Origin: Lachnospiraceae bacterium | Lineage (GTDB): Bacteria > Bacillota > Clostridia > Lachnospirales > Lachnospiraceae | DNA length: 64,000 nucleotides | Direction of reading: 5' to 3' | NCBI GenBank assembly: GCA_024695665.1 | Contig: JAILHT010000085.1 | Coordinates: forward strand, 1 to 64,000 | Shown here: in pieces, positions 1 through 64,000 of the stretch | Layout: every line of letters begins with the position of its first letter | Position numbering within the stretch: position 1 is the stretch's first letter | The notes under the pieces: generated by a model | The model's database searches: none | Told to the model about the DNA's origin: nothing | What the model saw: the letters and a program-made list of their open reading frames with translations, nothing else | Made by a program: the position numbers and the translations under genes

Positions 1-547
1 CAACATTTCTTACTGTTTTAGCCGTTTCAGAAATGTCATGGATATCATCAAGGTGTCCCAAGAATGAGCGCTCACTTCTGTTGATCAGAGCCATATATTT
101 AAGACGTTCCTCATACCTTGTGGCTTCTCTCCAAGGATTAAGCTGCTCCGTCTTGTAGTTGATATACAGCCAGTCCGAAAAGTCACTTAATGATGATAGT
201 AGGGTATTAGCTGTCTGCGCTTTTTTAGGAAGCCAGTATAAACCCGAAGGATCATTCCCTTCTTCATCGATAGTGCCTGAATATATTGCTTCTGCAAACA
301 GCTCAAAGAAGTCTTTAGCAGATACATAATTGTTGGGATTGGCATTCATGTAATCAAATAGCAATCCAACAGCCTGTATGAGCTTATTATGCCAAGTCCT
401 GCTCTTATGGCTATACTTGATCTGATAGCGCAGGAGCTGTTCAAATATCTGCGTCTCTCCATCTTGCTCTATCAAAAGAGATGGCAGCTCTATGTATCTT
501 GCTGAATTATCTCTGTATGTCTTTGTGTATACCTTTACATAATTCAT
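1..547 (-). CDS. Partial gene, possible tyrosine recombinase/integrase-like N-terminal region
   Basis: An open frame on the minus strand runs from an ATG at 547 off the left edge (182 codons visible, no stop). The translation begins MNYVKVYTKTYRDNSARYIE and continues with an all-helical stretch containing RTWHNKLIQAVGLLFDYM and DWLYINYKTEQLNPWREA. The layout (a short beta N-terminus, then a helical bundle with a W-rich core) resembles the core-binding region of large phage-integrase-family recombinases, including those found in integrative element trios. The catalytic R-H-R-Y part would lie outside the window, so the family is a guess from fold and flavour only. It is divergent from the gene at 781. 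If correct, it marks the edge of a mobile element. Confidence 0.45.
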   Translation of the reverse strand, partial: MNYVKVYTKTYRDNSARYIELPSLLIEQDGETQIFEQLLRYQIKYSHKSRTWHNKLIQAVGLLFDYMNANPNNYVSAKDFFELFAEAIYSGTIDEEGNDPSGLYWLPKKAQTANTLLSSLSDFSDWLYINYKTEQLNPWREATRYEERLKYMALINRSERSFLGHLDDIHDISETAKTVRNV

Positions 548-620
548 CTCTTATCCATCCATATAGATTGATTATTATATTATATATATTACCATATACT
601 ATTTAATATGTGTATACAAA

Positions 621-653
621 AAAGGTACTATATCTTGATAATATAGTACCTTT
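621..653. other. 13-bp perfect dyad between divergent genes
   Basis: Arms AAAGGTACTATAT (621-633) and ATATAGTACCTTT (641-653) form a perfect 13-bp inverted repeat with a 7-nt loop. Short flanks (TGTATA at 611-616, TATACA at 653-658) could extend it. It lies between divergent genes, so it terminates neither of them. It could be an operator, an element-end structure or a leftover terminator. Confidence 0.5.
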
Positions 654-780
654 ATACATAGTTTGATTATAAAATTATTACCTTATATAATTTACAGAGG
701 AGCGGTTTTTCTTTATACTTTTGTAGATGAGCCACCTGAAAATAAGGCTTTTACGGAACTTTGACTGTGAGGGGAACGAT

Positions 781-1032
781 ATGGAGAATTCTTATAAATT
801 TTTTTGCAACAATTCATGTGAGTATTTTCCGTGCCATAAAGATATAGATGAGAACGAGTTCAATTGCCTTTTTTGTTATTGCCCTCTTTACAGATTGAAA
901 AACTGCCCGGGCGTTCACTATTATATAAAGTCAAGGGAAGGCAAAGATATAAAGGTGTGCTCCGACTGTGTTTTTCCACATAAGCCGGAAAATTATGAAA
1001 AGATAATCGAGATTCTTGTAAAGAATCCGTAA
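781..1032 (+). CDS. Cysteine-rich small domain protein
   Basis: This is an 83-residue protein with at least eight Cys residues in metal-site-like spacing: CNNSCEYFPCH near the N-terminus, CLFCYCPLY in the middle, and CPG plus CSDCVFPH later. That pattern matches the Cys-rich small domain family (PF04071 type), whose members often sit near cobamide genes and whose function is unknown. An upstream in-frame ATG at 727 exists, but the start at 781 has GAGGGG a few bases ahead and begins directly with the conserved part, so I prefer it. The next gene starts 31 bp after its stop, so the two may be cotranscribed. No cobamide genes are nearby. A zinc or Fe-S site is inference. Confidence 0.6.
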   Translation: MENSYKFFCNNSCEYFPCHKDIDENEFNCLFCYCPLYRLKNCPGVHYYIKSREGKDIKVCSDCVFPHKPENYEKIIEILVKNP

Positions 1033-1063
1033 GGTCATGTGCGGACCTGATATTGGGGGAGTT

Positions 1064-2443
1064 ATGAAATTTTTAAAAAAGATTATTGCTTGTATTCTTA
1101 TTGCAGCGGTTTTGGTAAGCGCACCGCTTTCGCCGGTGACGGAAATGAATGTCTATGCCGGATCAAAAACCGTGACAGTCAAAGAGGCCAACGAATCCAC
1201 GGCCAAAAAAGTCCACAACATTATTTATAAAGGCAAAGCGGCGACCTTGAAGGTCAAGGCAAAAGGTAAAAAGGCCGACAAACTTGTAATAAAACTCAGT
1301 GACAAAATAAAAAAGGTCAACAAGCAGGGTGTTATCTTCGGCTGTACGAGATCCGGCACAAGCGGAAAGTACACTTACTATGAGATAAGCAATGAGTATG
1401 CTAAAAAGTACAAATATGCAGTCAAGTTCATAGACAAACTCTATGACAATTTCAGAGGAAACTACGAAGCGAAACCGAAAAATGTGCTAAAGGCATACAA
1501 AAAAGATTATAAGAAATACCCCGATGAAAAGACCAGAAAATACAGGATATTTTATGATATCTGCGTGAAGTATGCAAAACAGTATCCGGATGTGACATAC
1601 AGAAGATATCCGGGGCATGAGTGGGATGTCGCAAATATTACAGTGACCGGTGGAGACAAAACCACTTGCGAGATTGTAAAAGTCATAAAAGATATGAAGA
1701 TGATGATCAACTTTATCTATACAAATCTCGATGCGGTAATAAAGAGCGCCGACGTTGACAAAAACGGTAATGTCAAAATGAAACTGAACAGCTTCTCGGG
1801 CTTTAAGAAGGCGGCAAAAAGAAAAGAACTGATAGAAAACAATACGATGTGGCTATATTATTTTTCCAACGAGGAAAACAAATACGGCGCCTCAGAAAAC
1901 TCTTTCAACAAGCCGAAAAAGGCATTCAAACTCACTTTTTTCAATAAACAGGAGATTCTATATAAGGCAAAAGATTTTTATCAGTTAAGCGACGCCATGA
2001 AGGTATGGGTCATAGGAGAGAGCAATTATTTCGGCTGCAATTTTATCAGACCGAAATACGGAATGCTCTATTCCACGATGGAATCAAGTGCCATCGGCGG
2101 TTCTGCCGGAATGAAGGCCTTATATAAGAATGAGGCAAGTGGCGTGTGCAATCATTATGCAGCTTTGGAGGCTCTCATATTTACAGAACTTGATCTGGAG
2201 TGCTATGTGAGAAGCAACCTGGTCATGAGACATGCGTGGACAGTCCTCAAGGTAAAAAACAGCAAGGGCAAGACTATGTGGATACCGTTCGATTACGGTG
2301 TTGGACCATCGAAAAATCTGATGGGACAGTCGCCTTCGATGAAAGAATACCTAAAGAGTGAAAAAAACAGATATAGCATTTACTTAAGCGGAATACCGAA
2401 TGCCCCGAAGAAGAAAAACTTTAAGGATTCGGATTTCAATTAG
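1064..2443 (+). CDS. Secreted transglutaminase-like protein
   Basis: The 459-residue protein starts MKFLKKIIACILIAAVLVSA, a typical signal peptide (K-rich n-region, hydrophobic core), with likely cleavage near VYAGS. The body is very Lys-rich. Near the C-terminus a transglutaminase/protease-like core is visible: SGVCNHYAAL (nucleophilic Cys), then MRHAWTVL (His), then IPFDYG (Asp), in the Cys-His-Asp order expected for the family. The exported product could act on cell-surface protein or peptide substrates; the substrate is unknown. The start at 1064 is chosen because GGGGGAG precedes it and the signal peptide begins there; an in-frame ATG at 1037 would add nine unlikely residues. A terminator hairpin follows directly. 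Confidence 0.75.
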   Translation: MKFLKKIIACILIAAVLVSAPLSPVTEMNVYAGSKTVTVKEANESTAKKVHNIIYKGKAATLKVKAKGKKADKLVIKLSDKIKKVNKQGVIFGCTRSGTSGKYTYYEISNEYAKKYKYAVKFIDKLYDNFRGNYEAKPKNVLKAYKKDYKKYPDEKTRKYRIFYDICVKYAKQYPDVTYRRYPGHEWDVANITVTGGDKTTCEIVKVIKDMKMMINFIYTNLDAVIKSADVDKNGNVKMKLNSFSGFKKAAKRKELIENNTMWLYYFSNEENKYGASENSFNKPKKAFKLTFFNKQEILYKAKDFYQLSDAMKVWVIGESNYFGCNFIRPKYGMLYSTMESSAIGGSAGMKALYKNEASGVCNHYAALEALIFTELDLECYVRSNLVMRHAWTVLKVKNSKGKTMWIPFDYGVGPSKNLMGQSPSMKEYLKSEKNRYSIYLSGIPNAPKKKNFKDSDFN

Positions 2444-2450
2444 TCTGTAT

Positions 2451-3938
2451 TTACATATCCAAAAGGTTGTTTACGGCTTCTCTGTCGAAGACAACCTTTT
2501 TTATTTTTTTCACTTCTATCTGATAGAGCGCGTTCGCTGCAATATGTTCTGCGGCCTGCTCCAAGTCTCTGATTCCCGAAGTGTTTTTGAAATGGTCTAT
2601 GACTGCGTCGAGTCCGTCGTCCGTCACAACGCATTCATTCGCATCAAGCCCCATCCTCTTTAGTGTTTTTGGCATCGAGAACTTTGAGAAAATGATCTTT
2701 TTTTCCTCGGAAGTGTAGTCAGGAAGCTCGATAACTGCAAAACGTGAGAGTATAGGCGCACTGATTGCATCTTTCTCGTTCGCGGTTGCTATCGGATATA
2801 CGCCTCCGGTCGGGATCATGCACTCGATGTAATTGTCGGTGAAACCGAGGTTGTCGAGGAGTGTCAAAAGGACATCGGCAGGATTGCCGTTGCCTTTTCC
2901 GGATGCGGCTTTGTCCAACTCGTTTATAATGAATACAAGATTCGATTCCCCGGCCATTGAGAAGGCCTCCATGATAATGCCGGGCTTGGCGTTTGAATAT
3001 ATTCTTGAACTTCCGGTTAGCTGCTCAGGGTCGTTTATCGAACTCATGTCGAGAGTTGTCCATGGAAGTTTAAGGATTCTTGCGACAGCATATGCTATCT
3101 GGGATTTTCCGGTTCCGGCCGGACCGATTAAGAGGATGCCGTATGCAGGCAGAGTATGGGTACGGTTTATCTGTATGATTGTCTCCATTATCCTTTGTTT
3201 TACACGTTCCATACCGTAGAGTTCCTCATCTAGTATCTTTCTTGCCTCCACGGGATCTATCGATTCAAAATAGTTATTTTTCCATTGGATATTCATCATG
3301 ATGGAGAGCGCTCTCTGAGCGTGTCTTCTCTCTTCCGGTGTGACCTCGTGAGAGTTTGCCACAGCGAGATTTCGTTTTGCCCAAAGGCGGATATTGTCAG
3401 GCAGGGTACTGCCGGCACAGTTCATGAAATCCGTGATACTCTGTATGCTTGTGAGCTTCATGTCGTCCGCGGTCTCTAAGGCATCCTCGTCGGTAATCTC
3501 TCCGGAAGGCGCACTGCTTGAGAGAAGCCGCTCTATCATAAACTGAAGGAAACCGTCCTGCGCTGAGAGCTTGGAGCCTGCGGCTATATCAGTCTCTCGT
3601 ATCTTATATACAGCATAACCGTCTTTTGTGTTCTCACCGGAAAGGCGGACTCTTATATGATTCTCCCCGAGCCAGGTGAGAAGACTTATAAATCTCGCAT
3701 CAATTTTTTTGATATCCGAACTGTAGGTTCCGTCGTTTTCATCGAATTCAAACGAAGTTCTTTTTACGGGATTGGTGAACATACCTGAGGAATGGTGAGA
3801 CCACTCTTTTGTGGTATTGTCCAAAACCATGATCGGATGATCTGTATCGGGATTCGATTCGTCCGATTTGAAAATAGTATATGTGCATATGTTTTTTTCA
3901 TTGTTATCCGGTGTTGAATTGAAATCAAATACTGGCAT
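2451..3938 (-). CDS. Lon-type AAA+ ATPase without a protease domain
   Basis: This 495-residue protein (start at 3938, preceded by GAGAGGGAG) has an unrecognised N-terminal region (about 1-225) and a C-terminal AAA+ module. The linker ILDEELYGMERVKQRI and the Walker A loop GPAGTGKS (residues 272-279) closely resemble the ATPase part of Lon, as do the later ATANEKD sensor-1 stretch, LSRFAVIELPDYTSEEKK, and SGIRDLEQAAEHIA. The chain ends right after the Lon small-domain equivalent (NNLLDM), so the S16 Ser-Lys protease domain is absent. In Walker B the usual Asp-Glu is Asn339-Glu340 (FIINELDK); the catalytic Glu is kept. It is probably an ATP-driven remodeler or unfoldase of unknown target. It converges on the transglutaminase-like gene. 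Confidence 0.8.
   Translation of the reverse strand: MPVFDFNSTPDNNEKNICTYTIFKSDESNPDTDHPIMVLDNTTKEWSHHSSGMFTNPVKRTSFEFDENDGTYSSDIKKIDARFISLLTWLGENHIRVRLSGENTKDGYAVYKIRETDIAAGSKLSAQDGFLQFMIERLLSSSAPSGEITDEDALETADDMKLTSIQSITDFMNCAGSTLPDNIRLWAKRNLAVANSHEVTPEERRHAQRALSIMMNIQWKNNYFESIDPVEARKILDEELYGMERVKQRIMETIIQINRTHTLPAYGILLIGPAGTGKSQIAYAVARILKLPWTTLDMSSINDPEQLTGSSRIYSNAKPGIIMEAFSMAGESNLVFIINELDKAASGKGNGNPADVLLTLLDNLGFTDNYIECMIPTGGVYPIATANEKDAISAPILSRFAVIELPDYTSEEKKIIFSKFSMPKTLKRMGLDANECVVTDDGLDAVIDHFKNTSGIRDLEQAAEHIAANALYQIEVKKIKKVVFDREAVNNLLDM
2461..2510 (+). terminator. Rho-independent terminator inside the 3' end of the convergent gene
   Basis: The stem AAAAGGTTGT / ACAACCTTTT (2461-2500) is followed by a long T-rich run. 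It serves the gene ending at 2443 but lies wholly inside the last codons of the convergent AAA+ gene, whose stop is at 2451. Confidence 0.75.
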
Positions 3939-4091
3939 AGCGCGCTCCCTCTCAAAAATAATCTTATTACAGTTTAATATATTACAATATGAAATTCCAT
4001 TCCATTTTGGAGCATAAGATACATGATTAAAAAACAAAAATAAACAAATAGTTAGACAATTATAAGATGAGTTTTTGCGAAATAACCGTGG

Positions 4092-4105
4092 TTAGACCGT
4101 GCTAA
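4092..4105. promoter_or_regulatory. Candidate DtxR/MntR-type metal box
   Basis: TTAG-N6-CTAA (TTAGACCGTGCTAA) matches the half-site arrangement used by DtxR/IdeR-family metalloregulators. GTTAGA also occurs at 4051, 4091 and 4111. It sits in the 333-bp gap (3939-4271) between the AAA+ gene and the metal ATPase operon; that gap otherwise holds only the promoter at 4166. Function is inferred from position and motif. Confidence 0.35.
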
Positions 4106-4165
4106 AAGAAGTTAGATAAAACTCGCAAACCCTTGTAAAATCAACGTTTGTACGAAAAATAATAC

Positions 4166-4193
4166 TTGATATTCTCAGGGGAGATGTTATAAT
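4166..4193 (+). promoter_or_regulatory. Sigma-A-type promoter of the metal ATPase operon
   Basis: TTGATA (4166-4171), a 16-bp spacer and TATAAT (4188-4193) precede the small membrane protein gene at 4272. Confidence 0.6.
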
Positions 4194-4271
4194 TTCAATA
4201 TCAAAACTTTAAGACAATTTTTCTAATTGTACTAATAAAACAAACAATTACTAAAAACAGGAGGAAAAAAC

Positions 4272-4529
4272 ATGTTTGGATGGAAGAGAGCAGGACTATT
4301 TGCAGCAGGAGTATTATTCGGAACAGCCGGTTTGAAGATTCTTACAAGCAAGGATGCCAAAAAGGTATATGCTGAGTGCACGGCTGCTACTCTCAGAGCC
4401 AAGGATTGTGTTATGAAAACTGTATCCGACGTTCAGGAGAATGCAGGTGATATCTTCGCTGACGCAAAGGCTATCAATGAAGAGAGAGCTGAAGCTGAAG
4501 CTGCTTGTGAAGTTGATGATGAGGAATAA
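4272..4529 (+). CDS. Small membrane protein of the DUF6110 type, partner of a metal P-type ATPase
   Basis: The 85-residue protein starts MFGWKRAGLFAAGVLFGTAG, a short hydrophobic segment, followed by KILTSKDAKKVYAECTAATLRAKDCVMK and an acidic tail (AEAEAACEVDDEE). This pattern recurs in small clostridial proteins encoded just upstream of heavy-metal P-type ATPases (DUF6110 family as I recall it). Here too the ATPase gene follows after 32 bp. The RBS AGGAGG lies just before the ATG. Three Cys residues and the acidic tail would suit metal handling or regulation of the pump at the membrane, but no function is established and that role is inference. Confidence 0.65.
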   Translation: MFGWKRAGLFAAGVLFGTAGLKILTSKDAKKVYAECTAATLRAKDCVMKTVSDVQENAGDIFADAKAINEERAEAEAACEVDDEE

Positions 4530-4561
4530 TCACGGTTCACTTATAAAAGAAGGTAGATAAA

Positions 4562-6646
4562 TTGAAGTTTAGAATAAAACATGAATCAAAGGGGCGTATC
4601 AGAATTCATTGTCATCAGAAAAGAATGACATATGAGCAGGCTGATACGCTTGCCTATTATTTTCAGACCCTTCCGCAGGTTTCAAATGCAAAGGTTTATG
4701 AGAGAACCGCAGATGCAGTAGTCGAGTACAACTGCGACCGGGATGAGATGATAACCCTCTTGAAGAACTTTGAGTATGACGGAATCGAAGTTCCCGAGGT
4801 GGCATTTGAGAGCTCAAGCCGTGAGATGAACGCGCATTACAGTGAAAAGATTGTTATGAGGATTCTTTGGAGAATCATAAGAAAGCTTTTCCTGCCGGCG
4901 AGACTCATGCGAATCGGTACGGTTATAAGGTCGATAAAATATCTGAAGGCCGGACTCAAATGTCTGATTCAAGGAAGGATGGAAGTTCCGCTTTTGGACG
5001 CCATAGCAATTTTTTGCTCTCTTTTAATGAGAGATTTTAAGACGGCCGGAAGTGTAATGTTCTTACTTGGAATAGGGGATACCCTCGAGGAGTGGACTCA
5101 CAAGAGATCTGTCGGAGATCTCGCCAGAAACCTGTCCTTGAATCTTGATAAGGTTTGGATCAGGACAGAGGGCGGAGATCAGATACTTGTAAAATATACA
5201 GAGGTAAAAGAAGGCGACAAGGTAGTTGTCCATGTTGGAAATGTCATCCCATTTGACGGAATAGTAGCCGAGGGAGAAGCTATGGTAAACCAGTCCTCGC
5301 TCACAGGGGAACCCGTTCCGGTTGAGAAGATGGAGGGCGTGGCCGTATTTGGCGGAACTGTTGTTGAAGAAGGCGAACTTGTAATAAAGGTAACAGCCGT
5401 AAAAGGTGCCGGAAAATATGATCAGATAGTAAAGACCATAGAGGAGTCGGAAAAACTCAAATCGACACTTGAGAGCCGAGCTGAGCATATAGCGGACGGA
5501 CTTGTTCCGTGGACGTTGGGAGGAACACTTCTCACTTATCTCATAACGAGAAATGTCACAAAGGCAATGTCTGTTCTCATGGTGGATTTCTCATGTGCAT
5601 TGAAGCTTGCAATGCCACTTTCAGTGCTCTCCGCGATAAGAGAGGCGAGCATACACAACATAACCGTCAAGGGAGGAAAGTTCCTCGAGTCGGTAGCGGA
5701 TGCGGATACAATTGTATTTGACAAGACGGGAACACTGACTAAGGCAACACCTTCATACGTAAAACTTATCTCGTTTGATGATGAGAGAAGCGATGACGAA
5801 CTTCTTAGAATAGCTGCATGCCTTGAGGAGCATTTCCCTCATTCCATGGCGACTGCGGTAGTTGAGGGAGCCAAAGAGAGAGGCATAGAGCACGAGGAGA
5901 TGCACAGTAAGGTTGAGTATATTGTAGCTCACGGAATTGCAACGACAATCAACGGAAAGAGAGTCGTTATAGGAAGTCACCATTTTATATTTGACGATGA
6001 GAAATGCAAGATACCTGAGGGAAAAGAGTCTGTATACAAACATACACCGAAGGAATATTCGCACTTGAATCTCGCTATAGACGGCGAGTTAAAGGCTGTT
6101 TTGTGCATAGACGATCCTGTAAGGGAGGAAGCGGTAGATACAATCGATGCTTTGAGAAAACTTGGAATCAAAAAAGTTGTCATGATGACCGGTGACAGCG
6201 ATAGAACCGCCAGGGCAGTTGCGGAAAAAATCGGAGTCGACGAGTATTACTCTGAGGTTCTCCCGGATGACAAGGCGGGATATGTCGAGAAACTCAAGGA
6301 GAGTGGGCACAAGGTTATAATGGTCGGAGACGGAATAAACGATTCCCCGGCATTGTCGGCTTCAAGTGCAGGAATTGCCATAGGCGACGGCGCTGAGATA
6401 GCAAGAGAGATTGCCGATATAACAATAGGTGCTGACAACCTGAACGAGCTCGTTGTCTTGAGAGACATAAGTATGCGTCTTATGAGGAGAATAAAGACAA
6501 ACTACAGAGCGGTAGTCGGAATAAACTTAGCGCTTATAGGATTTGGCGTGACAGGTGTCATGCAGCCGGCTACGACCGCGCTTCTTCATAACGCATCGAC
6601 AGTTGCGATAGGATTGAAGAGCACGACAAATCTGCTGGAAGAATAG
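4562..6646 (+). CDS. P1B-type heavy-metal translocating ATPase
   Basis: The 694-residue pump uses a TTG start with AGAAGG upstream. Residues 1-75 form a divergent heavy-metal-associated-like domain (FRIKHESKGRIRIHCH) without a CxxC. The actuator TGEPVPVEK, the phosphorylation site DKTGTLT (Asp387), the MMTGDSDRTA stretch and the hinge GDGINDSPALS are all present. The membrane metal motif reads SCALKLAMP around Cys345 rather than CPC, and the nucleotide-domain HP motif reads FPHSMA. The substrate metal is therefore not Cu-like by motif; Mn, Zn or another divalent ion is possible. It is probably cotranscribed with the small protein upstream. Export of metal from the cytosol is the expected role. 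Confidence 0.9.
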   Translation: MKFRIKHESKGRIRIHCHQKRMTYEQADTLAYYFQTLPQVSNAKVYERTADAVVEYNCDRDEMITLLKNFEYDGIEVPEVAFESSSREMNAHYSEKIVMRILWRIIRKLFLPARLMRIGTVIRSIKYLKAGLKCLIQGRMEVPLLDAIAIFCSLLMRDFKTAGSVMFLLGIGDTLEEWTHKRSVGDLARNLSLNLDKVWIRTEGGDQILVKYTEVKEGDKVVVHVGNVIPFDGIVAEGEAMVNQSSLTGEPVPVEKMEGVAVFGGTVVEEGELVIKVTAVKGAGKYDQIVKTIEESEKLKSTLESRAEHIADGLVPWTLGGTLLTYLITRNVTKAMSVLMVDFSCALKLAMPLSVLSAIREASIHNITVKGGKFLESVADADTIVFDKTGTLTKATPSYVKLISFDDERSDDELLRIAACLEEHFPHSMATAVVEGAKERGIEHEEMHSKVEYIVAHGIATTINGKRVVIGSHHFIFDDEKCKIPEGKESVYKHTPKEYSHLNLAIDGELKAVLCIDDPVREEAVDTIDALRKLGIKKVVMMTGDSDRTARAVAEKIGVDEYYSEVLPDDKAGYVEKLKESGHKVIMVGDGINDSPALSASSAGIAIGDGAEIAREIADITIGADNLNELVVLRDISMRLMRRIKTNYRAVVGINLALIGFGVTGVMQPATTALLHNASTVAIGLKSTTNLLEE

Positions 6647-6668
6647 AAAAAATAATAGCGTTAAAACA

Positions 6669-6729
6669 AAACCGTGTTTGTACAGGTTGGGGATGAAATG
6701 CCAAAGCTCTGTATAAATGCGGTTTTTTT
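6669..6729 (+). terminator. Terminator after the metal ATPase
   Basis: An imperfect hairpin pairs AACCGTGTTTGTACAG with CTGTATAAATGCGGTT, with G-U pairs, across a loop of about 27 nt, followed by TTTTTTG. Confidence 0.55.
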
Positions 6730-6871
6730 GATTAGGATCAAATAACACTGAGGATAAAGAAAATGTGCATATTCCCTAAAAAACATATAGTAAAAAAGTA
6801 ATATTTTTATAACGACACGATGAGGTTTCTAATGTTATAATGAGAGAAATATAGGACTAAAGGGTGATAAT

Positions 6872-7405
6872 ATGTTGGAGATGGGGATTTTTGAGAAGTA
6901 TAACGGAAGAAAGAGGGATTGGCTTCACGACTCGCTTATATTTATATTTATTTTTATTGTACTTTTCATAATCTTTAGATTTGTCATAGGAGTATCGTTT
7001 GTCAGCGGTGATTCCATGGAGCCGTCATTGCACGATGGGGAGTGTGTGGTATATCTAAGGATTGGAAGTGAGTATAAATCCGGGGACATTGTATCTGTGT
7101 GGGTTCCGTCCGGGGATTATTATGTTAAGAGAGTTGTTGCCGTCGGAGGAGACATTGTGGATATTAAGGACGGTGTCCTCTATGTGAATGATGAACCGGT
7201 GGAGAATGATTACGGATACGGAGAGACGAACAAACAGTTGAAAGCGGTGATCTATCCGTATACGGTGAGAGAAGGAAACATTTTTGCACTGGGTGATAAT
7301 CGGGAAGTATCAATGGATTCCAGAACTTTCGGGGAGATAAACAATGTTCAGATTCGTGGAAAGATAATTCTTGTTATTGGTAAGTGGTATATAAGAAGTA
7401 TATAA
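6872..7405 (+). CDS. lepB: Signal peptidase I
   Basis: The 177-residue type I signal peptidase has one N-terminal membrane anchor (about 21-41). It carries the Ser nucleophile in SGDSMEP (Ser48), the general-base Lys in YYVKRVVAVGGD (Lys86), and the conserved GDNREVSMDSR box near the C-terminus. It would cleave signal peptides of exported proteins on the outer membrane face. It is the first gene of a tightly packed co-oriented block (degenerate GGDEF protein, ECF sigma factor, anti-sigma candidate, giant surface protein). This suggests a peptidase dedicated to that system rather than the only housekeeping copy, which is inference. A TATAAT at 6836-6841 lies upstream without a clear -35. Confidence 0.92.
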   Translation: MLEMGIFEKYNGRKRDWLHDSLIFIFIFIVLFIIFRFVIGVSFVSGDSMEPSLHDGECVVYLRIGSEYKSGDIVSVWVPSGDYYVKRVVAVGGDIVDIKDGVLYVNDEPVENDYGYGETNKQLKAVIYPYTVREGNIFALGDNREVSMDSRTFGEINNVQIRGKIILVIGKWYIRSI

Positions 7406-7432
7406 AAAGTGTATAAAGGGGGACATAGGTAT

Positions 7433-8119
7433 ATGAAAAAGTTTGATAAGGTCAAGACTGTTCAACTTTTGATCTACGTGGCTATCACAGCATACATGCT
7501 GTTTAAGATCTTTACGGATATGGATCTGTACCGCGCAATCGCGGAGAATGATTCCATGAGATTTTTGTGTTTCCTTTTGTGGGCGATACTCGGTATATCG
7601 TTCGCTTTCATGTTCTTTGATTTCAGTTCTTACACAAATTTAAAAAGAGAGTACAGCGAGCTTGATCTTGCTGTTTTTTCCGACCCCATGACGGGACTTG
7701 CAAACAGATACAGCTGCGATGCGTTTATAGAGCAATATACAGACAAGCCGCTCCCAAGGGACGTTGGCTGTATAACTCTCGACATGACAAATATCGCAGA
7801 GATAAACGAGAAATACTCGCATACAGCGGGAAATGAAGCGATAAAAGACTTTTCAAATATCCTTAAGAAAGTGTCTTTAGGTATCTGTTTTATCGGAAGA
7901 AACGGAGGAAGTAAGTTCCTCGCGATATTTGAGGAATGCACAGACGAGAAGATGGAACGTTTTTTAAAGGAGTTTGCGCAGGAGATAGAAAAAAGAAACG
8001 AGAGCAGTGAGACCGGAAATATAACATATAAATATGGAAAGGCTTTTGATGAGGGCGAGAAAGTAAGGGACATTATAGAACTCATAGCACTTTCAAACAA
8101 GAGATCCACGGAGGCGTAA
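7433..8119 (+). CDS. Membrane protein with a degenerate GGDEF domain
   Basis: The 228-residue protein has two N-terminal membrane helices (about 8-26 and 45-65) followed by a GGDEF-fold domain: DPMTGLANRYSCDAFI, DMTNIAEINEKYSHTAGNEAIKDFS, and FIGRNGGSKFLAIFEE. The signature is GGSKF, lacking the metal-binding and catalytic acidic pair, so diguanylate cyclase activity is unlikely; nucleotide sensing or scaffolding is possible. The start at 7433 has GGGGG ahead of it; a GTG at 7409 would add eight residues. It sits between signal peptidase and the ECF sigma gene (only 3 bp before it), so it may be part of the sigma signalling chain. Confidence 0.75.
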   Translation: MKKFDKVKTVQLLIYVAITAYMLFKIFTDMDLYRAIAENDSMRFLCFLLWAILGISFAFMFFDFSSYTNLKREYSELDLAVFSDPMTGLANRYSCDAFIEQYTDKPLPRDVGCITLDMTNIAEINEKYSHTAGNEAIKDFSNILKKVSLGICFIGRNGGSKFLAIFEECTDEKMERFLKEFAQEIEKRNESSETGNITYKYGKAFDEGEKVRDIIELIALSNKRSTEA

Positions 8120-8122
8120 AAT

Positions 8123-8683
8123 TTGGCAAATTTAGATTATGAATACCTTGCGGGTCTTGTGAGAAAGGCACAGCAGGGAGACAGTAATGCCTTTGCTGAG
8201 TTGTATGCGGCGACATATCAAAAGCAGTACAGATACTCCTACAAATATATGCAGGATGAATATTTGGCACAGGATGCTTTGCAGGAGACTTATGTAACGG
8301 CATTGAAAAACATAAGAACATTGAAGAATCCGGACCTGTTTATTGCTTGGCTGAACCAGATAAACTTCAGAATCTGTTATGACATGCAAAGAAAACAGAG
8401 ACATGAGGTCATGGACGAGGACACTTCGAATTACTATTACGGGGAGCTTGCAAGCCATGAAAAACCTGAGGATGAAGTTATAAAGGTCGATTCGAAGAAT
8501 TTTATTCTCAAGCAGGTGATGACGCTTCCGCTCACTGAGTCTCAGGTTATTCTAATGAGATACTATCAGAGACTGACGCTGGAAGAGATAGGGAAGAACC
8601 TGGATATCAGTCTCAGCACTGTAAAACGGCACTTGAAGAGCGGCAGAATGCATTTGAACAAGCTGTTGCAAGACATGCAGTAG
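8123..8683 (+). CDS. ECF-type RNA polymerase sigma factor
   Basis: The 186-residue sigma-70 family protein has a TTG start with GGAGG 8 bp upstream. Region 2 is seen as AFAELYAATYQKQYRYSYKYM and AQDALQETYVTALKNI, and region 4 as LTESQVILMRYYQRLTLEEIGKNLDISLSTVKRHLKSGR, a clear helix-turn-helix. Region 3 is lacking, as expected for the extracytoplasmic-function class. The gene directly downstream encodes a single-pass membrane protein, the usual position of an anti-sigma factor, and the next gene is the giant surface protein. Control of that surface protein or of its own operon is the obvious inference. I could not identify a shared ECF promoter motif upstream of lepB and the giant gene. Confidence 0.9.
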   Translation: MANLDYEYLAGLVRKAQQGDSNAFAELYAATYQKQYRYSYKYMQDEYLAQDALQETYVTALKNIRTLKNPDLFIAWLNQINFRICYDMQRKQRHEVMDEDTSNYYYGELASHEKPEDEVIKVDSKNFILKQVMTLPLTESQVILMRYYQRLTLEEIGKNLDISLSTVKRHLKSGRMHLNKLLQDMQ

Positions 8684-8696
8684 GAGGTGGTGAGAT

Positions 8697-9419
8697 ATGG
8701 CATTGTTATTTGAAAATGAAAAAGATGTACCGAAGCTTGACCTAAAGAATGCGGATAAGATGCTGGGATACATATTTGAGGAGGCAAAAGTCGAGCCAAA
8801 TACTGTCCCTATGAGCGAGCTTGAATCCTACAGCAATTACAGGATGGAGAGATACACGCTTCAGCGGGCCGTGCTCATACTGGCAATGGCTATTTTCATA
8901 GCTTTGCCACTCATGTTTGTTTTGCCGAATTTTTCCGTGTCTCCTAAGACGGAGTCGGTGAGAGGGCTTCCGGAATACGAGATAAAGGTCACGACATTTT
9001 TTAATGTAAAAAAAGTTACTGCGGTTATAGGAAATGAGACCTTGCCTGTCTATGAGGTGGATGGGCACACATACACGGTTGAACCGATTCAAAACGGAAC
9101 TATGACAGTTACTGTCGAGCTTTTCAACGGGCAGAGAGCGAGCGAGAAAGTATCTGTCAATTCAGTCGACAATCTCGCACCGGAGATAACAAGCAGCTTG
9201 ATCGCCGGAAATGATGTTACATTGTATCTGAATGACAAGGGGATAGGAGTCGATTACGACAACATATATGCATATCGCAATGATGAAAAAATATATCCGG
9301 ATGAGATAAATGAAAAAGACGGATATGTTTTATTCAATGATATGGAAGCGGGAGATGCGATTTATATCTTCGATTATCTGGAAAACACACTTGTAGTAAG
9401 GATTTCGAGACAAGAGTAA
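8697..9419 (+). CDS. Putative membrane-bound anti-sigma factor
   Basis: The 240-residue protein has an N-terminal cytoplasmic segment (1-60), one membrane helix (about 63-81, LILAMAIFIALPLMFVL) and an extracytoplasmic beta-rich region (85-240; KVTTFFNVKKVTAVIGNETLPVYEVDGHTYTV begins it, split here by topology only). Topology and its place 13 bp after an ECF sigma gene fit an anti-sigma factor, but no recognisable zinc-binding anti-sigma motif (HxxxCxxC) is present. The outer part reads like Ig-like or carbohydrate-sensing folds (GNDVTLYLNDKGIGVDYDNIYAY). Alternatives are a co-regulator or a small surface-assembly protein. GGAGGTGG precedes the start. Confidence 0.6.
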   Translation: MALLFENEKDVPKLDLKNADKMLGYIFEEAKVEPNTVPMSELESYSNYRMERYTLQRAVLILAMAIFIALPLMFVLPNFSVSPKTESVRGLPEYEIKVTTFFNVKKVTAVIGNETLPVYEVDGHTYTVEPIQNGTMTVTVELFNGQRASEKVSVNSVDNLAPEITSSLIAGNDVTLYLNDKGIGVDYDNIYAYRNDEKIYPDEINEKDGYVLFNDMEAGDAIYIFDYLENTLVVRISRQE

Positions 9420-9530
9420 AATTATTTAAAAAAAAATTTCAAGAAAAATGAGCCATTAGTACCAAATGTTGAGTCTTTATTTATATAAGGGGTAAAAAAC
9501 TGTTTTTTTTAGAGAGTAGAGGAGACGCGT

Positions 9531-12500
9531 ATGAAAGTTAAATGGAAAAAGTATTTGGCCTTCATTCTGGCGATTGCCTTAGTAATATCAAGTGGAGTTT
9601 TTTCTTCAGACAGATATTTGAAGGCCACTGATGGCGAGAAGGAAGTCGCGGAAGAGGTTCAAGGTACAGAAGAAGACGTGGTTGAAGAAAACGCAAATGC
9701 AGCTGCGGAACTGGCTCTGGCAGAGAGCGCAGAGGGCGGAGAAGAAACAGCAACGGTAGAAGAAGTTGCAGAGGAAGCACCGACAGAGGCACCTGTAGAG
9801 GAAGTACCGGCAGAGGCACCTGTAGAGGAAGCACCGGCAGAGGCACCTGCTGAGGAAACACCGGCTGTAACACCTGCGGATGAAAGCTCGGATATGGCAG
9901 CTTCCGATGACTCGACAGCATCAACTGAGACCGTTGAAGCAGAAACCGAAGAGGTTGAAACCGAGGCAGAAACCGAAGTCGAAACTGAGGCGGAGACCGA
10001 AACAGAGGAAGATACCGAAGAAGAGACTGAAGAAGATACCGAAGAAGAGACTGAAGAAGATACGGAAGATGATGTGAAGAAACCTGCAGCAACCGTAAAG
10101 GTTACAGCGGATGACGGAACAGTAATAACCGTTTCTGCACCGAAGGGAGTTCTTCCTAAAGGCTTCAAAGTAAAGGCAAAAGTAGTTTCAGGTTCAGATC
10201 TTGACGCTTTGGTTGCAGAGCAGCTTGAGGCAGCCGGAGTTGAGCTTGTGAGCTATGTTGCATATGATGTGACAATATATGACAAAAAAGGAAAAGAGAT
10301 ACAGCCTGACGGATCTGTAAGCGTTACAATCGGAAGCCCTGCAGCAGAGGGTGACTATCAGGCAGTATATCATGTTGACGATTCCGGAAACGTCGATAAG
10401 ACAAACGAGGTTACCGGTTCAGAAGCAACAATTTCAGCAGATCATTTTTCAGTATTCATAAACGCTGTCGGCGCATCGCCTAACGATTCGTCGACTGTTG
10501 CCATTTCCGGTGATACGGAAGTATATGTGGGAAGTACCATCACACTTACCGTAACCGGGGCAACCGGTGGAAGCTGGAGCATATCAAGAGGAAGCAGTTA
10601 TGCATCGGTTGACAACGAAGGCGTTGTAACAGGAAAAAGAGCAGGAACGGCAACAGTAACCTATTCCTACAAAACGGGAAACGGATGGGGAAGCCGTACC
10701 AAGACTGTATCTCACACAGTTACAGTCAAGAATTTTGAGATAAATATTTCCGGCGATACATCCGTAGATGTTGGAAATACCATACAGCTGACCGCTGACG
10801 TTAAGGGCGGAACATGGTCTGTATTATCCGGAAGCAGCTATGCGTCTGTAGATGATGAATCAGGACTTGTAACAGGACTTAAAGAAGGATCGGCAACCAT
10901 AAAGTATACGGTGGACGTAAATGGGAAAGAATTTTCCTCTACGTATGGTATAACCGTAAACCCAGCACGTACCATTACATTTAAGTATTATCCGGGAAGC
11001 CCGAATGACAGCGCCAAGATTGGCGATTACAGTTCGATAAAGTTCTGTGTACTTCTCGTAGATGAGAACGGAAATCAGACATATTATGACGGTTCGGTAG
11101 CCGATTTGGTAATAAATTCAAGTACGGTTTCTATAAATGCTTCCACATTTGCATCTATAGATATCGAGGGGTACTCGTTTGCAAAGGCTTATGCATACTT
11201 CCCATGGTATGGATCAAGCGTCACTGACGAAAACAGCTTTGCACCTGTACTTAGCTTCAAGAACTTCGGAAAAGTGGGATCCGGAACTCATTATGACAGC
11301 TATATAGGATTTACGACAACATACGGAAGCGGTTCGGATTTCAGCGCATACCCTGACAGTACAGGATATTATGCTTACAATCCTACCGGAACCTTGAGAC
11401 TTGTTTTCTATAAGATTACTGCAGATACACCGAACACAAACTATGTTGTAAACGACAGCACAACTCTCACACAGATAGATACCACCCTGTGGAAAAACGG
11501 TGGATATACATATTATCCAAAGGATATGACCTCAACATATAACCAGACTTATATGGAAGAGAACTATCCGAACGAAGGATCATTCGAAGGATGGTATACA
11601 GACAGTGCTTGCACAAAACTTGTAACCTCATCATTCTTTGATACGGCAGTTACAGGTGATGTTACACTTTACGCAAAGTGGAACAAAGAAAAAGAAGTAA
11701 GCTATACGGTAAACTACCTGCTCAACGGAACAACGGATGCTCTCGCGGAGAGCACAACAGGTACAGGAATCTGGAGAACCACAGCGACTGCTGAGGCGAC
11801 AGATATCGACGGATATACACCTGTAAGTGCATCCGGAAGTGTCAAGCTTGTAAAAGATGAGACAAAGAACGTGATAAATCTCTACTATTACAAGAATGTT
11901 ACCGTGACAGCAAACAGCGATACAAAGAACTATGACGGAACAGAGAAGAGTGTATCCGGATACAGCGTTACAGAAGGTATCCTTGAGAGTTATCCTGGCG
12001 CAGAGTTCGAAGGAATAAGCGCAGGGGCAAAGGGAACCGATGCAGGTGAATATGCTAGTACGTTCGCAGAAGGCACAGTGGGAACAGTAAGTTCCAACGG
12101 ATATTATATTATAGCTGCAACTGCAGACGGAACTCTCACAATCAATCCTGTTGACGTAACTGTGGAGATAACAGGAAATACTGATACAAAGGCATACAGC
12201 GGAAGCGAACAGTCCGTAACGGGCTATGAAGTGACCGGCACTAGCGATAGCGCATACACAAGCAATTATGTTGGACTTGCAGAAGGCGTTGAGGCTGTTG
12301 CAAGTGGTACTGACGCAGGCACATACAATATGGGCCTTACAGCAGAAAGCTTTGTTAACACAAACGTAAACTACAATGTAACCTTCAGCGTAACTGACGG
12401 AGCACTTACAATAGAGCAGGCTGATGCAATTGTAGTTGAAATAGAAGGAAATCACGACAGCAAGGTATATGACAAGACTGCTATTACAGTCAGCGGATAT

Positions 12501-15500
12501 ACCGTAAAAAGTATAAGCAACAGCATTTATACCGAAGATGATTTTGCACTTAAAGAAGATGTGACAGACAGCGCATCCGGAACACATGTCGGAACATACG
12601 GCATGGGTCTTGCCGCAGATTCATTTGAAAATACAAATGCAAACTTCAAAAATGTAAGCTTTGTAGTTACCGACGGATATGCAGAGATAACAGAGCGACC
12701 TATAACCGTCACATCAGCTACAGACAGTAAAGCATATGATAAAACGGCGCTCACAAATGATGAAGTCACAGTTACTTCAGGCTCTTTCGCTGATGGAGAG
12801 AGTTTTGTATATGATGTTACCGGATCTCAGACAGAGGTCGGAAACAGCGCCAATACATTCACCTACACTGCAGGAGCCGACACAGATTTAGCTGACTACA
12901 GTGTAACCAAGATTGAGGGAACACTCACAGTATCCGAGAAGGATGGAGTGGTTGTCACAATCACAGAGAACAGCGGTACTTTTACCTATAACGGAGAAGC
13001 ACAGAGCGTAAGCGGATACACAGTATCCACTAGCGATGACAGCTACAGCACTTCAGATTTCACATTTAACGGAAATGATGTAGTCGAAGGAACCGTAGCA
13101 GGAACTTACGAGATGCAGCTGGTAGCTTCGGATTTTGAAAATACAAATGCGAACTTCAAGGATGTTCAGTTTGTTATAGTAGACGGAAGTCTTGTGATAA
13201 ATCCTATAGAAGCAAAGATAACAATAAAAGCAGGTACCGGCACAAAGGTTTATGACGGAAATGCACTTTCTGCAGATTACTCATACACTGACGGAGTGCT
13301 CTTAGACGGCGATGCTCTAACCGCGACAGTAAGCGGAGAGATAACAAATGTCGGAGAGGCAACTTCGAAAGTTACAGGATATACAATCAAACGCGGTGAT
13401 GTAGATGTCACAAACTGCTACACTGTAGGCAAGGAAGACGGAACGCTCACTGTTACTGTAAGACCTGTAAAGGTAACATCGGAAGGAAAGACAAAAGAGT
13501 ATGACGGAACGGCTTTGACCGAATCCGGATACAGCATTGAGTCAACCTCCGAGGGACGTGGACTTGTAAGCGGTGAGACAATCACTGTTACAACAAACGG
13601 AAGTCAGACAGATGTCGGAACTTCAAAGAATACTTTTGATGTAGAGGCAGGCACAGCAGATCTTGCAAACTATGATATTGAAAAGGTTGAGGGAACTCTC
13701 GAAGTAACCACAAATACCAAGAAGATAGTTGTAAAAGCTGATGATGCAACAAAGAAGTACGATGGCACAGCGCTCACAGAAGACGGATACAGCATAGTTT
13801 CCGGAGAGACAAATCTTCCGGCAGGAGCAACAGTAAGCGCAACGGTAAGCGGAAGCCAGACAACATACGGATCTTCTGAAAATGTTATATCTGATGTCAA
13901 GGTTATGTTTGGTGAGGAAGACATTACCGGATTCTTCAGCGGCATTGAGGCAAATAACGGAACACTTTCCGTAGAGAAAGCCCCGATAACCATCAAGTCG
14001 AAGGATGCACATAAGGTATATGACGGCACACCACTCACCGAGAATACGGTAGAGATAGTAAGCGGACAGCTCTATGGGGAAGATACATTAACAGCTACAA
14101 CAAACGCGTCGGTTACATATGTAAGCGAAGGTCAGATAGACAATACATACACATATGAGATAGTTGGCGCAGAGAATTATGAAGTTACCGCTAATACCGG
14201 AAAGCTTTATATAGAAAAGAACAATACACCGATTGTGATAACAGCGGACACGCTTTCCAAGAAGTATGACGGAGACGCTTTGACAGCCGGTTATACCACA
14301 AGCGGAGAACTCATCGACAACGATACTATAGATGCTACGGTGAGCGGAACGATAACAGATGTACTTGTTGACGAAGGCGGAAATGTTCAGTCAGTACCAA
14401 GTACAATCACAGGATATACGATCACAAGAGAAGTTGGCGGCGAGACTATTGATGTTACAGATTGCTACAGCAATATAACAACAAATGCTGGAACACTCAC
14501 AGTGACAAAGAGAGATGTAACCTTAACTTCGGAAGGCGCAACAAAGACTTATGACGGAACAGCACTCACCGCAAACGGTGAAAATGATGTTGTCATAGGT
14601 GGAGACAAATTTGTCGGAGAAGAGGGAGCAGAATTTGAGATAACAGGTACTTTGACAGACGCAGGAGAGACGGACAATACATTTACCTACACTCTCAAAG
14701 ACAACACAAAAGAATCGAACTACAATATTACAGTAGCCTACGGCAAACTTGTGATAGCTGAGGCCGATGAAGTAATAGTAAACATTGTAGGAAACAATGC
14801 ATCAAAGACTTACAACGGCGCAGCTCAGAACGTGACCGGATATACGGTTACAATAAGTTCGGATCTGTATACTGAGGACGATTTCACATACAACGGTGAA
14901 GCAAAGGCAGAGGGAACCGACGCCGGAACTTACAGTATGAATCTTAAAGCGTCCGATTTCGTAAATAACAGTAACAACTTTGAAAATGTAACATTCAACA
15001 TTACTGACGGAACTCTTGAGATCGAGAAGGCCGGAGACATAACAGTAGTTGCAAACTCAGCAAGCAAGGTTTATGACGGAACTGCTCTCACAGCAGGATA
15101 CACATATACCGGAACTCTTGTAGAAGGACATGAACTCGAGGCAACAACAGAGGGAGAAATCACAGATTACGCTGAGAACGGAGCAGTGAACAAAATCGCA
15201 TCCTATGTTGTAAAAGACGGCGATGGAAAAGATGTCACTGCAAACTACAACTTCCTGGCTTCGGTAGACGGAACTTTGAAAATAGCAAAGAGACCGGTAA
15301 CTATAGCAACTTCCGATGCTACAAAGCAGTATGACGGAACCGCACTGACGGCTGATGGCTATGAGATAACAGAGACCAACGACGAGGCTAAGGTAGGATT
15401 CGTAGGAACAGATTCCGTAGCAGTGAATGTTACAGGAACAATAACAAATGTCGGAACAGCCGCAAATACATTTGATATCACTGCAGCAGGGACGACAAAC

Positions 15501-18500
15501 CTTGAGAATTACAATATCACAGAGACACCTGGAACGCTTGAGATAACAGCAAACACATCAAAGCTTGTCATAACAGCCGACAACGGTGAGAAGGAATATG
15601 ACGGAACCGCACTCACGGTATCGACAGCTTCACTCACAGAGGGAACACTTCCTGAAGGTGCTGTAATAACAGCTGAGAACACAGGATCTCAGACAAATGC
15701 AGGAGCAAGTGACAATATCTTAAGCTCTTACAAGATCACTCTTGGAGGCAAAGATATCACTGGCTACTACACAAATGTAGAGAAGAGAAACGGTTCTCTG
15801 AACGTAAGTAAGAAGAATGTTGTACTCCTCTCGGCAACAGACGAGAAGAAGTATGACGGAACCGCACTTACAAATGCAAATTACACCTTTGAAGACGGAA
15901 CCGCATTTGTTGAGGGTGAGGGAATCACAATCACAAGCAGCGCATCCATAATTGACAAGGGTGAGATTGACAACACATTTGCATATGCAGCAAATGATGG
16001 AACCAACCTAAACAACTACACGATAAGTGCAAATTACGGAAAACTGAAAGTTACTGAGAGAAGCGTAACGCTTACATCCGCAACAGACAGTGCAACTTAC
16101 ACAGGCGATCCGCTTGTAAATACAGAAGTGACGGTAAGTGGCGACGGATTCGTAGACGGTGAGGGCGTGAGATGTGATGTCACAGGAAGCCAGACTGTAG
16201 CAGGATACAGTGACAACCTGTTCACATATGTATTCAACGAGGGAACAAAGGCAGCAAACTATAATGTAAGCACTGTATACGGAATACTCACAGTAGCGGC
16301 AAGCGATGATGAGATTATCGTAACGGTAACCGCAAACAGTGATATAGATGAGGCATATGACGGAAGCCTGCACGAGCTTAAAGGATATACAATAAGCAGT
16401 ACAAATCCGGCATACACCGAGGCTGATTTCACATACAGCGGAACAGACAGCATCTCTGAAAAGAATGCGGGAACATACACATTAGCACTTGATAAGAGTA
16501 AGTTTAAAAATACTAATAACAATTATTCAAATGTAACATTCAACGTGATAGACGGAACCCTTGTAATAGCAAAGAGACCTGTAACAGTCACCTCCGACGG
16601 TGCAACCAAGGAATACGACGGAACGGCTCTCACAGCAAATGAGGCCTCAAACGTAAGTGTTACAAGTGAGTTGGGATTCGTTGACGGAGAGGCTCCAGAG
16701 TACAATATCACAGGAAGCATTACCGATGTTATTGAAGGCGGAGCGGACAATACGTTCACATACGAGTTTGCAAGCGAGGAGATCGCAGGCAACTATGTAG
16801 TGACACCGGTATACGGAAAACTCTATGTCACAAAGAATACGACACCGATAACAATCAGTGCCAAAGATGCAGAAAAGGTATATGACGGAACAGAGCTTAA
16901 GGCAGAAGGCTTCGACTTCACAGAAGGAGTTCTTGCAAGCGGAGAGGTTCTCACAGCAGAGGTAACAGGAACTGCAGGAGCTAATGTTTCTACCGGAACA
17001 TCAAGGATAGCAAGTTACAAAGTTACACGAGCATCCGACAACAAGGATGTCACAGCATTCTATACCTTTACAGAGAGCAATACTGGAACACTTAAGATAA
17101 CCGCAAGACCTGTGACCCTCACATCAGAGGGAAGCGCAAAGATGTATGACGGAACTGCACTCGTAAAAGAGGTAGTTAACGCATCAACCGGAACTAACGA
17201 AGGATTTGTGGGAGAAGATACCGTAACGTACAGCAATTTCGCAAGTCAGACCACAGTGACCGGTGAGAGCGGTGTGGACAACACATTCGATTACACCTTT
17301 ACAGGAAGCAATGAAAACAATTACTCGATAACCAAGAAATACGGAAAACTCAAAGTATATGACAGAGATGTCAAGTTTGAGGTTACCGTAATGGCAAACG
17401 GCGGAGAATTCAAGTACGACGGAACTACACATACTGTAGACGGTTTCGTAAACGAGACTGAGGACGGTATCCCTGTAACCGTTGGCGGAGTAAACTACAC
17501 AGTAACCGGACTTACCTCGACAGCTACTGTTAAGGATGTTGCAGACAGCACTGTTACAAGCATAGCCGGAACAGCGTTAGTCAAGGACGAGAACGGAAAT
17601 GATGTGACATCACAGTTCATAGTTCATGCAAATCCTGCAAACGTAACTGTAACAAAGAGAAGCGTAATACTCACATCCCAGACACAGAGCTGGCCATATG
17701 ATGGAGACGATCATTACAGCCACGATGTGACAGTAACCGGAGACGGATTCGTCGATGAAGAGGATGCAACTTACACATTCGAAGATGATGTTAAGGTAAC
17801 ATATGCCGGAGAGAACAAGACAAATGCGTTCACCTACACATTGAAGGAGAACACAGATGCAAACAACTACAACATAACGACAAATTATGGACAGCTGACC
17901 GTAACAAACAGATCTGACGATCCGGATTCGGATGACGCCAAGTATATAATCTATGTTGAGGCAAACAGCGGCGAGTACACATACGACGGTGAGGCGAAGA
18001 CGGTTAGCGGATTTAAGGCTGATACGTACAGGGCTTCTAACGGAGCCACATACACCGTAAGCGGACTGACAGCAGGTGCAACGCTCACAGATGCAGGAAC
18101 CGCAACAGTTACAATAGACGGAACGGCAGTCGTAACAGACGCAAACGGAAAAGATGTCACAGCACAGTTTGTTGTTAACAGCAATACAGGAACACTTAAG
18201 ATAAATCCAAGAACAGTAAAGATCAGGTCGGTCGATGCTGAGCAGGAGTACAACGGATCGGCACTTGTTGCAAATGAAGTTGAATACTCGGGCGACGGAT
18301 TTGTCGGAAGCGATTCGGCAATAATAACATACACCGGAAGCCAGTTGTTAGTAGGATTCTCTGAGAACTTCTTCACATATGAACTTGCAACCGGAGTAAA
18401 TGCAGACAACTATACAATAACAACCGAATACGGAGTCCTCAATGTAACGCCTAGAGACGCAGCATATGAGATAACCGTAAAAGCTAACAGTGCCGAGGAA

Positions 18501-19733
18501 GTATACGATGGATCAGAGAAGACCGTTTCGGGATTTGAAGAGACAGAGTTTACGGTTGAAGGCAACACATACACCGTGAGCGGACTTGAAGCATATGCTT
18601 CGGGAACGGAAGCGGGAACATACACAACAACAATCACCGGAAAAGCAGTAGTTACGGATGCTTCGGGAAATGATGTTTCGGACCAGTTTACTGTACATGC
18701 CGAAACCGGAACACTCACAATCAAGGGAGTATACACACTTACAATCAATTATGTTGATGCAAGCGGAAACAAACTTGCAGACTCTTACGTAGGAAACTAT
18801 GTGGAGGGTGAGACCTTCGGACCTATCGATTCACCTGAAGTTGAAGGATACACACCTGCATTCAGAGCCATCTACAGTGATGAGGGCGGAATGCCGGCAA
18901 GAGATGTCGAAGTTGATGTACTCTACACGGCAAACCCTATAACAGACGACGATGACGATGACAGCGGAGAGGGAGATACCGAGACGGAGAAGATTGAGAC
19001 CGACAGTGATGATACCGGAGTTGACGGAGTAGAGCCTACAGTGGATGACGAAACGGATGACACCGGAGTTGACGGAGTAGAACCTACAGCTGATGATTCG
19101 GTACCAACCGGAGAGACTACCGGTGATACAACAGCGGACGGAACGACAGATACCACTGACAATACAACCCAGCTTGTAGTACCGGTTACGGATACTCAGA
19201 CTGGAACAACAGCGGATACGACAGGCGATGAAGGTGAAGGCACAACAATAGCCGACGGAGAAGTTCCGGCAGGACAGCTCACGATAGATACGGAAGGAAA
19301 TCCTACTATCACACAGCTCGCTGATGAGGACGTACCTCTTGCAGCAAATGTTGAACTCACCTGGGCAATCATCAACCTGCTCGCAGCAATAATCACCGCA
19401 CTCCTTAGCTTGATACTCTTATTCACATACTTCACAAAGAAGAAAGAAGAAGATGAGAAGATTAACAACAAAGAAGGCGAAGTGATGGATGAGGATGAAG
19501 AATACGAAATAAAGAAACGCGGATTCTTAAGACTCATCAGTATAATACCGGCAGTGGTTGCAATAGTACTCTTCGTACTCACTGAGGATATGACCAAGAC
19601 TATGGTGCTCACTGACAAGTGGACATTGTGCATGGTAATCATCCTTATCCTTCAGGTTATAATAGCTTTCTTCACAAGAAAGAAAAAAACTGAGAAGGAT
19701 CCGGAAGGAAAAGAGCCTGAAGCAACTGCATAA
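9531..19733 (+). CDS. Giant (3400-residue) repeat surface protein, probable adhesin
   Basis: The order of parts is: signal peptide (about 1-33); Glu/Thr/Ala/Pro low-complexity stalk (34-184); a folded unit followed by two Big2/Ig-like domains (about 322-479, SGDTEVYVGSTITLTV and SGDTSVDVGNTIQLTA); an InlB-type repeat ending FEGWYTDSACTKLVT; about 26 YDG/MBG-type repeats (790-3066; core K-YDGTALT); a MucBP-like domain (about 3069-3136, YTLTINYVDASGNKLADSYV); an Asp/Thr-rich linker; and three membrane helices (about 3275-3304, 3330-3350, 3364-3382) with a charged tail. There is no LPxTG motif, so anchoring is by the C-terminal helices. GGAGACGCGT precedes the ATG. Adhesion to mucin or glycans is inferred from domain types. 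Upstream lie an ECF sigma factor and a signal peptidase. Confidence 0.9.
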   Translation: MKVKWKKYLAFILAIALVISSGVFSSDRYLKATDGEKEVAEEVQGTEEDVVEENANAAAELALAESAEGGEETATVEEVAEEAPTEAPVEEVPAEAPVEEAPAEAPAEETPAVTPADESSDMAASDDSTASTETVEAETEEVETEAETEVETEAETETEEDTEEETEEDTEEETEEDTEDDVKKPAATVKVTADDGTVITVSAPKGVLPKGFKVKAKVVSGSDLDALVAEQLEAAGVELVSYVAYDVTIYDKKGKEIQPDGSVSVTIGSPAAEGDYQAVYHVDDSGNVDKTNEVTGSEATISADHFSVFINAVGASPNDSSTVAISGDTEVYVGSTITLTVTGATGGSWSISRGSSYASVDNEGVVTGKRAGTATVTYSYKTGNGWGSRTKTVSHTVTVKNFEINISGDTSVDVGNTIQLTADVKGGTWSVLSGSSYASVDDESGLVTGLKEGSATIKYTVDVNGKEFSSTYGITVNPARTITFKYYPGSPNDSAKIGDYSSIKFCVLLVDENGNQTYYDGSVADLVINSSTVSINASTFASIDIEGYSFAKAYAYFPWYGSSVTDENSFAPVLSFKNFGKVGSGTHYDSYIGFTTTYGSGSDFSAYPDSTGYYAYNPTGTLRLVFYKITADTPNTNYVVNDSTTLTQIDTTLWKNGGYTYYPKDMTSTYNQTYMEENYPNEGSFEGWYTDSACTKLVTSSFFDTAVTGDVTLYAKWNKEKEVSYTVNYLLNGTTDALAESTTGTGIWRTTATAEATDIDGYTPVSASGSVKLVKDETKNVINLYYYKNVTVTANSDTKNYDGTEKSVSGYSVTEGILESYPGAEFEGISAGAKGTDAGEYASTFAEGTVGTVSSNGYYIIAATADGTLTINPVDVTVEITGNTDTKAYSGSEQSVTGYEVTGTSDSAYTSNYVGLAEGVEAVASGTDAGTYNMGLTAESFVNTNVNYNVTFSVTDGALTIEQADAIVVEIEGNHDSKVYDKTAITVSGYTVKSISNSIYTEDDFALKEDVTDSASGTHVGTYGMGLAADSFENTNANFKNVSFVVTDGYAEITERPITVTSATDSKAYDKTALTNDEVTVTSGSFADGESFVYDVTGSQTEVGNSANTFTYTAGADTDLADYSVTKIEGTLTVSEKDGVVVTITENSGTFTYNGEAQSVSGYTVSTSDDSYSTSDFTFNGNDVVEGTVAGTYEMQLVASDFENTNANFKDVQFVIVDGSLVINPIEAKITIKAGTGTKVYDGNALSADYSYTDGVLLDGDALTATVSGEITNVGEATSKVTGYTIKRGDVDVTNCYTVGKEDGTLTVTVRPVKVTSEGKTKEYDGTALTESGYSIESTSEGRGLVSGETITVTTNGSQTDVGTSKNTFDVEAGTADLANYDIEKVEGTLEVTTNTKKIVVKADDATKKYDGTALTEDGYSIVSGETNLPAGATVSATVSGSQTTYGSSENVISDVKVMFGEEDITGFFSGIEANNGTLSVEKAPITIKSKDAHKVYDGTPLTENTVEIVSGQLYGEDTLTATTNASVTYVSEGQIDNTYTYEIVGAENYEVTANTGKLYIEKNNTPIVITADTLSKKYDGDALTAGYTTSGELIDNDTIDATVSGTITDVLVDEGGNVQSVPSTITGYTITREVGGETIDVTDCYSNITTNAGTLTVTKRDVTLTSEGATKTYDGTALTANGENDVVIGGDKFVGEEGAEFEITGTLTDAGETDNTFTYTLKDNTKESNYNITVAYGKLVIAEADEVIVNIVGNNASKTYNGAAQNVTGYTVTISSDLYTEDDFTYNGEAKAEGTDAGTYSMNLKASDFVNNSNNFENVTFNITDGTLEIEKAGDITVVANSASKVYDGTALTAGYTYTGTLVEGHELEATTEGEITDYAENGAVNKIASYVVKDGDGKDVTANYNFLASVDGTLKIAKRPVTIATSDATKQYDGTALTADGYEITETNDEAKVGFVGTDSVAVNVTGTITNVGTAANTFDITAAGTTNLENYNITETPGTLEITANTSKLVITADNGEKEYDGTALTVSTASLTEGTLPEGAVITAENTGSQTNAGASDNILSSYKITLGGKDITGYYTNVEKRNGSLNVSKKNVVLLSATDEKKYDGTALTNANYTFEDGTAFVEGEGITITSSASIIDKGEIDNTFAYAANDGTNLNNYTISANYGKLKVTERSVTLTSATDSATYTGDPLVNTEVTVSGDGFVDGEGVRCDVTGSQTVAGYSDNLFTYVFNEGTKAANYNVSTVYGILTVAASDDEIIVTVTANSDIDEAYDGSLHELKGYTISSTNPAYTEADFTYSGTDSISEKNAGTYTLALDKSKFKNTNNNYSNVTFNVIDGTLVIAKRPVTVTSDGATKEYDGTALTANEASNVSVTSELGFVDGEAPEYNITGSITDVIEGGADNTFTYEFASEEIAGNYVVTPVYGKLYVTKNTTPITISAKDAEKVYDGTELKAEGFDFTEGVLASGEVLTAEVTGTAGANVSTGTSRIASYKVTRASDNKDVTAFYTFTESNTGTLKITARPVTLTSEGSAKMYDGTALVKEVVNASTGTNEGFVGEDTVTYSNFASQTTVTGESGVDNTFDYTFTGSNENNYSITKKYGKLKVYDRDVKFEVTVMANGGEFKYDGTTHTVDGFVNETEDGIPVTVGGVNYTVTGLTSTATVKDVADSTVTSIAGTALVKDENGNDVTSQFIVHANPANVTVTKRSVILTSQTQSWPYDGDDHYSHDVTVTGDGFVDEEDATYTFEDDVKVTYAGENKTNAFTYTLKENTDANNYNITTNYGQLTVTNRSDDPDSDDAKYIIYVEANSGEYTYDGEAKTVSGFKADTYRASNGATYTVSGLTAGATLTDAGTATVTIDGTAVVTDANGKDVTAQFVVNSNTGTLKINPRTVKIRSVDAEQEYNGSALVANEVEYSGDGFVGSDSAIITYTGSQLLVGFSENFFTYELATGVNADNYTITTEYGVLNVTPRDAAYEITVKANSAEEVYDGSEKTVSGFEETEFTVEGNTYTVSGLEAYASGTEAGTYTTTITGKAVVTDASGNDVSDQFTVHAETGTLTIKGVYTLTINYVDASGNKLADSYVGNYVEGETFGPIDSPEVEGYTPAFRAIYSDEGGMPARDVEVDVLYTANPITDDDDDDSGEGDTETEKIETDSDDTGVDGVEPTVDDETDDTGVDGVEPTADDSVPTGETTGDTTADGTTDTTDNTTQLVVPVTDTQTGTTADTTGDEGEGTTIADGEVPAGQLTIDTEGNPTITQLADEDVPLAANVELTWAIINLLAAIITALLSLILLFTYFTKKKEEDEKINNKEGEVMDEDEEYEIKKRGFLRLISIIPAVVAIVLFVLTEDMTKTMVLTDKWTLCMVIILILQVIIAFFTRKKKTEKDPEGKEPEATA
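9774..9854 (+). repeat. 27-bp coding tandem repeat (about 3 copies)
   Basis: Three 27-bp units begin at 9774, 9801 and 9828 and encode EAPTEAPVE, EVPAEAPVE and EAPAEAPAE in the stalk of the giant surface protein. Such repeats can change copy number and so vary the stalk length. Confidence 0.8.
10011..10070 (+). repeat. 24-bp perfect coding tandem repeat (2.5 copies)
   Basis: Two identical 24-bp units (10011-10034 and 10035-10058) plus a half unit encode DTEEETEE in the acidic stalk of the giant surface protein. Confidence 0.85.
11905..18725 (+). repeat. Array of about 26 YDG/MBG-type domain repeats
   Basis: Diverged repeats of roughly 75-100 codons share a core such as TKEYDGTALT, a middle element like TGSQTDVGTSKNTF, and an ending NYNIT-x-GTL. 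By eye I count 26 YDG-like cores, including YNG, YSG, YTG and YDK variants. DNA identity between units is moderate, so this is an old expansion and not a recent perfect duplication. Confidence 0.8.
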
Positions 19734-19744
19734 GGGTTAGACAA

Positions 19745-19781
19745 AAAATACTCCGGGATCAAATGATCCCGGGGTATTTAT
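19745..19781. terminator. Bidirectional terminator between convergent genes
   Basis: The stem CCGGGATCA / TGATCCCGG, extended by AAATAC / GTATTT, lies between the giant surface protein (ends 19733) and the MATE gene (ends 19786 on the minus strand). Confidence 0.75.
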
Positions 19782-19785
19782 ATAA

Positions 19786-21135
19786 TCAGATGATGATCTT
19801 CATCCATTTTCCCGAACGATATCTTATTGAATTCAATGTGAATCTACAGAACTGATCAGCGAGAACACCGCACCAGATACCGACCATGCCCCAACCGAAG
19901 GCAAAACAACAAACATAGGATACGATTGTTCTGACGAAGGTTACACTGATGGTTGATGTTATGGTAGTGTAAACAACATCTCCGGCTCCTCTGAGGCTTC
20001 CCGTAAATACCACCTGAGGAATCTGAAACAGAACGATCAAAACAATCATTCGCGTGATGCTTACACCGATATATATGATTTCTTCCTCTGAGAAGAACAA
20101 ACCGTAGAAAGCACGTCCTCCTACTAAAAGCAATATCGAAAGACATATGGCAACGGTCAGACCGCACAACTGAGCAATGATTCCGTATCGGTTGGCCTGC
20201 TCAGGATCTTTTCGCCCTAGACTCTGTCCGATGAGCGCAACTGAAGCAGCCTGAAATCCGTCTCCGAAAGAAAAGGCCAGTCCCAAAATATTCATTCCGA
20301 CCTGATGAGCAGCCATGGGGGATGTTCCAAGCTTTGCCGCCATTACAGCAGTGGCCATAAATCCGACCCTCAAAAGCAACTGTTCTATAAATACAGAACT
20401 TGAGAGTTTGACGACCTGAGCCAATGGATTGAACGAAAATACAATCTTTTTTTCTCTGCAAAAATGAACACTCACAAAACTGTCTTTGTGGAAAAGAGAT
20501 AGGATACTCATTATGCAGGCTACTACCGAGCCTAAGACTGTAGCGATTGCGGCGCCTCTTATACCGAGTGCCGGGAACCCGAAATGTCCTCCGATAAGAA
20601 GATAGTTGAATATTATATTTACTATCGACGAGGTGAGATTCGTTCTCATTGCGAGCTTTGTGTTGCCGGAACCTCGCTGCGCAGAGTTTATCATCATTGA
20701 GATGGTATTGAAAATGATACATCCCATAATGATTTTGAAATACAAAACAGCATCTGCGTGTGTGTCAGATGCGGATCCGCACAGGCGTATGACGGGATCT
20801 GCCAGTAGCACGCACAAAATGCTTATAGCGACGGTAAGAATAAGCGTGAATCCCATAATCGATAAAAAGCTTCGATTTGCATCCTCCCTGCGATCTTCAC
20901 CCTTTCGTCTGGCGATGATCGCCGAAGTGGCAACCGTGAGCGCTATGAATGGCGCAAGCCCTATAAACTTAGGTTGTGCAGTGAGTCCGACTGCGGCTAC
21001 CGCTCCTGAAGAAATGGTACTTACCATCATGGTGTCTATCATACCCGCAAAGGATATGAAGAACGATTCCACAACAGAGGGCCACGCTATATTTATAACG
21101 GTTCGCACCTCATCTTTATTAAATTTTACTTTCAA
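19786..21135 (-). CDS. MATE family efflux transporter
   Basis: The 449-residue, 12-helix MATE (multidrug and toxin extrusion) exporter has the typical first-half signature AWPSVVESFFISFAGMIDTMMVS, then GLTAQPKFIGLAPFIAL and QRGSGNTKLAMRTNL, with the second-half counterpart FIEQLLLRVGFMATAVMAAKLGTSPMAAHQ and SLRGAGDVVYTT. It would export organic cations or drugs using a Na+ or H+ gradient; the substrate is unknown. It uses a TTG start with GAGGAGG and AAGG elements upstream. It stands alone, converging on the giant surface protein gene. A second, distinct MATE gene lies at 35987. Confidence 0.9.
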   Translation of the reverse strand: MKVKFNKDEVRTVINIAWPSVVESFFISFAGMIDTMMVSTISSGAVAAVGLTAQPKFIGLAPFIALTVATSAIIARRKGEDRREDANRSFLSIMGFTLILTVAISILCVLLADPVIRLCGSASDTHADAVLYFKIIMGCIIFNTISMMINSAQRGSGNTKLAMRTNLTSSIVNIIFNYLLIGGHFGFPALGIRGAAIATVLGSVVACIMSILSLFHKDSFVSVHFCREKKIVFSFNPLAQVVKLSSSVFIEQLLLRVGFMATAVMAAKLGTSPMAAHQVGMNILGLAFSFGDGFQAASVALIGQSLGRKDPEQANRYGIIAQLCGLTVAICLSILLLVGGRAFYGLFFSEEEIIYIGVSITRMIVLIVLFQIPQVVFTGSLRGAGDVVYTTITSTISVTFVRTIVSYVCCFAFGWGMVGIWCGVLADQFCRFTLNSIRYRSGKWMKIII

Positions 21136-21423
21136 TTAAAACCTTGCACCTCCTCAAATACCTAAAGGTAATACAAGTATTATTCTAGCACTTTGGGAGT
21201 ACATAAGGTACAAAAAGAACGGATTTATTCGAAAAGGACGCAAAAAAAGATAAATAAGTATAAAAAGGAGCAATAGGAGAAGTAGAAACAGATGGAAAAG
21301 TATAGAAAAGGATGTAAAAATAAGAAAATGTGGGATATCTTTTTCATAAGCGACAAAGTTGTCCTTGACTAAATGAATAGTCTGACAATTAAACAATAAA
21401 ATAATAAAATTACAGAAAAAGGG
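21136..21423. other. Gene-free A-rich stretch upstream of the MATE gene
   Basis: The first part of a 754-bp gap (21136-21889). It is A- and G-rich on the plus strand, and I see no convincing ORF. It should hold the minus-strand MATE promoter, but I cannot point to one. Confidence 0.4.
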
Positions 21424-21452
21424 TTGACAAAAAGATAGATGTAAGATAACAT
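21424..21452 (+). promoter_or_regulatory. Strong sigma-A promoter with no gene directly downstream
   Basis: TTGACA (21424-21429), a 17-bp spacer and TAACAT (21447-21452) form a good promoter. The first gene downstream starts only at 21890, which leaves over 400 nt of potentially transcribed non-coding sequence. Confidence 0.6.
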
Positions 21453-21459
21453 AAGATTA

Positions 21460-21851
21460 TCAAAAGAGCTTACACATTAACGAAATGAAAGAAGTTATTC
21501 TAAGGCGAAGGGCCAAGTAAGTTAAGATGATCGTAAAGCTCAGAAATCGGAGGACGGTCCAATGGGACACTAACCTAAATACCAAGGTGGACGGAAATAA
21601 ACCCGCGATTATCATTTAGAAAGAGGTACAGACCAATGGGACGATAAATCATTAACCAAAATATAAAATCTCTTAGGAGTTAATCATAGATGTAACAATT
21701 CAAAAGCTTAACTGGATAGGAGATATTGGTATGAAGGGAAGAAGTCCATAGCGGGGGAGTAAAAACTAAACAACAGAAAGAGAGGTTATACAGTGAAACT
21801 TCGAGATATTCATTAAGAGCCCGTTCGAGAGGAAAAAGAATCGAACGGGCT
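21460..21851 (+). ncRNA. Candidate structured non-coding RNA
   Basis: The sequence between the promoter at 21424 and the hairpin at 21818-21851 has no ORF but several pairings. Examples are GATGATCG (21526-21533) with CGATTATC (21606-21613), TTCTAAG (about 21498) with CTTAGGA (about 21672), and GTCC/GGAC (21557-21568). It contains two related boxes with CCAATGGGAC followed by TAACC (about 21559 and 21632). It is not recognisable to me as tmRNA, RNase P or SRP. It could instead be a long araR leader. Confidence 0.35.
21818..21851. terminator. 11-bp perfect hairpin upstream of araR
   Basis: AGCCCGTTCGA (21818-21828) pairs with TCGAACGGGCT (21841-21851) around an A/G-rich 12-nt loop. No T-run follows, so simple termination is uncertain; it could end the candidate RNA or be an RNA or protein binding element in front of araR. 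Confidence 0.4.
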
Positions 21852-21889
21852 ATAATAATGCCCAAAATTAAGTTATAATACAAGAGATT

Positions 21890-22990
21890 ATGAGTAAACA
21901 ATTAAAATACCTAAATATAATTGAAGATTTGAGGAACGCCATATTCAATGGTGAGATAAGACCAGGTGATAAGCTGCCGTCCGAAAATGTGCTGTCGGAA
22001 AAATATTCGGTGAGCAGACAGACCGTCCGAAAAGCGCTGGAGGTTTTGACCGACGAGGGGTATGTATATGCCGAGCACGGGAGAGGAACGTTCTGCTCGC
22101 ATATGATAAAACACAGGACCGGTGGGCACAATATAGCTGTTATAACTACTTACCTGTCCGATTATATTTTTCCCAGAGTCATACAGGGGATAGATGATGT
22201 TCTGACTGAAAACGGATACAGCATACTCTTAAAGAATACGAACAACTCCCGCACAAGGGAGGCCGCTGTGCTTGAGGAACTTATAAAAAAAGATATAGAC
22301 GGTCTGATCATAGAGCCGAGTAAAAGTCAGATCTTTTGCAGACATATTAATTTGTACAAAATGCTGGACGAGTATAATATTCCGTATGTTTTTATCCAGG
22401 GAAGTTACTCTCAGCTTAAGGATAAGCCTACCATCGTTTTGAACGACGAAAAAGGTGGATTTATAGTGACAGATCATCTTATAGAACAAGGCTACAGAGA
22501 TATAGTAGGAGTTTTTAAGGCGGATGATATCCAGGGGTTGGAGAGACATAAGGGATACATAAAAGCACTTCAAAAAGCGGGCATACCATATGACCCGGAC
22601 AAGGTCATCTGGTATCACACGGAGGATAGAAAAAGTCATCCTTTTGAACTTATAAAACAGATGATAAAAAACAGGGATGAGCTGTATTTTGATTCTATAG
22701 TTGCTTATAACGACCAGGTGGCCATTCAACTTCTAAAAGGAATTGAACAGATGGGATTAAGCTGTCCGGATGACATTGCTCTTACGGGCTATGACAACTC
22801 ATATCTGGCGGCATCCTGCAAGGTACCGCTCACAACGATCACACATCCACAGGAGAAACTTGGAGCTATGGCGGCCGATATGCTGCTCAAGTTGATCAAC
22901 GGGGAGATAGATGGTGAGAAGGAGAAGTTGCATATGGTTATCGAACCCGAACTTATAGTCAGGGAGTCATGTAAAAAGAAACAGAAATAA
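21890..22990 (+). CDS. araR: AraR, GntR/LacI-type arabinose repressor
   Basis: The 366-residue chimeric regulator has an N-terminal GntR winged helix (residues 1-70: IRPGDKLPSENVLSEKYSVSRQTVRKALEVL) and a LacI/periplasmic-binding-like effector domain (about 80-360: HNIAVITTYLSDYIFPRVIQGI, then DIALTGYDNS and TTITHPQEKLG). This fusion is diagnostic of AraR, the L-arabinose-responsive repressor known from Bacillus. The arabinose catabolic genes begin 2 kb downstream, with a strong dyad in front of them. L-arabinose binding to the C-terminal domain would release it from DNA. No copy of the araB dyad is seen upstream of araR itself. Confidence 0.92.
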   Translation: MSKQLKYLNIIEDLRNAIFNGEIRPGDKLPSENVLSEKYSVSRQTVRKALEVLTDEGYVYAEHGRGTFCSHMIKHRTGGHNIAVITTYLSDYIFPRVIQGIDDVLTENGYSILLKNTNNSRTREAAVLEELIKKDIDGLIIEPSKSQIFCRHINLYKMLDEYNIPYVFIQGSYSQLKDKPTIVLNDEKGGFIVTDHLIEQGYRDIVGVFKADDIQGLERHKGYIKALQKAGIPYDPDKVIWYHTEDRKSHPFELIKQMIKNRDELYFDSIVAYNDQVAIQLLKGIEQMGLSCPDDIALTGYDNSYLAASCKVPLTTITHPQEKLGAMAADMLLKLINGEIDGEKEKLHMVIEPELIVRESCKKKQK

Positions 22991-23024
22991 AAATGGAAAG
23001 CCATATAAAAGGCTTTCCATTTTT
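22989..23024. terminator. Bidirectional terminator between araR and the chemoreceptor gene
   Basis: AAAAATGGAAAGCC (22989-23002) pairs perfectly with GGCTTTCCATTTTT (23011-23024) between convergent genes. Confidence 0.85.
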
Positions 23025-23035
23025 GCTTTTTATTT

Positions 23036-24847
23036 TTACAGTGACGCATCCTCAGCGGAAGGAACATTATCTGCAGTATTTTCAGATTGAATATTTGTAA
23101 TCTCACTTGAAGGTTCCGCGGCGTTTGAGAGGAATCGATTTGTCTGACTTGTGAGAGATTCGACGATTCCCATATTGTTGTCTGTCTCGTTGGTGATATT
23201 TGCAATCTGATTAACAAGATTTGATGTGTCCTCAGCTGCAAGTGTCACACCGTTTGCACCTTCCTCAGCCGCATTGGATATTCCGCTTATTGCATCGCTC
23301 ATCTCAGAGATAAGTGATTCGAGGTGATCCGTACTCTCTTTGAAGTGATTCATGGCATCATTGATGTTTTCGGCATCATCTGCGTATTGAGCACCGGAGC
23401 GAACGAAGTTCTCATAATCAGGAAGAATCTGCTCATTGATATAATCGATGAGCTTTCTTGAGTCACCGCTCAATGCGAGAACGGCAGCGACAACCTGCTC
23501 ATTGATCTCCTGAATGTTGTTTGCGGTCTCTCTGCTGTTGTCGGCAAGGATTCTAATCTCATCCGCAACAACTGCAAACCCCTTTCCGGCTTCGCCGGCT
23601 CTGGCTGCCTCTATTGAAGCGTTGAGTGCGAGAAGATTTGTCTGGGAAGAGATATTTAAAATCTCGCCTGTGAGGGCGTTGACCTGTTCGACACTCTTAC
23701 TGTTTGCGATTGCTTCTTCAAGATTCTCAACAATTTTCGTAACCATTGTCTCGGCAGCATCCCTGTTCTCGACTGCCGTATTTTTGAGCTCGTTGGCTCT
23801 GTTTGACATATCATTGGCGTAATCCACCATAGAATTCGCCTCATTTTTGATACTTGTTACTTCACCGGAAACATCCTGGGTGTTTGAACTTATGTTTGAA
23901 ACGGTAGCGGAAACTTCCTGCATTGTAGCTGCTAGTTCCTCCATTGTTGAGGATATTCCGACTGCACTTTCATCTGTGGTTTTTATACTGCTTGTAATAT
24001 GTCCGACTGATGTCTCGAGGTTATCCGAGCTTGTACGGATGTTTCCGATGAGTTCATCAAGTGTCGAAAGAAATGTATTTACACCGGCTACGAGATCTCC
24101 GACTTCATGCTGTGAACCAAAATGAAGTCTGGCGGAGAGATCGCCGCGGTTATCTTCTATTGATTTTGTGATCATATCAAGCTCTTTTACGGCTTTTACT
24201 GTAGGGCTGATTATTGAGCGCATTACCATTACCATGCAGATTACAATAACCAGTATCGTGATGATCAAAACTGCTGTAACCATCATTACGGCCTGATGAT
24301 ATATTGAAAGAGCACTTGCCTGTCCCATGTCGACGAATGACTGGAAGGCTTCTTCCATTTCAACAAGAGCTTCCTCGACAACTTTTGCTGAGTTCATAAC
24401 TTCGTTGTTTGCCATAGATATGGCCCCGGCATTGTCATCTGCCAGTGCAAGGTTGCAGGCTTCGTTCAGTGCCGAAACAAAAGAGTTTACATTTGTCTCA
24501 AACTCGGCATAAACATCAGGTGCCGTACTGCTCATGATCGATTCAAGATCGGCCATATGGGTATCAAGTTTTGTGAGGGCTTCCTCGACTGTGTCATAAA
24601 CCAGAGGTTTGATCTCCGGGTCATCCATAACCGCGAGGGAAAGCAATAATTTTTGCAATTCCTGAATATCTGTAGCGACATTCATTGAGGCAATTCTTCC
24701 ACCATAGGCGGTTTCGTTGGTAGATGTGTACTGGGCTTCAAGCCTTTCGATAGAGCTCATTCCGACGACTACGGAGAGTAGGGTGAGTATTCCTACAAGA
24801 ATGAAAGGAATAAAGATGCGGGCTTTTAGTGATTTCATTTTTTTCAT
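23036..24847 (-). CDS. Methyl-accepting chemotaxis protein with four-helix-bundle-like sensor
   Basis: The 603-residue chemoreceptor has membrane helix 1 (about 8-28, [18 protein letters not shown]), an all-helical extracellular sensor (about 30-180), helix 2 ([19 protein letters not shown]), a HAMP region, and a long signalling domain with the highly conserved hairpin tip [41 protein letters not shown]. It would relay ligand binding to CheA/CheW. The start at 24847 is preferred because GGAGGG lies 9 bp ahead; two in-frame ATGs occur further upstream. It lies between araR and araBAD on the opposite strand, so an arabinose-related taxis role is possible but unproven. Confidence 0.92.
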
Positions 24848-24943
24848 AAGCATAATCCCTCCTGTCATAAACCACTGGGACTATTGTACCATTTTTGGGG
24901 AAAAAGTAAACGTGTAGAAAGCGTGTAATTACAGAAAAAAACA

Positions 24944-24967
24944 ACTTGTATTTGCAAGCATACAAGT
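24944..24967. promoter_or_regulatory. Probable AraR operator upstream of araBAD
   Basis: The perfect 8-bp arms ACTTGTAT (24944-24951) and ATACAAGT (24960-24967) flank an 8-bp centre containing TTGCAA. The TTGTAT half-sites recall the TTGTAC half-sites of known AraR boxes. It lies 50 bp upstream of the kinase gene. Two CGTGTA motifs (about 24911 and 24922) lie just upstream. Confidence 0.7.
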
Positions 24968-25017
24968 TGTACTCTTGTGATAGACACAAAAATATATAAG
25001 GAAATGGGGGAAATACA

Positions 25018-26619
25018 ATGTCGGATATCAAAGAAATCATATCATCGGGAAAAGCGGTTCTGGGAATCGAATTCGGTTCAACAAGAATAAAAGCCGTTCT
25101 CGTTGACGAGAATCATACGCCGATAGCTTCCGGAGCACATGACTGGGAGAATCGCCTTGTCGACGGAGTGTGGACATACAGCCTGGATGATATACACGGA
25201 GGACTCAGAGATTGTTACGCAAACCTTCTTCGGGATGTCGATGAAAAGTATCATGTGACTATAGAGAAACTCGCTGCGATAGGAGTTTCGGGAATGATGC
25301 ATGGATATCTTCCTTTCGACAAAAACGGTGAGCTTCTCGTGCCTTTCAGAACATGGAGAAATACCATAACGGGAGAGGCTGCCGCTAAGCTCACAAAAGT
25401 ATTTGATTTTAACGTGCCTCAGAGATGGAGTATAGCTCATCTTTATCAGGCGGTATTAAACGGTGAGGAGCATGTCGACAAGATCGATTTCTTCACGACA
25501 CTTGCCGGATATATTCACTGGAAACTGACCGGGGAGAAGGTTATGGGAATCGGTGAGGCATCAGGAATGTTTCCGATAGATTCTGATGCAAAAGACTATG
25601 ATGCAAAAATGGCAGACAAGTTCGATGCGCTCGACAATATAAAAGACAAGCCATGGAAATTGAGAGAGATACTTCCGAAGGTACTTGTCGCAGGAGAGAA
25701 TGCCGGAACACTCACAGAGGAGGGAGCAAAATTCCTCGATGCGAGCGGCAACTTAAAAGCAGGAATACCGCTTGCTCCGCCTGAAGGAGATGCCGGTACC
25801 GGAATGACAGCGACGAACTCAGTTGCAGTAAGAACCGGAAATGTATCTGCCGGAACTTCGGTATTTGCGATGGTAGTACTTGAAAAAGCTTTGAAGAAGG
25901 TTCATGAGGAACTTGATATGGTAACAACTCCAGTGGGAGATGCCGTTGCCATGGTTCATTGCAACAACTGTACATCGGACCTCAACGCTTGGATAGGACT
26001 CTTCAAAGAGTTTGCAGATATGTTTGGTGTAAAGGCAGATATGAATGACATATACGGAAAACTTTACAACAACGCAATGACCGGTGAGAAGGATTGCGGA
26101 GGATTGCTCGCTTTCAATACTTTTTCCGGTGAGCCTGTGATAGGACTCGACGAGGGAAGACCGATGTTCGCAAGAAAACCGGATGCAAAGATGAATCTTG
26201 CAAACTTTATGAGAACTCATCTCTATGCATCTCTTGCCACATTAAAGATCGGATGTGACATTCTCTTCAAGGAGGAGAAGGTTGAGGTAGATACACTCTA
26301 CGGACATGGCGGTCTCTTCAAGACCAAAGGTGTTGGACAGAGCGTGCTTGCGGCAGCTATGAACGCACCCGTTGCCGTAATGGAGACAGCAGGCGAGGGA
26401 GGACCATGGGGAATGGCCATACTCGCATCCTATGTTGTAAACAAGGATAAGGATCAGACATTTGCTGATTTCCTTGACAAGAAAGTATTCCACGGAGAGA
26501 AGGGGCAGATCATGAATCCTGATCCGGAGGATGTCAAGGGATTTGACAGTTACATAGAAGAATATAAGGCAGCAATTTCTGCCGAGAAGGAAATAGTAAA
26601 AGCTTTACCTATTATCTAA
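25018..26619 (+). CDS. araB: FGGY-family carbohydrate kinase, probable L-ribulokinase
   Basis: This 533-residue kinase has the FGGY ATPase fold. The N-terminal phosphate loop is [18 protein letters not shown], then [14 protein letters not shown] and PFRTWRN. The C-terminal half has [36 protein letters not shown], and a glycine-rich EGGPWGMAI. It is first in a kinase-isomerase-epimerase operon (araA 11 bp downstream, then araD), so phosphorylation of L-ribulose to L-ribulose 5-phosphate is the likely reaction. The sequence is not like enterobacterial AraB and may be an alternative ribulokinase; by sequence alone xylulokinase-like activity cannot be excluded. GGGGGAAATACA precedes the ATG. Confidence 0.87.
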
Positions 26620-26630
26620 GGAGGAAAAAA

Positions 26631-28133
26631 ATGTTAGCAGTAAAGAATTATAAGTTTTGGTTTTGCGTAGGATCACAGGATCTTTACGGAGATGAGTGTC
26701 TTGCAAATGTTGCGGCTCATGCTAAGGAGATTGTAGAGAAACTCAATGCTTCGGGAAAACTTCCGTTTGAAGTTGAGTGGAGACCTACACTCATCACAAA
26801 CGAACTTATCAGAAAGACATTCAACGAGGCAAACAATGATGAGAACTGTGCGGGAGTTATCGTATGGTGCCACACCTTCTCACCTGCAAAATCATGGATT
26901 TTGGGACTCAAAGAACTCAGAAAACCATTGCTTCATCTTCATACACAGTACAATGAGGAGATTCCTTATGACAGCATAGATATGGATTTTATGAATGAGA
27001 ACCAGGCCGCTCACGGAGACAGAGAGTGGGGACATATCGTAAGCCGTATGGGAATTGAGAGAAAGGTTGTTGTCGGATACTGGGCAGATCCTGTAGTTCA
27101 GGAGAAGATCGGTTCATGGATGAGAACAGCTGTAGGTGTTGTAGAGTCAAGCCATATCAGAGTAATGCGTGTTGCTGACAACATGAGAAACGTTGCAGTT
27201 ACCGAGGGAGATAAGGTAGAGGCTCAGATCAAGTTCGGATGGGAAGTTGATGCTTACCCTGTAAATGAGATCGCAAAGTCTGTTGAGGCTGTTTCACAGT
27301 CAGACACAAATGCGCTTGTCGATGAATATTATGAGAAATATGATATTCTTCTTGAGGGAAGAGATCCTGAGGAGTTCAAAAAACATGTTGCCGTTCAGGC
27401 GCAGATAGAGCTCGGATTCGAGAGATTCCTCGAGGAGAAGAACTATCAGGCAATCGTAACACACTTCGGAGATCTCGGATCTTTGAAGCAGCTTCCGGGT
27501 CTTGCAATCCAGAGACTTATGGAAAAAGGTTACGGTTTCGGAGCAGAGGGAGACTGGAAAGTTGCTGCCATGGTTCGTCTTATGAAGATAATGACAACAG
27601 GCATTAAGAATGCAAAGGGAACCTCAATGCTTGAGGATTACACATACAACCTTGTAAAGGGTAAAGAGGGAATCCTCGAGGCACATATGCTTGAGATCTG
27701 TCCGACAATTGCTGACGGCCCTATCTCAATCAAGTGTCAGCCACTTTCAATGGGAGACAGAGAGGATCCTGCAAGACTTGTTTTCACTTCAAAAGAGGGA
27801 CAGGGAATTGCAACATCACTCATCGATCTCGGAGACAGATTCCGTCTTATCATCAATACTGTTGATTGCAAGAAGAACGAGAAACCGATGCCTAAGCTTC
27901 CTACAGCTACAAACTTCTGGACACCACAGCCGGATCTTTACACCGGAGCAGAGGCTTGGATTCTTGCAGGAGGAGCTCATCATACAGCATTCTCATACGA
28001 TCTCACCGCAGAGCAGATGGGTGATTGGGCAGCTGCTATGGGCATTGAAGCAGTTTATATTGATAACGATACAACAATCAGAAACTTCAAGAGAGATCTC
28101 ATGCTCGGAGATGTAGTTTACTCAAGAAGATAA
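26631..28133 (+). CDS. araA: L-arabinose isomerase
   Basis: The 500-residue AraA converts L-arabinose to L-ribulose, an Mn-dependent cytosolic reaction. The start MLAVKNYKFWFCVGSQDLYG is diagnostic. Family features along the chain include VIVWCHTFSPAKSWILGL, HLHTQYNEEIPYDSIDMDFMNENQAAHGDREW, GFGAEGDWKVAAMVR (active-site Glu), EAHMLEICPT, and GGAHHTAFSY (metal His). Its length equals the family norm. An SD (AAGGAGG) lies 7 bp before the ATG. It is the second gene of the arabinose operon, 11 bp after the kinase and 30 bp before araD. Confidence 0.97.
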   Translation: MLAVKNYKFWFCVGSQDLYGDECLANVAAHAKEIVEKLNASGKLPFEVEWRPTLITNELIRKTFNEANNDENCAGVIVWCHTFSPAKSWILGLKELRKPLLHLHTQYNEEIPYDSIDMDFMNENQAAHGDREWGHIVSRMGIERKVVVGYWADPVVQEKIGSWMRTAVGVVESSHIRVMRVADNMRNVAVTEGDKVEAQIKFGWEVDAYPVNEIAKSVEAVSQSDTNALVDEYYEKYDILLEGRDPEEFKKHVAVQAQIELGFERFLEEKNYQAIVTHFGDLGSLKQLPGLAIQRLMEKGYGFGAEGDWKVAAMVRLMKIMTTGIKNAKGTSMLEDYTYNLVKGKEGILEAHMLEICPTIADGPISIKCQPLSMGDREDPARLVFTSKEGQGIATSLIDLGDRFRLIINTVDCKKNEKPMPKLPTATNFWTPQPDLYTGAEAWILAGGAHHTAFSYDLTAEQMGDWAAAMGIEAVYIDNDTTIRNFKRDLMLGDVVYSRR

Positions 28134-28163
28134 TTTACAAATAAAACGAACGGAGATGTTAAA

Positions 28164-28859
28164 ATGCTTGAACAGTTGAAAAAAGATGTCTACGAGGCGA
28201 ATATGGAGCTTCCGAGAAGAGGACTTATAACCTACACTTGGGGAAATGTCAGCGGAATAGACAGAGAATCCGGATATTTTGTAATCAAGCCAAGCGGGGT
28301 GGATTATGATAAACTCACACCGGATGACATGGTTGTCATGGATCTTGACGGAAACAAAATTGAAGGAAAGTATAAACCATCCTCCGATACCGCAACTCAT
28401 ATTGAACTATACAAGAGATATGAAGAAATCGGCGGAATAGTACATACACATTCACCTGAAGCGGTTGCATGGGCTCAGGCCGGAAGAGATATACCTCTTT
28501 ACGGTACAACACACGCTGACTATTTCCTCGGGCCGATACCTTGTGCCAGAAACCTCACGGACGAGGAAATAGAAGAAGCGTACGAGAAGAACACGGGAAC
28601 CGTTATCATAGAGACATTTGACGGCAGAGGAATAAATCCGGTGTACACACCGGCAGTACTCTGCAAGAATCATGGCCCTTTTACATGGGGAAAAGATGCG
28701 GCAGAGGCAGTTCACAACGCAGTTGTGCTCGAGGAGGTCGCAAAGATGGCAAGAAATACCGAAGCCATAAATCCAAATGTAAAGCCTGCTCCGGACAGTA
28801 TAAAGAATAAGCACTTTTATCGTAAGCACGGAGCAAATGCTTACTACGGACAGAATTAG
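28164..28859 (+). CDS. araD: L-ribulose-5-phosphate 4-epimerase
   Basis: The 231-residue class II aldolase-fold epimerase makes D-xylulose 5-phosphate for the pentose phosphate route. Motifs are [15 protein letters not shown] (phosphate site), VKPSGVDY-like [38 protein letters not shown] (zinc His pair HTH), [13 protein letters not shown], and [28 protein letters not shown]. Length and all zinc ligands match the family. It is the last gene of the operon and is followed by a strong terminator. Compare the class II aldolase at 52165, which lacks the second His of the HTH pair. Confidence 0.96.
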
Positions 28860-28947
28860 TTTTCTAAAGCTATGGATGTACTCCTTTTTTAGAAAAATTG
28901 TTTTTTACTTGTCATACAGTTGTGTTTAGCGAGACAACCGTAGCTCA

Positions 28948-28980
28948 AACCCGAGGGAAACAACCCTCGGGTTTTCTTTA
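28948..28980 (+). terminator. Terminator of the arabinose operon
   Basis: AACCCGAGGG pairs with CCCTCGGGTT across a 6-nt loop, followed by TTCTTTA. Confidence 0.88.
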
Positions 28981-29067
28981 TCTTATCTGTACAGAATTTG
29001 ATGTCGTATGTTATTCTGTTTTGGTAAGTTTAAGGACTGAGTAAAAAGGGATGGCAGGTGGTTTTAG

Positions 29068-29580
29068 ATGAGAGAAAAGGATTTGAATGCTCTTGTTTTG
29101 GAATGCCTCTCGGAACTGAAAGATCAAGACATAGCCCCGGGCGAAGTGTCCGAGTGGAAGGTGAACAAAAGGGCCGGAACAAGATGGGGCAGATGTATAA
29201 GGAACGCGGATGAGACATTTACAATAGAGATAGCGCAGAGGCTTTTGACAGATGAAAGAATCTCGGATAAAGCCTGCAAGGAGACGATTATTCACGAACT
29301 TTTACACACTTGTAAAGGCTGCATGAAGCACACCGGAAGCTGGAAGATGTATGCGACACAAATGAATGTGGCGTACGGATATAACATAAAGCGCACGACG
29401 AGCGGAAGCGAGAAGGGAGTCGAAGACCATGAGGTTACGCCGCTTCCGGTAAAACATATATTTGTATGCAAAAACTGTGGCGCGGTTATTTACAGAAAAA
29501 GAGAGAGCAGATTCACGAGACATTACAGGAGATATGCCTGTGCAAGATGCAAGGCATCGGCATGGAGCAAAATCAAATGA
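29068..29580 (+). CDS. SprT-like zinc metalloprotein
   Basis: The 170-residue protein has the zincin motif HELLHTCKGCMKH in the middle (two His and Glu, with a further His at the KHTGSW position), like the SprT/Spartan-type domain, and a C-terminal zinc ribbon: CKNCGAVIYR, then CARCKASAW. The N-terminal part (EWKVNKRAGTRWGRCIRN) matches the strand preceding the helix in such domains. SprT-like proteins are putative metallopeptidases; those in eukaryotes act on DNA-protein crosslinks, while bacterial roles are mostly unknown. It stands alone after the arabinose terminator. The 85 bp behind it are A/T-rich without features. Confidence 0.8.
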   Translation: MREKDLNALVLECLSELKDQDIAPGEVSEWKVNKRAGTRWGRCIRNADETFTIEIAQRLLTDERISDKACKETIIHELLHTCKGCMKHTGSWKMYATQMNVAYGYNIKRTTSGSEKGVEDHEVTPLPVKHIFVCKNCGAVIYRKRESRFTRHYRRYACARCKASAWSKIK

Positions 29581-29680
29581 TGGGACATAAGAATGAAATA
29601 AAAATCGAATAACAAAAACCAAATATTAAAATCAAAACAACAAAAATAATTATTAAATTCAAAAATTGGGGATGAAAAAA

Positions 29681-30133
29681 ATGACAGATTACAAACTTAT
29701 GACAGAACAGATCAAAGCGCTCGCAAAAAGCGAGCCGAACTTTATACCGGTGTTGTCAAACGCATCGGCACTTATCTATGAAAACATGTCCGATTTAAAC
29801 TGGGCAGGTTTTTATCTCATGGACAAAGGCTCTCTTTTGCTTGGGCCGTTTCAGGGAAAGGTTGCATGCATAAGGATAGCATTGGGAAAAGGAGTTTGCG
29901 GCACGGCGGCCGGAAATGATGAGACACTTGTGGTAAAAAACGTGCATGAATTCCCGGGGCATATTGCATGTGATTGTGCATCGAACTCCGAGATAGTTGT
30001 GCCTATTCATAAGGATGGAAGAGTGATGGGGGTACTTGATATCGACAGCCCTTCACTTGGAAGATTCTCTGATGAGGACAAAGAAGGCCTTGAGGGTTTC
30101 GTGCGCGCACTTGAAGAAGTGACGGAATTCTAA
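29681..30133 (+). CDS. msrC: Free methionine (R)-sulfoxide reductase (GAF-domain fRMsr)
   Basis: This 150-residue GAF-domain enzyme reduces free L-methionine-(R)-sulfoxide. Cys63, Cys73 and Cys97 have the spacing (10 and 24) of the three conserved cysteines of E. coli fRMsr; an additional Cys99 is present. SDLNWAGFYLMDKGSLLLGPFQGK, GKGVCGTAA and SEIVVPIHKDGRVMGVLDIDSP are family signatures. In-frame starts lie further upstream (TTG at 29666, ATG at 29672), but the ATG at 29681 has GGGG at proper distance. The msrA fusion follows after 15 bp, which makes a small methionine repair operon. Confidence 0.87.
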   Translation: MTDYKLMTEQIKALAKSEPNFIPVLSNASALIYENMSDLNWAGFYLMDKGSLLLGPFQGKVACIRIALGKGVCGTAAGNDETLVVKNVHEFPGHIACDCASNSEIVVPIHKDGRVMGVLDIDSPSLGRFSDEDKEGLEGFVRALEEVTEF

Positions 30134-30148
30134 GACGGAGGATGAATA

Positions 30149-30997
30149 ATGGAGATAAATTATCTTGGAAATAACAGTTTTGAGATTACCTCCGACGGGA
30201 AAAATGTAGGAGAGGTAACCTTAAATGACAAGGCCGAGATTCGATTTGAGATAAAAAAGGATATGAGAGGTGAGCATTTTGCTTCACGAGGTCTTTATGA
30301 TATCACCGCCTATATTCACAAGGAACTTCATGAGCCGATAATCCACGCAATTGTGGAAAAAGACAATGAAATGGCAATCCATGTGCTTGAACACAACGGG
30401 TACGAGATAATAAGTAAGGATGAAAAAAATATCTATTTTGAACATCGCATAGAGGAGACCAGGCGTGATGATTATTATACTCCTGGGGAAAACAAAGGTG
30501 TGATATACCTTGCCGGAGGTTGTTTCTGGGGAATGGAGAGAGCCTTCAAACTATTGGACGGAGTCTGCGAGACGAAGGTCGGTTATGCGAACGGTCATGT
30601 CAAGAACCCTACCTATGAGGAGGTGTGCAGGCATGAGACAGGTTACAGGGAATGTCTGCGAATAACCTATGACACGGGAAAAATATCTGTTGAAAAGATA
30701 TTGAAAGCGTATTTTATCTGCGTCGATCCCACTCAGGCGGATGGACAGGGCGGAGATATCGGAGAACAATATCTTCTTGGCATATATACAAAAGATGAAA
30801 AGACTAAAGATATTGTGGACAAATATCTTGATGAGGAGAGGAAGAAGCATAAAGCTTTTTATGTGGAAAACAAGGCGCTTGAATGTTTCTATGAGGCAGA
30901 GGAGTACCATCAGGATTATCTGTTGAAACATCCGGGAGGATACTGTCACATCACCTTTGTGGAACTCGAAAAGATAAAAGAGTTAAATAATGATTGA
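30149..30997 (+). CDS. msrA: MsrA methionine (S)-sulfoxide reductase with N-terminal GNAT-like domain
   Basis: The 282-residue fusion has a GNAT-like fragment in residues 1-105 (FEITSDGKNVGEVTL, RGLYDITAYIHKELHEPIIHAIVEKDNEMAIHVLEHNGYE, resembling the C-terminal half of an acetyltransferase fold). Residues 116-275 are a complete MsrA with the catalytic GCFWGMERAF (Cys125), GYANGHVKNPTYEEVCRHETGYRE, and a C-terminal EEYHQDYLLKHPGGYC. MsrA reduces methionine-(S)-sulfoxide in proteins. No MsrB is fused or adjacent; the R isomer of free Met is covered by the upstream gene. Whether the GNAT part is active is unclear, because a full acetyl-CoA loop is not obvious. Confidence 0.9.
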   Translation: MEINYLGNNSFEITSDGKNVGEVTLNDKAEIRFEIKKDMRGEHFASRGLYDITAYIHKELHEPIIHAIVEKDNEMAIHVLEHNGYEIISKDEKNIYFEHRIEETRRDDYYTPGENKGVIYLAGGCFWGMERAFKLLDGVCETKVGYANGHVKNPTYEEVCRHETGYRECLRITYDTGKISVEKILKAYFICVDPTQADGQGGDIGEQYLLGIYTKDEKTKDIVDKYLDEERKKHKAFYVENKALECFYEAEEYHQDYLLKHPGGYCHITFVELEKIKELNND

Positions 30998-31005
30998 TAA
31001 AGCCA

Positions 31006-31043
31006 TTGACAAACTCACACAAAATGATATCATAATGATATCA
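31006..31043 (+). promoter_or_regulatory. Promoter with tandem TGATATCA operator for the SPFH/RHH pair
   Basis: TTGACA (31006-31011) is followed by two copies of the 8-bp palindrome TGATATCA (31025-31032 and 31036-31043), separated by TAA and covering the expected -10 region. Tandem short palindromes suit autoregulation by the ribbon-helix-helix protein encoded second in the operon (inference). A GCACGA/TCGTGC hairpin (31067-31088) follows in the leader. Confidence 0.5.
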
Positions 31044-31108
31044 AAAAGAGATACACTATAAAAAAGGCACGAATGTGAGTTCTCGTGCAAAATAAGGAGA
31101 TGTGGGTT

Positions 31109-32161
31109 ATGGAAGAAACAATCAATCAAACAGTGGAAGAAAAAATTATAAGTGGGCACAAGAATGGTATAGCAGTTCTTTTGCTTGTGTTGGCACTCTA
31201 TGCGGTAGCTATTCTTGCAATGATATTCGGGGCAATGAATATGGAGACGAGCGCGACCGGTGTAGCGGTATTTGTAGTATCGCTTATAGTGATATGCACA
31301 GCGTGGATTTTGTTCTTGGGAATAAAAGTTTTGAAGCCGGGTGAGGCACTTGTTCTCACATTGTTCGGAAAATATGTAGGAACTTTAAAAGGTGACGGAT
31401 GTTATTATGTCAATCCTTTCTGTACATCCTTCAATCCTGCGGCAAATACCAGACTTGGACAGAGCGGGGATATAAACAGCAAAAAGTCCGCAACATCACT
31501 TGAAATCACCGATGGAAGTGTGTCTGTTTCAGGCGGAGAAATGGGATCAAAGAAGATTTCTCTTAAGGTTATGACACTCAGCAATTCGAGACAGAAGGTA
31601 AATGATGTGCTCGGAAATCCGGTTGAGATTGCGGTAGCGGTTATGTGGAAGGTCACAGACACCGCAAAGGCAGTTTTCGCAGTGGACAATTTTAAAGAGT
31701 ATCTCTCTCTTCAGTGCGACAGCGCGGTGAGAAATGTTGTTAAGTTATATCCATATGACTCTGCGGAAAATGTAGATACAACCGGAGACGGACATGCCGA
31801 TGACGGAAGCTTGAGAGGATCTACAGAGACTGTTGTGAACCGAATCAAGGATGAAATCCAGGATAAGGTCGCAGAGGCGGGAATAGAGATAGTTGATGCA
31901 AGGATAACTTATCTTGCATATGCACCGGAGATAGCGGTTGCCATGCTTCAGAGACAGCAGGCGGCAGCGGTTGTCGATGCCAGAAAGCTGATAGTCGACG
32001 GAGCAGTCGGAATGGTAGAACTTGCTCTTGAGAGACTCAGTGAGAAAGAACTTGTTGATTTGGATGAGGAACGAAAGGCAGCAATGGTTTCCAATTTGCT
32101 CGTGGTCCTGTGCGGTAACCACGATGCTCAGCCGGTGGTAAACTCCGGTAGCCTTTACTAA
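31109..32161 (+). CDS. SPFH/band-7 membrane protein
   Basis: The 350-residue protein has two N-terminal membrane helices (about 16-36 and 45-67) followed by an SPFH (stomatin/prohibitin/flotillin) domain. The stretch VLKPGEALVLTLFGKYVGTLKGDGCYYVNPF opens the domain, with VNDVLGNPVEIAVAVMWKVTDTAKAVFAVDNFKEYL in the middle and VEAGIEIVDARITYLAYAPEIAVAMLQRQQAAAVVDAR-type sequence at the end. SPFH proteins form large membrane rings and microdomains. The start at 31109 has AAGGAG 9 bp upstream; a GTG at 31085 is less likely. It overlaps the next gene by 1 bp, so the two are translationally coupled. Confidence 0.82.
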   Translation: MEETINQTVEEKIISGHKNGIAVLLLVLALYAVAILAMIFGAMNMETSATGVAVFVVSLIVICTAWILFLGIKVLKPGEALVLTLFGKYVGTLKGDGCYYVNPFCTSFNPAANTRLGQSGDINSKKSATSLEITDGSVSVSGGEMGSKKISLKVMTLSNSRQKVNDVLGNPVEIAVAVMWKVTDTAKAVFAVDNFKEYLSLQCDSAVRNVVKLYPYDSAENVDTTGDGHADDGSLRGSTETVVNRIKDEIQDKVAEAGIEIVDARITYLAYAPEIAVAMLQRQQAAAVVDARKLIVDGAVGMVELALERLSEKELVDLDEERKAAMVSNLLVVLCGNHDAQPVVNSGSLY

Positions 32162-32358
32162 TGGCAGAGAAAAAACAAGTTCCGCTAAGATTGAATGCAA
32201 AGCTCTATGATGCTATAGCTGCCTGGGCAGAAGATGATTTTCGTTCAGTCAACGGACAGATAGAATATCTTCTGACAGAGTGTGTTAAGCAGAGAAAAAA
32301 AGACGGTAAATATGTGTCGGAACATCTGGATGAACCTCCGGAGTTTGACATTAAATAG
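32161..32358 (+). CDS. Ribbon-helix-helix (Arc-type) DNA-binding protein
   Basis: The 65-residue protein starts MAEKKQVPLRLNAKLYDAIA. It shows a beta strand with alternating residues (KQVPLRL), then two helices (KLYDAIAAWAEDDF, SVNGQIEYLLTECVKQRKK), the layout of Arc/MetJ/CopG repressors. It is encoded directly behind an SPFH gene (TAATG overlap), a pairing that recurs in Firmicutes. It probably binds the tandem TGATATCA sites in front of the operon. A toxin-antitoxin role seems unlikely because the partner is not toxin-like. Confidence 0.72.
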   Translation: MAEKKQVPLRLNAKLYDAIAAWAEDDFRSVNGQIEYLLTECVKQRKKDGKYVSEHLDEPPEFDIK

Positions 32359-32365
32359 TGTACAC

Positions 32366-32412
32366 AAAAGACATCGGATTTTACAATTGTAAGATTTGAT
32401 GTCTTTTCTTTA
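32366..32412 (+). terminator. Terminator after the SPFH/RHH operon
   Basis: AAAAGACATC (32366-32375) pairs with GATGTCTTTT (32398-32407), with an inner TTTAC/GTAAG stem and a short T-rich tail. Confidence 0.7.
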
Positions 32413-32452
32413 TGTAATATAAGATGAAAAATAAAAAATTTGGGAATTGAGG

Positions 32453-32481
32453 TTGCGTTACTAAAGTACCAAGGCTATAAT
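32453..32481 (+). promoter_or_regulatory. Sigma-A-type promoter of the Cache chemoreceptor gene
   Basis: TTGCGT (32453-32458), a 17-bp spacer and TATAAT (32476-32481) lie 39 bp before the ATG at 32521. Confidence 0.6.
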
Positions 32482-32520
32482 ATATATTAGGGTTAAAAAA
32501 ATATAAAGAGAGGTTCATTT

Positions 32521-34626
32521 ATGAGAAAGAATATTAAGCTTAAAATGATTTGTACGATTGTGCCTATTCTTATTTTAGCCATGGCGCTGATAACGGGGAT
32601 TGCTGTATCAAACAGCAGTAACGCCATCTATGATGAGGTAGAGGGCAAGATGACTTCCGAACTCAATTATCAGGAGGAGTCAATCAATGCAGAACTCGAT
32701 AAGGTAAAAGGGCTTGCTGACAATATAGCGGTTGTTGTCGCTGATTCCTACACCACCAACGAGTGGGAGACTTACGAGAAGATGCTCACCGATTTGATCA
32801 ACACCAATGACATGGTACTCGGAAGCGGACTTTGGTTTGAGCCGAACGTATATGATACTGCTGAAGAGTATTACGGACCTTATGTATATAAGGACGGAAG
32901 TGATGTTGTCACAACCTGGGATTACAGCAATGCCGAGTACAACTATTTTGAGCAGGAATATTACACAAATGCCAAGAGTTCTACAGAGGCGGTTATAACT
33001 GATCCGTATTATGATGCAACATCCGGAATCGTAATGTCATCATGTTCGACACCTATACTTGTTGACGGAACATATATCGGATGTGTAACTGTCGATATGG
33101 AACTTACAAATATAAAGGATACTGTTGAGGCAGTGCAGGTCGGAGAAGGTGGAACTGCAATGCTCACAACATCATCGGGTACTTACCTCGGCGGAGTTGA
33201 CGCGGAAAAACTTGAGAATGCAACTGCCATAACAGCAGATGAGAACACTTCTCTCGCAGCGGCAGGAACTGAGATACTGGCAAATGACAGTGGTTCCACA
33301 TCATATACCGATGGTGGAAAAACCTATCTTTTATATTATTCAACGATAGACGGCGTAAACTGGAAACTTGCAATCAAGATGCCTAAAGCTGAGATTGAGG
33401 AACCGGTGAAGAACCTCACATTTTTGATTATACTTGTAGCTGTTATTTCAGTAATTGTTGCAGCTGTTATAATAGTTCTTCAGATAAGCGGAATCACTAA
33501 GAGTATTGTAAAGGTACAGAAATTCGCAGGAGAACTTGCCGAAGGAAACTTCATGATAAGTACCTTGAAGGTAAAAGGTCAGGATGAGATAGCTCAGATG
33601 AGCAACTCACTCAATGAGATGTTCGACAGCAACAGAGAGGTTATAACGAATATTTCACATCACTCGGGAGAGATTAATATTTCGAGCGGAAGACTTAAAG
33701 AGTCTGCATCGAACCTCAAACAGGAGTTTACAAATATTGAGGATCTCATGACAGGCGTAAACTCGGATATGATGAATTCATCGGCTGCCACAGAGGAGCT
33801 CACAGCTTCCGTAGAACAGGTCAACGATTCAACGGATGTTCTTGCTGATGAGGCAGAACAGAGCTTGGCTAATGCAAAGGAGATTCTTGTCAGAGCGGCA
33901 GAGGTTGAGAAATCCGCAAGAGAGTCCTCAATCAAGGCAGGAGAACTCACGAGTGAGTATCAGAAGAAACTCTCTGAGAGTATCGAGCAGGCTAAGGTGG
34001 TTGAGAACATCGGTGAGATGGCAAAGATTATCTCCGACATAGCTGAACAGATCACACTCCTTTCATTGAATGCTTCAATAGAGGCTGCCAGAGCAGGAGA
34101 ACAGGGTAAAGGATTTGCAGTTGTTGCTTCTGAAATCGGAAAGCTTGCAGGTGATACTGCCACAGCGGTTTCAAGTATTCAGCAGACTATAGAGGATGTA
34201 CAGAATGCATTTGAAGGACTTGCTGACAATGCAAATACATTGCTTGGTTTTGTTACGGATACTGTTTCACCTGATTATGATGCTTTTGTTAAGACTGCGG
34301 ATCAGTACGGAAAAGACGCTCAGAATTTCAGTGAGATATCTGAGAAGATTTCCACAATGTCTTCAAATATACAGGAGATTATGTCAGAGATTACAGAGGC
34401 TATACAAAACATTGCACAGTCTACACAGAACACTGCGGATGCGAGTGCAAGCATTATGACATCCATGGAAGATGTTTCAGATATAGTAGAGGATGTAAAT
34501 GATATGTCAGACCAGCAGCAGGGCATCTCGGACAACCTTACATCGGTTGTTAGAAGATTCAAGCTTGAGACATTTACACCGGAAAGCAAATCTGAGGAGA
34601 CAACTGAGGAGAAGACCGAAGAATAA
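32521..34626 (+). CDS. Methyl-accepting chemotaxis protein with double Cache sensor
   Basis: The 701-residue chemoreceptor has membrane helix 1 (about 9-29) and an extracellular dCache domain (about 35-295; [54 protein letters not shown], and membrane-distal GCVTVDMEL). Helix 2 follows (about 300-325, [21 protein letters not shown]), then HAMP and a cytoplasmic signalling domain with tip [36 protein letters not shown]. dCache domains commonly bind amino acids, amines, nucleobases or organic acids; the ligand here is not predictable. The C-terminus is acidic ([14 protein letters not shown]) with no CheR-type tether pentapeptide. A strong terminator follows. Confidence 0.93.
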
Positions 34627-34649
34627 AGGGTTTAAGCTTAATATAAATA

Positions 34650-34698
34650 AAACCGGGGGCTGTCGAACCGATTGGGGTTCGATGGCTCCCGGTTTTTT
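34650..34698. terminator. Bidirectional terminator between the chemoreceptor and chromate transporter genes
   Basis: AACCGGG(GGC) pairs with (GCT)CCCGGTT, with an inner GTCGAACC/GGTTCGAT stem, followed by eight T residues. It abuts the stop codon of the minus-strand gene at 34699. Confidence 0.85.
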
Positions 34699-35292
34699 TT
34701 ACATGAATAAGATACCGACAACTGCGGAAAAAACTATAAACACGACAGGATGAAGATCTTTGATCTTCGGTATGTATCTGGATGCGACAAAAATAATTGC
34801 GGCAAGGAGGAAATGCAAAGGATTGAAATGCACATCTCCAAGCATATCATAGATACTGTTCGCACTGAAAAAAGCTATGAGTACAATGTTTATTCCGGCT
34901 GCAGCTATGAGCCCTACAGAGGCAGCCCTGAGCCCGTAAAAAGCATTGTTTACATATTTGTTATCCTTAAATTTTGAAAGGAAGTACGCGATTATCATAA
35001 TTACAATTATGGACGGAGTGACAAGTCCAAGGGTTGCTATGACTGCACCGATGACTCCTCCGATTGAACCGTGAAAGGTGCTTCCTGTTGTATATCCGAC
35101 GTAGGTTGCCATATTTACTCCGAGCGGTCCCGGCGTACTCTCAGCAACAGCTATCATATCGGCAAGATCCGAGTAGGTAAACCAACCCGTCTTTACGGCC
35201 ATGTTCTGAAGAAAAGGTACTGTTGCAAGTCCTCCTCCGACACTGAAAAGGCCGGTCTTGAAAAATTCAAAAAACAATCTCAAAAATATCAT
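34699..35292 (-). CDS. Chromate transporter (ChrA) half, second gene of the pair
   Basis: The 197-residue single-domain CHR-family protein has the conserved N-terminal FFKTGLFSVGGGLATVPFLQNM and the TPGPLGVNMATYVGY motif (TPGP box), then about six hydrophobic segments. Short CHR proteins work as tandem pairs with opposite membrane topology. The partner is encoded upstream with a 4-bp overlap (start 35292, partner stop 35289). Known members export chromate, but in gut-type anaerobes without chromate stress the physiological anion is unknown. Confidence 0.88.
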   Translation of the reverse strand: MIFLRLFFEFFKTGLFSVGGGLATVPFLQNMAVKTGWFTYSDLADMIAVAESTPGPLGVNMATYVGYTTGSTFHGSIGGVIGAVIATLGLVTPSIIVIMIIAYFLSKFKDNKYVNNAFYGLRAASVGLIAAAGINIVLIAFFSANSIYDMLGDVHFNPLHFLLAAIIFVASRYIPKIKDLHPVVFIVFSAVVGILFM

Positions 35293-35855
35293 CGGTTAAC
35301 CTCCTTTGCCTTATCGTCTCCTGCGGACTTGAAATTCTGAATGAGTATACCGAGAGCGCCCGCTATTATGACATATATAACAGGGGAGATGCTTAGGAAT
35401 ACAGAGCAGATAGCAACTACACAGAATATAATGAAAGCCGGAAGATCTTTTACCGCACCTTTGTAAAGTTTTACAACGGAATTGAAGATGAGGACACAAA
35501 CGCATATCCTTATTCCGGTGAATGCTTTTTCTACCCATACAAGTTCAGCAAAGTTGCTGATGAGTGCGGCAATGAAGGTGATGATCAAAAGAGACGGAAA
35601 AACAACTCCCAGAGTGGCAACAATGCCTCCCGGTATGCCCTTTCTCTTTTTTCCGACGAAGGTTGCAAGATTTACGGCTATAACGCCCGGTGTGCATTGA
35701 CCGATTGCATAATAATCCATAAGCTCATTGGAATCTACCCAATGCTTGTTTGTACAGATTTCACGCTCCAAAATTGGGAGCATCGCATAACCACCACCGA
35801 AAGTCAGAACTCCGACTTTTGCAAAGGTTAAGAAAAGTTCCAATAATTCGCCCAT
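35289..35855 (-). CDS. Chromate transporter (ChrA) half, first gene of the pair
   Basis: The 188-residue CHR-family protein starts MGELLELFLTFAKVGVLTFGGGYAMLPILEREI and has the paired motif QCTPGVIAVNLATFVGKKRKGIPGG. It has about six membrane segments and a short charged C-terminus. It overlaps the second half by 4 bp, so both are made in equal amounts and probably form a heterodimer. AAGGAGAATTA is found before the start on the minus strand. Confidence 0.88.
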   Translation of the reverse strand: MGELLELFLTFAKVGVLTFGGGYAMLPILEREICTNKHWVDSNELMDYYAIGQCTPGVIAVNLATFVGKKRKGIPGGIVATLGVVFPSLLIITFIAALISNFAELVWVEKAFTGIRICVCVLIFNSVVKLYKGAVKDLPAFIIFCVVAICSVFLSISPVIYVIIAGALGILIQNFKSAGDDKAKEVNR

Positions 35856-35986
35856 ATAATTCTCCTTAAAAACTTATATAAATTCACCCGAGGATTATAA
35901 CACGGTATGGAATATCTTGCAAAAAAGGGTAAAAATAGTGTTTGAAGTAGAGCATTATTTGGTATAATCAAATCTAAGAGGGTAAT

Positions 35987-37360
35987 ATGAACATAAGTAA
36001 ATCGGATAAGGCATTATACAGGCAATTAATAACATTGGGGTTGCCTATAATAATACAGAATATATTGAGTGCCGCGGTGAGTTCCGCGGATGTTGTTATG
36101 TTGAACTTTGTCGGACAGTCATCGCTGTCCGCGGTATCGCTTGCGTCGAATTATGCAAATGTGCTCTTCAGTGTTTTTTATGGGATAGGAACGGGAGCAA
36201 CATTGCTGTGCGCCCAGTATTTTGGAAAGAGAGATTTCAGGGCGATACATGCTGTCGAAGGTATTGCACTTAGGTTTTCAATCATCATAGGGGGCCTTTT
36301 TGCGCTGGCTGCTTTTTTGATACCAAAGAGTATGATGAGCCTTTTTACAAACGACAGTGAGCTGGTGATGCTTGGGGTGTCCTACCTCAGATGGATGGGG
36401 ATTGCATACATCTGCTGGTCGGTGATTGAAGTGTACGTATCAGTACTCAGAAGTGTTGACAGAGTGAGAATAAGTATGTTTTTAAACATACTCGCTTTCT
36501 CACTGAATATTATATTGAATGCTGTCTTTATATTCGGACTCTTCGGAGCACCGAAGATGGGCGCAGCCGGAGTAGGACTTGCAACGGCTTTGTCCAGGGT
36601 GTGTGAACTTGCGGCATGTATAGTTGTCTCGGTAAAGAGCAAAGATGTAAAGATAGCTGTGGCAGAGATTTTTGAATCAAACAAAATATTGTTGAAGGAT
36701 TTTATAAATCTCGCGGTCCCGGCATTGATAAATGACGTTTCGTGGGGAGTTGCTTTTTCCATGTACTCTGTCATAATGGGACATATGAACAGTGATGTTG
36801 TCGCCGCAAACTCAATTGTTGTTGTGGTCAGAACCTTCGGAACCACACTCGCTTTCGGTATAGCAAGCGCCGGAGGAATAATGCTTGGCAATATCATTGG
36901 AGAGGGCAATATGCAAAAGGCAAAAGAGGCCGGAAGTATATTGGTCAAGGCTACGGTTTTTGCGGGACTCCTCGGTGGAGTGGGAACATTCATAGCAATC
37001 CCGTTTATATTGAATGCGGTAACACTTACGGATACTGCAATGGGATACCTTAAGATAATGCTTTTGATATGTACCTATTACATTATGGGACAGGCCGTGA
37101 ACACAACCCTTATCGCGGGAATATTTCGCGCGGGCGGGGATACCAGATTTGGTATGATATGTGATACAATAGATATGTGGTGCTACGCGGTCCCACTTGG
37201 TTTTTTGGCCGCATTTGTATTTAAGGCACCTCCTATGCTGGTTTATTTTCTTTTATGCACCGACGAGTTTGTAAAGTGGCCGTGGGTAATAGCCAGATAT
37301 AAGAGTGGAAAGTGGCTGAATAATATAACCAGAGACAATTTATTTGAGGGTGGAGAGTAG
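35987..37360 (+). CDS. MATE family efflux transporter
   Basis: The 457-residue 12-helix exporter begins SDKALYRQLITLGLPIIIQNILSAAVSSADVVMLNFVGQSSLSAVSLASN, the classical MATE start with the conserved Gly-Pro-like kink and the Asp in helix 1. The second half shows LAVPALINDVSWGVAFSMYSVIMGHM and FRAGGDTRFGMICDTIDMW. The substrate is unknown. It belongs to a different MATE branch than the gene at 19786. The hybrid kinase gene starts 2 bp after its stop, which suggests cotranscription; a signalling protein coupled to an exporter is notable but unexplained. Confidence 0.92.
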   Translation: MNISKSDKALYRQLITLGLPIIIQNILSAAVSSADVVMLNFVGQSSLSAVSLASNYANVLFSVFYGIGTGATLLCAQYFGKRDFRAIHAVEGIALRFSIIIGGLFALAAFLIPKSMMSLFTNDSELVMLGVSYLRWMGIAYICWSVIEVYVSVLRSVDRVRISMFLNILAFSLNIILNAVFIFGLFGAPKMGAAGVGLATALSRVCELAACIVVSVKSKDVKIAVAEIFESNKILLKDFINLAVPALINDVSWGVAFSMYSVIMGHMNSDVVAANSIVVVVRTFGTTLAFGIASAGGIMLGNIIGEGNMQKAKEAGSILVKATVFAGLLGGVGTFIAIPFILNAVTLTDTAMGYLKIMLLICTYYIMGQAVNTTLIAGIFRAGGDTRFGMICDTIDMWCYAVPLGFLAAFVFKAPPMLVYFLLCTDEFVKWPWVIARYKSGKWLNNITRDNLFEGGE

Positions 37361-37362
37361 AG

Positions 37363-39552
37363 TTGGTTGATTTATTAATTGGAATTCAGGTTGTAAGTAT
37401 TATTATACTCTTTATAGAAGCATTCTATGTGTTCTCAAAATGGAACCAGAAGCTGCACGGATATTTGTTTTTGTATTGTGTCGCCACAATAATAAACAAT
37501 TTGGGTTATCTGCTTGAGATGCTCGCAACATCGGGCGAAGTGGAACTTGTGGGGGCGCAGGTCTCATATCTCGGAAAAGTAATGATTCCTTTCTCGATGG
37601 GAATGTTCGCCATCGGTCTTGTGAAAGAAAAAATCGAAAGCTACATACCTATTATTCTGGGCACGGTTCATATCGGCATCTGGGTACTGGTGCTCACCTG
37701 CGAACATCATTCTTTATTCTACAAAAACATTGAGTTTGTAAATGATGGACTGTGGCCTCACAACGAGTACACTCATGGCATTTTCTATTATGTCTTTGTT
37801 GTGCTCTGTCTTATCTATTTCATTCAGATTACGCGCGCCGCTTTTATAAGATATATGAAGGTGCAGACAGACGTAGAGAAAAAACAGATGTTAAATATCG
37901 TCGCTGTCAGCGTCTCTGCATTGCTTGGACTTATCGTATACAGCACAGGTCTCACAAAAGGATATGATACGACATCGCTTGGATTTGCAATCGGATCGCT
38001 GTTCATGTTCAATGCACTCTGGAGATACAACCTCATGGATGCATCGGACATTGCAAAACAGTATATATTGAACAATCTCACGGACGGATACATTGTAATA
38101 AATTCAAGAAATGACATTGCATATTACAATGATACTGCATCCAGAATATATCCTGAGATCGTAGTCGACAGACAGGGTGTGCTCACAAAACTTTTAAATG
38201 ATGTTGAGAGCGGAGCGCCGATTGTAAGAGACGAGAGATATTTTGAAATTAAAGAGCAGAATGTATATCAAAAAGATATCTACAGAGGAACCATGTACAT
38301 CTTAAGCGATGTGACAAGGGAGATAACTGACGAGATAAATATAGACAAATACAAGAAAGTTGCTGATGAGGCGATTGAGAAGAAACAGAAGTTCCTTGTC
38401 GATGTTGCAAGAGAGATAAGAACTCCTATGAACTCTATTTTGGGAATCAGTGAGATTCTCATGAGAAAGAACAATGACGAGGAGGTAGAGAACTATCTTC
38501 TCGACATTAAAAAGAGCGGAACGTCCCTTGTGGGCTTCATCAACGATCTTGTCGATTATGCCAGAATAGAGAACGGAACCTATGAGGCAAAGAATACACA
38601 GTACTCACTCAAAGTAATGCTTCAGGATCTAAGAGGAATGTTCTTCACAAGACTTTCCGATACAAAGATAGCATTGAAGTTTGATATCGATCCTTCCATC
38701 CCTAAGAACCTCGAGGGTGACGTGGCAAGGATAAAGCAGATCATGGTAAACTTCATGAACAATGCTATCAATAATACCGAAAAGGGAATGATAACCATCT
38801 CTGTGAGAGTTATGGAACTTGCGTATGGCAAGGTACAGCTCAGATTTGGAGTCAAGGACACAGGGCGCGGAATAAAGCCTCAGGATCAGGAGAAGATATT
38901 TGAACTTTTCGGAAGAGTTGATACCGAGAACTCGCCTGCAAACGGACACGGACTCGGACTTTCCGTATCAAAACAACTTGTGGCTGCCATGGGCGGAGAG
39001 ATTGGAATGAACTCAAACTACGGAGAGGGAAGCGAATTCTATTTTGCCCTCTGGCAGGATGTGAGCACAAACGAGGGAATAGGCTTCTTTGAGGAGGATG
39101 AATTTGGTGATGAGGAGACTTCAAAGCGCCATTGGACCGAATCCTTCAATTTCAAGGCACCTGATGCAAAGATACTTCTTGTAGAGGATAACAAGGTAAA
39201 CAGAGTTGTGACGACTGCTCTTTTAAAACCGCTCGGAATGAAGATAGAGAGCGCGGAAAACGGAAAAGAAGCTGTCCAGATGATAACATCCGGAAAGTAC
39301 GACATGGTTCTCATGGATATATTTATGCCTGTTATGGATGGAGTTGAGGCGACAAAGCTTGTCAGAGAACTCGACGACGGAGCATACGGTATGCTTCCTA
39401 TAGTGGCATTGACCGCCGATTCGGAGGAGAAAGCGAGAGAGAATCTTCTAGCTGCCGGAATGGATGATTACATACAGAAGCCGATAAAGATTGAAGAGCT
39501 TGTACATGTAATCGAGAGATGGCTTCCTGAGGACAAAATAATAAAGAGCTGA
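37363..39552 (+). CDS. Hybrid sensor kinase-like protein lacking the phospho-acceptor histidine
   Basis: The 729-residue protein has seven N-terminal membrane helices (about 1-215), a PAS-like segment (about 235-320), HisKA, HATPase and a C-terminal receiver domain. In HisKA the box that normally reads S-H-E-I-R-T-P-M-N is VAREIRTPMN: the acceptor His is Arg350 (codon AGA at 38410). The ATP site looks intact (NFMNNAINNTEKG, VKDTGRGI, GHGLGLSVSKQL) and the receiver has Asp652 in VLMDIFMPVMDG. It may act as a pseudokinase or via the receiver with another kinase. It uses a TTG start with GGGTGGAG upstream and is coupled to the MATE gene. Confidence 0.88.
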   Translation: MVDLLIGIQVVSIIILFIEAFYVFSKWNQKLHGYLFLYCVATIINNLGYLLEMLATSGEVELVGAQVSYLGKVMIPFSMGMFAIGLVKEKIESYIPIILGTVHIGIWVLVLTCEHHSLFYKNIEFVNDGLWPHNEYTHGIFYYVFVVLCLIYFIQITRAAFIRYMKVQTDVEKKQMLNIVAVSVSALLGLIVYSTGLTKGYDTTSLGFAIGSLFMFNALWRYNLMDASDIAKQYILNNLTDGYIVINSRNDIAYYNDTASRIYPEIVVDRQGVLTKLLNDVESGAPIVRDERYFEIKEQNVYQKDIYRGTMYILSDVTREITDEINIDKYKKVADEAIEKKQKFLVDVAREIRTPMNSILGISEILMRKNNDEEVENYLLDIKKSGTSLVGFINDLVDYARIENGTYEAKNTQYSLKVMLQDLRGMFFTRLSDTKIALKFDIDPSIPKNLEGDVARIKQIMVNFMNNAINNTEKGMITISVRVMELAYGKVQLRFGVKDTGRGIKPQDQEKIFELFGRVDTENSPANGHGLGLSVSKQLVAAMGGEIGMNSNYGEGSEFYFALWQDVSTNEGIGFFEEDEFGDEETSKRHWTESFNFKAPDAKILLVEDNKVNRVVTTALLKPLGMKIESAENGKEAVQMITSGKYDMVLMDIFMPVMDGVEATKLVRELDDGAYGMLPIVALTADSEEKARENLLAAGMDDYIQKPIKIEELVHVIERWLPEDKIIKS

Positions 39553-39575
39553 TGATTATTACAGCTCTTAGGTAT
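39544..39575. terminator. Terminator spanning the stop codons of convergent genes
   Basis: AAGAGCTG (39544-39551) pairs with CAGCTCTT (39562-39569), followed by a TTTTTG run. It covers both the hybrid kinase stop and the stop of the minus-strand PHP gene. Confidence 0.65.
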
Positions 39576-40284
39576 TTTTGAGATATTTCAGAATGCTTTT
39601 TGCATCGCATTCTTCGGGATGCATGAAATTTATTGCTTCATTTATTATATGGAGCGCATGTGCGTCGGAATCTTTTATGAAACGACAGTCGTTTAGATAT
39701 GGAAAAGCCTTTATCAATTCGCCTTTGTCGTCCTTGGCTTGAATCTCGACGGTTTTGAATTTGCTGTCGGGCGGAATGAAACCAAGGTTACTTATGAGAC
39801 TTGTTGTAGGTTTGTTGATATGAGCGGGTATCATAACACCGTCATATTTTTCCAAAAGATCATATACATCATCAAAAGAAATATCAGTTGCGGATATGAG
39901 GAGTTTTTCCACATATCCGCAATTTTTATCGTTTGTATCATATAGTAGCTGGTTGCCGAAATATTCTGTGTTATTTGGAATATCCGGTATACGGTCAAAG
40001 ACGTATTTGTCGTATTCCAGAGCAGCTTCAAGATTGTCAAAAAGACAAAGTACATGAACCTCCTCCGACGTGGTGAGCTCCATCCCAAAGATTGGAAGTA
40101 TACCATACTCGTGAGCTGCGGCCGCAAAGGAAGGGCAGTTTTTGCATGAGTTGTGGTCGGTTATGGCGACGACATCGAGCCCCAGAATCTTCGCCATACC
40201 GACAATGTTTGACGGAGTCATATCGTCATCGCCGCACGGCGAAAGACATGAATGAATATGAAGATCATAAGATAATGGCATCAT
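39568..40284 (-). CDS. PHP-domain phosphoesterase
   Basis: The 238-residue PHP protein carries the metal-binding signatures in order: YDLHIHSCLSPCGDDDM, VAITDHNSCKNC, a GMELTTSEEVHVLCLF loop, MIPAHINKPTTSLI, and a final DSDAHAL. It probably hydrolyses a phosphate ester, with a di- or trimetal centre. It is the last gene of the minus-strand operon with two DRTGG-like proteins, a sensory [FeFe]-hydrogenase and an HATPase protein, a set that recurs in clostridia. A role in a redox or H2 signalling chain fits that conserved context, but no substrate is known. Confidence 0.87.
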   Translation of the reverse strand: MMPLSYDLHIHSCLSPCGDDDMTPSNIVGMAKILGLDVVAITDHNSCKNCPSFAAAAHEYGILPIFGMELTTSEEVHVLCLFDNLEAALEYDKYVFDRIPDIPNNTEYFGNQLLYDTNDKNCGYVEKLLISATDISFDDVYDLLEKYDGVMIPAHINKPTTSLISNLGFIPPDSKFKTVEIQAKDDKGELIKAFPYLNDCRFIKDSDAHALHIINEAINFMHPEECDAKSILKYLKNT

Positions 40285-40313
40285 AAATATCGCCGTCCTT
40301 TCTTCAGAATTGA

Positions 40314-40646
40314 CTAAGCATTTATGGCATTGTATATGGAAAGAGCCGCATCGAAAACGGGTTTGTCTGTCGCAAAAAGAGGAATATCTTCCTCAGCTGC
40401 TTTTTCTATGAGGCTTTCATCCACTGCCACATCACAGCAGAGAATAATACATGCGGCATCGGTGAGTGTGGTGACCGCAAGGGTGTTTTTGTTTGACATT
40501 ACGGTACACCATGCACAACCGCTTGGCGCATTTCCCATAGCAATGCTCAATAGATCGCAACAGTACGGCTCTGTTACAACTGCGGTGTTGTTGCCTTCAT
40601 TTAATACCTTAAAGCCGCACACGTCGGCCATTTCTTTAACTGTCAT
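40314..40646 (-). CDS. DRTGG-like small protein of the sensory hydrogenase operon
   Basis: The 110-residue protein starts MTVKEMADVCGFKVL (start at 40646 after GGAGG; the frame extends further upstream without an RBS). It reads like a single DRTGG-type domain: CCDLLSIAMGNAPSGCAWCTVMSNKNTLAVTTLTDAACIILCCDVAVDESLIEKAAEEDIPLF (seen in separate pieces). Several Cys residues are present (CC, CAWC, CC). Members of this family accompany PHP and hydrogenase genes in clostridia; the function is unknown. Its start is 2 bp from the stop of the hydrogenase-like gene, so translation is coupled. Confidence 0.72.
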   Translation of the reverse strand: MTVKEMADVCGFKVLNEGNNTAVVTEPYCCDLLSIAMGNAPSGCAWCTVMSNKNTLAVTTLTDAACIILCCDVAVDESLIEKAAEEDIPLFATDKPVFDAALSIYNAINA

Positions 40647-40648
40647 AA

Positions 40649-41938
40649 TCATTCCTCCGAATTTCGTAAATTCAAATGGATACAATCTGAAATATTTGCA
40701 CCGTCGGTATTTGTGACAATGTCCTCCGCGAGAGCGCGGCAAGTAGGAGCACCGCAGGAACCGCAGTCAAGTCCGGGCAGCTTGTTGAGTATTGCTTCTA
40801 CTTCGGACATTTTCTGCATGCTGTCCATCATGTTGGCACCGAGTCTGAATACCGGTTCGTAGGTGACAGGCTTTGTCCATTTGAAGTGGTCGTAAGTTGT
40901 GAATATCTCCTCGAGCTCATCCGGAGATAATGCGTATTTTTTCCCTAAGGCTTCTGAATTTCTGGCGAGTATCTTGTTTTTTGCCTTTGCCATATATCCG
41001 TTTTCTATCGTGAAAACTCCGCCGACACAACCGGCGTTACAGGAATTTAACTCCACAAATTCGAGGGTATTGCCAAACTTTTCATCCTCTAAAGCTTCAA
41101 GAACCTGCATTACATTCTCTATGCCATCTGCGGCAAGGTAGTTTTCGGATCCGGTGCCATAGGCTTCTCCACCGCTGGCAGCCCAGCTTTTTCCGATTTT
41201 GCCGGAGGTTGAAAGACCGTCTATTTTGTTTGCCTCTGCCTCTTTCATCTTTGAGAGCAGGATAGGATAGTAGTCTTTTATTGCAATTACCTCATCTACG
41301 TTGCTTTTTTCTAAACCTAAAGGTGAATTTTTGAAGGTGACCTTTGATGGACAAGGAGAGATGAAGACGATTCCTATGTCCTTGGCATTCAAGCCGGTCT
41401 CCTTCATTGCTTTTGTCCTTGCAATCTCCGCTGCGACCTCCATAGGTGGAAGAATAGGCAACAGATGGGATATCAGGTTCGGAAAACGCACCCTGATGAG
41501 TCTCTCGATTGTAGGACATGCGGTGCTTATGAGCGGCCATTTGTCCGGGTTTTCTTTTATGAACTTGCGCGATGCAAAAGAGACAAGCTCCGCTGCGGCA
41601 GAAACTTCAACAACATCGTCAAATCCGGTCATCAAAATGGCTGTAAGTATAATATTTACGTCTTTTATATTGTTGAATTGGCTGTATAAAGATGGGGCGG
41701 GAATTGCCACAAGATATTTGTATGTTCCCTCGAGATCTTCATAGTGATCTCTGTGAGACCGTTTTGCATGATGCGGACATCTCTTAATGCACTCGCCGCA
41801 ATCAATACAAAATTCGGCTATTATGTGAGCTTTGTTGTTTCTTACACGAATAGCCTCTGTCGGACATCTTTTTAAGCAGGTGATACAGCCTGTGCAGTTT
41901 TCTTCTTTAAGAAAAACGGAATGTTTGAACTTATCCAT
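40649..41938 (-). CDS. Putative sensory [FeFe]-hydrogenase (group D/HydS-like)
   Basis: The 429-residue protein has two ferredoxin clusters (CTGCITCLKRCP and CIDCGECIKRCP, residues 15-54), a [FeFe]-hydrogenase large-subunit domain (about 70-350), and a C-terminal Fe-S segment CGSCGAPTCRALAEDIV. The H-cluster ligands appear present: Cys141 in STACPT, Cys196 in SPCPSK, and Cys300/Cys304 in NSCNAGCVGG. The residue before Cys141, a proton-relay Cys in catalytic enzymes, is Ala140. That substitution, the short length and the PHP/DRTGG/HATPase neighbours fit the sensory-type group D enzymes. It probably senses H2 or redox state rather than producing H2 fast. Confidence 0.85.
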   Translation of the reverse strand: MDKFKHSVFLKEENCTGCITCLKRCPTEAIRVRNNKAHIIAEFCIDCGECIKRCPHHAKRSHRDHYEDLEGTYKYLVAIPAPSLYSQFNNIKDVNIILTAILMTGFDDVVEVSAAAELVSFASRKFIKENPDKWPLISTACPTIERLIRVRFPNLISHLLPILPPMEVAAEIARTKAMKETGLNAKDIGIVFISPCPSKVTFKNSPLGLEKSNVDEVIAIKDYYPILLSKMKEAEANKIDGLSTSGKIGKSWAASGGEAYGTGSENYLAADGIENVMQVLEALEDEKFGNTLEFVELNSCNAGCVGGVFTIENGYMAKAKNKILARNSEALGKKYALSPDELEEIFTTYDHFKWTKPVTYEPVFRLGANMMDSMQKMSEVEAILNKLPGLDCGSCGAPTCRALAEDIVTNTDGANISDCIHLNLRNSEE

Positions 41939-41957
41939 GGCTTCTCCTAAAAAATAA

Positions 41958-42383
41958 TCAATTTGGTACGTTTACGGTCATAGTAACAGTGGTTCCAACA
42001 CCAATCTCAGTCTCCACATTCATCTCGTCTGAAGATTTTTTCATGTTTGGCAAACCCATTCCGGCGCCGAAACCGAGACTTAGAATCTGCTCTTTTGCAG
42101 TGGACCAGCCGGCCTGCATTGCAAGGTCGATATCGGGAATTCCTGGACCCTTATCCTTTAATACCATGACTATTTTGTCCGGGTATATATCTACATCTAT
42201 GTCGCCGCCATCGGCGTGTATAACCATATTTATCTCGCCCTCGTAGATGGCTATGGAGCATCTTCTTATGACGTCGGGCGGGAAACCCAGTTGTTTGAGC
42301 TTGGATTTTAAGGAGCTTGAAGCCTCGCCGGCTCTGGCAAAATCTTCGCCATCGACAAGGTAATGGTAATGTATACTATCCAT
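41958..42383 (-). CDS. HATPase-domain (anti-sigma/RsbW-like) protein
   Basis: The 141-residue protein has the GHKL ATPase core: CSIAIYEGEINMVIHADGG (N box variant with E-x-x-N), VLKDKGPGIPDIDLAM (G1), and LGFGAGMGLPNMKKSSD (G2). It looks like the RsbW/SpoIIAB-type serine kinase fold without other domains. It sits between the sensory hydrogenase and a DRTGG gene and overlaps the latter by 8 bp. It may phosphorylate a partner in response to the hydrogenase-like sensor, which is inference from the conserved neighbourhood. A related HATPase gene lies in the catalytic hydrogenase operon at 59829. Confidence 0.85.
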   Translation of the reverse strand: MDSIHYHYLVDGEDFARAGEASSSLKSKLKQLGFPPDVIRRCSIAIYEGEINMVIHADGGDIDVDIYPDKIVMVLKDKGPGIPDIDLAMQAGWSTAKEQILSLGFGAGMGLPNMKKSSDEMNVETEIGVGTTVTMTVNVPN

Positions 42384-42732
42384 CTACTTTCCGACCTCCT
42401 CTCAAACCTGCCTCGTAAAGAATCCCGCAGGTGTCAAACATTGTGTACTGAGTTTGAAGCATGTATATATTCAGCTCATCGGCCATGGCTACCATCTCGG
42501 CACTCGGAGTTTTTCCGCGCACGAAAACAATACATACAATGTCCATCATCTCAGCGGTTCGAAGTACCTGAAGATTGTTTAGCCCCGTAAGCAGGACAGC
42601 GTCCTTTTTTATGAAAGCTAAAACATCGCTCATCATATCGGAGCCGCAGACTGTTTTTACGGGATGATTCATATCGATCTCGTTGGAAATAACATTTGCA
42701 TCCAACAGTTTGATTATGTCGGCAACAACCAT
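42376..42732 (-). CDS. DRTGG-domain protein, first gene of the sensory hydrogenase operon
   Basis: The 118-residue protein starts MVVADIIKLLDANVISNEID, with AAGGAGGA about 11 bp upstream. A longer frame to 42822 lacks an RBS. The body is one DRTGG-type domain: VKTVCGSDMMSDVLAFIKKDAVLLTGL, VLRTAEMMDIVCIVFVRGKTPSAEMVAMADELNIYML. DRTGG domains occur in phosphotransacetylase-associated and CBS-containing proteins and may bind nucleotides. It opens the five-gene minus-strand operon DRTGG, HATPase, HydS-like, DRTGG-like, PHP. Confidence 0.78.
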   Translation of the reverse strand: MVVADIIKLLDANVISNEIDMNHPVKTVCGSDMMSDVLAFIKKDAVLLTGLNNLQVLRTAEMMDIVCIVFVRGKTPSAEMVAMADELNIYMLQTQYTMFDTCGILYEAGLRGGRKVDG

Positions 42733-42820
42733 AGACTTATTTTCCTCCTTGGCTAAATGAGAATCTTTACCTAAAAAGTATAACATATAGGAGAAATTAT
42801 GTGAATGAAGATAGATGCGC

Positions 42821-42873
42821 AAAAAAGCCGTGAAACCTTAGATTTTAGAAAAAATCTTTCGCTTCACGGCTTT
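42821..42873 (-). terminator. Terminator after the PAS-GGDEF-EAL gene
   Basis: On the minus strand AAAGCCGTGAA pairs with TTCACGGCTTT and is followed by a T-run (AAAAAA at 42821-42826 on the plus strand). Confidence 0.75.
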
Positions 42874-42884
42874 GGTATATAAGG

Positions 42885-44588
42885 TTATATATCTGATTTT
42901 GAAAAATATCCCGGGTCGGTTTGCGCTGCCTTAAGAAGCTCCTCAAACGTGATTGGTTTCGAATAGAAGTATCCCTGAAAACTATGAATGTTATATTCTC
43001 TCAGAGCATCACGCATACCCGCGGTTTCCACTCCCTCGACACAGATATTTGAACCGAATGCCGTTGCAACCTGGGAGAATAGATTTAAAGTTTTTTTGTC
43101 TCTGTCATCGGTCTCAATCTTTTGTATAAAACTTTTGTCGACTTTTAAAGTGTTAAACCTCAAAAGCTTTAAGAGACCTATAGATGCATACCCTGTTCCG
43201 AAATCATCCAATGCAATGTGAACATTGTTTGATTTGAAGGATTCCATGATATTTAAAAGCAGATCGTCATCAAGCATTCGACATCTCTCCGTTAGCTCTA
43301 AGCAGAGATTTTCGGCAGGATAACCTGTATTTTTGAGTATGCCATATACACTGTCGACAAAATTTTTCTTCTCCAGCTGCGTATATGAGAGATTGATATT
43401 GATAACGAAATCGGGAATATATTCGAGTATCTTTTTTGCATTCGTCATCGCCTGCTCCATTATCCATTCGCCGAGTTCTATGAAAAGAGGATCCTTCTCA
43501 AGAATGGAAATGAACATATCAGGAGGAATGACCTCAGAGTTTGGTGCGCGCCATCTCAAAAGCACTTCAGCACCGATAAGTTTTTCTGTATTTGCGTCGA
43601 CAATTGGCTGATAAGCGAGAAAAAATCCTTGGTTATCAAGTATTATCGAGTTGCGTATGAGATGCAATATCTCTATACGTTTGATACTTGAGGCGTTGAA
43701 TGCATTGTAGAACTCGACAATGTCACCGTGCTTTTTGTATTTCGACTCGTCATATGCGAGATTTAGGCAAGCGTAGACGGTCTGAGCATCCGTGTTAAAA
43801 TCATCGAGCTTTAACATGCCTGCAGTGAGCTCTAAAGTGACAAAATATTCATCGACATATACTCCGTTTCGGAAATGAACTCTGAGTTCGTTGTAGAAAT
43901 CGTTCACTCTGTTGGCGTTTGTGGTCTCGGAGACTATCGCGAATTTTGAACCGTCAAGTCGGTAGACATTTCCATTGCCACCGTTTTTGTTGAGCAGATA
44001 ACGTCCGAATTTTTGTAACAGGCGATTTCCGGTCTGGTATCCGTATATCTCATTTATTTCCTTCAAAAGGCTTATTCCGATGAGAATAACGGTAACCGGA
44101 GCCTCTTTTAGAATATAGTGTTTGACATCCTCGAAGAAGCCGTATTGGTTTTTTAGACCCGTGAGTCTGTCTAGATGACTCTGCTCATTGTGATTTCTTA
44201 TGGCTCCACCAAAGTATTCCGGTTCACCTTTCTCGTCAAAAAATACTATACCCCTGCAGGTACATACGTCATATTCTCCGTTAGGCTTTTGGGCTCTGTA
44301 TTGCATATCATGGCCTTCTGATTTGCCCTGAAATATTTCGTCTATGCCTTTTTTGTACACTTCACGGTCGTCGGGGTGAACATGTTCCTCCCATATTTTC
44401 CCGGCGTTGTACATATACTCGGATGGCAGACCAAAAGTCGCGACAAGCGACCGTGACCATATGGAATAGTCATAGTGCATATCGCAGATGTAAACATATG
44501 AATCGTCCGCAACAATGGAAAGTGCTTTGAACAAAGCGGCCAATTTTCTTTTTCTTTCCTGTGTGATTTCATTGTGCTTTTCAGACAT
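42885..44588 (-). CDS. PAS-GGDEF(degenerate)-EAL cyclic-di-GMP protein
   Basis: The 567-residue cytoplasmic protein has a PAS domain with PAC (about 25-135; VATFGLPSEYMYNAGKIWEEHVHPDDREVY), a GGDEF-fold domain (about 140-295) whose signature is RLDGSKF rather than GGDEF, and an EAL domain (about 310-560). The EAL residues look functional: AEVLLRW (Glu), ININLSYTQL (Asn), LELTERC (Glu), ALDDFGTGYAS (Asp pair), VDKSFI (Lys) and VEGVET (Glu). It is therefore a likely c-di-GMP phosphodiesterase with a non-catalytic, possibly GTP-sensing GGDEF part. It is monocistronic and divergent from the compartment operon. Confidence 0.9.
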   Translation of the reverse strand: MSEKHNEITQERKRKLAALFKALSIVADDSYVYICDMHYDYSIWSRSLVATFGLPSEYMYNAGKIWEEHVHPDDREVYKKGIDEIFQGKSEGHDMQYRAQKPNGEYDVCTCRGIVFFDEKGEPEYFGGAIRNHNEQSHLDRLTGLKNQYGFFEDVKHYILKEAPVTVILIGISLLKEINEIYGYQTGNRLLQKFGRYLLNKNGGNGNVYRLDGSKFAIVSETTNANRVNDFYNELRVHFRNGVYVDEYFVTLELTAGMLKLDDFNTDAQTVYACLNLAYDESKYKKHGDIVEFYNAFNASSIKRIEILHLIRNSIILDNQGFFLAYQPIVDANTEKLIGAEVLLRWRAPNSEVIPPDMFISILEKDPLFIELGEWIMEQAMTNAKKILEYIPDFVININLSYTQLEKKNFVDSVYGILKNTGYPAENLCLELTERCRMLDDDLLLNIMESFKSNNVHIALDDFGTGYASIGLLKLLRFNTLKVDKSFIQKIETDDRDKKTLNLFSQVATAFGSNICVEGVETAGMRDALREYNIHSFQGYFYSKPITFEELLKAAQTDPGYFSKSDI

Positions 44589-44748
44589 CGAATCTTACCC
44601 CACTTAAGAAACATATCTAACCAACCTATTAAAAATGATAATATCACAAAATCTGTGAAAATGGTACTAGAAAATAGCTTGAAATGTAAAAATAATAAAG
44701 AAATAGTATGTGATTTTTCACATTTTTTTGATGCGGTAATTTGATAAT

Positions 44749-44777
44749 TTTCACAAAAAAGAGGGCAGAACTATAAT
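44749..44777 (+). promoter_or_regulatory. Promoter of the compartment locus (P1)
   Basis: TTTCAC (44749-44754), a 17-bp spacer and TATAAT (44772-44777) lie in the 272-bp gap before the cupin gene. The half-site GGTAGGATGTTA follows at 44794-44805, just after the expected transcription start. Confidence 0.5.
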
Positions 44778-44851
44778 TGCTTTGTAATTCAAAGGTAGGA
44801 TGTTATATAATTTTTCTTGAAAAACCCTGCCTGTTAACATTTATGTGGAGG

Positions 44852-44866
44852 TAACATAGGATGTTA
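44852..44866. promoter_or_regulatory. Palindromic operator overlapping the cupin start codon
   Basis: TAACATAGGATGTTA has 6-bp arms around AGG, and the ATG at 44861 is part of it. The same core AACATAGGATGTT recurs at 46753-46765 and, inverted, at 46661-46673. The only regulator encoded in the locus is the GntR/FCD protein at 50597, so it is the candidate binder. Confidence 0.6.
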
Positions 44867-45214
44867 ATAAGAAAAAAGACAAACATTGTGCCGCAACCTA
44901 TTGAGCACTGCCAGGGGGGAGAGGGAGTAGTCATGATGGAGAGACTTCTCGATGCTCCGAAGGAGATGCTCGGAAAAGGAAGGGCATACGTGAGACATAC
45001 ATTGAACCCGGGTGTGAGCATAGGAATGCACACGCATGAGCATGAGATGGAGACTATGACTATTGTGTCAGGCCATGCCATACATACGATAAATGGGGAG
45101 GTACAGCATCTTGAACCGGGAGATATCATCGCGGCTGAGCCGGGGGACAACCACGGTATAGCTTGCGAGGGCAACGAGCCGTTGGTGCTTATAGCGCAGG
45201 TACTGTACGAATAA
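44861..45214 (+). CDS. Cupin-domain protein, first gene of the compartment locus
   Basis: The 117-residue single cupin barrel has motif 1 SIGMHTHEHEMETMTIVSG (His, His, Glu metal ligands) and motif 2 PGDIIAAEPGDNHGIACEG (His). The N-terminus (MLIRKKTNIVPQPIEHCQGGEG) is typical of small clostridial cupins. It may bind a divalent metal and a sugar-acid-like ligand, acting as an isomerase, mutarotase or sensor. GGAGG lies 9 bp before the ATG, and a palindromic operator overlaps the start codon, so this gene is the direct target of local repression. The kinase gene follows after 19 bp. Confidence 0.8.
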   Translation: MLIRKKTNIVPQPIEHCQGGEGVVMMERLLDAPKEMLGKGRAYVRHTLNPGVSIGMHTHEHEMETMTIVSGHAIHTINGEVQHLEPGDIIAAEPGDNHGIACEGNEPLVLIAQVLYE

Positions 45215-45233
45215 AGAAAAAGAGGTTTTTACA

Positions 45234-46661
45234 ATGAATGAGACTAGGATAAGTGCAAGTGTAATGGACAGATATCCAAAGCCGGACGTTCAGAAGATTG
45301 ACGAGCTTTTGAGACATGAGGTTTCACTTTGCGACAGAAAGATAGTTGTGCTCGATGATGATCCAACCGGCGTTCAGACGGTACATGATATCTCTGTGTA
45401 TACCGACTGGAGCAAGGAGTCGATAGAACAGGGTTTTATGGAGGAGGGAATTCTCTTTTATATCCTGACGAACTCCAGGGGATTTACCGTTGATCAGACG
45501 ACAAAGGCACACAGGGAGATCGCCGCAAATGTGGATGATGTCGCTAGAAGTCTGGGAAAAGATTATCTGATAATCAGCAGAGGAGACTCGACTTTAAGAG
45601 GCCATTATCCACTTGAGACAATGCTCCTTAGCGAGGAGAGAAAAAAACTCAGTGGAGGGGACACCGACGGCGAGATAATATGCCCATACTTTAAAGAGGG
45701 CGGACGTTTTACCATCGACGATGTTCATTACGTAAAATACGGTGATGAGCTTGTGCCTTGTGGGGAGACGGAATTTGCCGCGGATGAGACTTTCGGATAC
45801 AAGTCGAGCAACTTGAAAGAATATGTCTTTGAGAAGACAAAGGGAACATTTGCTGTTAGTGATTGTAAGTCCGTGTCATTGGACATGATAAGATCCATGG
45901 ACTATGAGGGTATTGAGAATATTCTTATGTCCGTTAAGGATTTTGAGAAAGTGATTGTAAATGCGATCGATGACAGCGATGTGAAAGTTTTTGCAACCGC
46001 CCTTCACAGAGTGATGAGAAAAGGCAAGAATTTCACCATAAGAAGTGCTGCAGCGCTTGTTAAAGCAATCGGGGGAATCTCCGACAAACCGCTTCTTACA
46101 AGAGGAGAGATGGTCACCTTAAAGAACAAAGCCGGTGGAATAATAGTTGTCGGAAGTCATACAAAAAAGACCACGGCTCAGCTTGAAGAACTTAAAAAGA
46201 TATCTGATATAGAGTTTATAGAGATGAACTCCGATCTTGTTCTCGAGGAGGGCGCTCTTCTTAGAGAGACAGAGAGAGTATTAAAGATTGAGGAGGAATG
46301 CATAAAGCAGGGGAAGACAGTGTGCGTGTCTACAAAGAGAACTCTGCTAAAGGTCGAAAATGACACTCCGGAGGCGGCGCTTGTGAGATCGGTGGAGATA
46401 AGCGACGCACTGCAGAGTCTTGTCGGAAAACTGGAAGTCACTCCGGCCTTTGTGGTTGCAAAGGGTGGAATAACATCGAGCGATGTTGGAACCAAGGCAC
46501 TCAAAGTCAAAAAAGCAAAGGTGTTGGGACAGATCCAGCCGGGGATACCGGTATGGCAGACCGGAGCAGAAAGCCGCTTTCCGGGCACTCCTTATGTGAT
46601 ATTTCCGGGAAATGTCGGGGATATCGATACTCTGTACAAAGCTGTTAAAGTTCTTATCTAA
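45234..46661 (+). CDS. DUF1537-family (four-carbon acid sugar) kinase
   Basis: The 475-residue protein matches the four-carbon acid sugar kinase family: KIVVLDDDPTGVQTVHDISVYTDW at the N-terminus, FYILTNSRGF, LIISRGDSTLRGHYPLE, and the C-terminal nucleotide domain with VVGSHTKKTTAQLE, VAKGGITSSDVGTKALKVKKAKVLGQIQPGIPVW, and VIFPGNVGDID. Known members phosphorylate tetronates, 3-oxo-tetronates or related acids at a terminal hydroxyl. In this locus it probably activates the imported acid before aldol cleavage; the exact substrate cannot be read from sequence. An inverted copy of the operator directly overlaps its stop region (46660-46674). Confidence 0.9.
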   Translation: MNETRISASVMDRYPKPDVQKIDELLRHEVSLCDRKIVVLDDDPTGVQTVHDISVYTDWSKESIEQGFMEEGILFYILTNSRGFTVDQTTKAHREIAANVDDVARSLGKDYLIISRGDSTLRGHYPLETMLLSEERKKLSGGDTDGEIICPYFKEGGRFTIDDVHYVKYGDELVPCGETEFAADETFGYKSSNLKEYVFEKTKGTFAVSDCKSVSLDMIRSMDYEGIENILMSVKDFEKVIVNAIDDSDVKVFATALHRVMRKGKNFTIRSAAALVKAIGGISDKPLLTRGEMVTLKNKAGGIIVVGSHTKKTTAQLEELKKISDIEFIEMNSDLVLEEGALLRETERVLKIEEECIKQGKTVCVSTKRTLLKVENDTPEAALVRSVEISDALQSLVGKLEVTPAFVVAKGGITSSDVGTKALKVKKAKVLGQIQPGIPVWQTGAESRFPGTPYVIFPGNVGDIDTLYKAVKVLI

Positions 46662-46674
46662 ACATCCTATGTTT
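46660..46674. promoter_or_regulatory. Inverted copy of the locus operator
   Basis: AAACATCCTATGTTT (core AACATCCTATGTT at 46661-46673) is the reverse complement of the core in front of the cupin gene. It lies upstream of promoter P2. Confidence 0.6.
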
Positions 46675-46714
46675 TGTGAAAAATTGCTATTTTTTAATCC
46701 CGAATTCTGTTAAT

Positions 46715-46743
46715 TTGTAACATTTACTGAAAAAGTCTAATGT
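46715..46743 (+). promoter_or_regulatory. Internal promoter of the compartment locus (P2)
   Basis: TTGTAA (46715-46720), a 17-bp spacer and TAATGT (46738-46743) place a transcription start at about 46750, inside the operator copy at 46753. Confidence 0.5.
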
Positions 46744-46752
46744 GCAAGAATA

Positions 46753-46780
46753 AACATAGGATGTTAAAGGTAGGGTGTTT
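46753..46780. promoter_or_regulatory. Operator plus half-site at promoter P2
   Basis: The full palindrome AACATAGGATGTT (46753-46765) is followed by GGTAGGGTGTTT (46769-46780), a near copy of the half-site GGTAGGATGTTA at 44794. Both promoters of the locus therefore carry one full site and one half-site. Confidence 0.6.
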
Positions 46781-46823
46781 AAAATCCAAAGAAAAACATA
46801 AGGAATTATTAAAGGAGGGGGAC

Positions 46824-47495
46824 ATGAAAGTCGGACTGATTTATACCAGCACTACACCGGAATTGATAGAGCTGGTAGAGAAAGAGGTTAAAAAACAGCT
46901 CGGAGATGATGTCGAGATGTACAGCCTCGAAGACCCGTCGGTTCTCGGAGACACGAGAGATGCCGGATATGTCACAACGCCGGCGGCCGCAAGACTTATA
47001 GGAATGTATATGAAGGCGGTCGAAGAAGGTGTCGATGCAATGTTAAATCTTTGCTCATCGGTTGGAGAAGTCGCTGATTCGGTACAGGATGTTGCAAATT
47101 ACATCGGAGTTCCGATCGTCAGAGTCGATGAGGAAATGTGCAGAGAGGCAGTAAGAAAAGGTACAAGAATAGGTGTTATGGCGACATTACCGACAACACT
47201 TGAACCTACAAAGAATACTGTAAAGAGAATGAGCCGTGAGTGTGGCAAACATGTTGAGATTGTCGATTGCCTTGTTGAGGGCGCGTTCGGACTCAACCAG
47301 GACGAGTTCAAGGCCAGAATGGCCGAGAGCGCAGGAACGATAGCGGGCGATGTGGACGTTATAGTTTTCGCACAGGGCAGTATGGCATATTGCGAGGAGT
47401 ACATAGCTGATATGTACAACAAAGTGGTTTTGTCCAGCCCGAGATTCGGAGCTGCAGAGCTTAAGAAAGCTCTTATAAAGAAGGGGACTATATAA
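46824..47495 (+). CDS. Asp/Glu/hydantoin racemase-family protein
   Basis: The 223-residue protein starts MKVGLIYTSTTPELIELVEK after AAAGGAGGGGG; upstream in-frame codons lack an RBS. It has the two catalytic Cys regions of the family: AMLNLCSSVGEVAD and VEIVDCLVEGAFG. The stretch GTRIGVMATLPTTLEPTKNTVKRM is typical of the PF01177 superfamily, which includes racemases, maleate isomerase and arylmalonate decarboxylase. In this locus it could racemise, isomerise or decarboxylate the imported acid. It starts a second transcription unit behind P2, ahead of the TRAP genes. Confidence 0.83.
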   Translation: MKVGLIYTSTTPELIELVEKEVKKQLGDDVEMYSLEDPSVLGDTRDAGYVTTPAAARLIGMYMKAVEEGVDAMLNLCSSVGEVADSVQDVANYIGVPIVRVDEEMCREAVRKGTRIGVMATLPTTLEPTKNTVKRMSRECGKHVEIVDCLVEGAFGLNQDEFKARMAESAGTIAGDVDVIVFAQGSMAYCEEYIADMYNKVVLSSPRFGAAELKKALIKKGTI

Positions 47496-47546
47496 TTGCA
47501 AAAAGGCCGTAGGAATTAGCGGCACTATATAAAAAGGAGAAAAAAT

Positions 47547-48665
47547 ATGAAAAGAAAATTATTGGCAACAATGATGGTTGCGGCAATGAGTGTTTCACTT
47601 GTCGCATGCGGAGGGGATTCATCTTCAGCTTCTTCGGAGGAGAGCGAAGCAGCAGAGGAGACAGAGGCAGCAGAGGAGACAGAAGCTGCAGAAGAGACAG
47701 AAGCAACAGAGGAGACGGCAGAGGTTGATACTTCGGATATGCCGGAAGTAACACTTAAACTCAGCTTCTCTACGAACGAGGAGGATCCGAGAGCACTCGC
47801 TTCCAATCAGTTTAAAGAGGAAGTTGAGGAGAAGACAGGCGGAGCAGTCACAGTAGAGATTTATCCTGCAGGACAGCTCGGAGGAGACGCAGACCTCATC
47901 AACTCAATTTCACTTGATTCAGGTACGGTTGATGTAATCATCACAGATGCATCAAACTTTGCAACATATGAGCCACTTATGGGTGTTTCGGCACTTCCGT
48001 TCCAGTTTGAAGATTTCGACGAAGCATGGGCATTTATGGACAGCGATGTTGAAGCAACAGCAGAGGAAGGACTCATCGATCAGAACATGAGAGTTCTCGC
48101 TCATTACTGTAACGGTTTCCGTTGTGTAACAAACAGCAAGGGGCCTGTAGAGTCACCGGAAGATATGCAGGGAATGCTTATCAGAACACCTGAGAACCCT
48201 GTAATCATGGCAACAATGTCAGCACTTGGCGCAAACCCACAGCCGCTTGCTTTCAATGAGCTTTATCAGGCACTTCAGCAGGGAACATATGATGCTCAGG
48301 AGAACCCGATCCCTGTTATTTACAACAACAACCTCTATGAGGTTCAGTCATATCTTTCTGTTACAAACCACATCTACTCAGGAATGTGCTTCACTATAGC
48401 AGAGAGCACATGGCAGAAGATGTCTGCAGCAGAGCAGGAGATAGTTCAGGCAGCAGCTACAGCATCAGCTGATTATGACAGAGAACTCAATAAACAGCAG
48501 ACAGAAGATCTTGTTTCTTCGCTTGAGGAAGCCGGAATGCAGATCAACTATCCTGACCTTGCGCCATTTGCAGAGGCAACTGCATCTGTACTTACAGACA
48601 ATGCCGACACATACGGAACATTGCTTGACGATCTTGCTGCTTGGAAGGCAGAGTACGAGAAATAA
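47547..48665 (+). CDS. dctP: TRAP transporter solute-binding lipoprotein (DctP type)
   Basis: The 372-residue extracytoplasmic binding protein has a signal peptide ending in the lipobox SLVACGG (lipid Cys21), an 18-bp coding repeat making EAAEET units as a flexible tether (about 31-56), then a DctP domain: VTLKLSFSTNEEDPRALASNQFKEEVEEKTGGAVTVEIYPAGQLGGDADLI, AHYCNGFRCVTNSKGPVESPEDMQGMLIRTPENPV, QPLAFNELYQALQQGTYDAQENP. The Arg in LIRTPEN is the residue that pairs with the ligand carboxylate in the family, so the substrate is probably an organic or sugar acid. Permease genes follow after a hairpin. Confidence 0.93.
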   Translation: MKRKLLATMMVAAMSVSLVACGGDSSSASSEESEAAEETEAAEETEAAEETEATEETAEVDTSDMPEVTLKLSFSTNEEDPRALASNQFKEEVEEKTGGAVTVEIYPAGQLGGDADLINSISLDSGTVDVIITDASNFATYEPLMGVSALPFQFEDFDEAWAFMDSDVEATAEEGLIDQNMRVLAHYCNGFRCVTNSKGPVESPEDMQGMLIRTPENPVIMATMSALGANPQPLAFNELYQALQQGTYDAQENPIPVIYNNNLYEVQSYLSVTNHIYSGMCFTIAESTWQKMSAAEQEIVQAAATASADYDRELNKQQTEDLVSSLEEAGMQINYPDLAPFAEATASVLTDNADTYGTLLDDLAAWKAEYEK

Positions 48666-48681
48666 AATATGAACTATTTTA

Positions 48682-48710
48682 CGGGAGGAGCAGGGTATCC
48701 TGCCCTCCCG
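48682..48710 (+). terminator. Intra-operon terminator/stabilising hairpin between dctP and dctQ
   Basis: CGGGAGG-GCAGG pairs with CCTGC-CCTCCCG around GTAT, followed by ATTTTATTCGATTTTTT. It lies in the 139-bp gap between the binding-protein and permease genes, where partial termination would give more binding protein than permease. Confidence 0.75.
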
Positions 48711-48804
48711 ATTTTATTCGATTTTTTGAATCAAAAGATTTGGGATTTGCCAATAAATGATGGTTTAAAAGAGCGGTTAAGGTTTTGAAAGGAGATTTGG
48801 GAAT

Positions 48805-49308
48805 ATGCTTAAAGCAAAGAAAGTGATCGACAAAGCAACGGTCATAATTTCTTCTTTGATGATAGCGGCAATGATGATTATCCTTGTCTGCAATGTCATA
48901 TTGAGATACATTCCGGGAATCGGGGGATTCAAGTGGTATATGGAATCCAGTCAGTATCTCAACGTGTGGGCAATGCTCATAATCGGAATTGAGATATCTA
49001 TGCAGAGCACACATCTTCACGTGGAGATTGTGGATTCTATAGTTGCAAAAAGACCGGGCGCCAAAAAGGTTGTGAAGGTGATTACATCGGTGTTTATAGC
49101 ACTGTTTTATGTAGTTGCCGCATACAGTGGATATCTTCTTGCATCGAAGGCAAAACAGGCGGTATCAACCATGCCTGCATTTACTATGGGACAAGTATAT
49201 ACGATGATACCGATAGCATGCATATTATGTGCTGCCGCAACGATATTCAATATGATATATGAGTTGAGCGGACAGGACGAGAAAGAGAAGGAAGGGGAAG
49301 TTCAGTAA
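48805..49308 (+). CDS. dctQ: TRAP transporter small permease (DctQ type)
   Basis: The 167-residue protein has four membrane helices (about 9-34, 50-64, 85-110, 125-150), as expected for DctQ. VNVILRYIPGIGGFKWYMESSQYLNVWAMLIIGIEISMQSTHLHVEIVD-type sequence (read in separate pieces) carries the conserved helix 2 with Glu and W residues. It forms the membrane complex with DctM. AAGGAGATTTGGGAAT precedes the ATG. The stop overlaps the start of dctM (TAATG), so both are coupled. Confidence 0.9.
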   Translation: MLKAKKVIDKATVIISSLMIAAMMIILVCNVILRYIPGIGGFKWYMESSQYLNVWAMLIIGIEISMQSTHLHVEIVDSIVAKRPGAKKVVKVITSVFIALFYVVAAYSGYLLASKAKQAVSTMPAFTMGQVYTMIPIACILCAAATIFNMIYELSGQDEKEKEGEVQ

Positions 49309-50585
49309 TGGTTGCTTGGTTGCTTATTTCATTCTTCGTATTGCTGTTTTTGGGAGTTCCGATAGCAATGTCACTCGGACTTGCCGCAATCGGAGGAATA
49401 TTTTTCTTAGACGGAGGAAATGCTGTCACGGTGGCACAGCGTATGTTCGAGGGAATGAACAGTTTTACGTTGCTCGCCATACCGCTTTACACTTTTGCAG
49501 GATTTACGATGAGTAAGGGCGGAATATCGAAGAGACTTATGGATTTCTGCTACTCGATAGTAGGACATATCGATGGAGGTCTTGCTCATGTAAACGTGCT
49601 TTCATCAATGATCTTTGCAGGTATTTCGGGCTCGGCCGTAGCTGATACCGCCGGTGTTTCGGGAATGTTCATGCCGGAGATGGTAAGAAAGGGTTATTCA
49701 AAGAAACTCACTGTTGCCGTAACCGCCATATCATCCACAATAGGAATCATCATTCCGCCGTCGATTCCTATGGTTGTAATCGCCGGAATCTGTGGAATTT
49801 CAACAGGAAAACTTTTCCTCGGAGGAATTGTTCCGGGAATTATGCTGGGTCTTGCTCAGATGTTTGTATCATTTATAATTGCAAGAAAAGAGGGAGTTCC
49901 GAAAGAACCGGGAAAATTTGAGATAAAACCCGTTCTTATCGGTCTCAAGGAGAGCTGGCCGGCACTTCTTATGCCTATAATAATCGTAGGAACAATCTGT
50001 ACAGGAATCGTAAGTCCGACAGAGGCTGGAGTTATAGCAGTTGTATACGGACTTTTTGCAGGTGGAATCATCTACAGAGAGCTCAAGTGGGAAGATATCA
50101 AGTTTGCCTTTGCCGAGACTGTAAAGACAAGCGGTCGTATCTTCATTGTAATAGGTACTGCAAAACTTTACACAGTTATGCTTACAACGGCCGGATTCGA
50201 CAAGTGGATCGCAAATAAGATGCTTGGATTTACAACAAATCCAACGATAATACTTATAATCATTCTTCTCATATTCTTCATAGTAACAATGTTTATGGAG
50301 TCTATAGCAACACTTACACTTTTTATGCCGATTCTTTATCCTATAGCAACAAGCATTGGAATCGACCCTATAGTTATGAGTGTACTTATAACAGTTGTAA
50401 TCGGTGTCGGACTTGTAACACCGCCGGTAGGAATGTGTATATATGTTGCGTGCGATCTCATGGATGTAAAAGTCGGAGAGGTATTCCCGACACTGGTACC
50501 GTTCCTTGCGGCAACACTTATATGTATAGCGCTTATGATTGCTTTCCCGGCACTCATAACAACGCCTACGCTATTAATGGGATAG
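49308..50585 (+). CDS. dctM: TRAP transporter large permease (DctM type)
   Basis: The 425-residue protein has about 12 membrane helices and DctM signatures: FLGVPIAMSLGLAAIGGIFFL, MNSFTLLAIPLYTFAGFTMSKGGISKRLMDF, GGLAHVNVLSSMIFAGISGSAVADTAGVSGMFMPEM, TAISSTIGIIIPPSIPMVVIAGI, and VGLVTPPVGMCIYVACDL. It is the Na+-driven transport subunit working with the binding protein and DctQ. Being inside the compartment locus, it links import of a carboxylate to the encapsulated pathway. Confidence 0.95.
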   Translation: MVAWLLISFFVLLFLGVPIAMSLGLAAIGGIFFLDGGNAVTVAQRMFEGMNSFTLLAIPLYTFAGFTMSKGGISKRLMDFCYSIVGHIDGGLAHVNVLSSMIFAGISGSAVADTAGVSGMFMPEMVRKGYSKKLTVAVTAISSTIGIIIPPSIPMVVIAGICGISTGKLFLGGIVPGIMLGLAQMFVSFIIARKEGVPKEPGKFEIKPVLIGLKESWPALLMPIIIVGTICTGIVSPTEAGVIAVVYGLFAGGIIYRELKWEDIKFAFAETVKTSGRIFIVIGTAKLYTVMLTTAGFDKWIANKMLGFTTNPTIILIIILLIFFIVTMFMESIATLTLFMPILYPIATSIGIDPIVMSVLITVVIGVGLVTPPVGMCIYVACDLMDVKVGEVFPTLVPFLAATLICIALMIAFPALITTPTLLMG

Positions 50586-50596
50586 AGGTAATTTAG

Positions 50597-51310
50597 ATGG
50601 ATGAGTTTGAAAATGAGTTAGGAAAAGAGATGAAAAAATCTGTAGTCGACATGGTCATGGATGGAATAGTCTCGGATATTATCGAGGGAAAACTAGGACC
50701 CGGAGATAAACTTCCGACAGAGATGGATTTGTGCAGACAGTTCGACGCGGGGAGAAATTCGGTCAGAGAAGCGATAAAAAAACTCGAGGCAAACGGTGTC
50801 GTTTACATAAAAAGAGCGGATGGAACTTACGTTGCCGAGACCTACAATAAAAAAATGCTCGACCCTATGCTCTACAGTATTATCCTTCACAAAAACAGCT
50901 GGCAGGATTTTGTGCAGCTCAGATCGGTTATAGATATCGGAACGCTTGAGGTCATAATAACGAACGCAAAGCCTGAAGATACCTACAACGAGGAACATCG
51001 AATACTTCTAAAGATGGAAGCGGAATTGTATGAGGATAACCCATCAGTGGAAAAACTGATGGAACTCGATATGCAGTTTCACGGCGCCATAGCGGCGAGA
51101 ACAAACAATCCACAGGTTGTGACTATCACCGAGTACATTACGATGCTGACCCGCCCTTCGAGAAGGGAGACCATATCGAGGGTCATAGAGCAGGGCAGCA
51201 GGCAGGAATTTATGGCGTTGCACAAACAGATGTTGGACATCATAGAAAAAAGAGAAATAGAAAAAGTGGTTCACACTGTATTGGATCACTATATTTACTG
51301 GAACAATTAA
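50597..51310 (+). CDS. GntR-family regulator with FCD domain
   Basis: The 237-residue FadR-subfamily regulator has an N-terminal winged helix (about 10-80: DIIEGKLGPGDKLPTEMDLCRQFDAGRNSVREAIKKLEANGVVYIKRADGTYVAE) and an all-helical FCD effector domain (about 95-235), with the Asp/His pattern LMELDMQFHGAIAARTNNPQV and a late HTVLDHYIYW. FCD domains bind carboxylic acids, often via a metal. It is the only regulator in the compartment locus and probably senses the imported acid or a pathway intermediate. The AACATAGGATGTT palindromes at both promoters are its likely sites. Confidence 0.9.
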   Translation: MDEFENELGKEMKKSVVDMVMDGIVSDIIEGKLGPGDKLPTEMDLCRQFDAGRNSVREAIKKLEANGVVYIKRADGTYVAETYNKKMLDPMLYSIILHKNSWQDFVQLRSVIDIGTLEVIITNAKPEDTYNEEHRILLKMEAELYEDNPSVEKLMELDMQFHGAIAARTNNPQVVTITEYITMLTRPSRRETISRVIEQGSRQEFMALHKQMLDIIEKREIEKVVHTVLDHYIYWNN

Positions 51311-51322
51311 GGAGCAGAATAC

Positions 51323-52150
51323 ATGAAAAAAATAATGGTTTCGGTGGCTCCGGTAGCGGCGACTGACATTCTCATCAATCCGAGAGCGATAGCGAGAGAT
51401 GTCATTGAATGCTACAAAAACGGTGCATCGATGGTGCATCTTCATGTAAGAGATTTGAACGGAAAACTCACCCCGGACTTGAGTCTTTTGGAGGAGACCG
51501 TAGATTATATCAGGGAAGGCTGCGACATAGTGGTGGAGATATCCACAGGAGGAGTCTCAAACCTCACGATTGAGGAGAGGGTCCAACCTTGTTACGCGCC
51601 ATATGTCGAGGCTACAAGCCTAAATGTTGGTTCGGTCAACCTCGGCGAAGCGGTATATCAGAATCCGATTGCGGATGTTAGATACTGTGTACAGCAGATC
51701 ATAGAGAACAACAAAATCCCCGAGATAGAAGTGTTTGAACTTGGAATGATAAACACTGTAAGGGAGCTTGCAGAGCAGTTTGATTTTGTCAAACCGATAT
51801 TATTTGCCCTGGTTTTCGGGCACGGAGGCGAGATGCCTGCTACGGTACCGGCACTTAAACATATGATTGATGCCTTGTATGAGAACTTCCCGAACAAAGG
51901 AGATGTGCTCTGGGGATATACCCAGGCGCACAGGCAAGACTTTGAGATGGTAAAAGTTGCCCTCGATATGGGAGCGTCATCGGTTCGAATCGGTTTTGAG
52001 GATTCGGATTATCTGGCACCGGGAGTGAGAGTTGACAACAATGCGACATTGATTGCGGAAGTGTCGGATATCATAAGGAGCAAAGGCATGGAGCCTATGA
52101 CCCCTGACGAGGTCAGAAAAATGCTTCGGATTCCGCCGCTTCGCAGATAA
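51323..52150 (+). CDS. BKACE (DUF849) beta-keto acid cleavage enzyme family protein
   Basis: The 275-residue TIM-barrel protein has the zinc and substrate signatures of the beta-keto acid cleavage family: KIMVSVAPVAATD, GASMVHLHVRDLNGKLTPDL (HLH zinc pair), VVEISTGGVSNLTIEERV, EATSLNVGSVNLGEAVY, EIEVFELGMINTVREL, and GASSVRIGFEDSDYLAPG (conserved Arg and Glu). Known members react a beta-keto acid with acetyl-CoA to give acetoacetate and a CoA ester. Several of the usual late residues are kept, so it looks active. It is encoded between the GntR regulator and the class II aldolase, which implies a beta-keto acid intermediate in this pathway. Confidence 0.9.
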   Translation: MKKIMVSVAPVAATDILINPRAIARDVIECYKNGASMVHLHVRDLNGKLTPDLSLLEETVDYIREGCDIVVEISTGGVSNLTIEERVQPCYAPYVEATSLNVGSVNLGEAVYQNPIADVRYCVQQIIENNKIPEIEVFELGMINTVRELAEQFDFVKPILFALVFGHGGEMPATVPALKHMIDALYENFPNKGDVLWGYTQAHRQDFEMVKVALDMGASSVRIGFEDSDYLAPGVRVDNNATLIAEVSDIIRSKGMEPMTPDEVRKMLRIPPLRR

Positions 52151-52164
52151 GAAGGGGAAAATAC

Positions 52165-53088
52165 ATGGTTATACAAGGTATGAGTTATCCCTCTGATTTT
52201 GAAGCCAAAAAAGCTATGATCGAGACGGCGGATCGCCTCTCGAAAAAAGGATATCTTATAGGATGTGACGGCTCTCTGAGTGTGCGCGTCGGACCGAATG
52301 CCGTATGGATAACGGTCGCGGGGGCGGACAAAGAGAAACTCACCCAGGATATGATGGTGAGAGTCGATATGAACGGGAAGCAGATGATAAATTCCGGAAA
52401 AAAGAATCTTCCGGATGACCTGTGCGCACACATGAAGGTGTACAACGCAAATCCCGAGATAAGATCGGTCATACATGCATATCCTCCGAGAGCGAACGTG
52501 ATGGGAATGAAAGGCGAAGATATTGAGTGCGCCGATTTCACCCCACAGATAAGAGACATGGGATCCGTTGCGACAGTGAGGGAGAGAAACTCGGATGCGA
52601 TAGCGCAGTGTGCGGCAATGGAGTGCAAGTCAAAAAGCGGAATTGTTATCGCAAATGATGGATGCGTTTTTTGGGGAAAAAGCGTTTCGGAGACTTATTA
52701 CAGACTTGAGGCTATAGAGTATTACGCAAAAGTAAAAAGTCTTTTGAAAGCAGATGAAAAGAAATGTGACGGAAGCTGCAAAAAGAGAGCGGAAGCGTTG
52801 GAGACAGCTGTCTGTATACAGAGAGAAAAAACAAGTGATTGCAGCAGAAATTGCAATGTGTGTCCGGTAAACGGGACGAGCAGTTGCCTGCATTACGAGG
52901 AAAAGAAGATGATGCCGCAGGAAAATATCAGGGTTGTAAGAGTTCCCGATATACAGGTGAAACCGAAAAGGAAGACGCCTGTTTCTACGGACAAAATAAT
53001 AAGACCGGAAATATTAGTCACCGAAGCGAAAAAAGAGACGGTGATGGGAGAAGTTATAAAAAGAACACGAGAATCGATACTCAGGTAA
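52165..53088 (+). CDS. Class II aldolase-family enzyme with Cys-rich tail and possible encapsulation helix
   Basis: Residues 1-195 form a class II aldolase/adducin domain (LIGCDGSLSVRVGPNAVWIT, LCAHMKVYNANPEIRSVIHAYPPRANVMG). The usual H-x-H zinc pair reads HAY, so the second His is Tyr. Beyond the domain is a 110-residue extension. Seven Cys occur at 201, 205, 217, 226, 230, 233 and 241; CSRNCNVCP is a CX3CX2C pattern that could hold an Fe-S cluster or zinc. A basic, Pro-containing linker then leads to an amphipathic C-terminal helix VMGEVIKRTRESILR, resembling shell-targeting peptides. It probably cleaves or decarboxylates a phosphorylated acid to supply the aldehyde for the next enzyme (inference). 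Confidence 0.85.
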   Translation: MVIQGMSYPSDFEAKKAMIETADRLSKKGYLIGCDGSLSVRVGPNAVWITVAGADKEKLTQDMMVRVDMNGKQMINSGKKNLPDDLCAHMKVYNANPEIRSVIHAYPPRANVMGMKGEDIECADFTPQIRDMGSVATVRERNSDAIAQCAAMECKSKSGIVIANDGCVFWGKSVSETYYRLEAIEYYAKVKSLLKADEKKCDGSCKKRAEALETAVCIQREKTSDCSRNCNVCPVNGTSSCLHYEEKKMMPQENIRVVRVPDIQVKPKRKTPVSTDKIIRPEILVTEAKKETVMGEVIKRTRESILR

Positions 53089-53100
53089 CGGAGGCAAAAT

Positions 53101-54546
53101 ATGGATGTCAGCTCACAGGATATCGAAGCAATCGTAAGACAGGTGATTGCGGGAATCAATCCGGAGACCGTAAAAAGATCTGTTGCTCCTATGTATCGCA
53201 CGAACGGTTCAAAAGGGGATTTTGGAGTGTTCGACACGGCGGATGACGCGGTGAATGCGGCACATAAGGCACAGAGAATATGGGTTTCGGATTACAAGGT
53301 AGAAGACAGAAAAAGAATAGTGGATGCTATCAGGAGATGCACCAGAGCCAATGCGAGAGAGTGGAGCGAAAAGATAGTCGAGGAGACCGGAATGGGACGC
53401 GTCGAGGACAAGATTGAAAAACATCTTGCGGTTGCAAACAAAACACCGGGTCCTGAGTGTCTTACTACTTCAGCAATCTCCGGCGATACGGGACTAATGA
53501 TAGAAGAGTATGCGCCGTTTGGCGTTATATGCTCAATCACTCCGACAACTAACCCAACGGAGACTATAGTAAACAACACGATAAGTATGATATCGGGCGG
53601 AAATACCGTTGTTTACAATGTTCATCCAAGGGCAAAAAAAATATGTGCGGAGTGTCTCAAAACTTTAAATAAAACAATAATTGAGGCCGGAGGACCGGAG
53701 AACCTCATAACGATGGTTAAGGAGCCAACAATGGATACGGTCGATACGCTGGCCGCAAATCCGAAGGTGAGACTTATGGCCGGAACCGGCGGAATGGGAA
53801 TGGTGAACGCCCTGCTTAGAAGCGGAAAAAAATGCATAGGGGCGGGAGCCGGAAATCCTCCTGTGATCGTGGATGAGACGGCAGACGCGAAACTTGCGGG
53901 TGAGAAGGTATACGAGGGAGCTTCGTTTGACAACAACATTTTGTGTTTTGCGGAGAAGGAAGTATTTGTAATCGAACCGAATTATGACACTTTCATAAAA
54001 AGCATTCAGAGTGCAGGAGCATATCTTTTGGACAGAGAACAGACGAGAAGACTGACAGAGATGTGCCTCATAAAGAAAAAGAGCGGTGACGGATACGAGG
54101 CAAACAAGGACTGGGTAGGACAGAACGCATCGAAGATACTCGCACAAATCGGAGTGAATGTGCCGGATAGTACGAGGCTTTGCGTATGCGAGGTTGATGC
54201 AAATCATCCGTTTGTCATGGCAGAGCAGATGATGCCGGTACTTCCGGTTGTGAGATGCAAAAACTTCGATGAAGCAGTTGAGTTTGCACTTGAAGCAGAG
54301 CATGGCAACCGCCATACATCCTCGATATTCAGCAAGGATGTAGACCATATGACAAGGTTTGCGAGACTTATAGAGACGACAATATATGTCAAAAACAGTT
54401 GTACAAAAGCCGGTGTCGGAATCGGAGGCGAAGGCCATTGCACGATGACTATCGCAGGACCAACCGGAGAGGGAATAACCGATGCGAGAAGCTTTTGCAG
54501 AAAGAGAAGATGCGTACTCGCCGAAGGCGGTTTGAGAATCGTATAA
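53101..54546 (+). CDS. CoA-acylating aldehyde dehydrogenase of the compartment (PduP/EutE type)
   Basis: The 481-residue enzyme begins with an amphipathic encapsulation helix, SSQDIEAIVRQVIAGI (residues 4-19), then a linker, then the aldehyde dehydrogenase fold: GVICSITPTTNPTETIVNNTISMISGGNTVVYNVHP, LMAGTGGMGMVNALLRSGKKCIGAGAGNPPVIVDE, and the catalytic Cys in SFDNNILCFAEKE. The absence of a general-base Glu and the overall pattern fit the CoA-acylating class, turning an aldehyde plus CoA and NAD+ into acyl-CoA. It is the core enzyme of a metabolosome; acyl-CoA passes to PduL. It sits 13 bp behind the aldolase and just before the shell genes. Confidence 0.95.
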   Translation: MDVSSQDIEAIVRQVIAGINPETVKRSVAPMYRTNGSKGDFGVFDTADDAVNAAHKAQRIWVSDYKVEDRKRIVDAIRRCTRANAREWSEKIVEETGMGRVEDKIEKHLAVANKTPGPECLTTSAISGDTGLMIEEYAPFGVICSITPTTNPTETIVNNTISMISGGNTVVYNVHPRAKKICAECLKTLNKTIIEAGGPENLITMVKEPTMDTVDTLAANPKVRLMAGTGGMGMVNALLRSGKKCIGAGAGNPPVIVDETADAKLAGEKVYEGASFDNNILCFAEKEVFVIEPNYDTFIKSIQSAGAYLLDREQTRRLTEMCLIKKKSGDGYEANKDWVGQNASKILAQIGVNVPDSTRLCVCEVDANHPFVMAEQMMPVLPVVRCKNFDEAVEFALEAEHGNRHTSSIFSKDVDHMTRFARLIETTIYVKNSCTKAGVGIGGEGHCTMTIAGPTGEGITDARSFCRKRRCVLAEGGLRIV

Positions 54547-54566
54547 GCATTAGGAGGATATAAAAA

Positions 54567-54851
54567 ATGTTAGGAGCAATTGGATTTGTTGAGACAAATG
54601 GTCTCGTTGGGAATATCGAAGCGACGGATGCGATGCTTAAGGCAGCTGACGTAGAACTCGTCGGATCGCAGACCATAGGCGCCGGACTTGTATGTGTTGT
54701 TGTGACCGGTGAAGTCGGAGCCGTAAAGGCAGCAGTTGAAGCCGGACAGGAAGCCGCATCGAGAGTCGGAGAACTCGTGAGCGTGAATGTAATCGCAAGA
54801 CCGCATGCGGACCTTGAGAAAATCATGCCGCCTAAGGGCCCTGTTGCATAG
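54567..54851 (+). CDS. BMC-H hexameric shell protein A1
   Basis: The 94-residue shell protein has one BMC domain: [26 protein letters not shown], the pore segment [45 protein letters not shown]. Hexamers of such proteins tile the compartment facets, with the central pore lined by the IGAG loop. It is highly similar to the third shell gene (A2, 55187), differing in the pore loop flank ([11 protein letters not shown] here, [11 protein letters not shown] there). A Cys next to the pore could matter for permeability or a metal site (inference). Confidence 0.95.
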
Positions 54852-54864
54852 GAGGATATGAGAG

Positions 54865-55161
54865 ATGGCAAACAATTTGGAAGGTTTTAAACTTGAAGCA
54901 CTCGGAATGATTGAGACATATGGACTTACCGCAAGTTATCAGGCTGCGGATGCGATGCTTAAAGCAGCGGATGTAAGACTTGTAGGTCAGGAAAAAATCG
55001 GAGCAGGACTTGTCACTGTATTTGTACAGGGTGATGTCGGAGCTGTAAAAGCAGCTGTAGAGGTAGGAGAAGAAGCTGCATCGAGAGTCGGACAGGTTGT
55101 GAGTATACATGTTATACCTCGCCCACACGGAAGTGTCGGAGAGGTTATGCCGTCACTTTAA
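54865..55161 (+). CDS. BMC-H hexameric shell protein B1
   Basis: The 98-residue BMC-H protein has an eight-residue N-terminal extension before the domain ([32 protein letters not shown]) and the pore segment [12 protein letters not shown]. After residue 10 it is almost identical to the fourth shell gene (B2, 55491); the main differences are in the N-terminal extension and a few residues such as [10 protein letters not shown] versus [25 protein letters not shown] precedes the ATG. Confidence 0.95.
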
Positions 55162-55186
55162 AGAGTGATATAAGAGGAGAGACTTT

Positions 55187-55477
55187 ATGTTGAAAGCATT
55201 AGGATTTGTAGAGACAAAAGGATTGGTTGGAAACATTGAGGCAACGGACGCTATGCTCAAGGCGGCAGACGTTGATTTTGTGGGCTCGGATACGATAGGA
55301 GCGGGACTAACCACAGTTGTAGTGACCGGTGAAGTCGGAGCTGTAAAAGCAGCTGTAGAGGCAGGAGAAGAAGCCGCATCGAGAGTCGGTGAACTTGTGA
55401 GTGTAAATGTTATCCCAAGACCACATGCGGATCTTGAGAAGATCATGCCGAAAAAAGGTCCGGCAGCAGGCAAATAA
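55187..55477 (+). CDS. BMC-H hexameric shell protein A2
   Basis: The 96-residue BMC-H protein is a close paralog of A1 (54567): [33 protein letters not shown], pore segment [12 protein letters not shown], ending [12 protein letters not shown]. The A/B/A/B order indicates duplication of a two-gene unit. The pore flank has Asp and Thr where A1 has Gln and Val-Cys, so A1 and A2 hexamers, or mixed ones, may pass different molecules. Confidence 0.95.
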
Positions 55478-55490
55478 GGAGGTAGGGAAA

Positions 55491-55796
55491 ATGGCTACAG
55501 AAAAGAAACAGTTGGAGACAAGCAAACTTGAAGCGCTTGGAATGATAGAGACATACGGCCTTACCGCAAGCTATCAGGCAGCAGATGCAATGTTAAAGGC
55601 AGCAGATGTAAGACTTGTAGGCCAGGAGAAAATCGGAGCAGGACTTGTCACTGTATTTGTACAGGGCGATGTCGGAGCTGTAAAAGCAGCTGTAGAGGCA
55701 GGACAGGAAGCCGCATCAAGAGTCGGACAGGTTGTAAGTATGCATGTTATACCTCGTCCGCACGGAAGTGTCGGCGATGTAATGCCTACACTATAA
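55491..55796 (+). CDS. BMC-H hexameric shell protein B2
   Basis: The 101-residue BMC-H protein starts [20 protein letters not shown] after AAGGAGGTAGGGAAA; an in-frame ATG at 55407 inside the previous gene is not used. It is near identical to B1 (54865) apart from an N-terminal extension that is three residues longer. The pore segment [12 protein letters not shown] is unchanged from B1. It completes the four-gene hexamer set; no BMC-T (double-domain) gene is present in the locus. Confidence 0.95.
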
Positions 55797-55806
55797 GAGG
55801 TAAAAG

Positions 55807-56460
55807 ATGGTTTATCATAATATTACACAGGATGAACTTGTCCGTATTGTTATGGAAGCCGTTATGAAAGAACTCAATATGAATGACCGAACGGTTCCGG
55901 TAGGCATCTCTGTCAGACATATACATCTGACAAGGGAGCATGTGGACAGACTTTTCGGATACGGATACAAATTGACACCGAAAAAAGCGTTGAGTCAGCC
56001 GGGGCAGTTCGCCTGCGAGGAGACACTGGAGATAGTGGGACCGAAGGGCAGTATAAAAAAAGTCAGAATACTGGGACCCGAGAGAAAAATGAGTCAGGTT
56101 GAACTGTCAAAGACCGATGCGAGAACCGTGGGATTAAACCCGCCGGTAAGGTCGTCCGGAGACATAAAAGACACTCCGGGGATAAAACTTATCGGACCCA
56201 AGGGAAGTATAAATCTGAACGAAGGGGTTATAATCGCAGACCGTCATATTCATATGACACCGCAGGATGCTATGCGTTTTGGCGTTACGGATAAAGATCG
56301 TGTCAGCGTGAGAATTGACGGTGTAAAGCCGGGTATAATGGAAGATGTGGTCATTCGTGTGAGCGATAAGTATAAGCTTGACTTTCACGTCGATACGGAT
56401 GACGGAAATGCATTTATGATGGAACAGGGACAGAGAGTAACTGTTCTGGAAAAGAGGTAG
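55807..56460 (+). CDS. pduL: PduL-type phosphate propanoyltransferase
   Basis: This 217-residue phosphotransacylase has an N-terminal amphipathic encapsulation helix (QDELVRIVMEAVMKELN, residues 8-24) and two PduL beta-barrel domains with the zinc/histidine motifs VGISVRHIHLTREHVDRLFG and IIADRHIHMTPQDAMRFG, joined by SQPGQFACEETLEIVGPKGSI and RILGPERKMSQVELSKTDAR. It converts acyl-CoA plus phosphate to acyl phosphate, recycling CoA inside the compartment. It lies between the shell genes and the vertex protein. No acetate or propionate kinase is encoded in the locus, so one elsewhere would make ATP. Confidence 0.96.
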   Translation: MVYHNITQDELVRIVMEAVMKELNMNDRTVPVGISVRHIHLTREHVDRLFGYGYKLTPKKALSQPGQFACEETLEIVGPKGSIKKVRILGPERKMSQVELSKTDARTVGLNPPVRSSGDIKDTPGIKLIGPKGSINLNEGVIIADRHIHMTPQDAMRFGVTDKDRVSVRIDGVKPGIMEDVVIRVSDKYKLDFHVDTDDGNAFMMEQGQRVTVLEKR

Positions 56461-56462
56461 TT

Positions 56463-56723
56463 ATGATTCTGGGAACTGTAGTGGGAACGGTTGTTTCCAC
56501 AAGAAAAATGGAAAAACTTGTGGGATACAAGCTTCTAATGGTGGAACCATACTTTGGTGACAAAGAAAAAATAATTGTGGCCGGAGACAATATAGGTGCC
56601 GGGATAGGAGAGATGGTTTTGGTAACTACGGACGAGACCACCCAGCACGGACTGGATCATGATGCTCCGATAGATGCTTTTATCGTGGGAATCGTGGATA
56701 CCACTCCGGTTATAGGAAAGTAA
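56463..56723 (+). CDS. BMC-P pentameric vertex protein (EutN/CcmL family)
   Basis: The 86-residue protein starts MILGTVVGTVVSTRKMEKLVGYKLLMVEPYF and continues with VAGDNIGAGIGEMVLVTTDE and APIDAFIVGIVD, the EutN/CcmL barrel that caps the twelve vertices of the shell. It is the only pentamer gene in the locus. It follows pduL by 2 bp and precedes the fusion dehydrogenase by 4 bp. With four hexamer genes this gives a complete minimal shell. Confidence 0.95.
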   Translation: MILGTVVGTVVSTRKMEKLVGYKLLMVEPYFGDKEKIIVAGDNIGAGIGEMVLVTTDETTQHGLDHDAPIDAFIVGIVDTTPVIGK

Positions 56724-56727
56724 AACT

Positions 56728-58746
56728 ATGAAGATAATTATTATCGGAAGTGCTGCAACCGGACTTGAGGTTGCAAAAAGCGCAGTGTCGTCTTACGGCA
56801 CTCAAATATGTATATATGAAAAGGGAAGTTTTGTTCAGACTAAAGGTGAGGATATAGGAGAACGTCTCTTGGCAGATGCCGACGGGCTGAATGCCGATAT
56901 AGGCAGATGCGAAGACTATCTGAAAAAGAGTGGTGCCGAGGTACATACTCTCCACGAGGTCACGGGGATTGATCCTTTGCATAAGACAGTTGAGGTCATG
57001 GACAAGAGAACCGGAATGACTTTTGCGGACAACTATGACAAACTCATAATAGCGACCGGATCACATTATGAAGTTCCAAATGTACCGGGCTCAGGGAAAA
57101 TGGGAGTGCATGTGTTAAAGACCACCGAGGATCTTCTTTTTATAAGAGAGTTTATCAAAACTCCTTATGTAAAGGATATTGTTGTCCTTGGAACGGATGC
57201 ACACGCAGACAGACTTGCAGATGCTTTTGCAAGAAAGAACAGAAATGTCAGAGTCATAGACACGACGATGGAGAGCATAAAAGCTTTCGACGGAAGAACT
57301 TTTGTCGAGAGAATCGTGACAGTGAACGGAAGCTATGCCTGTGATCTTTGTATAGCCTCTGACAGACTGATCCCTGATACAAAACTCGTATGCCATTGTG
57401 GAATCGAGATGACTTCATACGGTGAGATAATTGTAAACGAGAGAAATGAGACAAGCGTTAAAGACATATTTGCAGCCGGCAGTTGTGCATGTAAAAATGC
57501 CGGAGGATATGTGAGAGACAGCTATGCGAGAGACAGTTATGCGAGAGATGGTTATGAGTCTATAGTTTGTGGCACCATGTCTGAAGATAAAGCCGTGACT
57601 GTAAATGCAGTTAAGACTACATTCTTCGGAAAAGGCGCTGTGAGAAAACTTATCCCGGAACTCAAAGGCAGAGGATATGAGAGAGCGCTTGTGGTTACGG
57701 ACGGATTTCTCGCAGAGAACGGAGCCGCAAAGAGAGTCGGCGACGTGCTTATAGAAGCCGGAATTGAATACGCAGTCTATTCAGGGGTACAGCCGAATCC
57801 TACGGTGAAGGTTGTGAACGAGTGCATAAAGACAGCCGGAACAATAAAAGCGGATATTCTTGTAGCTGTGGGTGGCGGAAGTGCAATAGACACAGCTAAA
57901 GCAGTATCCATAGTAGTAAAGAACGGCGGAAGAGTAGAACAATATGAAGGTGTGAACAAGAGCAAGGCGAAGGGAACACCTATCGTTGCGATAAACACAA
58001 CTGCCGGCACGGGAAGTGAGTGCACTTCGTTTTACATAGTCACAGATCCTGTAAGACACAGCAAAATGACTATGGTGGACAAGAACTGTATGGTGGATAT
58101 AGCCGTAAACGATATCGATTTTATGATGTCAATGCCGCCTAAGCTCACCGCATCTACGGGAATGGATGCGCTTACCCATGCGATAGAGGCATATCTTTCC
58201 GTGAATGCAAACCCTGTAACGGACAAGGATGCTTACTTTGCAATGGAGACTGTTTTCAAATACCTCCCAAGAGCGGTACGAAATGGCTCTGATGAGGAGG
58301 CCAGAACTATGATGGCATATGCACAGAATGTTGCGGGTGAGGCATTTTCAAATGCCGGACTTGGAATGGTGCATGCGATGGCTCATGCACTTGGCGGTTT
58401 TTACAATCTGCCTCACGGAGTATGTAATGCAGTGCTTCTGCCTTATGTTATGGAATTCAATGCGAGCGATGCCGGGGTGTGTGACAAACTTATAAATGTC
58501 TGCAATGCCTTTGGACTAGAGGTCGGAAATGATCCTGTTCATGCGGCATCACAGGCGATAGCCGCAATACATGCCATGAACAGAGTGGTAGGTATACCAA
58601 AGAGCCTTTCGGAACTTGAAAAAGTCAAACCGACCGACTTTAGAGCGCTTGCTTCTCTTGCGGTCAGAGATACCTGTATGAGGACAAACCCAATCCGTGC
58701 AACGGAGGACATGGTTGTCAGTGTATATGAGAGGGCATTTTCATAA
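56728..58746 (+). CDS. Fusion of an FAD/NAD-oxidoreductase-like domain with an iron-type alcohol dehydrogenase
   Basis: Residues 1-260 resemble pyridine nucleotide-disulfide oxidoreductases: IIIGSAATGLEVAKSA (first Rossmann), KLIIATGSHYEVPNVPG and TSVKDIFAAGS. Key positions are altered: no redox-active Cys near residue 42, the second Rossmann loop reads VVLGTDAHADRLA, and the final FAD Asp is Ser. A triple repeat RDSYA (263-277) forms a linker. Residues 290-672 are a complete Fe-ADH: AVGGGSAIDTAKA, GMDALTHAIEAY, HAMAHALGGFYNLPHG, with Asp and three His metal ligands. The ADH half would reduce the aldehyde and regenerate NAD+ for the aldehyde dehydrogenase. The role of the flavoprotein-like half is unknown. 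Confidence 0.9.
   Translation: MKIIIIGSAATGLEVAKSAVSSYGTQICIYEKGSFVQTKGEDIGERLLADADGLNADIGRCEDYLKKSGAEVHTLHEVTGIDPLHKTVEVMDKRTGMTFADNYDKLIIATGSHYEVPNVPGSGKMGVHVLKTTEDLLFIREFIKTPYVKDIVVLGTDAHADRLADAFARKNRNVRVIDTTMESIKAFDGRTFVERIVTVNGSYACDLCIASDRLIPDTKLVCHCGIEMTSYGEIIVNERNETSVKDIFAAGSCACKNAGGYVRDSYARDSYARDGYESIVCGTMSEDKAVTVNAVKTTFFGKGAVRKLIPELKGRGYERALVVTDGFLAENGAAKRVGDVLIEAGIEYAVYSGVQPNPTVKVVNECIKTAGTIKADILVAVGGGSAIDTAKAVSIVVKNGGRVEQYEGVNKSKAKGTPIVAINTTAGTGSECTSFYIVTDPVRHSKMTMVDKNCMVDIAVNDIDFMMSMPPKLTASTGMDALTHAIEAYLSVNANPVTDKDAYFAMETVFKYLPRAVRNGSDEEARTMMAYAQNVAGEAFSNAGLGMVHAMAHALGGFYNLPHGVCNAVLLPYVMEFNASDAGVCDKLINVCNAFGLEVGNDPVHAASQAIAAIHAMNRVVGIPKSLSELEKVKPTDFRALASLAVRDTCMRTNPIRATEDMVVSVYERAFS
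57514..57558 (+). repeat. 15-bp coding tandem repeat (3 copies) at the domain junction
   Basis: Three 15-bp units (57514, 57529, 57544) encode RDSYA, RDSYA and RDGYE exactly between the flavoprotein-like and alcohol dehydrogenase parts of the fusion protein. Confidence 0.85.
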
Positions 58747-58792
58747 GAAATCGTTAGAATCAGTTGTAAAACTTTGTGATATTTGCGAAATC

Positions 58793-59062
58793 TACACGCA
58801 AAAGGGAAAGATCATTTAAAATACGTGTAAGCGAAAAGGAGAGTAAGCACGCGAATTATCATAGGCTTTAAATTTGCGTGTTGAGCTTCAGAACGGTAGA
58901 CACGTGAAATACATATAATTGCCTACACACGTGTAACAAATCATATAAGAGAAATTGAAGAAAATAAAATAGACACGTTAGAGGAAAGAAAGACTTTGTA
59001 CACGTGTAAGTGTTAAAAAACAGTTACACGCATACAACGAAAAATGCAAATATAGCGTGTAA
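58793..59062. repeat. Cluster of nine (A/G)CGTGT(A/C) motifs in both orientations
   Basis: Copies of CGTGTA or close variants lie at about 58793(-), 58824(+), 58877(+), 58900(-), 58930(+), 58973(-), 58999, 59035(-) and 59056(+). TACACGTGTA at 58999-59008 and ACACGTGT at 58927-58934 are perfect palindromes. Spacing is irregular (21-53 bp), which excludes a CRISPR. This is the left part of the 590-bp gap 58747-59336; no ORF is seen. Two further CGTGTA copies occur upstream of araB. A cluster of protein-binding sites is my best guess. Confidence 0.6.
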
Positions 59063-59071
59063 TCTGAAATA

Positions 59072-59111
59072 GGTCATCGCATCAGTAGTCTGAGGCGATG
59101 GCCTGTTTTTT
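59072..59111 (+). terminator. Terminator between the compartment and hydrogenase operons
   Basis: GGTCATCGCATC pairs with GAGGCGATGGCC (one A-G mismatch, one U-G pair), followed by TGTTTTTT. It would end transcription from the compartment operon or from the motif cluster. Confidence 0.82.
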
Positions 59112-59336
59112 CTATCTCAAGGATAGAAGCTCCCGGCTGGGATAAATGCTTCGTGAGAATGCGCTGTGACTTGCGCATGAACTAGGACTAAAGAACTATT
59201 TTTCTAATTGTATATAGAATTTACAAAAAATATGACAATAACACTATTAAATTTATGCAAAATAATGTTATTATTGATATATGTTATCAAAAGGTTCGTC
59301 TTTTTGATGAAAATTTAACAAAAAGGGGGTCATATT
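59112..59336 (+). promoter_or_regulatory. Upstream region of the hydrogenase operon with promoter and dyads
   Basis: This region holds a hairpin ATGCGC/GCGCAT (59159-59178), a possible promoter TTGTAT (59208-59213) with a 17-bp spacer and TATGAC (59231-59236), and a perfect dyad TTGATA-N5-TATCAA (59274-59290) between promoter and start codon. The dyad is a candidate for a redox regulator such as Rex, but it does not match the Rex consensus TTGTTAA-N4-TTAACAA. Confidence 0.4.
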
Positions 59337-59828
59337 TTGGCTGAAGTTAAAAGTGTTCCTTTCAGAGGGACCAAAGCTCAGGAGGAGGAGCTTTTGCAGA
59401 CCATCGAAGAACTCAAAGATGAACAGGGCTGCCTGATGCCAATCATGCAGAAAGCGCAGGACATATACGGATATCTTCCGTATGAGGTTCAGAAGCTGAT
59501 CGCGGAAGGACTTGATATCCCTATTGAGAAGGTATATGGGGTAGCAACGTTTTATTCGCAGTTCAATCTTTATCCGAAGGGCAAGTACCAGATTTCCGTT
59601 TGCCTTGGAACAGCTTGTTACGTAAAAGGATCGGGAGAAATCTTCAACAAGCTTCAGAGCAAACTTGGAATAGCAGGAGGCGAGTGCACTCCGGACGGCA
59701 AGTTTTCATTGGACGCATGCAGATGTGTCGGCGCATGCGGACTTGCACCTGTAATGATGGTAAACGATGAAGTTTATGGACGTCTCACACCGGATATGCT
59801 TGATGATATCCTGGCAAAGTATAAATAA
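59337..59828 (+). CDS. hydC: NuoE-like [2Fe-2S] subunit of the hydrogenase complex (HydC)
   Basis: The 163-residue thioredoxin-like ferredoxin carries the four cluster cysteines in SVCLGTACYVKGSGEIF and DACRCVGACGLAPVMMVND. The N-terminal helical part (LLQTIEELKDEQGCLMPIMQKAQDIYGYLPYEVQKLIAEGL) is typical of NuoE/HoxE. It passes electrons between NAD(H)/ferredoxin sites and the catalytic subunit in HydABC-type bifurcating hydrogenases. It uses a TTG start with GGGGGT upstream and is the first gene of the operon; the next gene begins directly after its stop. Confidence 0.93.
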   Translation: MAEVKSVPFRGTKAQEEELLQTIEELKDEQGCLMPIMQKAQDIYGYLPYEVQKLIAEGLDIPIEKVYGVATFYSQFNLYPKGKYQISVCLGTACYVKGSGEIFNKLQSKLGIAGGECTPDGKFSLDACRCVGACGLAPVMMVNDEVYGRLTPDMLDDILAKYK

Positions 59829-60386
59829 ATGTTACCTGAAATATCACTGAATGTTTTGGATGTAGTTCAAAATTCCATAAGGGCAAATGCCCAAAATATA
59901 AAAATAAAAGTGGAGCGCAACACGAGGGATTCGATTTTGCAAGTGACCATTGAAGACGATGGATGCGGTATGGATGAGGAGCAGATAAAAGCTGTCTACG
60001 ACCCGTTCTACACATCAAGAACCACCAGAAAGGTAGGACTTGGAATACCTTTTTTTAAACAGGCGGCGGAGCTTGCCGGAGGATGGCTTAAAGTTGAATC
60101 AACACCCGATGTCGGAACTGTCGTTAGGGCGGAGTTTCACACCGACAACATAGACTGTATGCCGGTGGGAAACATGAATGATACGATACATGCGCTTGTC
60201 ACTATGAATGAAGATATAGATTTTGAATACGAATGCATTGTTGATGGAAGAAGTTTTGTTCTTGACACGAGAGAGATGAAGGAGATATTGGGCGATGTTT
60301 CGTTTAAGAATCCGGAGGTTTCGGAATTTATAAGGTCCTACCTCTCTGAGAATGAAACTGAGATTTTGGGAAATATGAATAATTGA
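59829..60386 (+). CDS. HATPase-domain protein of the hydrogenase operon
   Basis: This 185-residue protein has a histidine-kinase-like ATPase fold: ISLNVLDVVQNSIRANAQNI (N box), IEDDGCGMDEEQIKAVYDPFYTSRTTRKVGLGIPFFKQAAEL (G1 and F/G2 boxes). The C-terminal 70 residues are of unknown fold. No phospho-acceptor domain is present. The gene lies in the same place, between hydC and a second 2Fe-2S gene, in many clostridial hydrogenase operons. A regulatory or assembly role is likely, and it is a natural counterpart to the HATPase at 41958. Confidence 0.87.
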   Translation: MLPEISLNVLDVVQNSIRANAQNIKIKVERNTRDSILQVTIEDDGCGMDEEQIKAVYDPFYTSRTTRKVGLGIPFFKQAAELAGGWLKVESTPDVGTVVRAEFHTDNIDCMPVGNMNDTIHALVTMNEDIDFEYECIVDGRSFVLDTREMKEILGDVSFKNPEVSEFIRSYLSENETEILGNMNN

Positions 60387-60402
60387 GAAAGGGATGCGTG
60401 AA

Positions 60403-60813
60403 ATGAAATCACTTGAGGAACTTAAAGCGATAAGAGAGAAAATGCAGGGACAGGTCGGTGTGCGTTCCGCGGATGCGACTGATACGAGAGTGGTCGTCGG
60501 AATGGCTACATGCGGAATAGCAAGCGGCGCAAGACCTGTTTTAAATACACTTGTAAATGAAGTAAATGAGAAAAAGGTTGAGAATGTCACAGTCACACAG
60601 ACCGGATGCATCGGACTCTGCCAGTACGAGCCAATCGTTGAGGTCTTTGAGCCCGGACAGGAGAAGATCACTTACGTGAAGGTGAATCCTGAGAAGGCGA
60701 AGGAGATAGTCGAGAAGCATCTTATAAAAGGACAGCGTATTGAGGAATATATGTTGAAAAAGGATGCCGACGCAAAGAATTACGCCGACTTTGTAAAATT
60801 TGACGATAAGTAG
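60403..60813 (+). CDS. Thioredoxin-like [2Fe-2S] ferredoxin of the hydrogenase operon
   Basis: The 136-residue protein (start MKSLEELKAIREKM, with AAAGGG 9 bp upstream; an ATG at 60394 would add three residues) has the cluster motifs VGMATCGIASGARPVL and TQTGCIGLCQYEPIVEV, a (2Fe-2S) thioredoxin-like fold as in the N-terminal part of HydB/NuoF. It probably acts as an additional electron carrier of the complex. It is encoded 22 bp upstream of hydB, whose own N-terminus carries a similar domain. Confidence 0.9.
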   Translation: MKSLEELKAIREKMQGQVGVRSADATDTRVVVGMATCGIASGARPVLNTLVNEVNEKKVENVTVTQTGCIGLCQYEPIVEVFEPGQEKITYVKVNPEKAKEIVEKHLIKGQRIEEYMLKKDADAKNYADFVKFDDK

Positions 60814-60835
60814 ATTGGATGGAGGTAAATAAGGT

Positions 60836-62626
60836 ATGTATCGAGCACATGTGCTTGTTTGCGGGGGTACCGGATGTACTTCGTCCGGAAGCGCAAAGAT
60901 AATAGAAAGTTTGCATGAGGAATTGAAGAAGAATGACCTCACAAAGGAAGTGGCTGTCGTAAAGACGGGATGTCACGGACTCTGTGCCGAGGGACCTGTA
61001 ATGGTTATCTATCCTGAGGCAGTCTTCTATTCCAGAGTTACGGTTGAAGATATTCCGGAGATTGTTTCGGAACATCTCTTAAAGGGAAGAATAGTAAAGA
61101 GACTTGTATACAGAGAAGCTGTGAGCGATGAGGGTATAGAGTCTTTGAACGACACTGTCTTCTACAAGAAACAGACACGTATAGCACTCAGAAACTGTGG
61201 TGTTATAAATCCGGAGAGTATAGATGAGTATATCGGAACAGGCGGATATGAGGCACTCGGAAAAGTGCTTACCACAATGTCACCGGATGATGTAATACAG
61301 ACTATAACAGACAGCGGACTCAGAGGAAGAGGCGGAGCCGGATTCCCGACGGGACTCAAGTGGAAATTTGCATCCGGAAACAGAGGAAACGTACAGAAAT
61401 ATGTATGCTGTAATGCGGACGAAGGAGACCCGGGTGCATTTATGGACCGTTCGGTTCTCGAGGGAGATCCGCATGTTGTACTTGAGGCTATGGCTATAGC
61501 CGGATATGCGATAGGAGCGAGCCAGGGATACATCTACGTGCGTGCTGAGTATCCGATAGCTGTTGAGAGACTTAAGATAGCAATAGGTCAGGCCAGAGAG
61601 TACGGACTTCTAGGAAAAGATATATTCGGATCCGGATTTGATTTTGACATAGATTTAAGACTCGGTGCGGGAGCTTTCGTCTGCGGTGAGGAGACTGCTC
61701 TCATGACATCTATCGAAGGAAACAGAGGAGAGCCTAGACCTAGACCTCCGTTCCCTGCAGTAAAAGGCCTTTTCGGATGTCCTACAATACTCAACAACGT
61801 TGAGACCTGGGCAAATATTCCGCGTATCATCTTAAACGGACCGGAGTGGTTTGCAAGTATGGGAACCGAGAAGTCAAAAGGAACAAAGGTATTTGCTCTC
61901 GGTGGAAAAATCAACAACACTGGACTCGTTGAGATTCCTATGGGAACAACCCTCCGTACTATAGTAGAGGAGATCGGTGGAGGAATTCCGAACGGAAAGA
62001 AGTTCAAGGCAGCACAGACCGGAGGACCTTCCGGAGGATGTATACCGGCAGAACATTTTGATATACCTATCGATTATGACAACCTTATAAGCATAGGATC
62101 CATGATGGGCTCCGGCGGACTTATCGTAATGGATGAGGACACCTGTATGGTCGATATCGCAAAATTCTTCCTTCAGTTTACTGTGGATGAATCCTGCGGA
62201 AAATGTACACCATGTCGTGTGGGAACAAAGAGGATGTTGGAGATTCTCGAGAAGATAACCGACGGTAGAGGAACCGTTGAAGATATCGATAAACTCGAGG
62301 AACTCTGCTATTACATAAAAGAGAATGCTCAGTGCGGACTCGGACAGACAGCGCCAAATCCTGTGCTTTCAACTCTCAGATACTTCAGAGATGAGTACAT
62401 GGAGCATGTTGTCAACAAGAGATGTCCGGCCGGCGTATGTAAGAAGCTTGTCACATACAAGATCGACCCTGATATGTGTAAGGGATGTACGCTCTGCGCA
62501 AGAAATTGTCCTGTCAATGCTATCACAGGTGAACCGAAGGTTCCGCATAAGATTAAGCTTGATCAGTGTATCAAGTGTGGAACATGTATTGAGAATTGTC
62601 GATTCGGCGCAATCTATATAGAGTGA
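60836..62626 (+). CDS. hydB: NADH-binding flavoprotein subunit of the hydrogenase (HydB, NuoF-like)
   Basis: The 596-residue protein has an N-terminal 2Fe-2S thioredoxin-like domain (VCGGTGCTSSGS, KTGCHGLCAEGP), a NuoF FMN/NADH domain (GLRGRGGAGFPTGLKWKF, CNADEGDPGAFMDRSVLEGDPH, GAGAFVCGEETALMTSIEGNRGEPRPRPPFPA), SLBB, and the 4Fe-4S site ESCGKCTPCRVGTKRM. Two C-terminal ferredoxin clusters follow (CKGCTLCARNCP, CIKCGTCIENCRFGAI). It oxidises or reduces NAD(H) via FMN, the bifurcation site in HydABC enzymes. Its length and domain order match HydB of known bifurcating hydrogenases. Confidence 0.95.
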   Translation: MYRAHVLVCGGTGCTSSGSAKIIESLHEELKKNDLTKEVAVVKTGCHGLCAEGPVMVIYPEAVFYSRVTVEDIPEIVSEHLLKGRIVKRLVYREAVSDEGIESLNDTVFYKKQTRIALRNCGVINPESIDEYIGTGGYEALGKVLTTMSPDDVIQTITDSGLRGRGGAGFPTGLKWKFASGNRGNVQKYVCCNADEGDPGAFMDRSVLEGDPHVVLEAMAIAGYAIGASQGYIYVRAEYPIAVERLKIAIGQAREYGLLGKDIFGSGFDFDIDLRLGAGAFVCGEETALMTSIEGNRGEPRPRPPFPAVKGLFGCPTILNNVETWANIPRIILNGPEWFASMGTEKSKGTKVFALGGKINNTGLVEIPMGTTLRTIVEEIGGGIPNGKKFKAAQTGGPSGGCIPAEHFDIPIDYDNLISIGSMMGSGGLIVMDEDTCMVDIAKFFLQFTVDESCGKCTPCRVGTKRMLEILEKITDGRGTVEDIDKLEELCYYIKENAQCGLGQTAPNPVLSTLRYFRDEYMEHVVNKRCPAGVCKKLVTYKIDPDMCKGCTLCARNCPVNAITGEPKVPHKIKLDQCIKCGTCIENCRFGAIYIE

Positions 62627-62642
62627 TGGAGGAGAAGCAAAG

Positions 62643-64000
62643 ATGGGAAATGTTAATATCAAAATAAACGGTATGGATATCTCCGCACCTGAGGGATCGA
62701 CCATCCTTGAGGCTGCGAGACTTGCGAATATAGAGATACCTACATTATGTTTTTTAAAGGAGATAAATGAGATAGGCGCATGTCGTATGTGCGTTGTTGA
62801 GGTGAAGGGAGCAAGATCACTTGTCACAGCCTGTGTTTATCCGATAAATGAGGGGATGGAGGTATATACAAACACTCCGAAACTCATCGAGGCGAGAAAA
62901 AAGAATCTGCAACTTCTTCTCTCAAACCATGAGAAAAAATGTCTCTCATGCGTGCGCTCCGGAAACTGCGAACTGCAGAGACTTTGCAGAGAGTACGGAG
63001 TTGAGGACGAGGATTATTATCAGGGAGAAAAACAAAAATTCGAACTTGATACCTCAGCACCTCATATGATAAGGGATAACAACAAATGTATCCTTTGCAG
63101 AAGATGCGTTGCTACCTGTGAGAAGGTTCAGGGTATAGGCGTAATAGGCGCAAACGAGAGAGGTTTCAATACCTTCATAGGGTCCGCTTTCAATATGGAT
63201 CTTGCAGAGACCAGTTGTGTATCCTGCGGACAGTGTATAGCTGTATGCCCTACAGGTGCGCTGTATGAGAAGGATGACACGGAAAAAGTATTTGAAGCCA
63301 TTGCAGATCCGGAGAAATACGTTGTTGTTCAGGCTGCTCCGGCAGTTCGTGCGGCACTTGGAGAGGAGTTCGGTTATCCGATAGGAACCGACGTGCAGGG
63401 CAAACTTGCTGCTTCGCTTAGAAGACTCGGGTTCGACAAGGTATTTGATACAAACTTCTCTGCCGACTTAACAATAATGGAGGAGGCAAACGAGTTTATA
63501 GAAAGAGTTAAAAACGGAGGCAAGCTTCCGCTTATCACTTCATGTTCACCGGGATGGGTCAAGTATTGTGAGCATTACTTCCCTGATATGACAGAGAATC
63601 TTTCAAGCTGCAAGTCTCCACAGCAGATGTTTGGAGCGATTGCAAAGTCTTATTATGCTGAGAAGATTGGCGTGGACAAAGAGAAGATGTTTGTTGTCAG
63701 CGTGATGCCTTGTACCGCAAAGAAATTTGAGGTCGGTCGTCCTGAGATGGATGCAAACGGTGTTGCCGATGTCGATGTGGCACTCACGACGAGAGAGCTT
63801 GCGAAGATGATAGAGAGAGCCGGAATCAAGTTTAGGGATCTTCCGGACGAAGAATTTGATATGCCTTTGGGACTTGGATCCGGAGCTGCCGTTATCTTCG
63901 GAGCAACCGGTGGAGTTATGGAGGCAGCGCTCCGTACAGCTGTTGAGAAACTCACCGGCGAGGAACTTAAGAGTCTTGATTTCACTGATGTCAGAGGAAC
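62643..64000 (+). CDS. hydA: [FeFe]-hydrogenase catalytic subunit HydA (partial, runs off the end)
   Basis: 452 codons are visible. Domains in order: N-terminal 2Fe-2S (CFLKEINEIGACRMCVVEV), the His-Cys cluster (HEKKCLSCVRSGNCELQRLC), two 4Fe-4S clusters (CILCRRCVATCEKV, CVSCGQCIAVCP), then the H-cluster domain. Loop 1 reads TSCSPGW (Cys301-Ser302) instead of the usual TSCCPGW, loop 2 is VMPCTAKKFE (Cys357), and loop 3 lies beyond the window. GATGGAGGAG precedes the ATG. Together with HydB and HydC it forms an NAD/ferredoxin-linked hydrogenase that vents reducing power as H2 or takes it up. Confidence 0.94.
   Translation, partial: MGNVNIKINGMDISAPEGSTILEAARLANIEIPTLCFLKEINEIGACRMCVVEVKGARSLVTACVYPINEGMEVYTNTPKLIEARKKNLQLLLSNHEKKCLSCVRSGNCELQRLCREYGVEDEDYYQGEKQKFELDTSAPHMIRDNNKCILCRRCVATCEKVQGIGVIGANERGFNTFIGSAFNMDLAETSCVSCGQCIAVCPTGALYEKDDTEKVFEAIADPEKYVVVQAAPAVRAALGEEFGYPIGTDVQGKLAASLRRLGFDKVFDTNFSADLTIMEEANEFIERVKNGGKLPLITSCSPGWVKYCEHYFPDMTENLSSCKSPQQMFGAIAKSYYAEKIGVDKEKMFVVSVMPCTAKKFEVGRPEMDANGVADVDVALTTRELAKMIERAGIKFRDLPDEEFDMPLGLGSGAAVIFGATGGVMEAALRTAVEKLTGEELKSLDFTDVRG

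Follow-up and report, generated by a model that had tools for sequence, protein, structure and literature searches.

The window analysed here, a 64,000-nucleotide stretch of a Lachnospiraceae contig, carries a microcompartment operon with genes for a TRAP transporter, a regulator that we name GntR-type from its sequence, a beta-keto acid cleavage enzyme (BKACE), a class II aldolase, an aldehyde dehydrogenase, four BMC-H proteins, PduL and BMC-P (Table 1). The last gene of this operon is a single uninterrupted frame of 672 codons, in which residues 1–258 derive from a flavoprotein disulfide reductase, residues 259–283 form a repeat linker and residues 284–672 make up a complete iron-dependent alcohol dehydrogenase (Fe-ADH). 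No further BMC-H genes were found elsewhere in the window's genome, which also holds an intact CoA-disulfide-reductase-like paralogue at another site (C139, L137), and no Rfam family was found in the 40–64 kb part of the window. Between this operon and the next, NuoE/NuoF-like one, seven TACACG/CGTGTA motifs lie within ~270 bases (58790–59060), whereas the remainder of the 64-kb window has 11; near-palindromic ACACGTGTAA copies occur with them. Far upstream, at 9531–19733, a 3,400-codon ORF with weak Big_2 and MBG matches probably encodes a giant surface protein.

Table 1. Features of the fused gene and of its operon in the window
Feature	Position	Strand	Detail or basis
BKACE, same operon	51323..52150	+	
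Class II aldolase with C-terminal tail	52165..53088	+	
CoA-acylating aldehyde dehydrogenase (PduP/EutE-like)	53101..54546	+	
Four BMC-H shell genes	54567..55796	+	
PduL phosphate acyltransferase	55807..56460	+	
BMC-P (EutN/CcmL) vertex protein	56463..56723	+	
RBS-like AGGAAAG ahead of the fused-ORF start	56714..56720	+	sequence, dG -4.2
Fused ORF: flavoprotein remnant, linker and Fe-ADH	56728..58746	+	672 aa
CoA-disulfide-reductase-like flavoprotein remnant, residues 1–258	56728..57501	+	Pyr_redox_2; PDB homologues 6ruz, 3cgb; nested in type A, 100/100
First FAD-binding glycine motif IIGSAATG, partly kept (G7 and G12 kept, A11 changed)	56740..56763	+	
Redox loop site: FVQTKGEDIGERLL, without cysteine, where relatives have SCGxCGLPHY	56830..56871	+	
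NAD(P) fingerprint site: GTDAHADRL where relatives have GGSxxGLE	57181..57216	+	
28-aa deletion site (approximate), after residue 179	57265..57267	+	alignment and L116 model
Terminal FAD motif, GSC (S252) instead of GDC; the flavin-contact segment after it is lost	57478..57495	+	
15-bp tandem repeat, 3.3 copies, coding linker RDSYARDSYARDGYE	57508..57556	+	
In-frame GTG, codon 262, possible internal start of a ~411-aa ADH	57511..57513	+	dG -9.5
IVCG, last residues of the ancestral flavoprotein, retained	57562..57573	+	alignment, relatives' junctions
Fe-dependent alcohol dehydrogenase domain, residues 284–672	57577..58746	+	Pfam, 3owo alignment

Pfam assigns Pyr_redox_2 to residues 1–186 of the ORF (E 4e-26), Fe-ADH to residues 298–462 (E 8e-47) and ADH_Fe_C to residues 474–671 (E 3e-61). 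The open frame, these domains and the RDSYARDSYARDGYE repeat bear out the earlier note, which had described a flavoprotein-like domain joined to a complete Fe-ADH by a tandem-repeat linker. On sequence similarity, a chance match of the N-terminal domain (N-domain) is excluded by its E-value and by its 34–47% identity to the flavoproteins that relatives carry at the same operon position.

The ADH part belongs to the group III Fe-ADHs and is ordinary among them. It scores 159.3 and 207.1 bits against Pfam cut-offs of 31.3 (Fe-ADH) and 27 (ADH_Fe_C), aligns with 3owo at an E-value of about 1e-101, and reaches a Foldseek TM-score over the target of 0.96–0.98 within the comparison set 3owo, 8zrl and 1rrm. 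D480, H484, H549 and H563, which from FucO and Z. mobilis ADH2 we take to be the metal ligands, are present and conserved in the 3owo alignment, as is the nucleotide motif GGGSxxD, here GGGSAID (382–388). Moreover, 117 of 123 invariant ADH sites are kept.

The N-domain presents a different picture. It shares its ancestry with the FAD and NAD domains of the CoA-disulfide reductase (CoADR), NADH oxidase and NADH peroxidase family (3cgb, 6ruz, 1npx; NF007123), yet it scores only 121.3 against NF007123 (cut-off 458) and 105.1 against TIGR03385 (cut-off 578.8), and it shows none of the family features tested: the single redox cysteine of the CGxPY loop is gone from FVQTKGEDIGERLL, the C-terminal dimerisation domain is missing, and among the NAD(P) and FAD fingerprints only the first FAD motif is partly kept. 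The earlier note had correctly recognised that the redox Cys, the second GxGxxG (now GTDAHADRL) and the terminal FAD Asp (now S252) are altered. It overlooked that the domain is also heavily deleted: there is no Pyr_redox_dim in the window ORF by Pfam, a domain that is found in the relatives L116, L008, L011 and L121; a 28-aa gap in the NAD domain removes what corresponds to helix 190–202 and strand 206–209 of the L116 model; and the segment that follows GDC is missing, a loss that the N-domain has in common with all type A relatives described below. With G7, G12 and the ribose-binding E32 retained, FAD binding is conceivable; the ATG motif is kept as well. Only the ADH part of the AlphaFold model of the fusion can be used, as MAFFT misplaced the flavoprotein rows and the N-domain was folded without an alignment; with no flavoprotein rows aligned to it, its low pLDDT is uninformative.

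We surveyed 84,980 species genomes and about 1,080 genomes from the window's own genus, family, order and class for relatives, and found two related sorts of locus. In the eight type A loci (L006, L007, L008, L010, L016, L069, L116 and L130), the genes follow one another as in the window wherever the contig is long enough to show it, and a flavoprotein gene of 409–411 aa lies immediately 5' of an ADH gene that is separate from it; in five of the eight, both genes share a frame and are separated by one stop. In the type B loci (L011–L015, L121, L122, L131 and L133–L136, with L132 being the L011 locus again), the flavoprotein has 443–444 aa and the ADH is a separate gene further on; the canonical CoADR-like gene was seen there between the BMC-P gene and the ADH. 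One related locus, L120, is without a flavoprotein. No second fused copy was found among the about 1,080 genomes, and the eight sister loci have separate genes, so that the fusion cannot be regarded as a general feature of this compartment's ADH. Two frames of 808–827 aa (G055 and G150) were rejected as further fusions, being read-throughs of one stop between separate genes. A same-clade ADH with a class II aldolase fused N-terminally (L009:96-1910, 605 aa) is an independent fusion, in a genome whose shell genes lie on a different contig. The sole congener examined lacks the locus (one genome per species was covered), the viral contig search gave no relative, and plasmids yielded nothing beyond fragments of shell, aldehyde dehydrogenase and ADH.

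These relatives differ in how much of the reductase they keep. The type B flavoprotein of L011 passes NF007123 (563.8 vs 458) and can be aligned with 3cgb and 6ruz over its whole length, while the type A flavoproteins fall below the cut-off for CoA-disulfide reductase and their match to 3cgb is interrupted, with ~34 residues missing after GDC. This ANKxGR segment, which in this family adjoins the flavin, is absent in all eight type A loci and present in type B, and the window N-domain nests inside type A with a support of 100/100; the flavin-side segment was thus lost first. Erosion also extends to the motifs: within type A, four of the eight proteins (L007, L010, L016 and L130) have lost the CGLP redox cysteine, and L010, L016 and L130 the GDC aspartate as well. 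Three residues before the CGLP position, these flavoproteins carry a new cysteine that is conserved (TCG/SCG/ACG). In its model (pLDDT 88), the L116 protein still has the fold of NADH peroxidase and CoADR.

With a single topology, the branch leading to the window measures 1.03 for the flavoprotein and 0.34 for the ADH, a ratio of 3.1 (bootstrap 1.9–5.1, n=60), compared with flavoprotein/ADH ratios of about 0.3–1.9 on the other long end branches. Of 74 sites invariant in the relatives' flavoprotein, the window keeps 36, while 28 are deleted and ten substituted, the latter comprising five in the redox loop, two in the NAD fingerprint, A11 and two beside the linker. Retention among the undeleted sites (36/46) nevertheless exceeds what evenly spread extra substitutions would have left (P about 5e-4, a rough value), and 64 of 71 all-hydrophobic columns are still hydrophobic. 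Altogether, rates and retained sites fit a domain that has lost catalysis and kept its fold. Because synonymous sites are saturated, dN/dS cannot separate constraint from recent decay and was dropped; given this saturation and the single genome, a recent relaxation of the N-domain is possible.

Could the N-domain nevertheless still work as a module that binds flavin or nucleotide and passes electrons to the ADH, or senses the redox state for it? Its first FAD glycines, E32 and ATG motif speak for such a module, as do the retained invariant sites and hydrophobic core, but the redox cysteine, the NAD fingerprint, the FAD aspartate, the flavin-side segment and the interface domain are lost, and the rate of the N-domain has tripled. 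In addition, no flavin electron acceptor site is known in Fe-ADH. As such, we consider this role improbable, and the suggestions of electron relay or redox sensing by the flavin domain find no support. Local NAD recycling by the same domain, likewise put forward in the earlier note, is equally unsupported, as the NAD-domain helix and strand are gone along with these sites and domains. What stands of that note's functional proposal is binding or scaffolding rather than normal reductase activity, which is compatible with the data, without the relay.

The junction itself retains the traces of two genes. The linker repeat sits where the dimerisation domain was deleted, and IVCG is followed directly by the old start region of the ADH, T-MSEDKAVTVNAVKTTFFGKG; neither the stop codon nor the ADH's own ribosome site is left, and dG at the old ADH ATG is -1.5, compared with -5.9 to -10.8 in relatives. 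It might be argued that the fusion is an artefact of assembly, considering that it occurs in one genome only, a metagenomic or draft genome of 161 contigs, and has a short tandem repeat at its junction. We regard this as very improbable: one misjoin cannot yield several separate in-frame deletions plus motif substitutions, all with the frame intact and open throughout, and the IVCG joint is retained. The copy number of the 15-bp repeat, on the other hand, could be an assembly artefact. The gene is a real, lineage-specific fusion and a product of reductive evolution, seen in one genome.

More caution is needed with respect to how the ADH is made. A GGAGG (57502–57506) precedes the in-frame GTG of codon 262 by four bases, and its dG is as strong as those of true starts in the operon, which would agree with a decaying flavoprotein gene that is open into the ADH by chance, the ADH being made from this GTG and the N-terminal part being the product of a pseudogene. 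The accelerated evolution and the multiple deletions also point in this direction. However, 261 codons without a stop or frameshift, the conserved hydrophobic core and the excess retention of invariant sites are not what a pseudogene would lead one to expect; furthermore, the 4-nt spacing is short, and a comparably strong site occurs at 1%–5% of random positions, which is not rare near few candidate starts. We therefore hold this explanation to be unlikely, yet with the internal GTG and its strong ribosome site two products may be expressed, a separate ADH from this start being one of them, which is our main reason for caution about the mechanism. In its arrangement, GGAGG-ATAT-GTG (57502–57513) is similar to the second BMC-H gene's ribosome site (AGGAGGATATGAGAG).

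With this in mind, we propose that the N-domain is probably a non-catalytic pseudoenzyme appendage on the metabolosome ADH, derived from the neighbouring gene and either serving packaging or assembly or being tolerated. On this reading, the ancestral operon carried a CoA-disulfide-reductase-like flavoprotein. In the type A clade its gene stands directly ahead of the ADH, and the ANKxGR segment was the first part to go; the window lineage then lost the redox loop, the NAD fingerprint, the NAD-domain helix and strand, the FAD aspartate and the whole dimerisation (interface) domain. Each of these losses, and the order of the first ones, can be read from the sequences. The stop codon and the intergenic ribosome site have disappeared too, so that the flavoprotein remnant and the ADH are read as one protein. 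The ADH alone, going by its intact residues, would regenerate NAD+ via aldehyde reduction, while the N-domain would perform no redox chemistry any more and may aid packaging or assembly, or merely be tolerated. A more specific proposal holds that the N-domain is a fold-retaining pseudo-CoA-disulfide reductase at the end of the type A trend, turned into a new cargo-packaging or CoA/nucleotide-binding domain that links the ADH with the compartment's enzyme core and regulates how active it is; we hold this to be unlikely.

The relatives lead by degrees from a canonical CoA-disulfide reductase, via a form with the segment deleted, to a gutted domain that is joined to its neighbour, and as such offer a case study of a compartment enzyme losing catalysis and becoming an appendage. 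They also point to a CoADR-like gene as a component of these loci, being present in all class II aldolase microcompartment loci examined but L120. An enzyme of this kind could hold the CoA of the compartment's private pool in reduced form. Our literature search found no paper linking a microcompartment with a CoA-disulfide reductase, which does not prove absence, and no flavoprotein–Fe-ADH fusion; a pyridine-nucleotide-disulfide reductase is not mentioned in the main text of either microcompartment catalogue.

Among known systems, the window locus is nearest to the PVM-like class II aldolase microcompartments (PMC4207490, PMC8217296, PMC8156839). PVM-like loci are reported from Hungatella hathewayi, and a Hungatella genome carries the present operon (L008). 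The window shares with them the class II aldolase, the aldehyde dehydrogenase and shell genes, with four BMC-H and one BMC-P. PVM-like loci mostly have a DeoR regulator and mostly lack a core ADH (PMC4207490), whereas the window has a GntR-type regulator and an ADH; a CoADR-like gene also sets it apart, as do the genes for BKACE and the TRAP transporter upstream. At the level of the protein, deeper relatives in similar loci are full-length CoADR-like proteins, in contrast to the window N-domain with its missing redox cysteine, NAD fingerprint, FAD aspartate, ANKxGR segment and dimerisation domain. The group III Fe-ADHs (Z. mobilis ADH2, 3owo; B. methanolicus MDH, 8zrl; FucO, 1rrm) share the complete ADH domain but have no counterpart of the 283-residue N-terminal extension. 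AdhE-type fusions likewise place another enzyme N-terminal to an Fe-ADH; in AdhE, however, this partner is an active aldehyde dehydrogenase that takes part in substrate channelling, whereas in the window it is an eroded flavoprotein.
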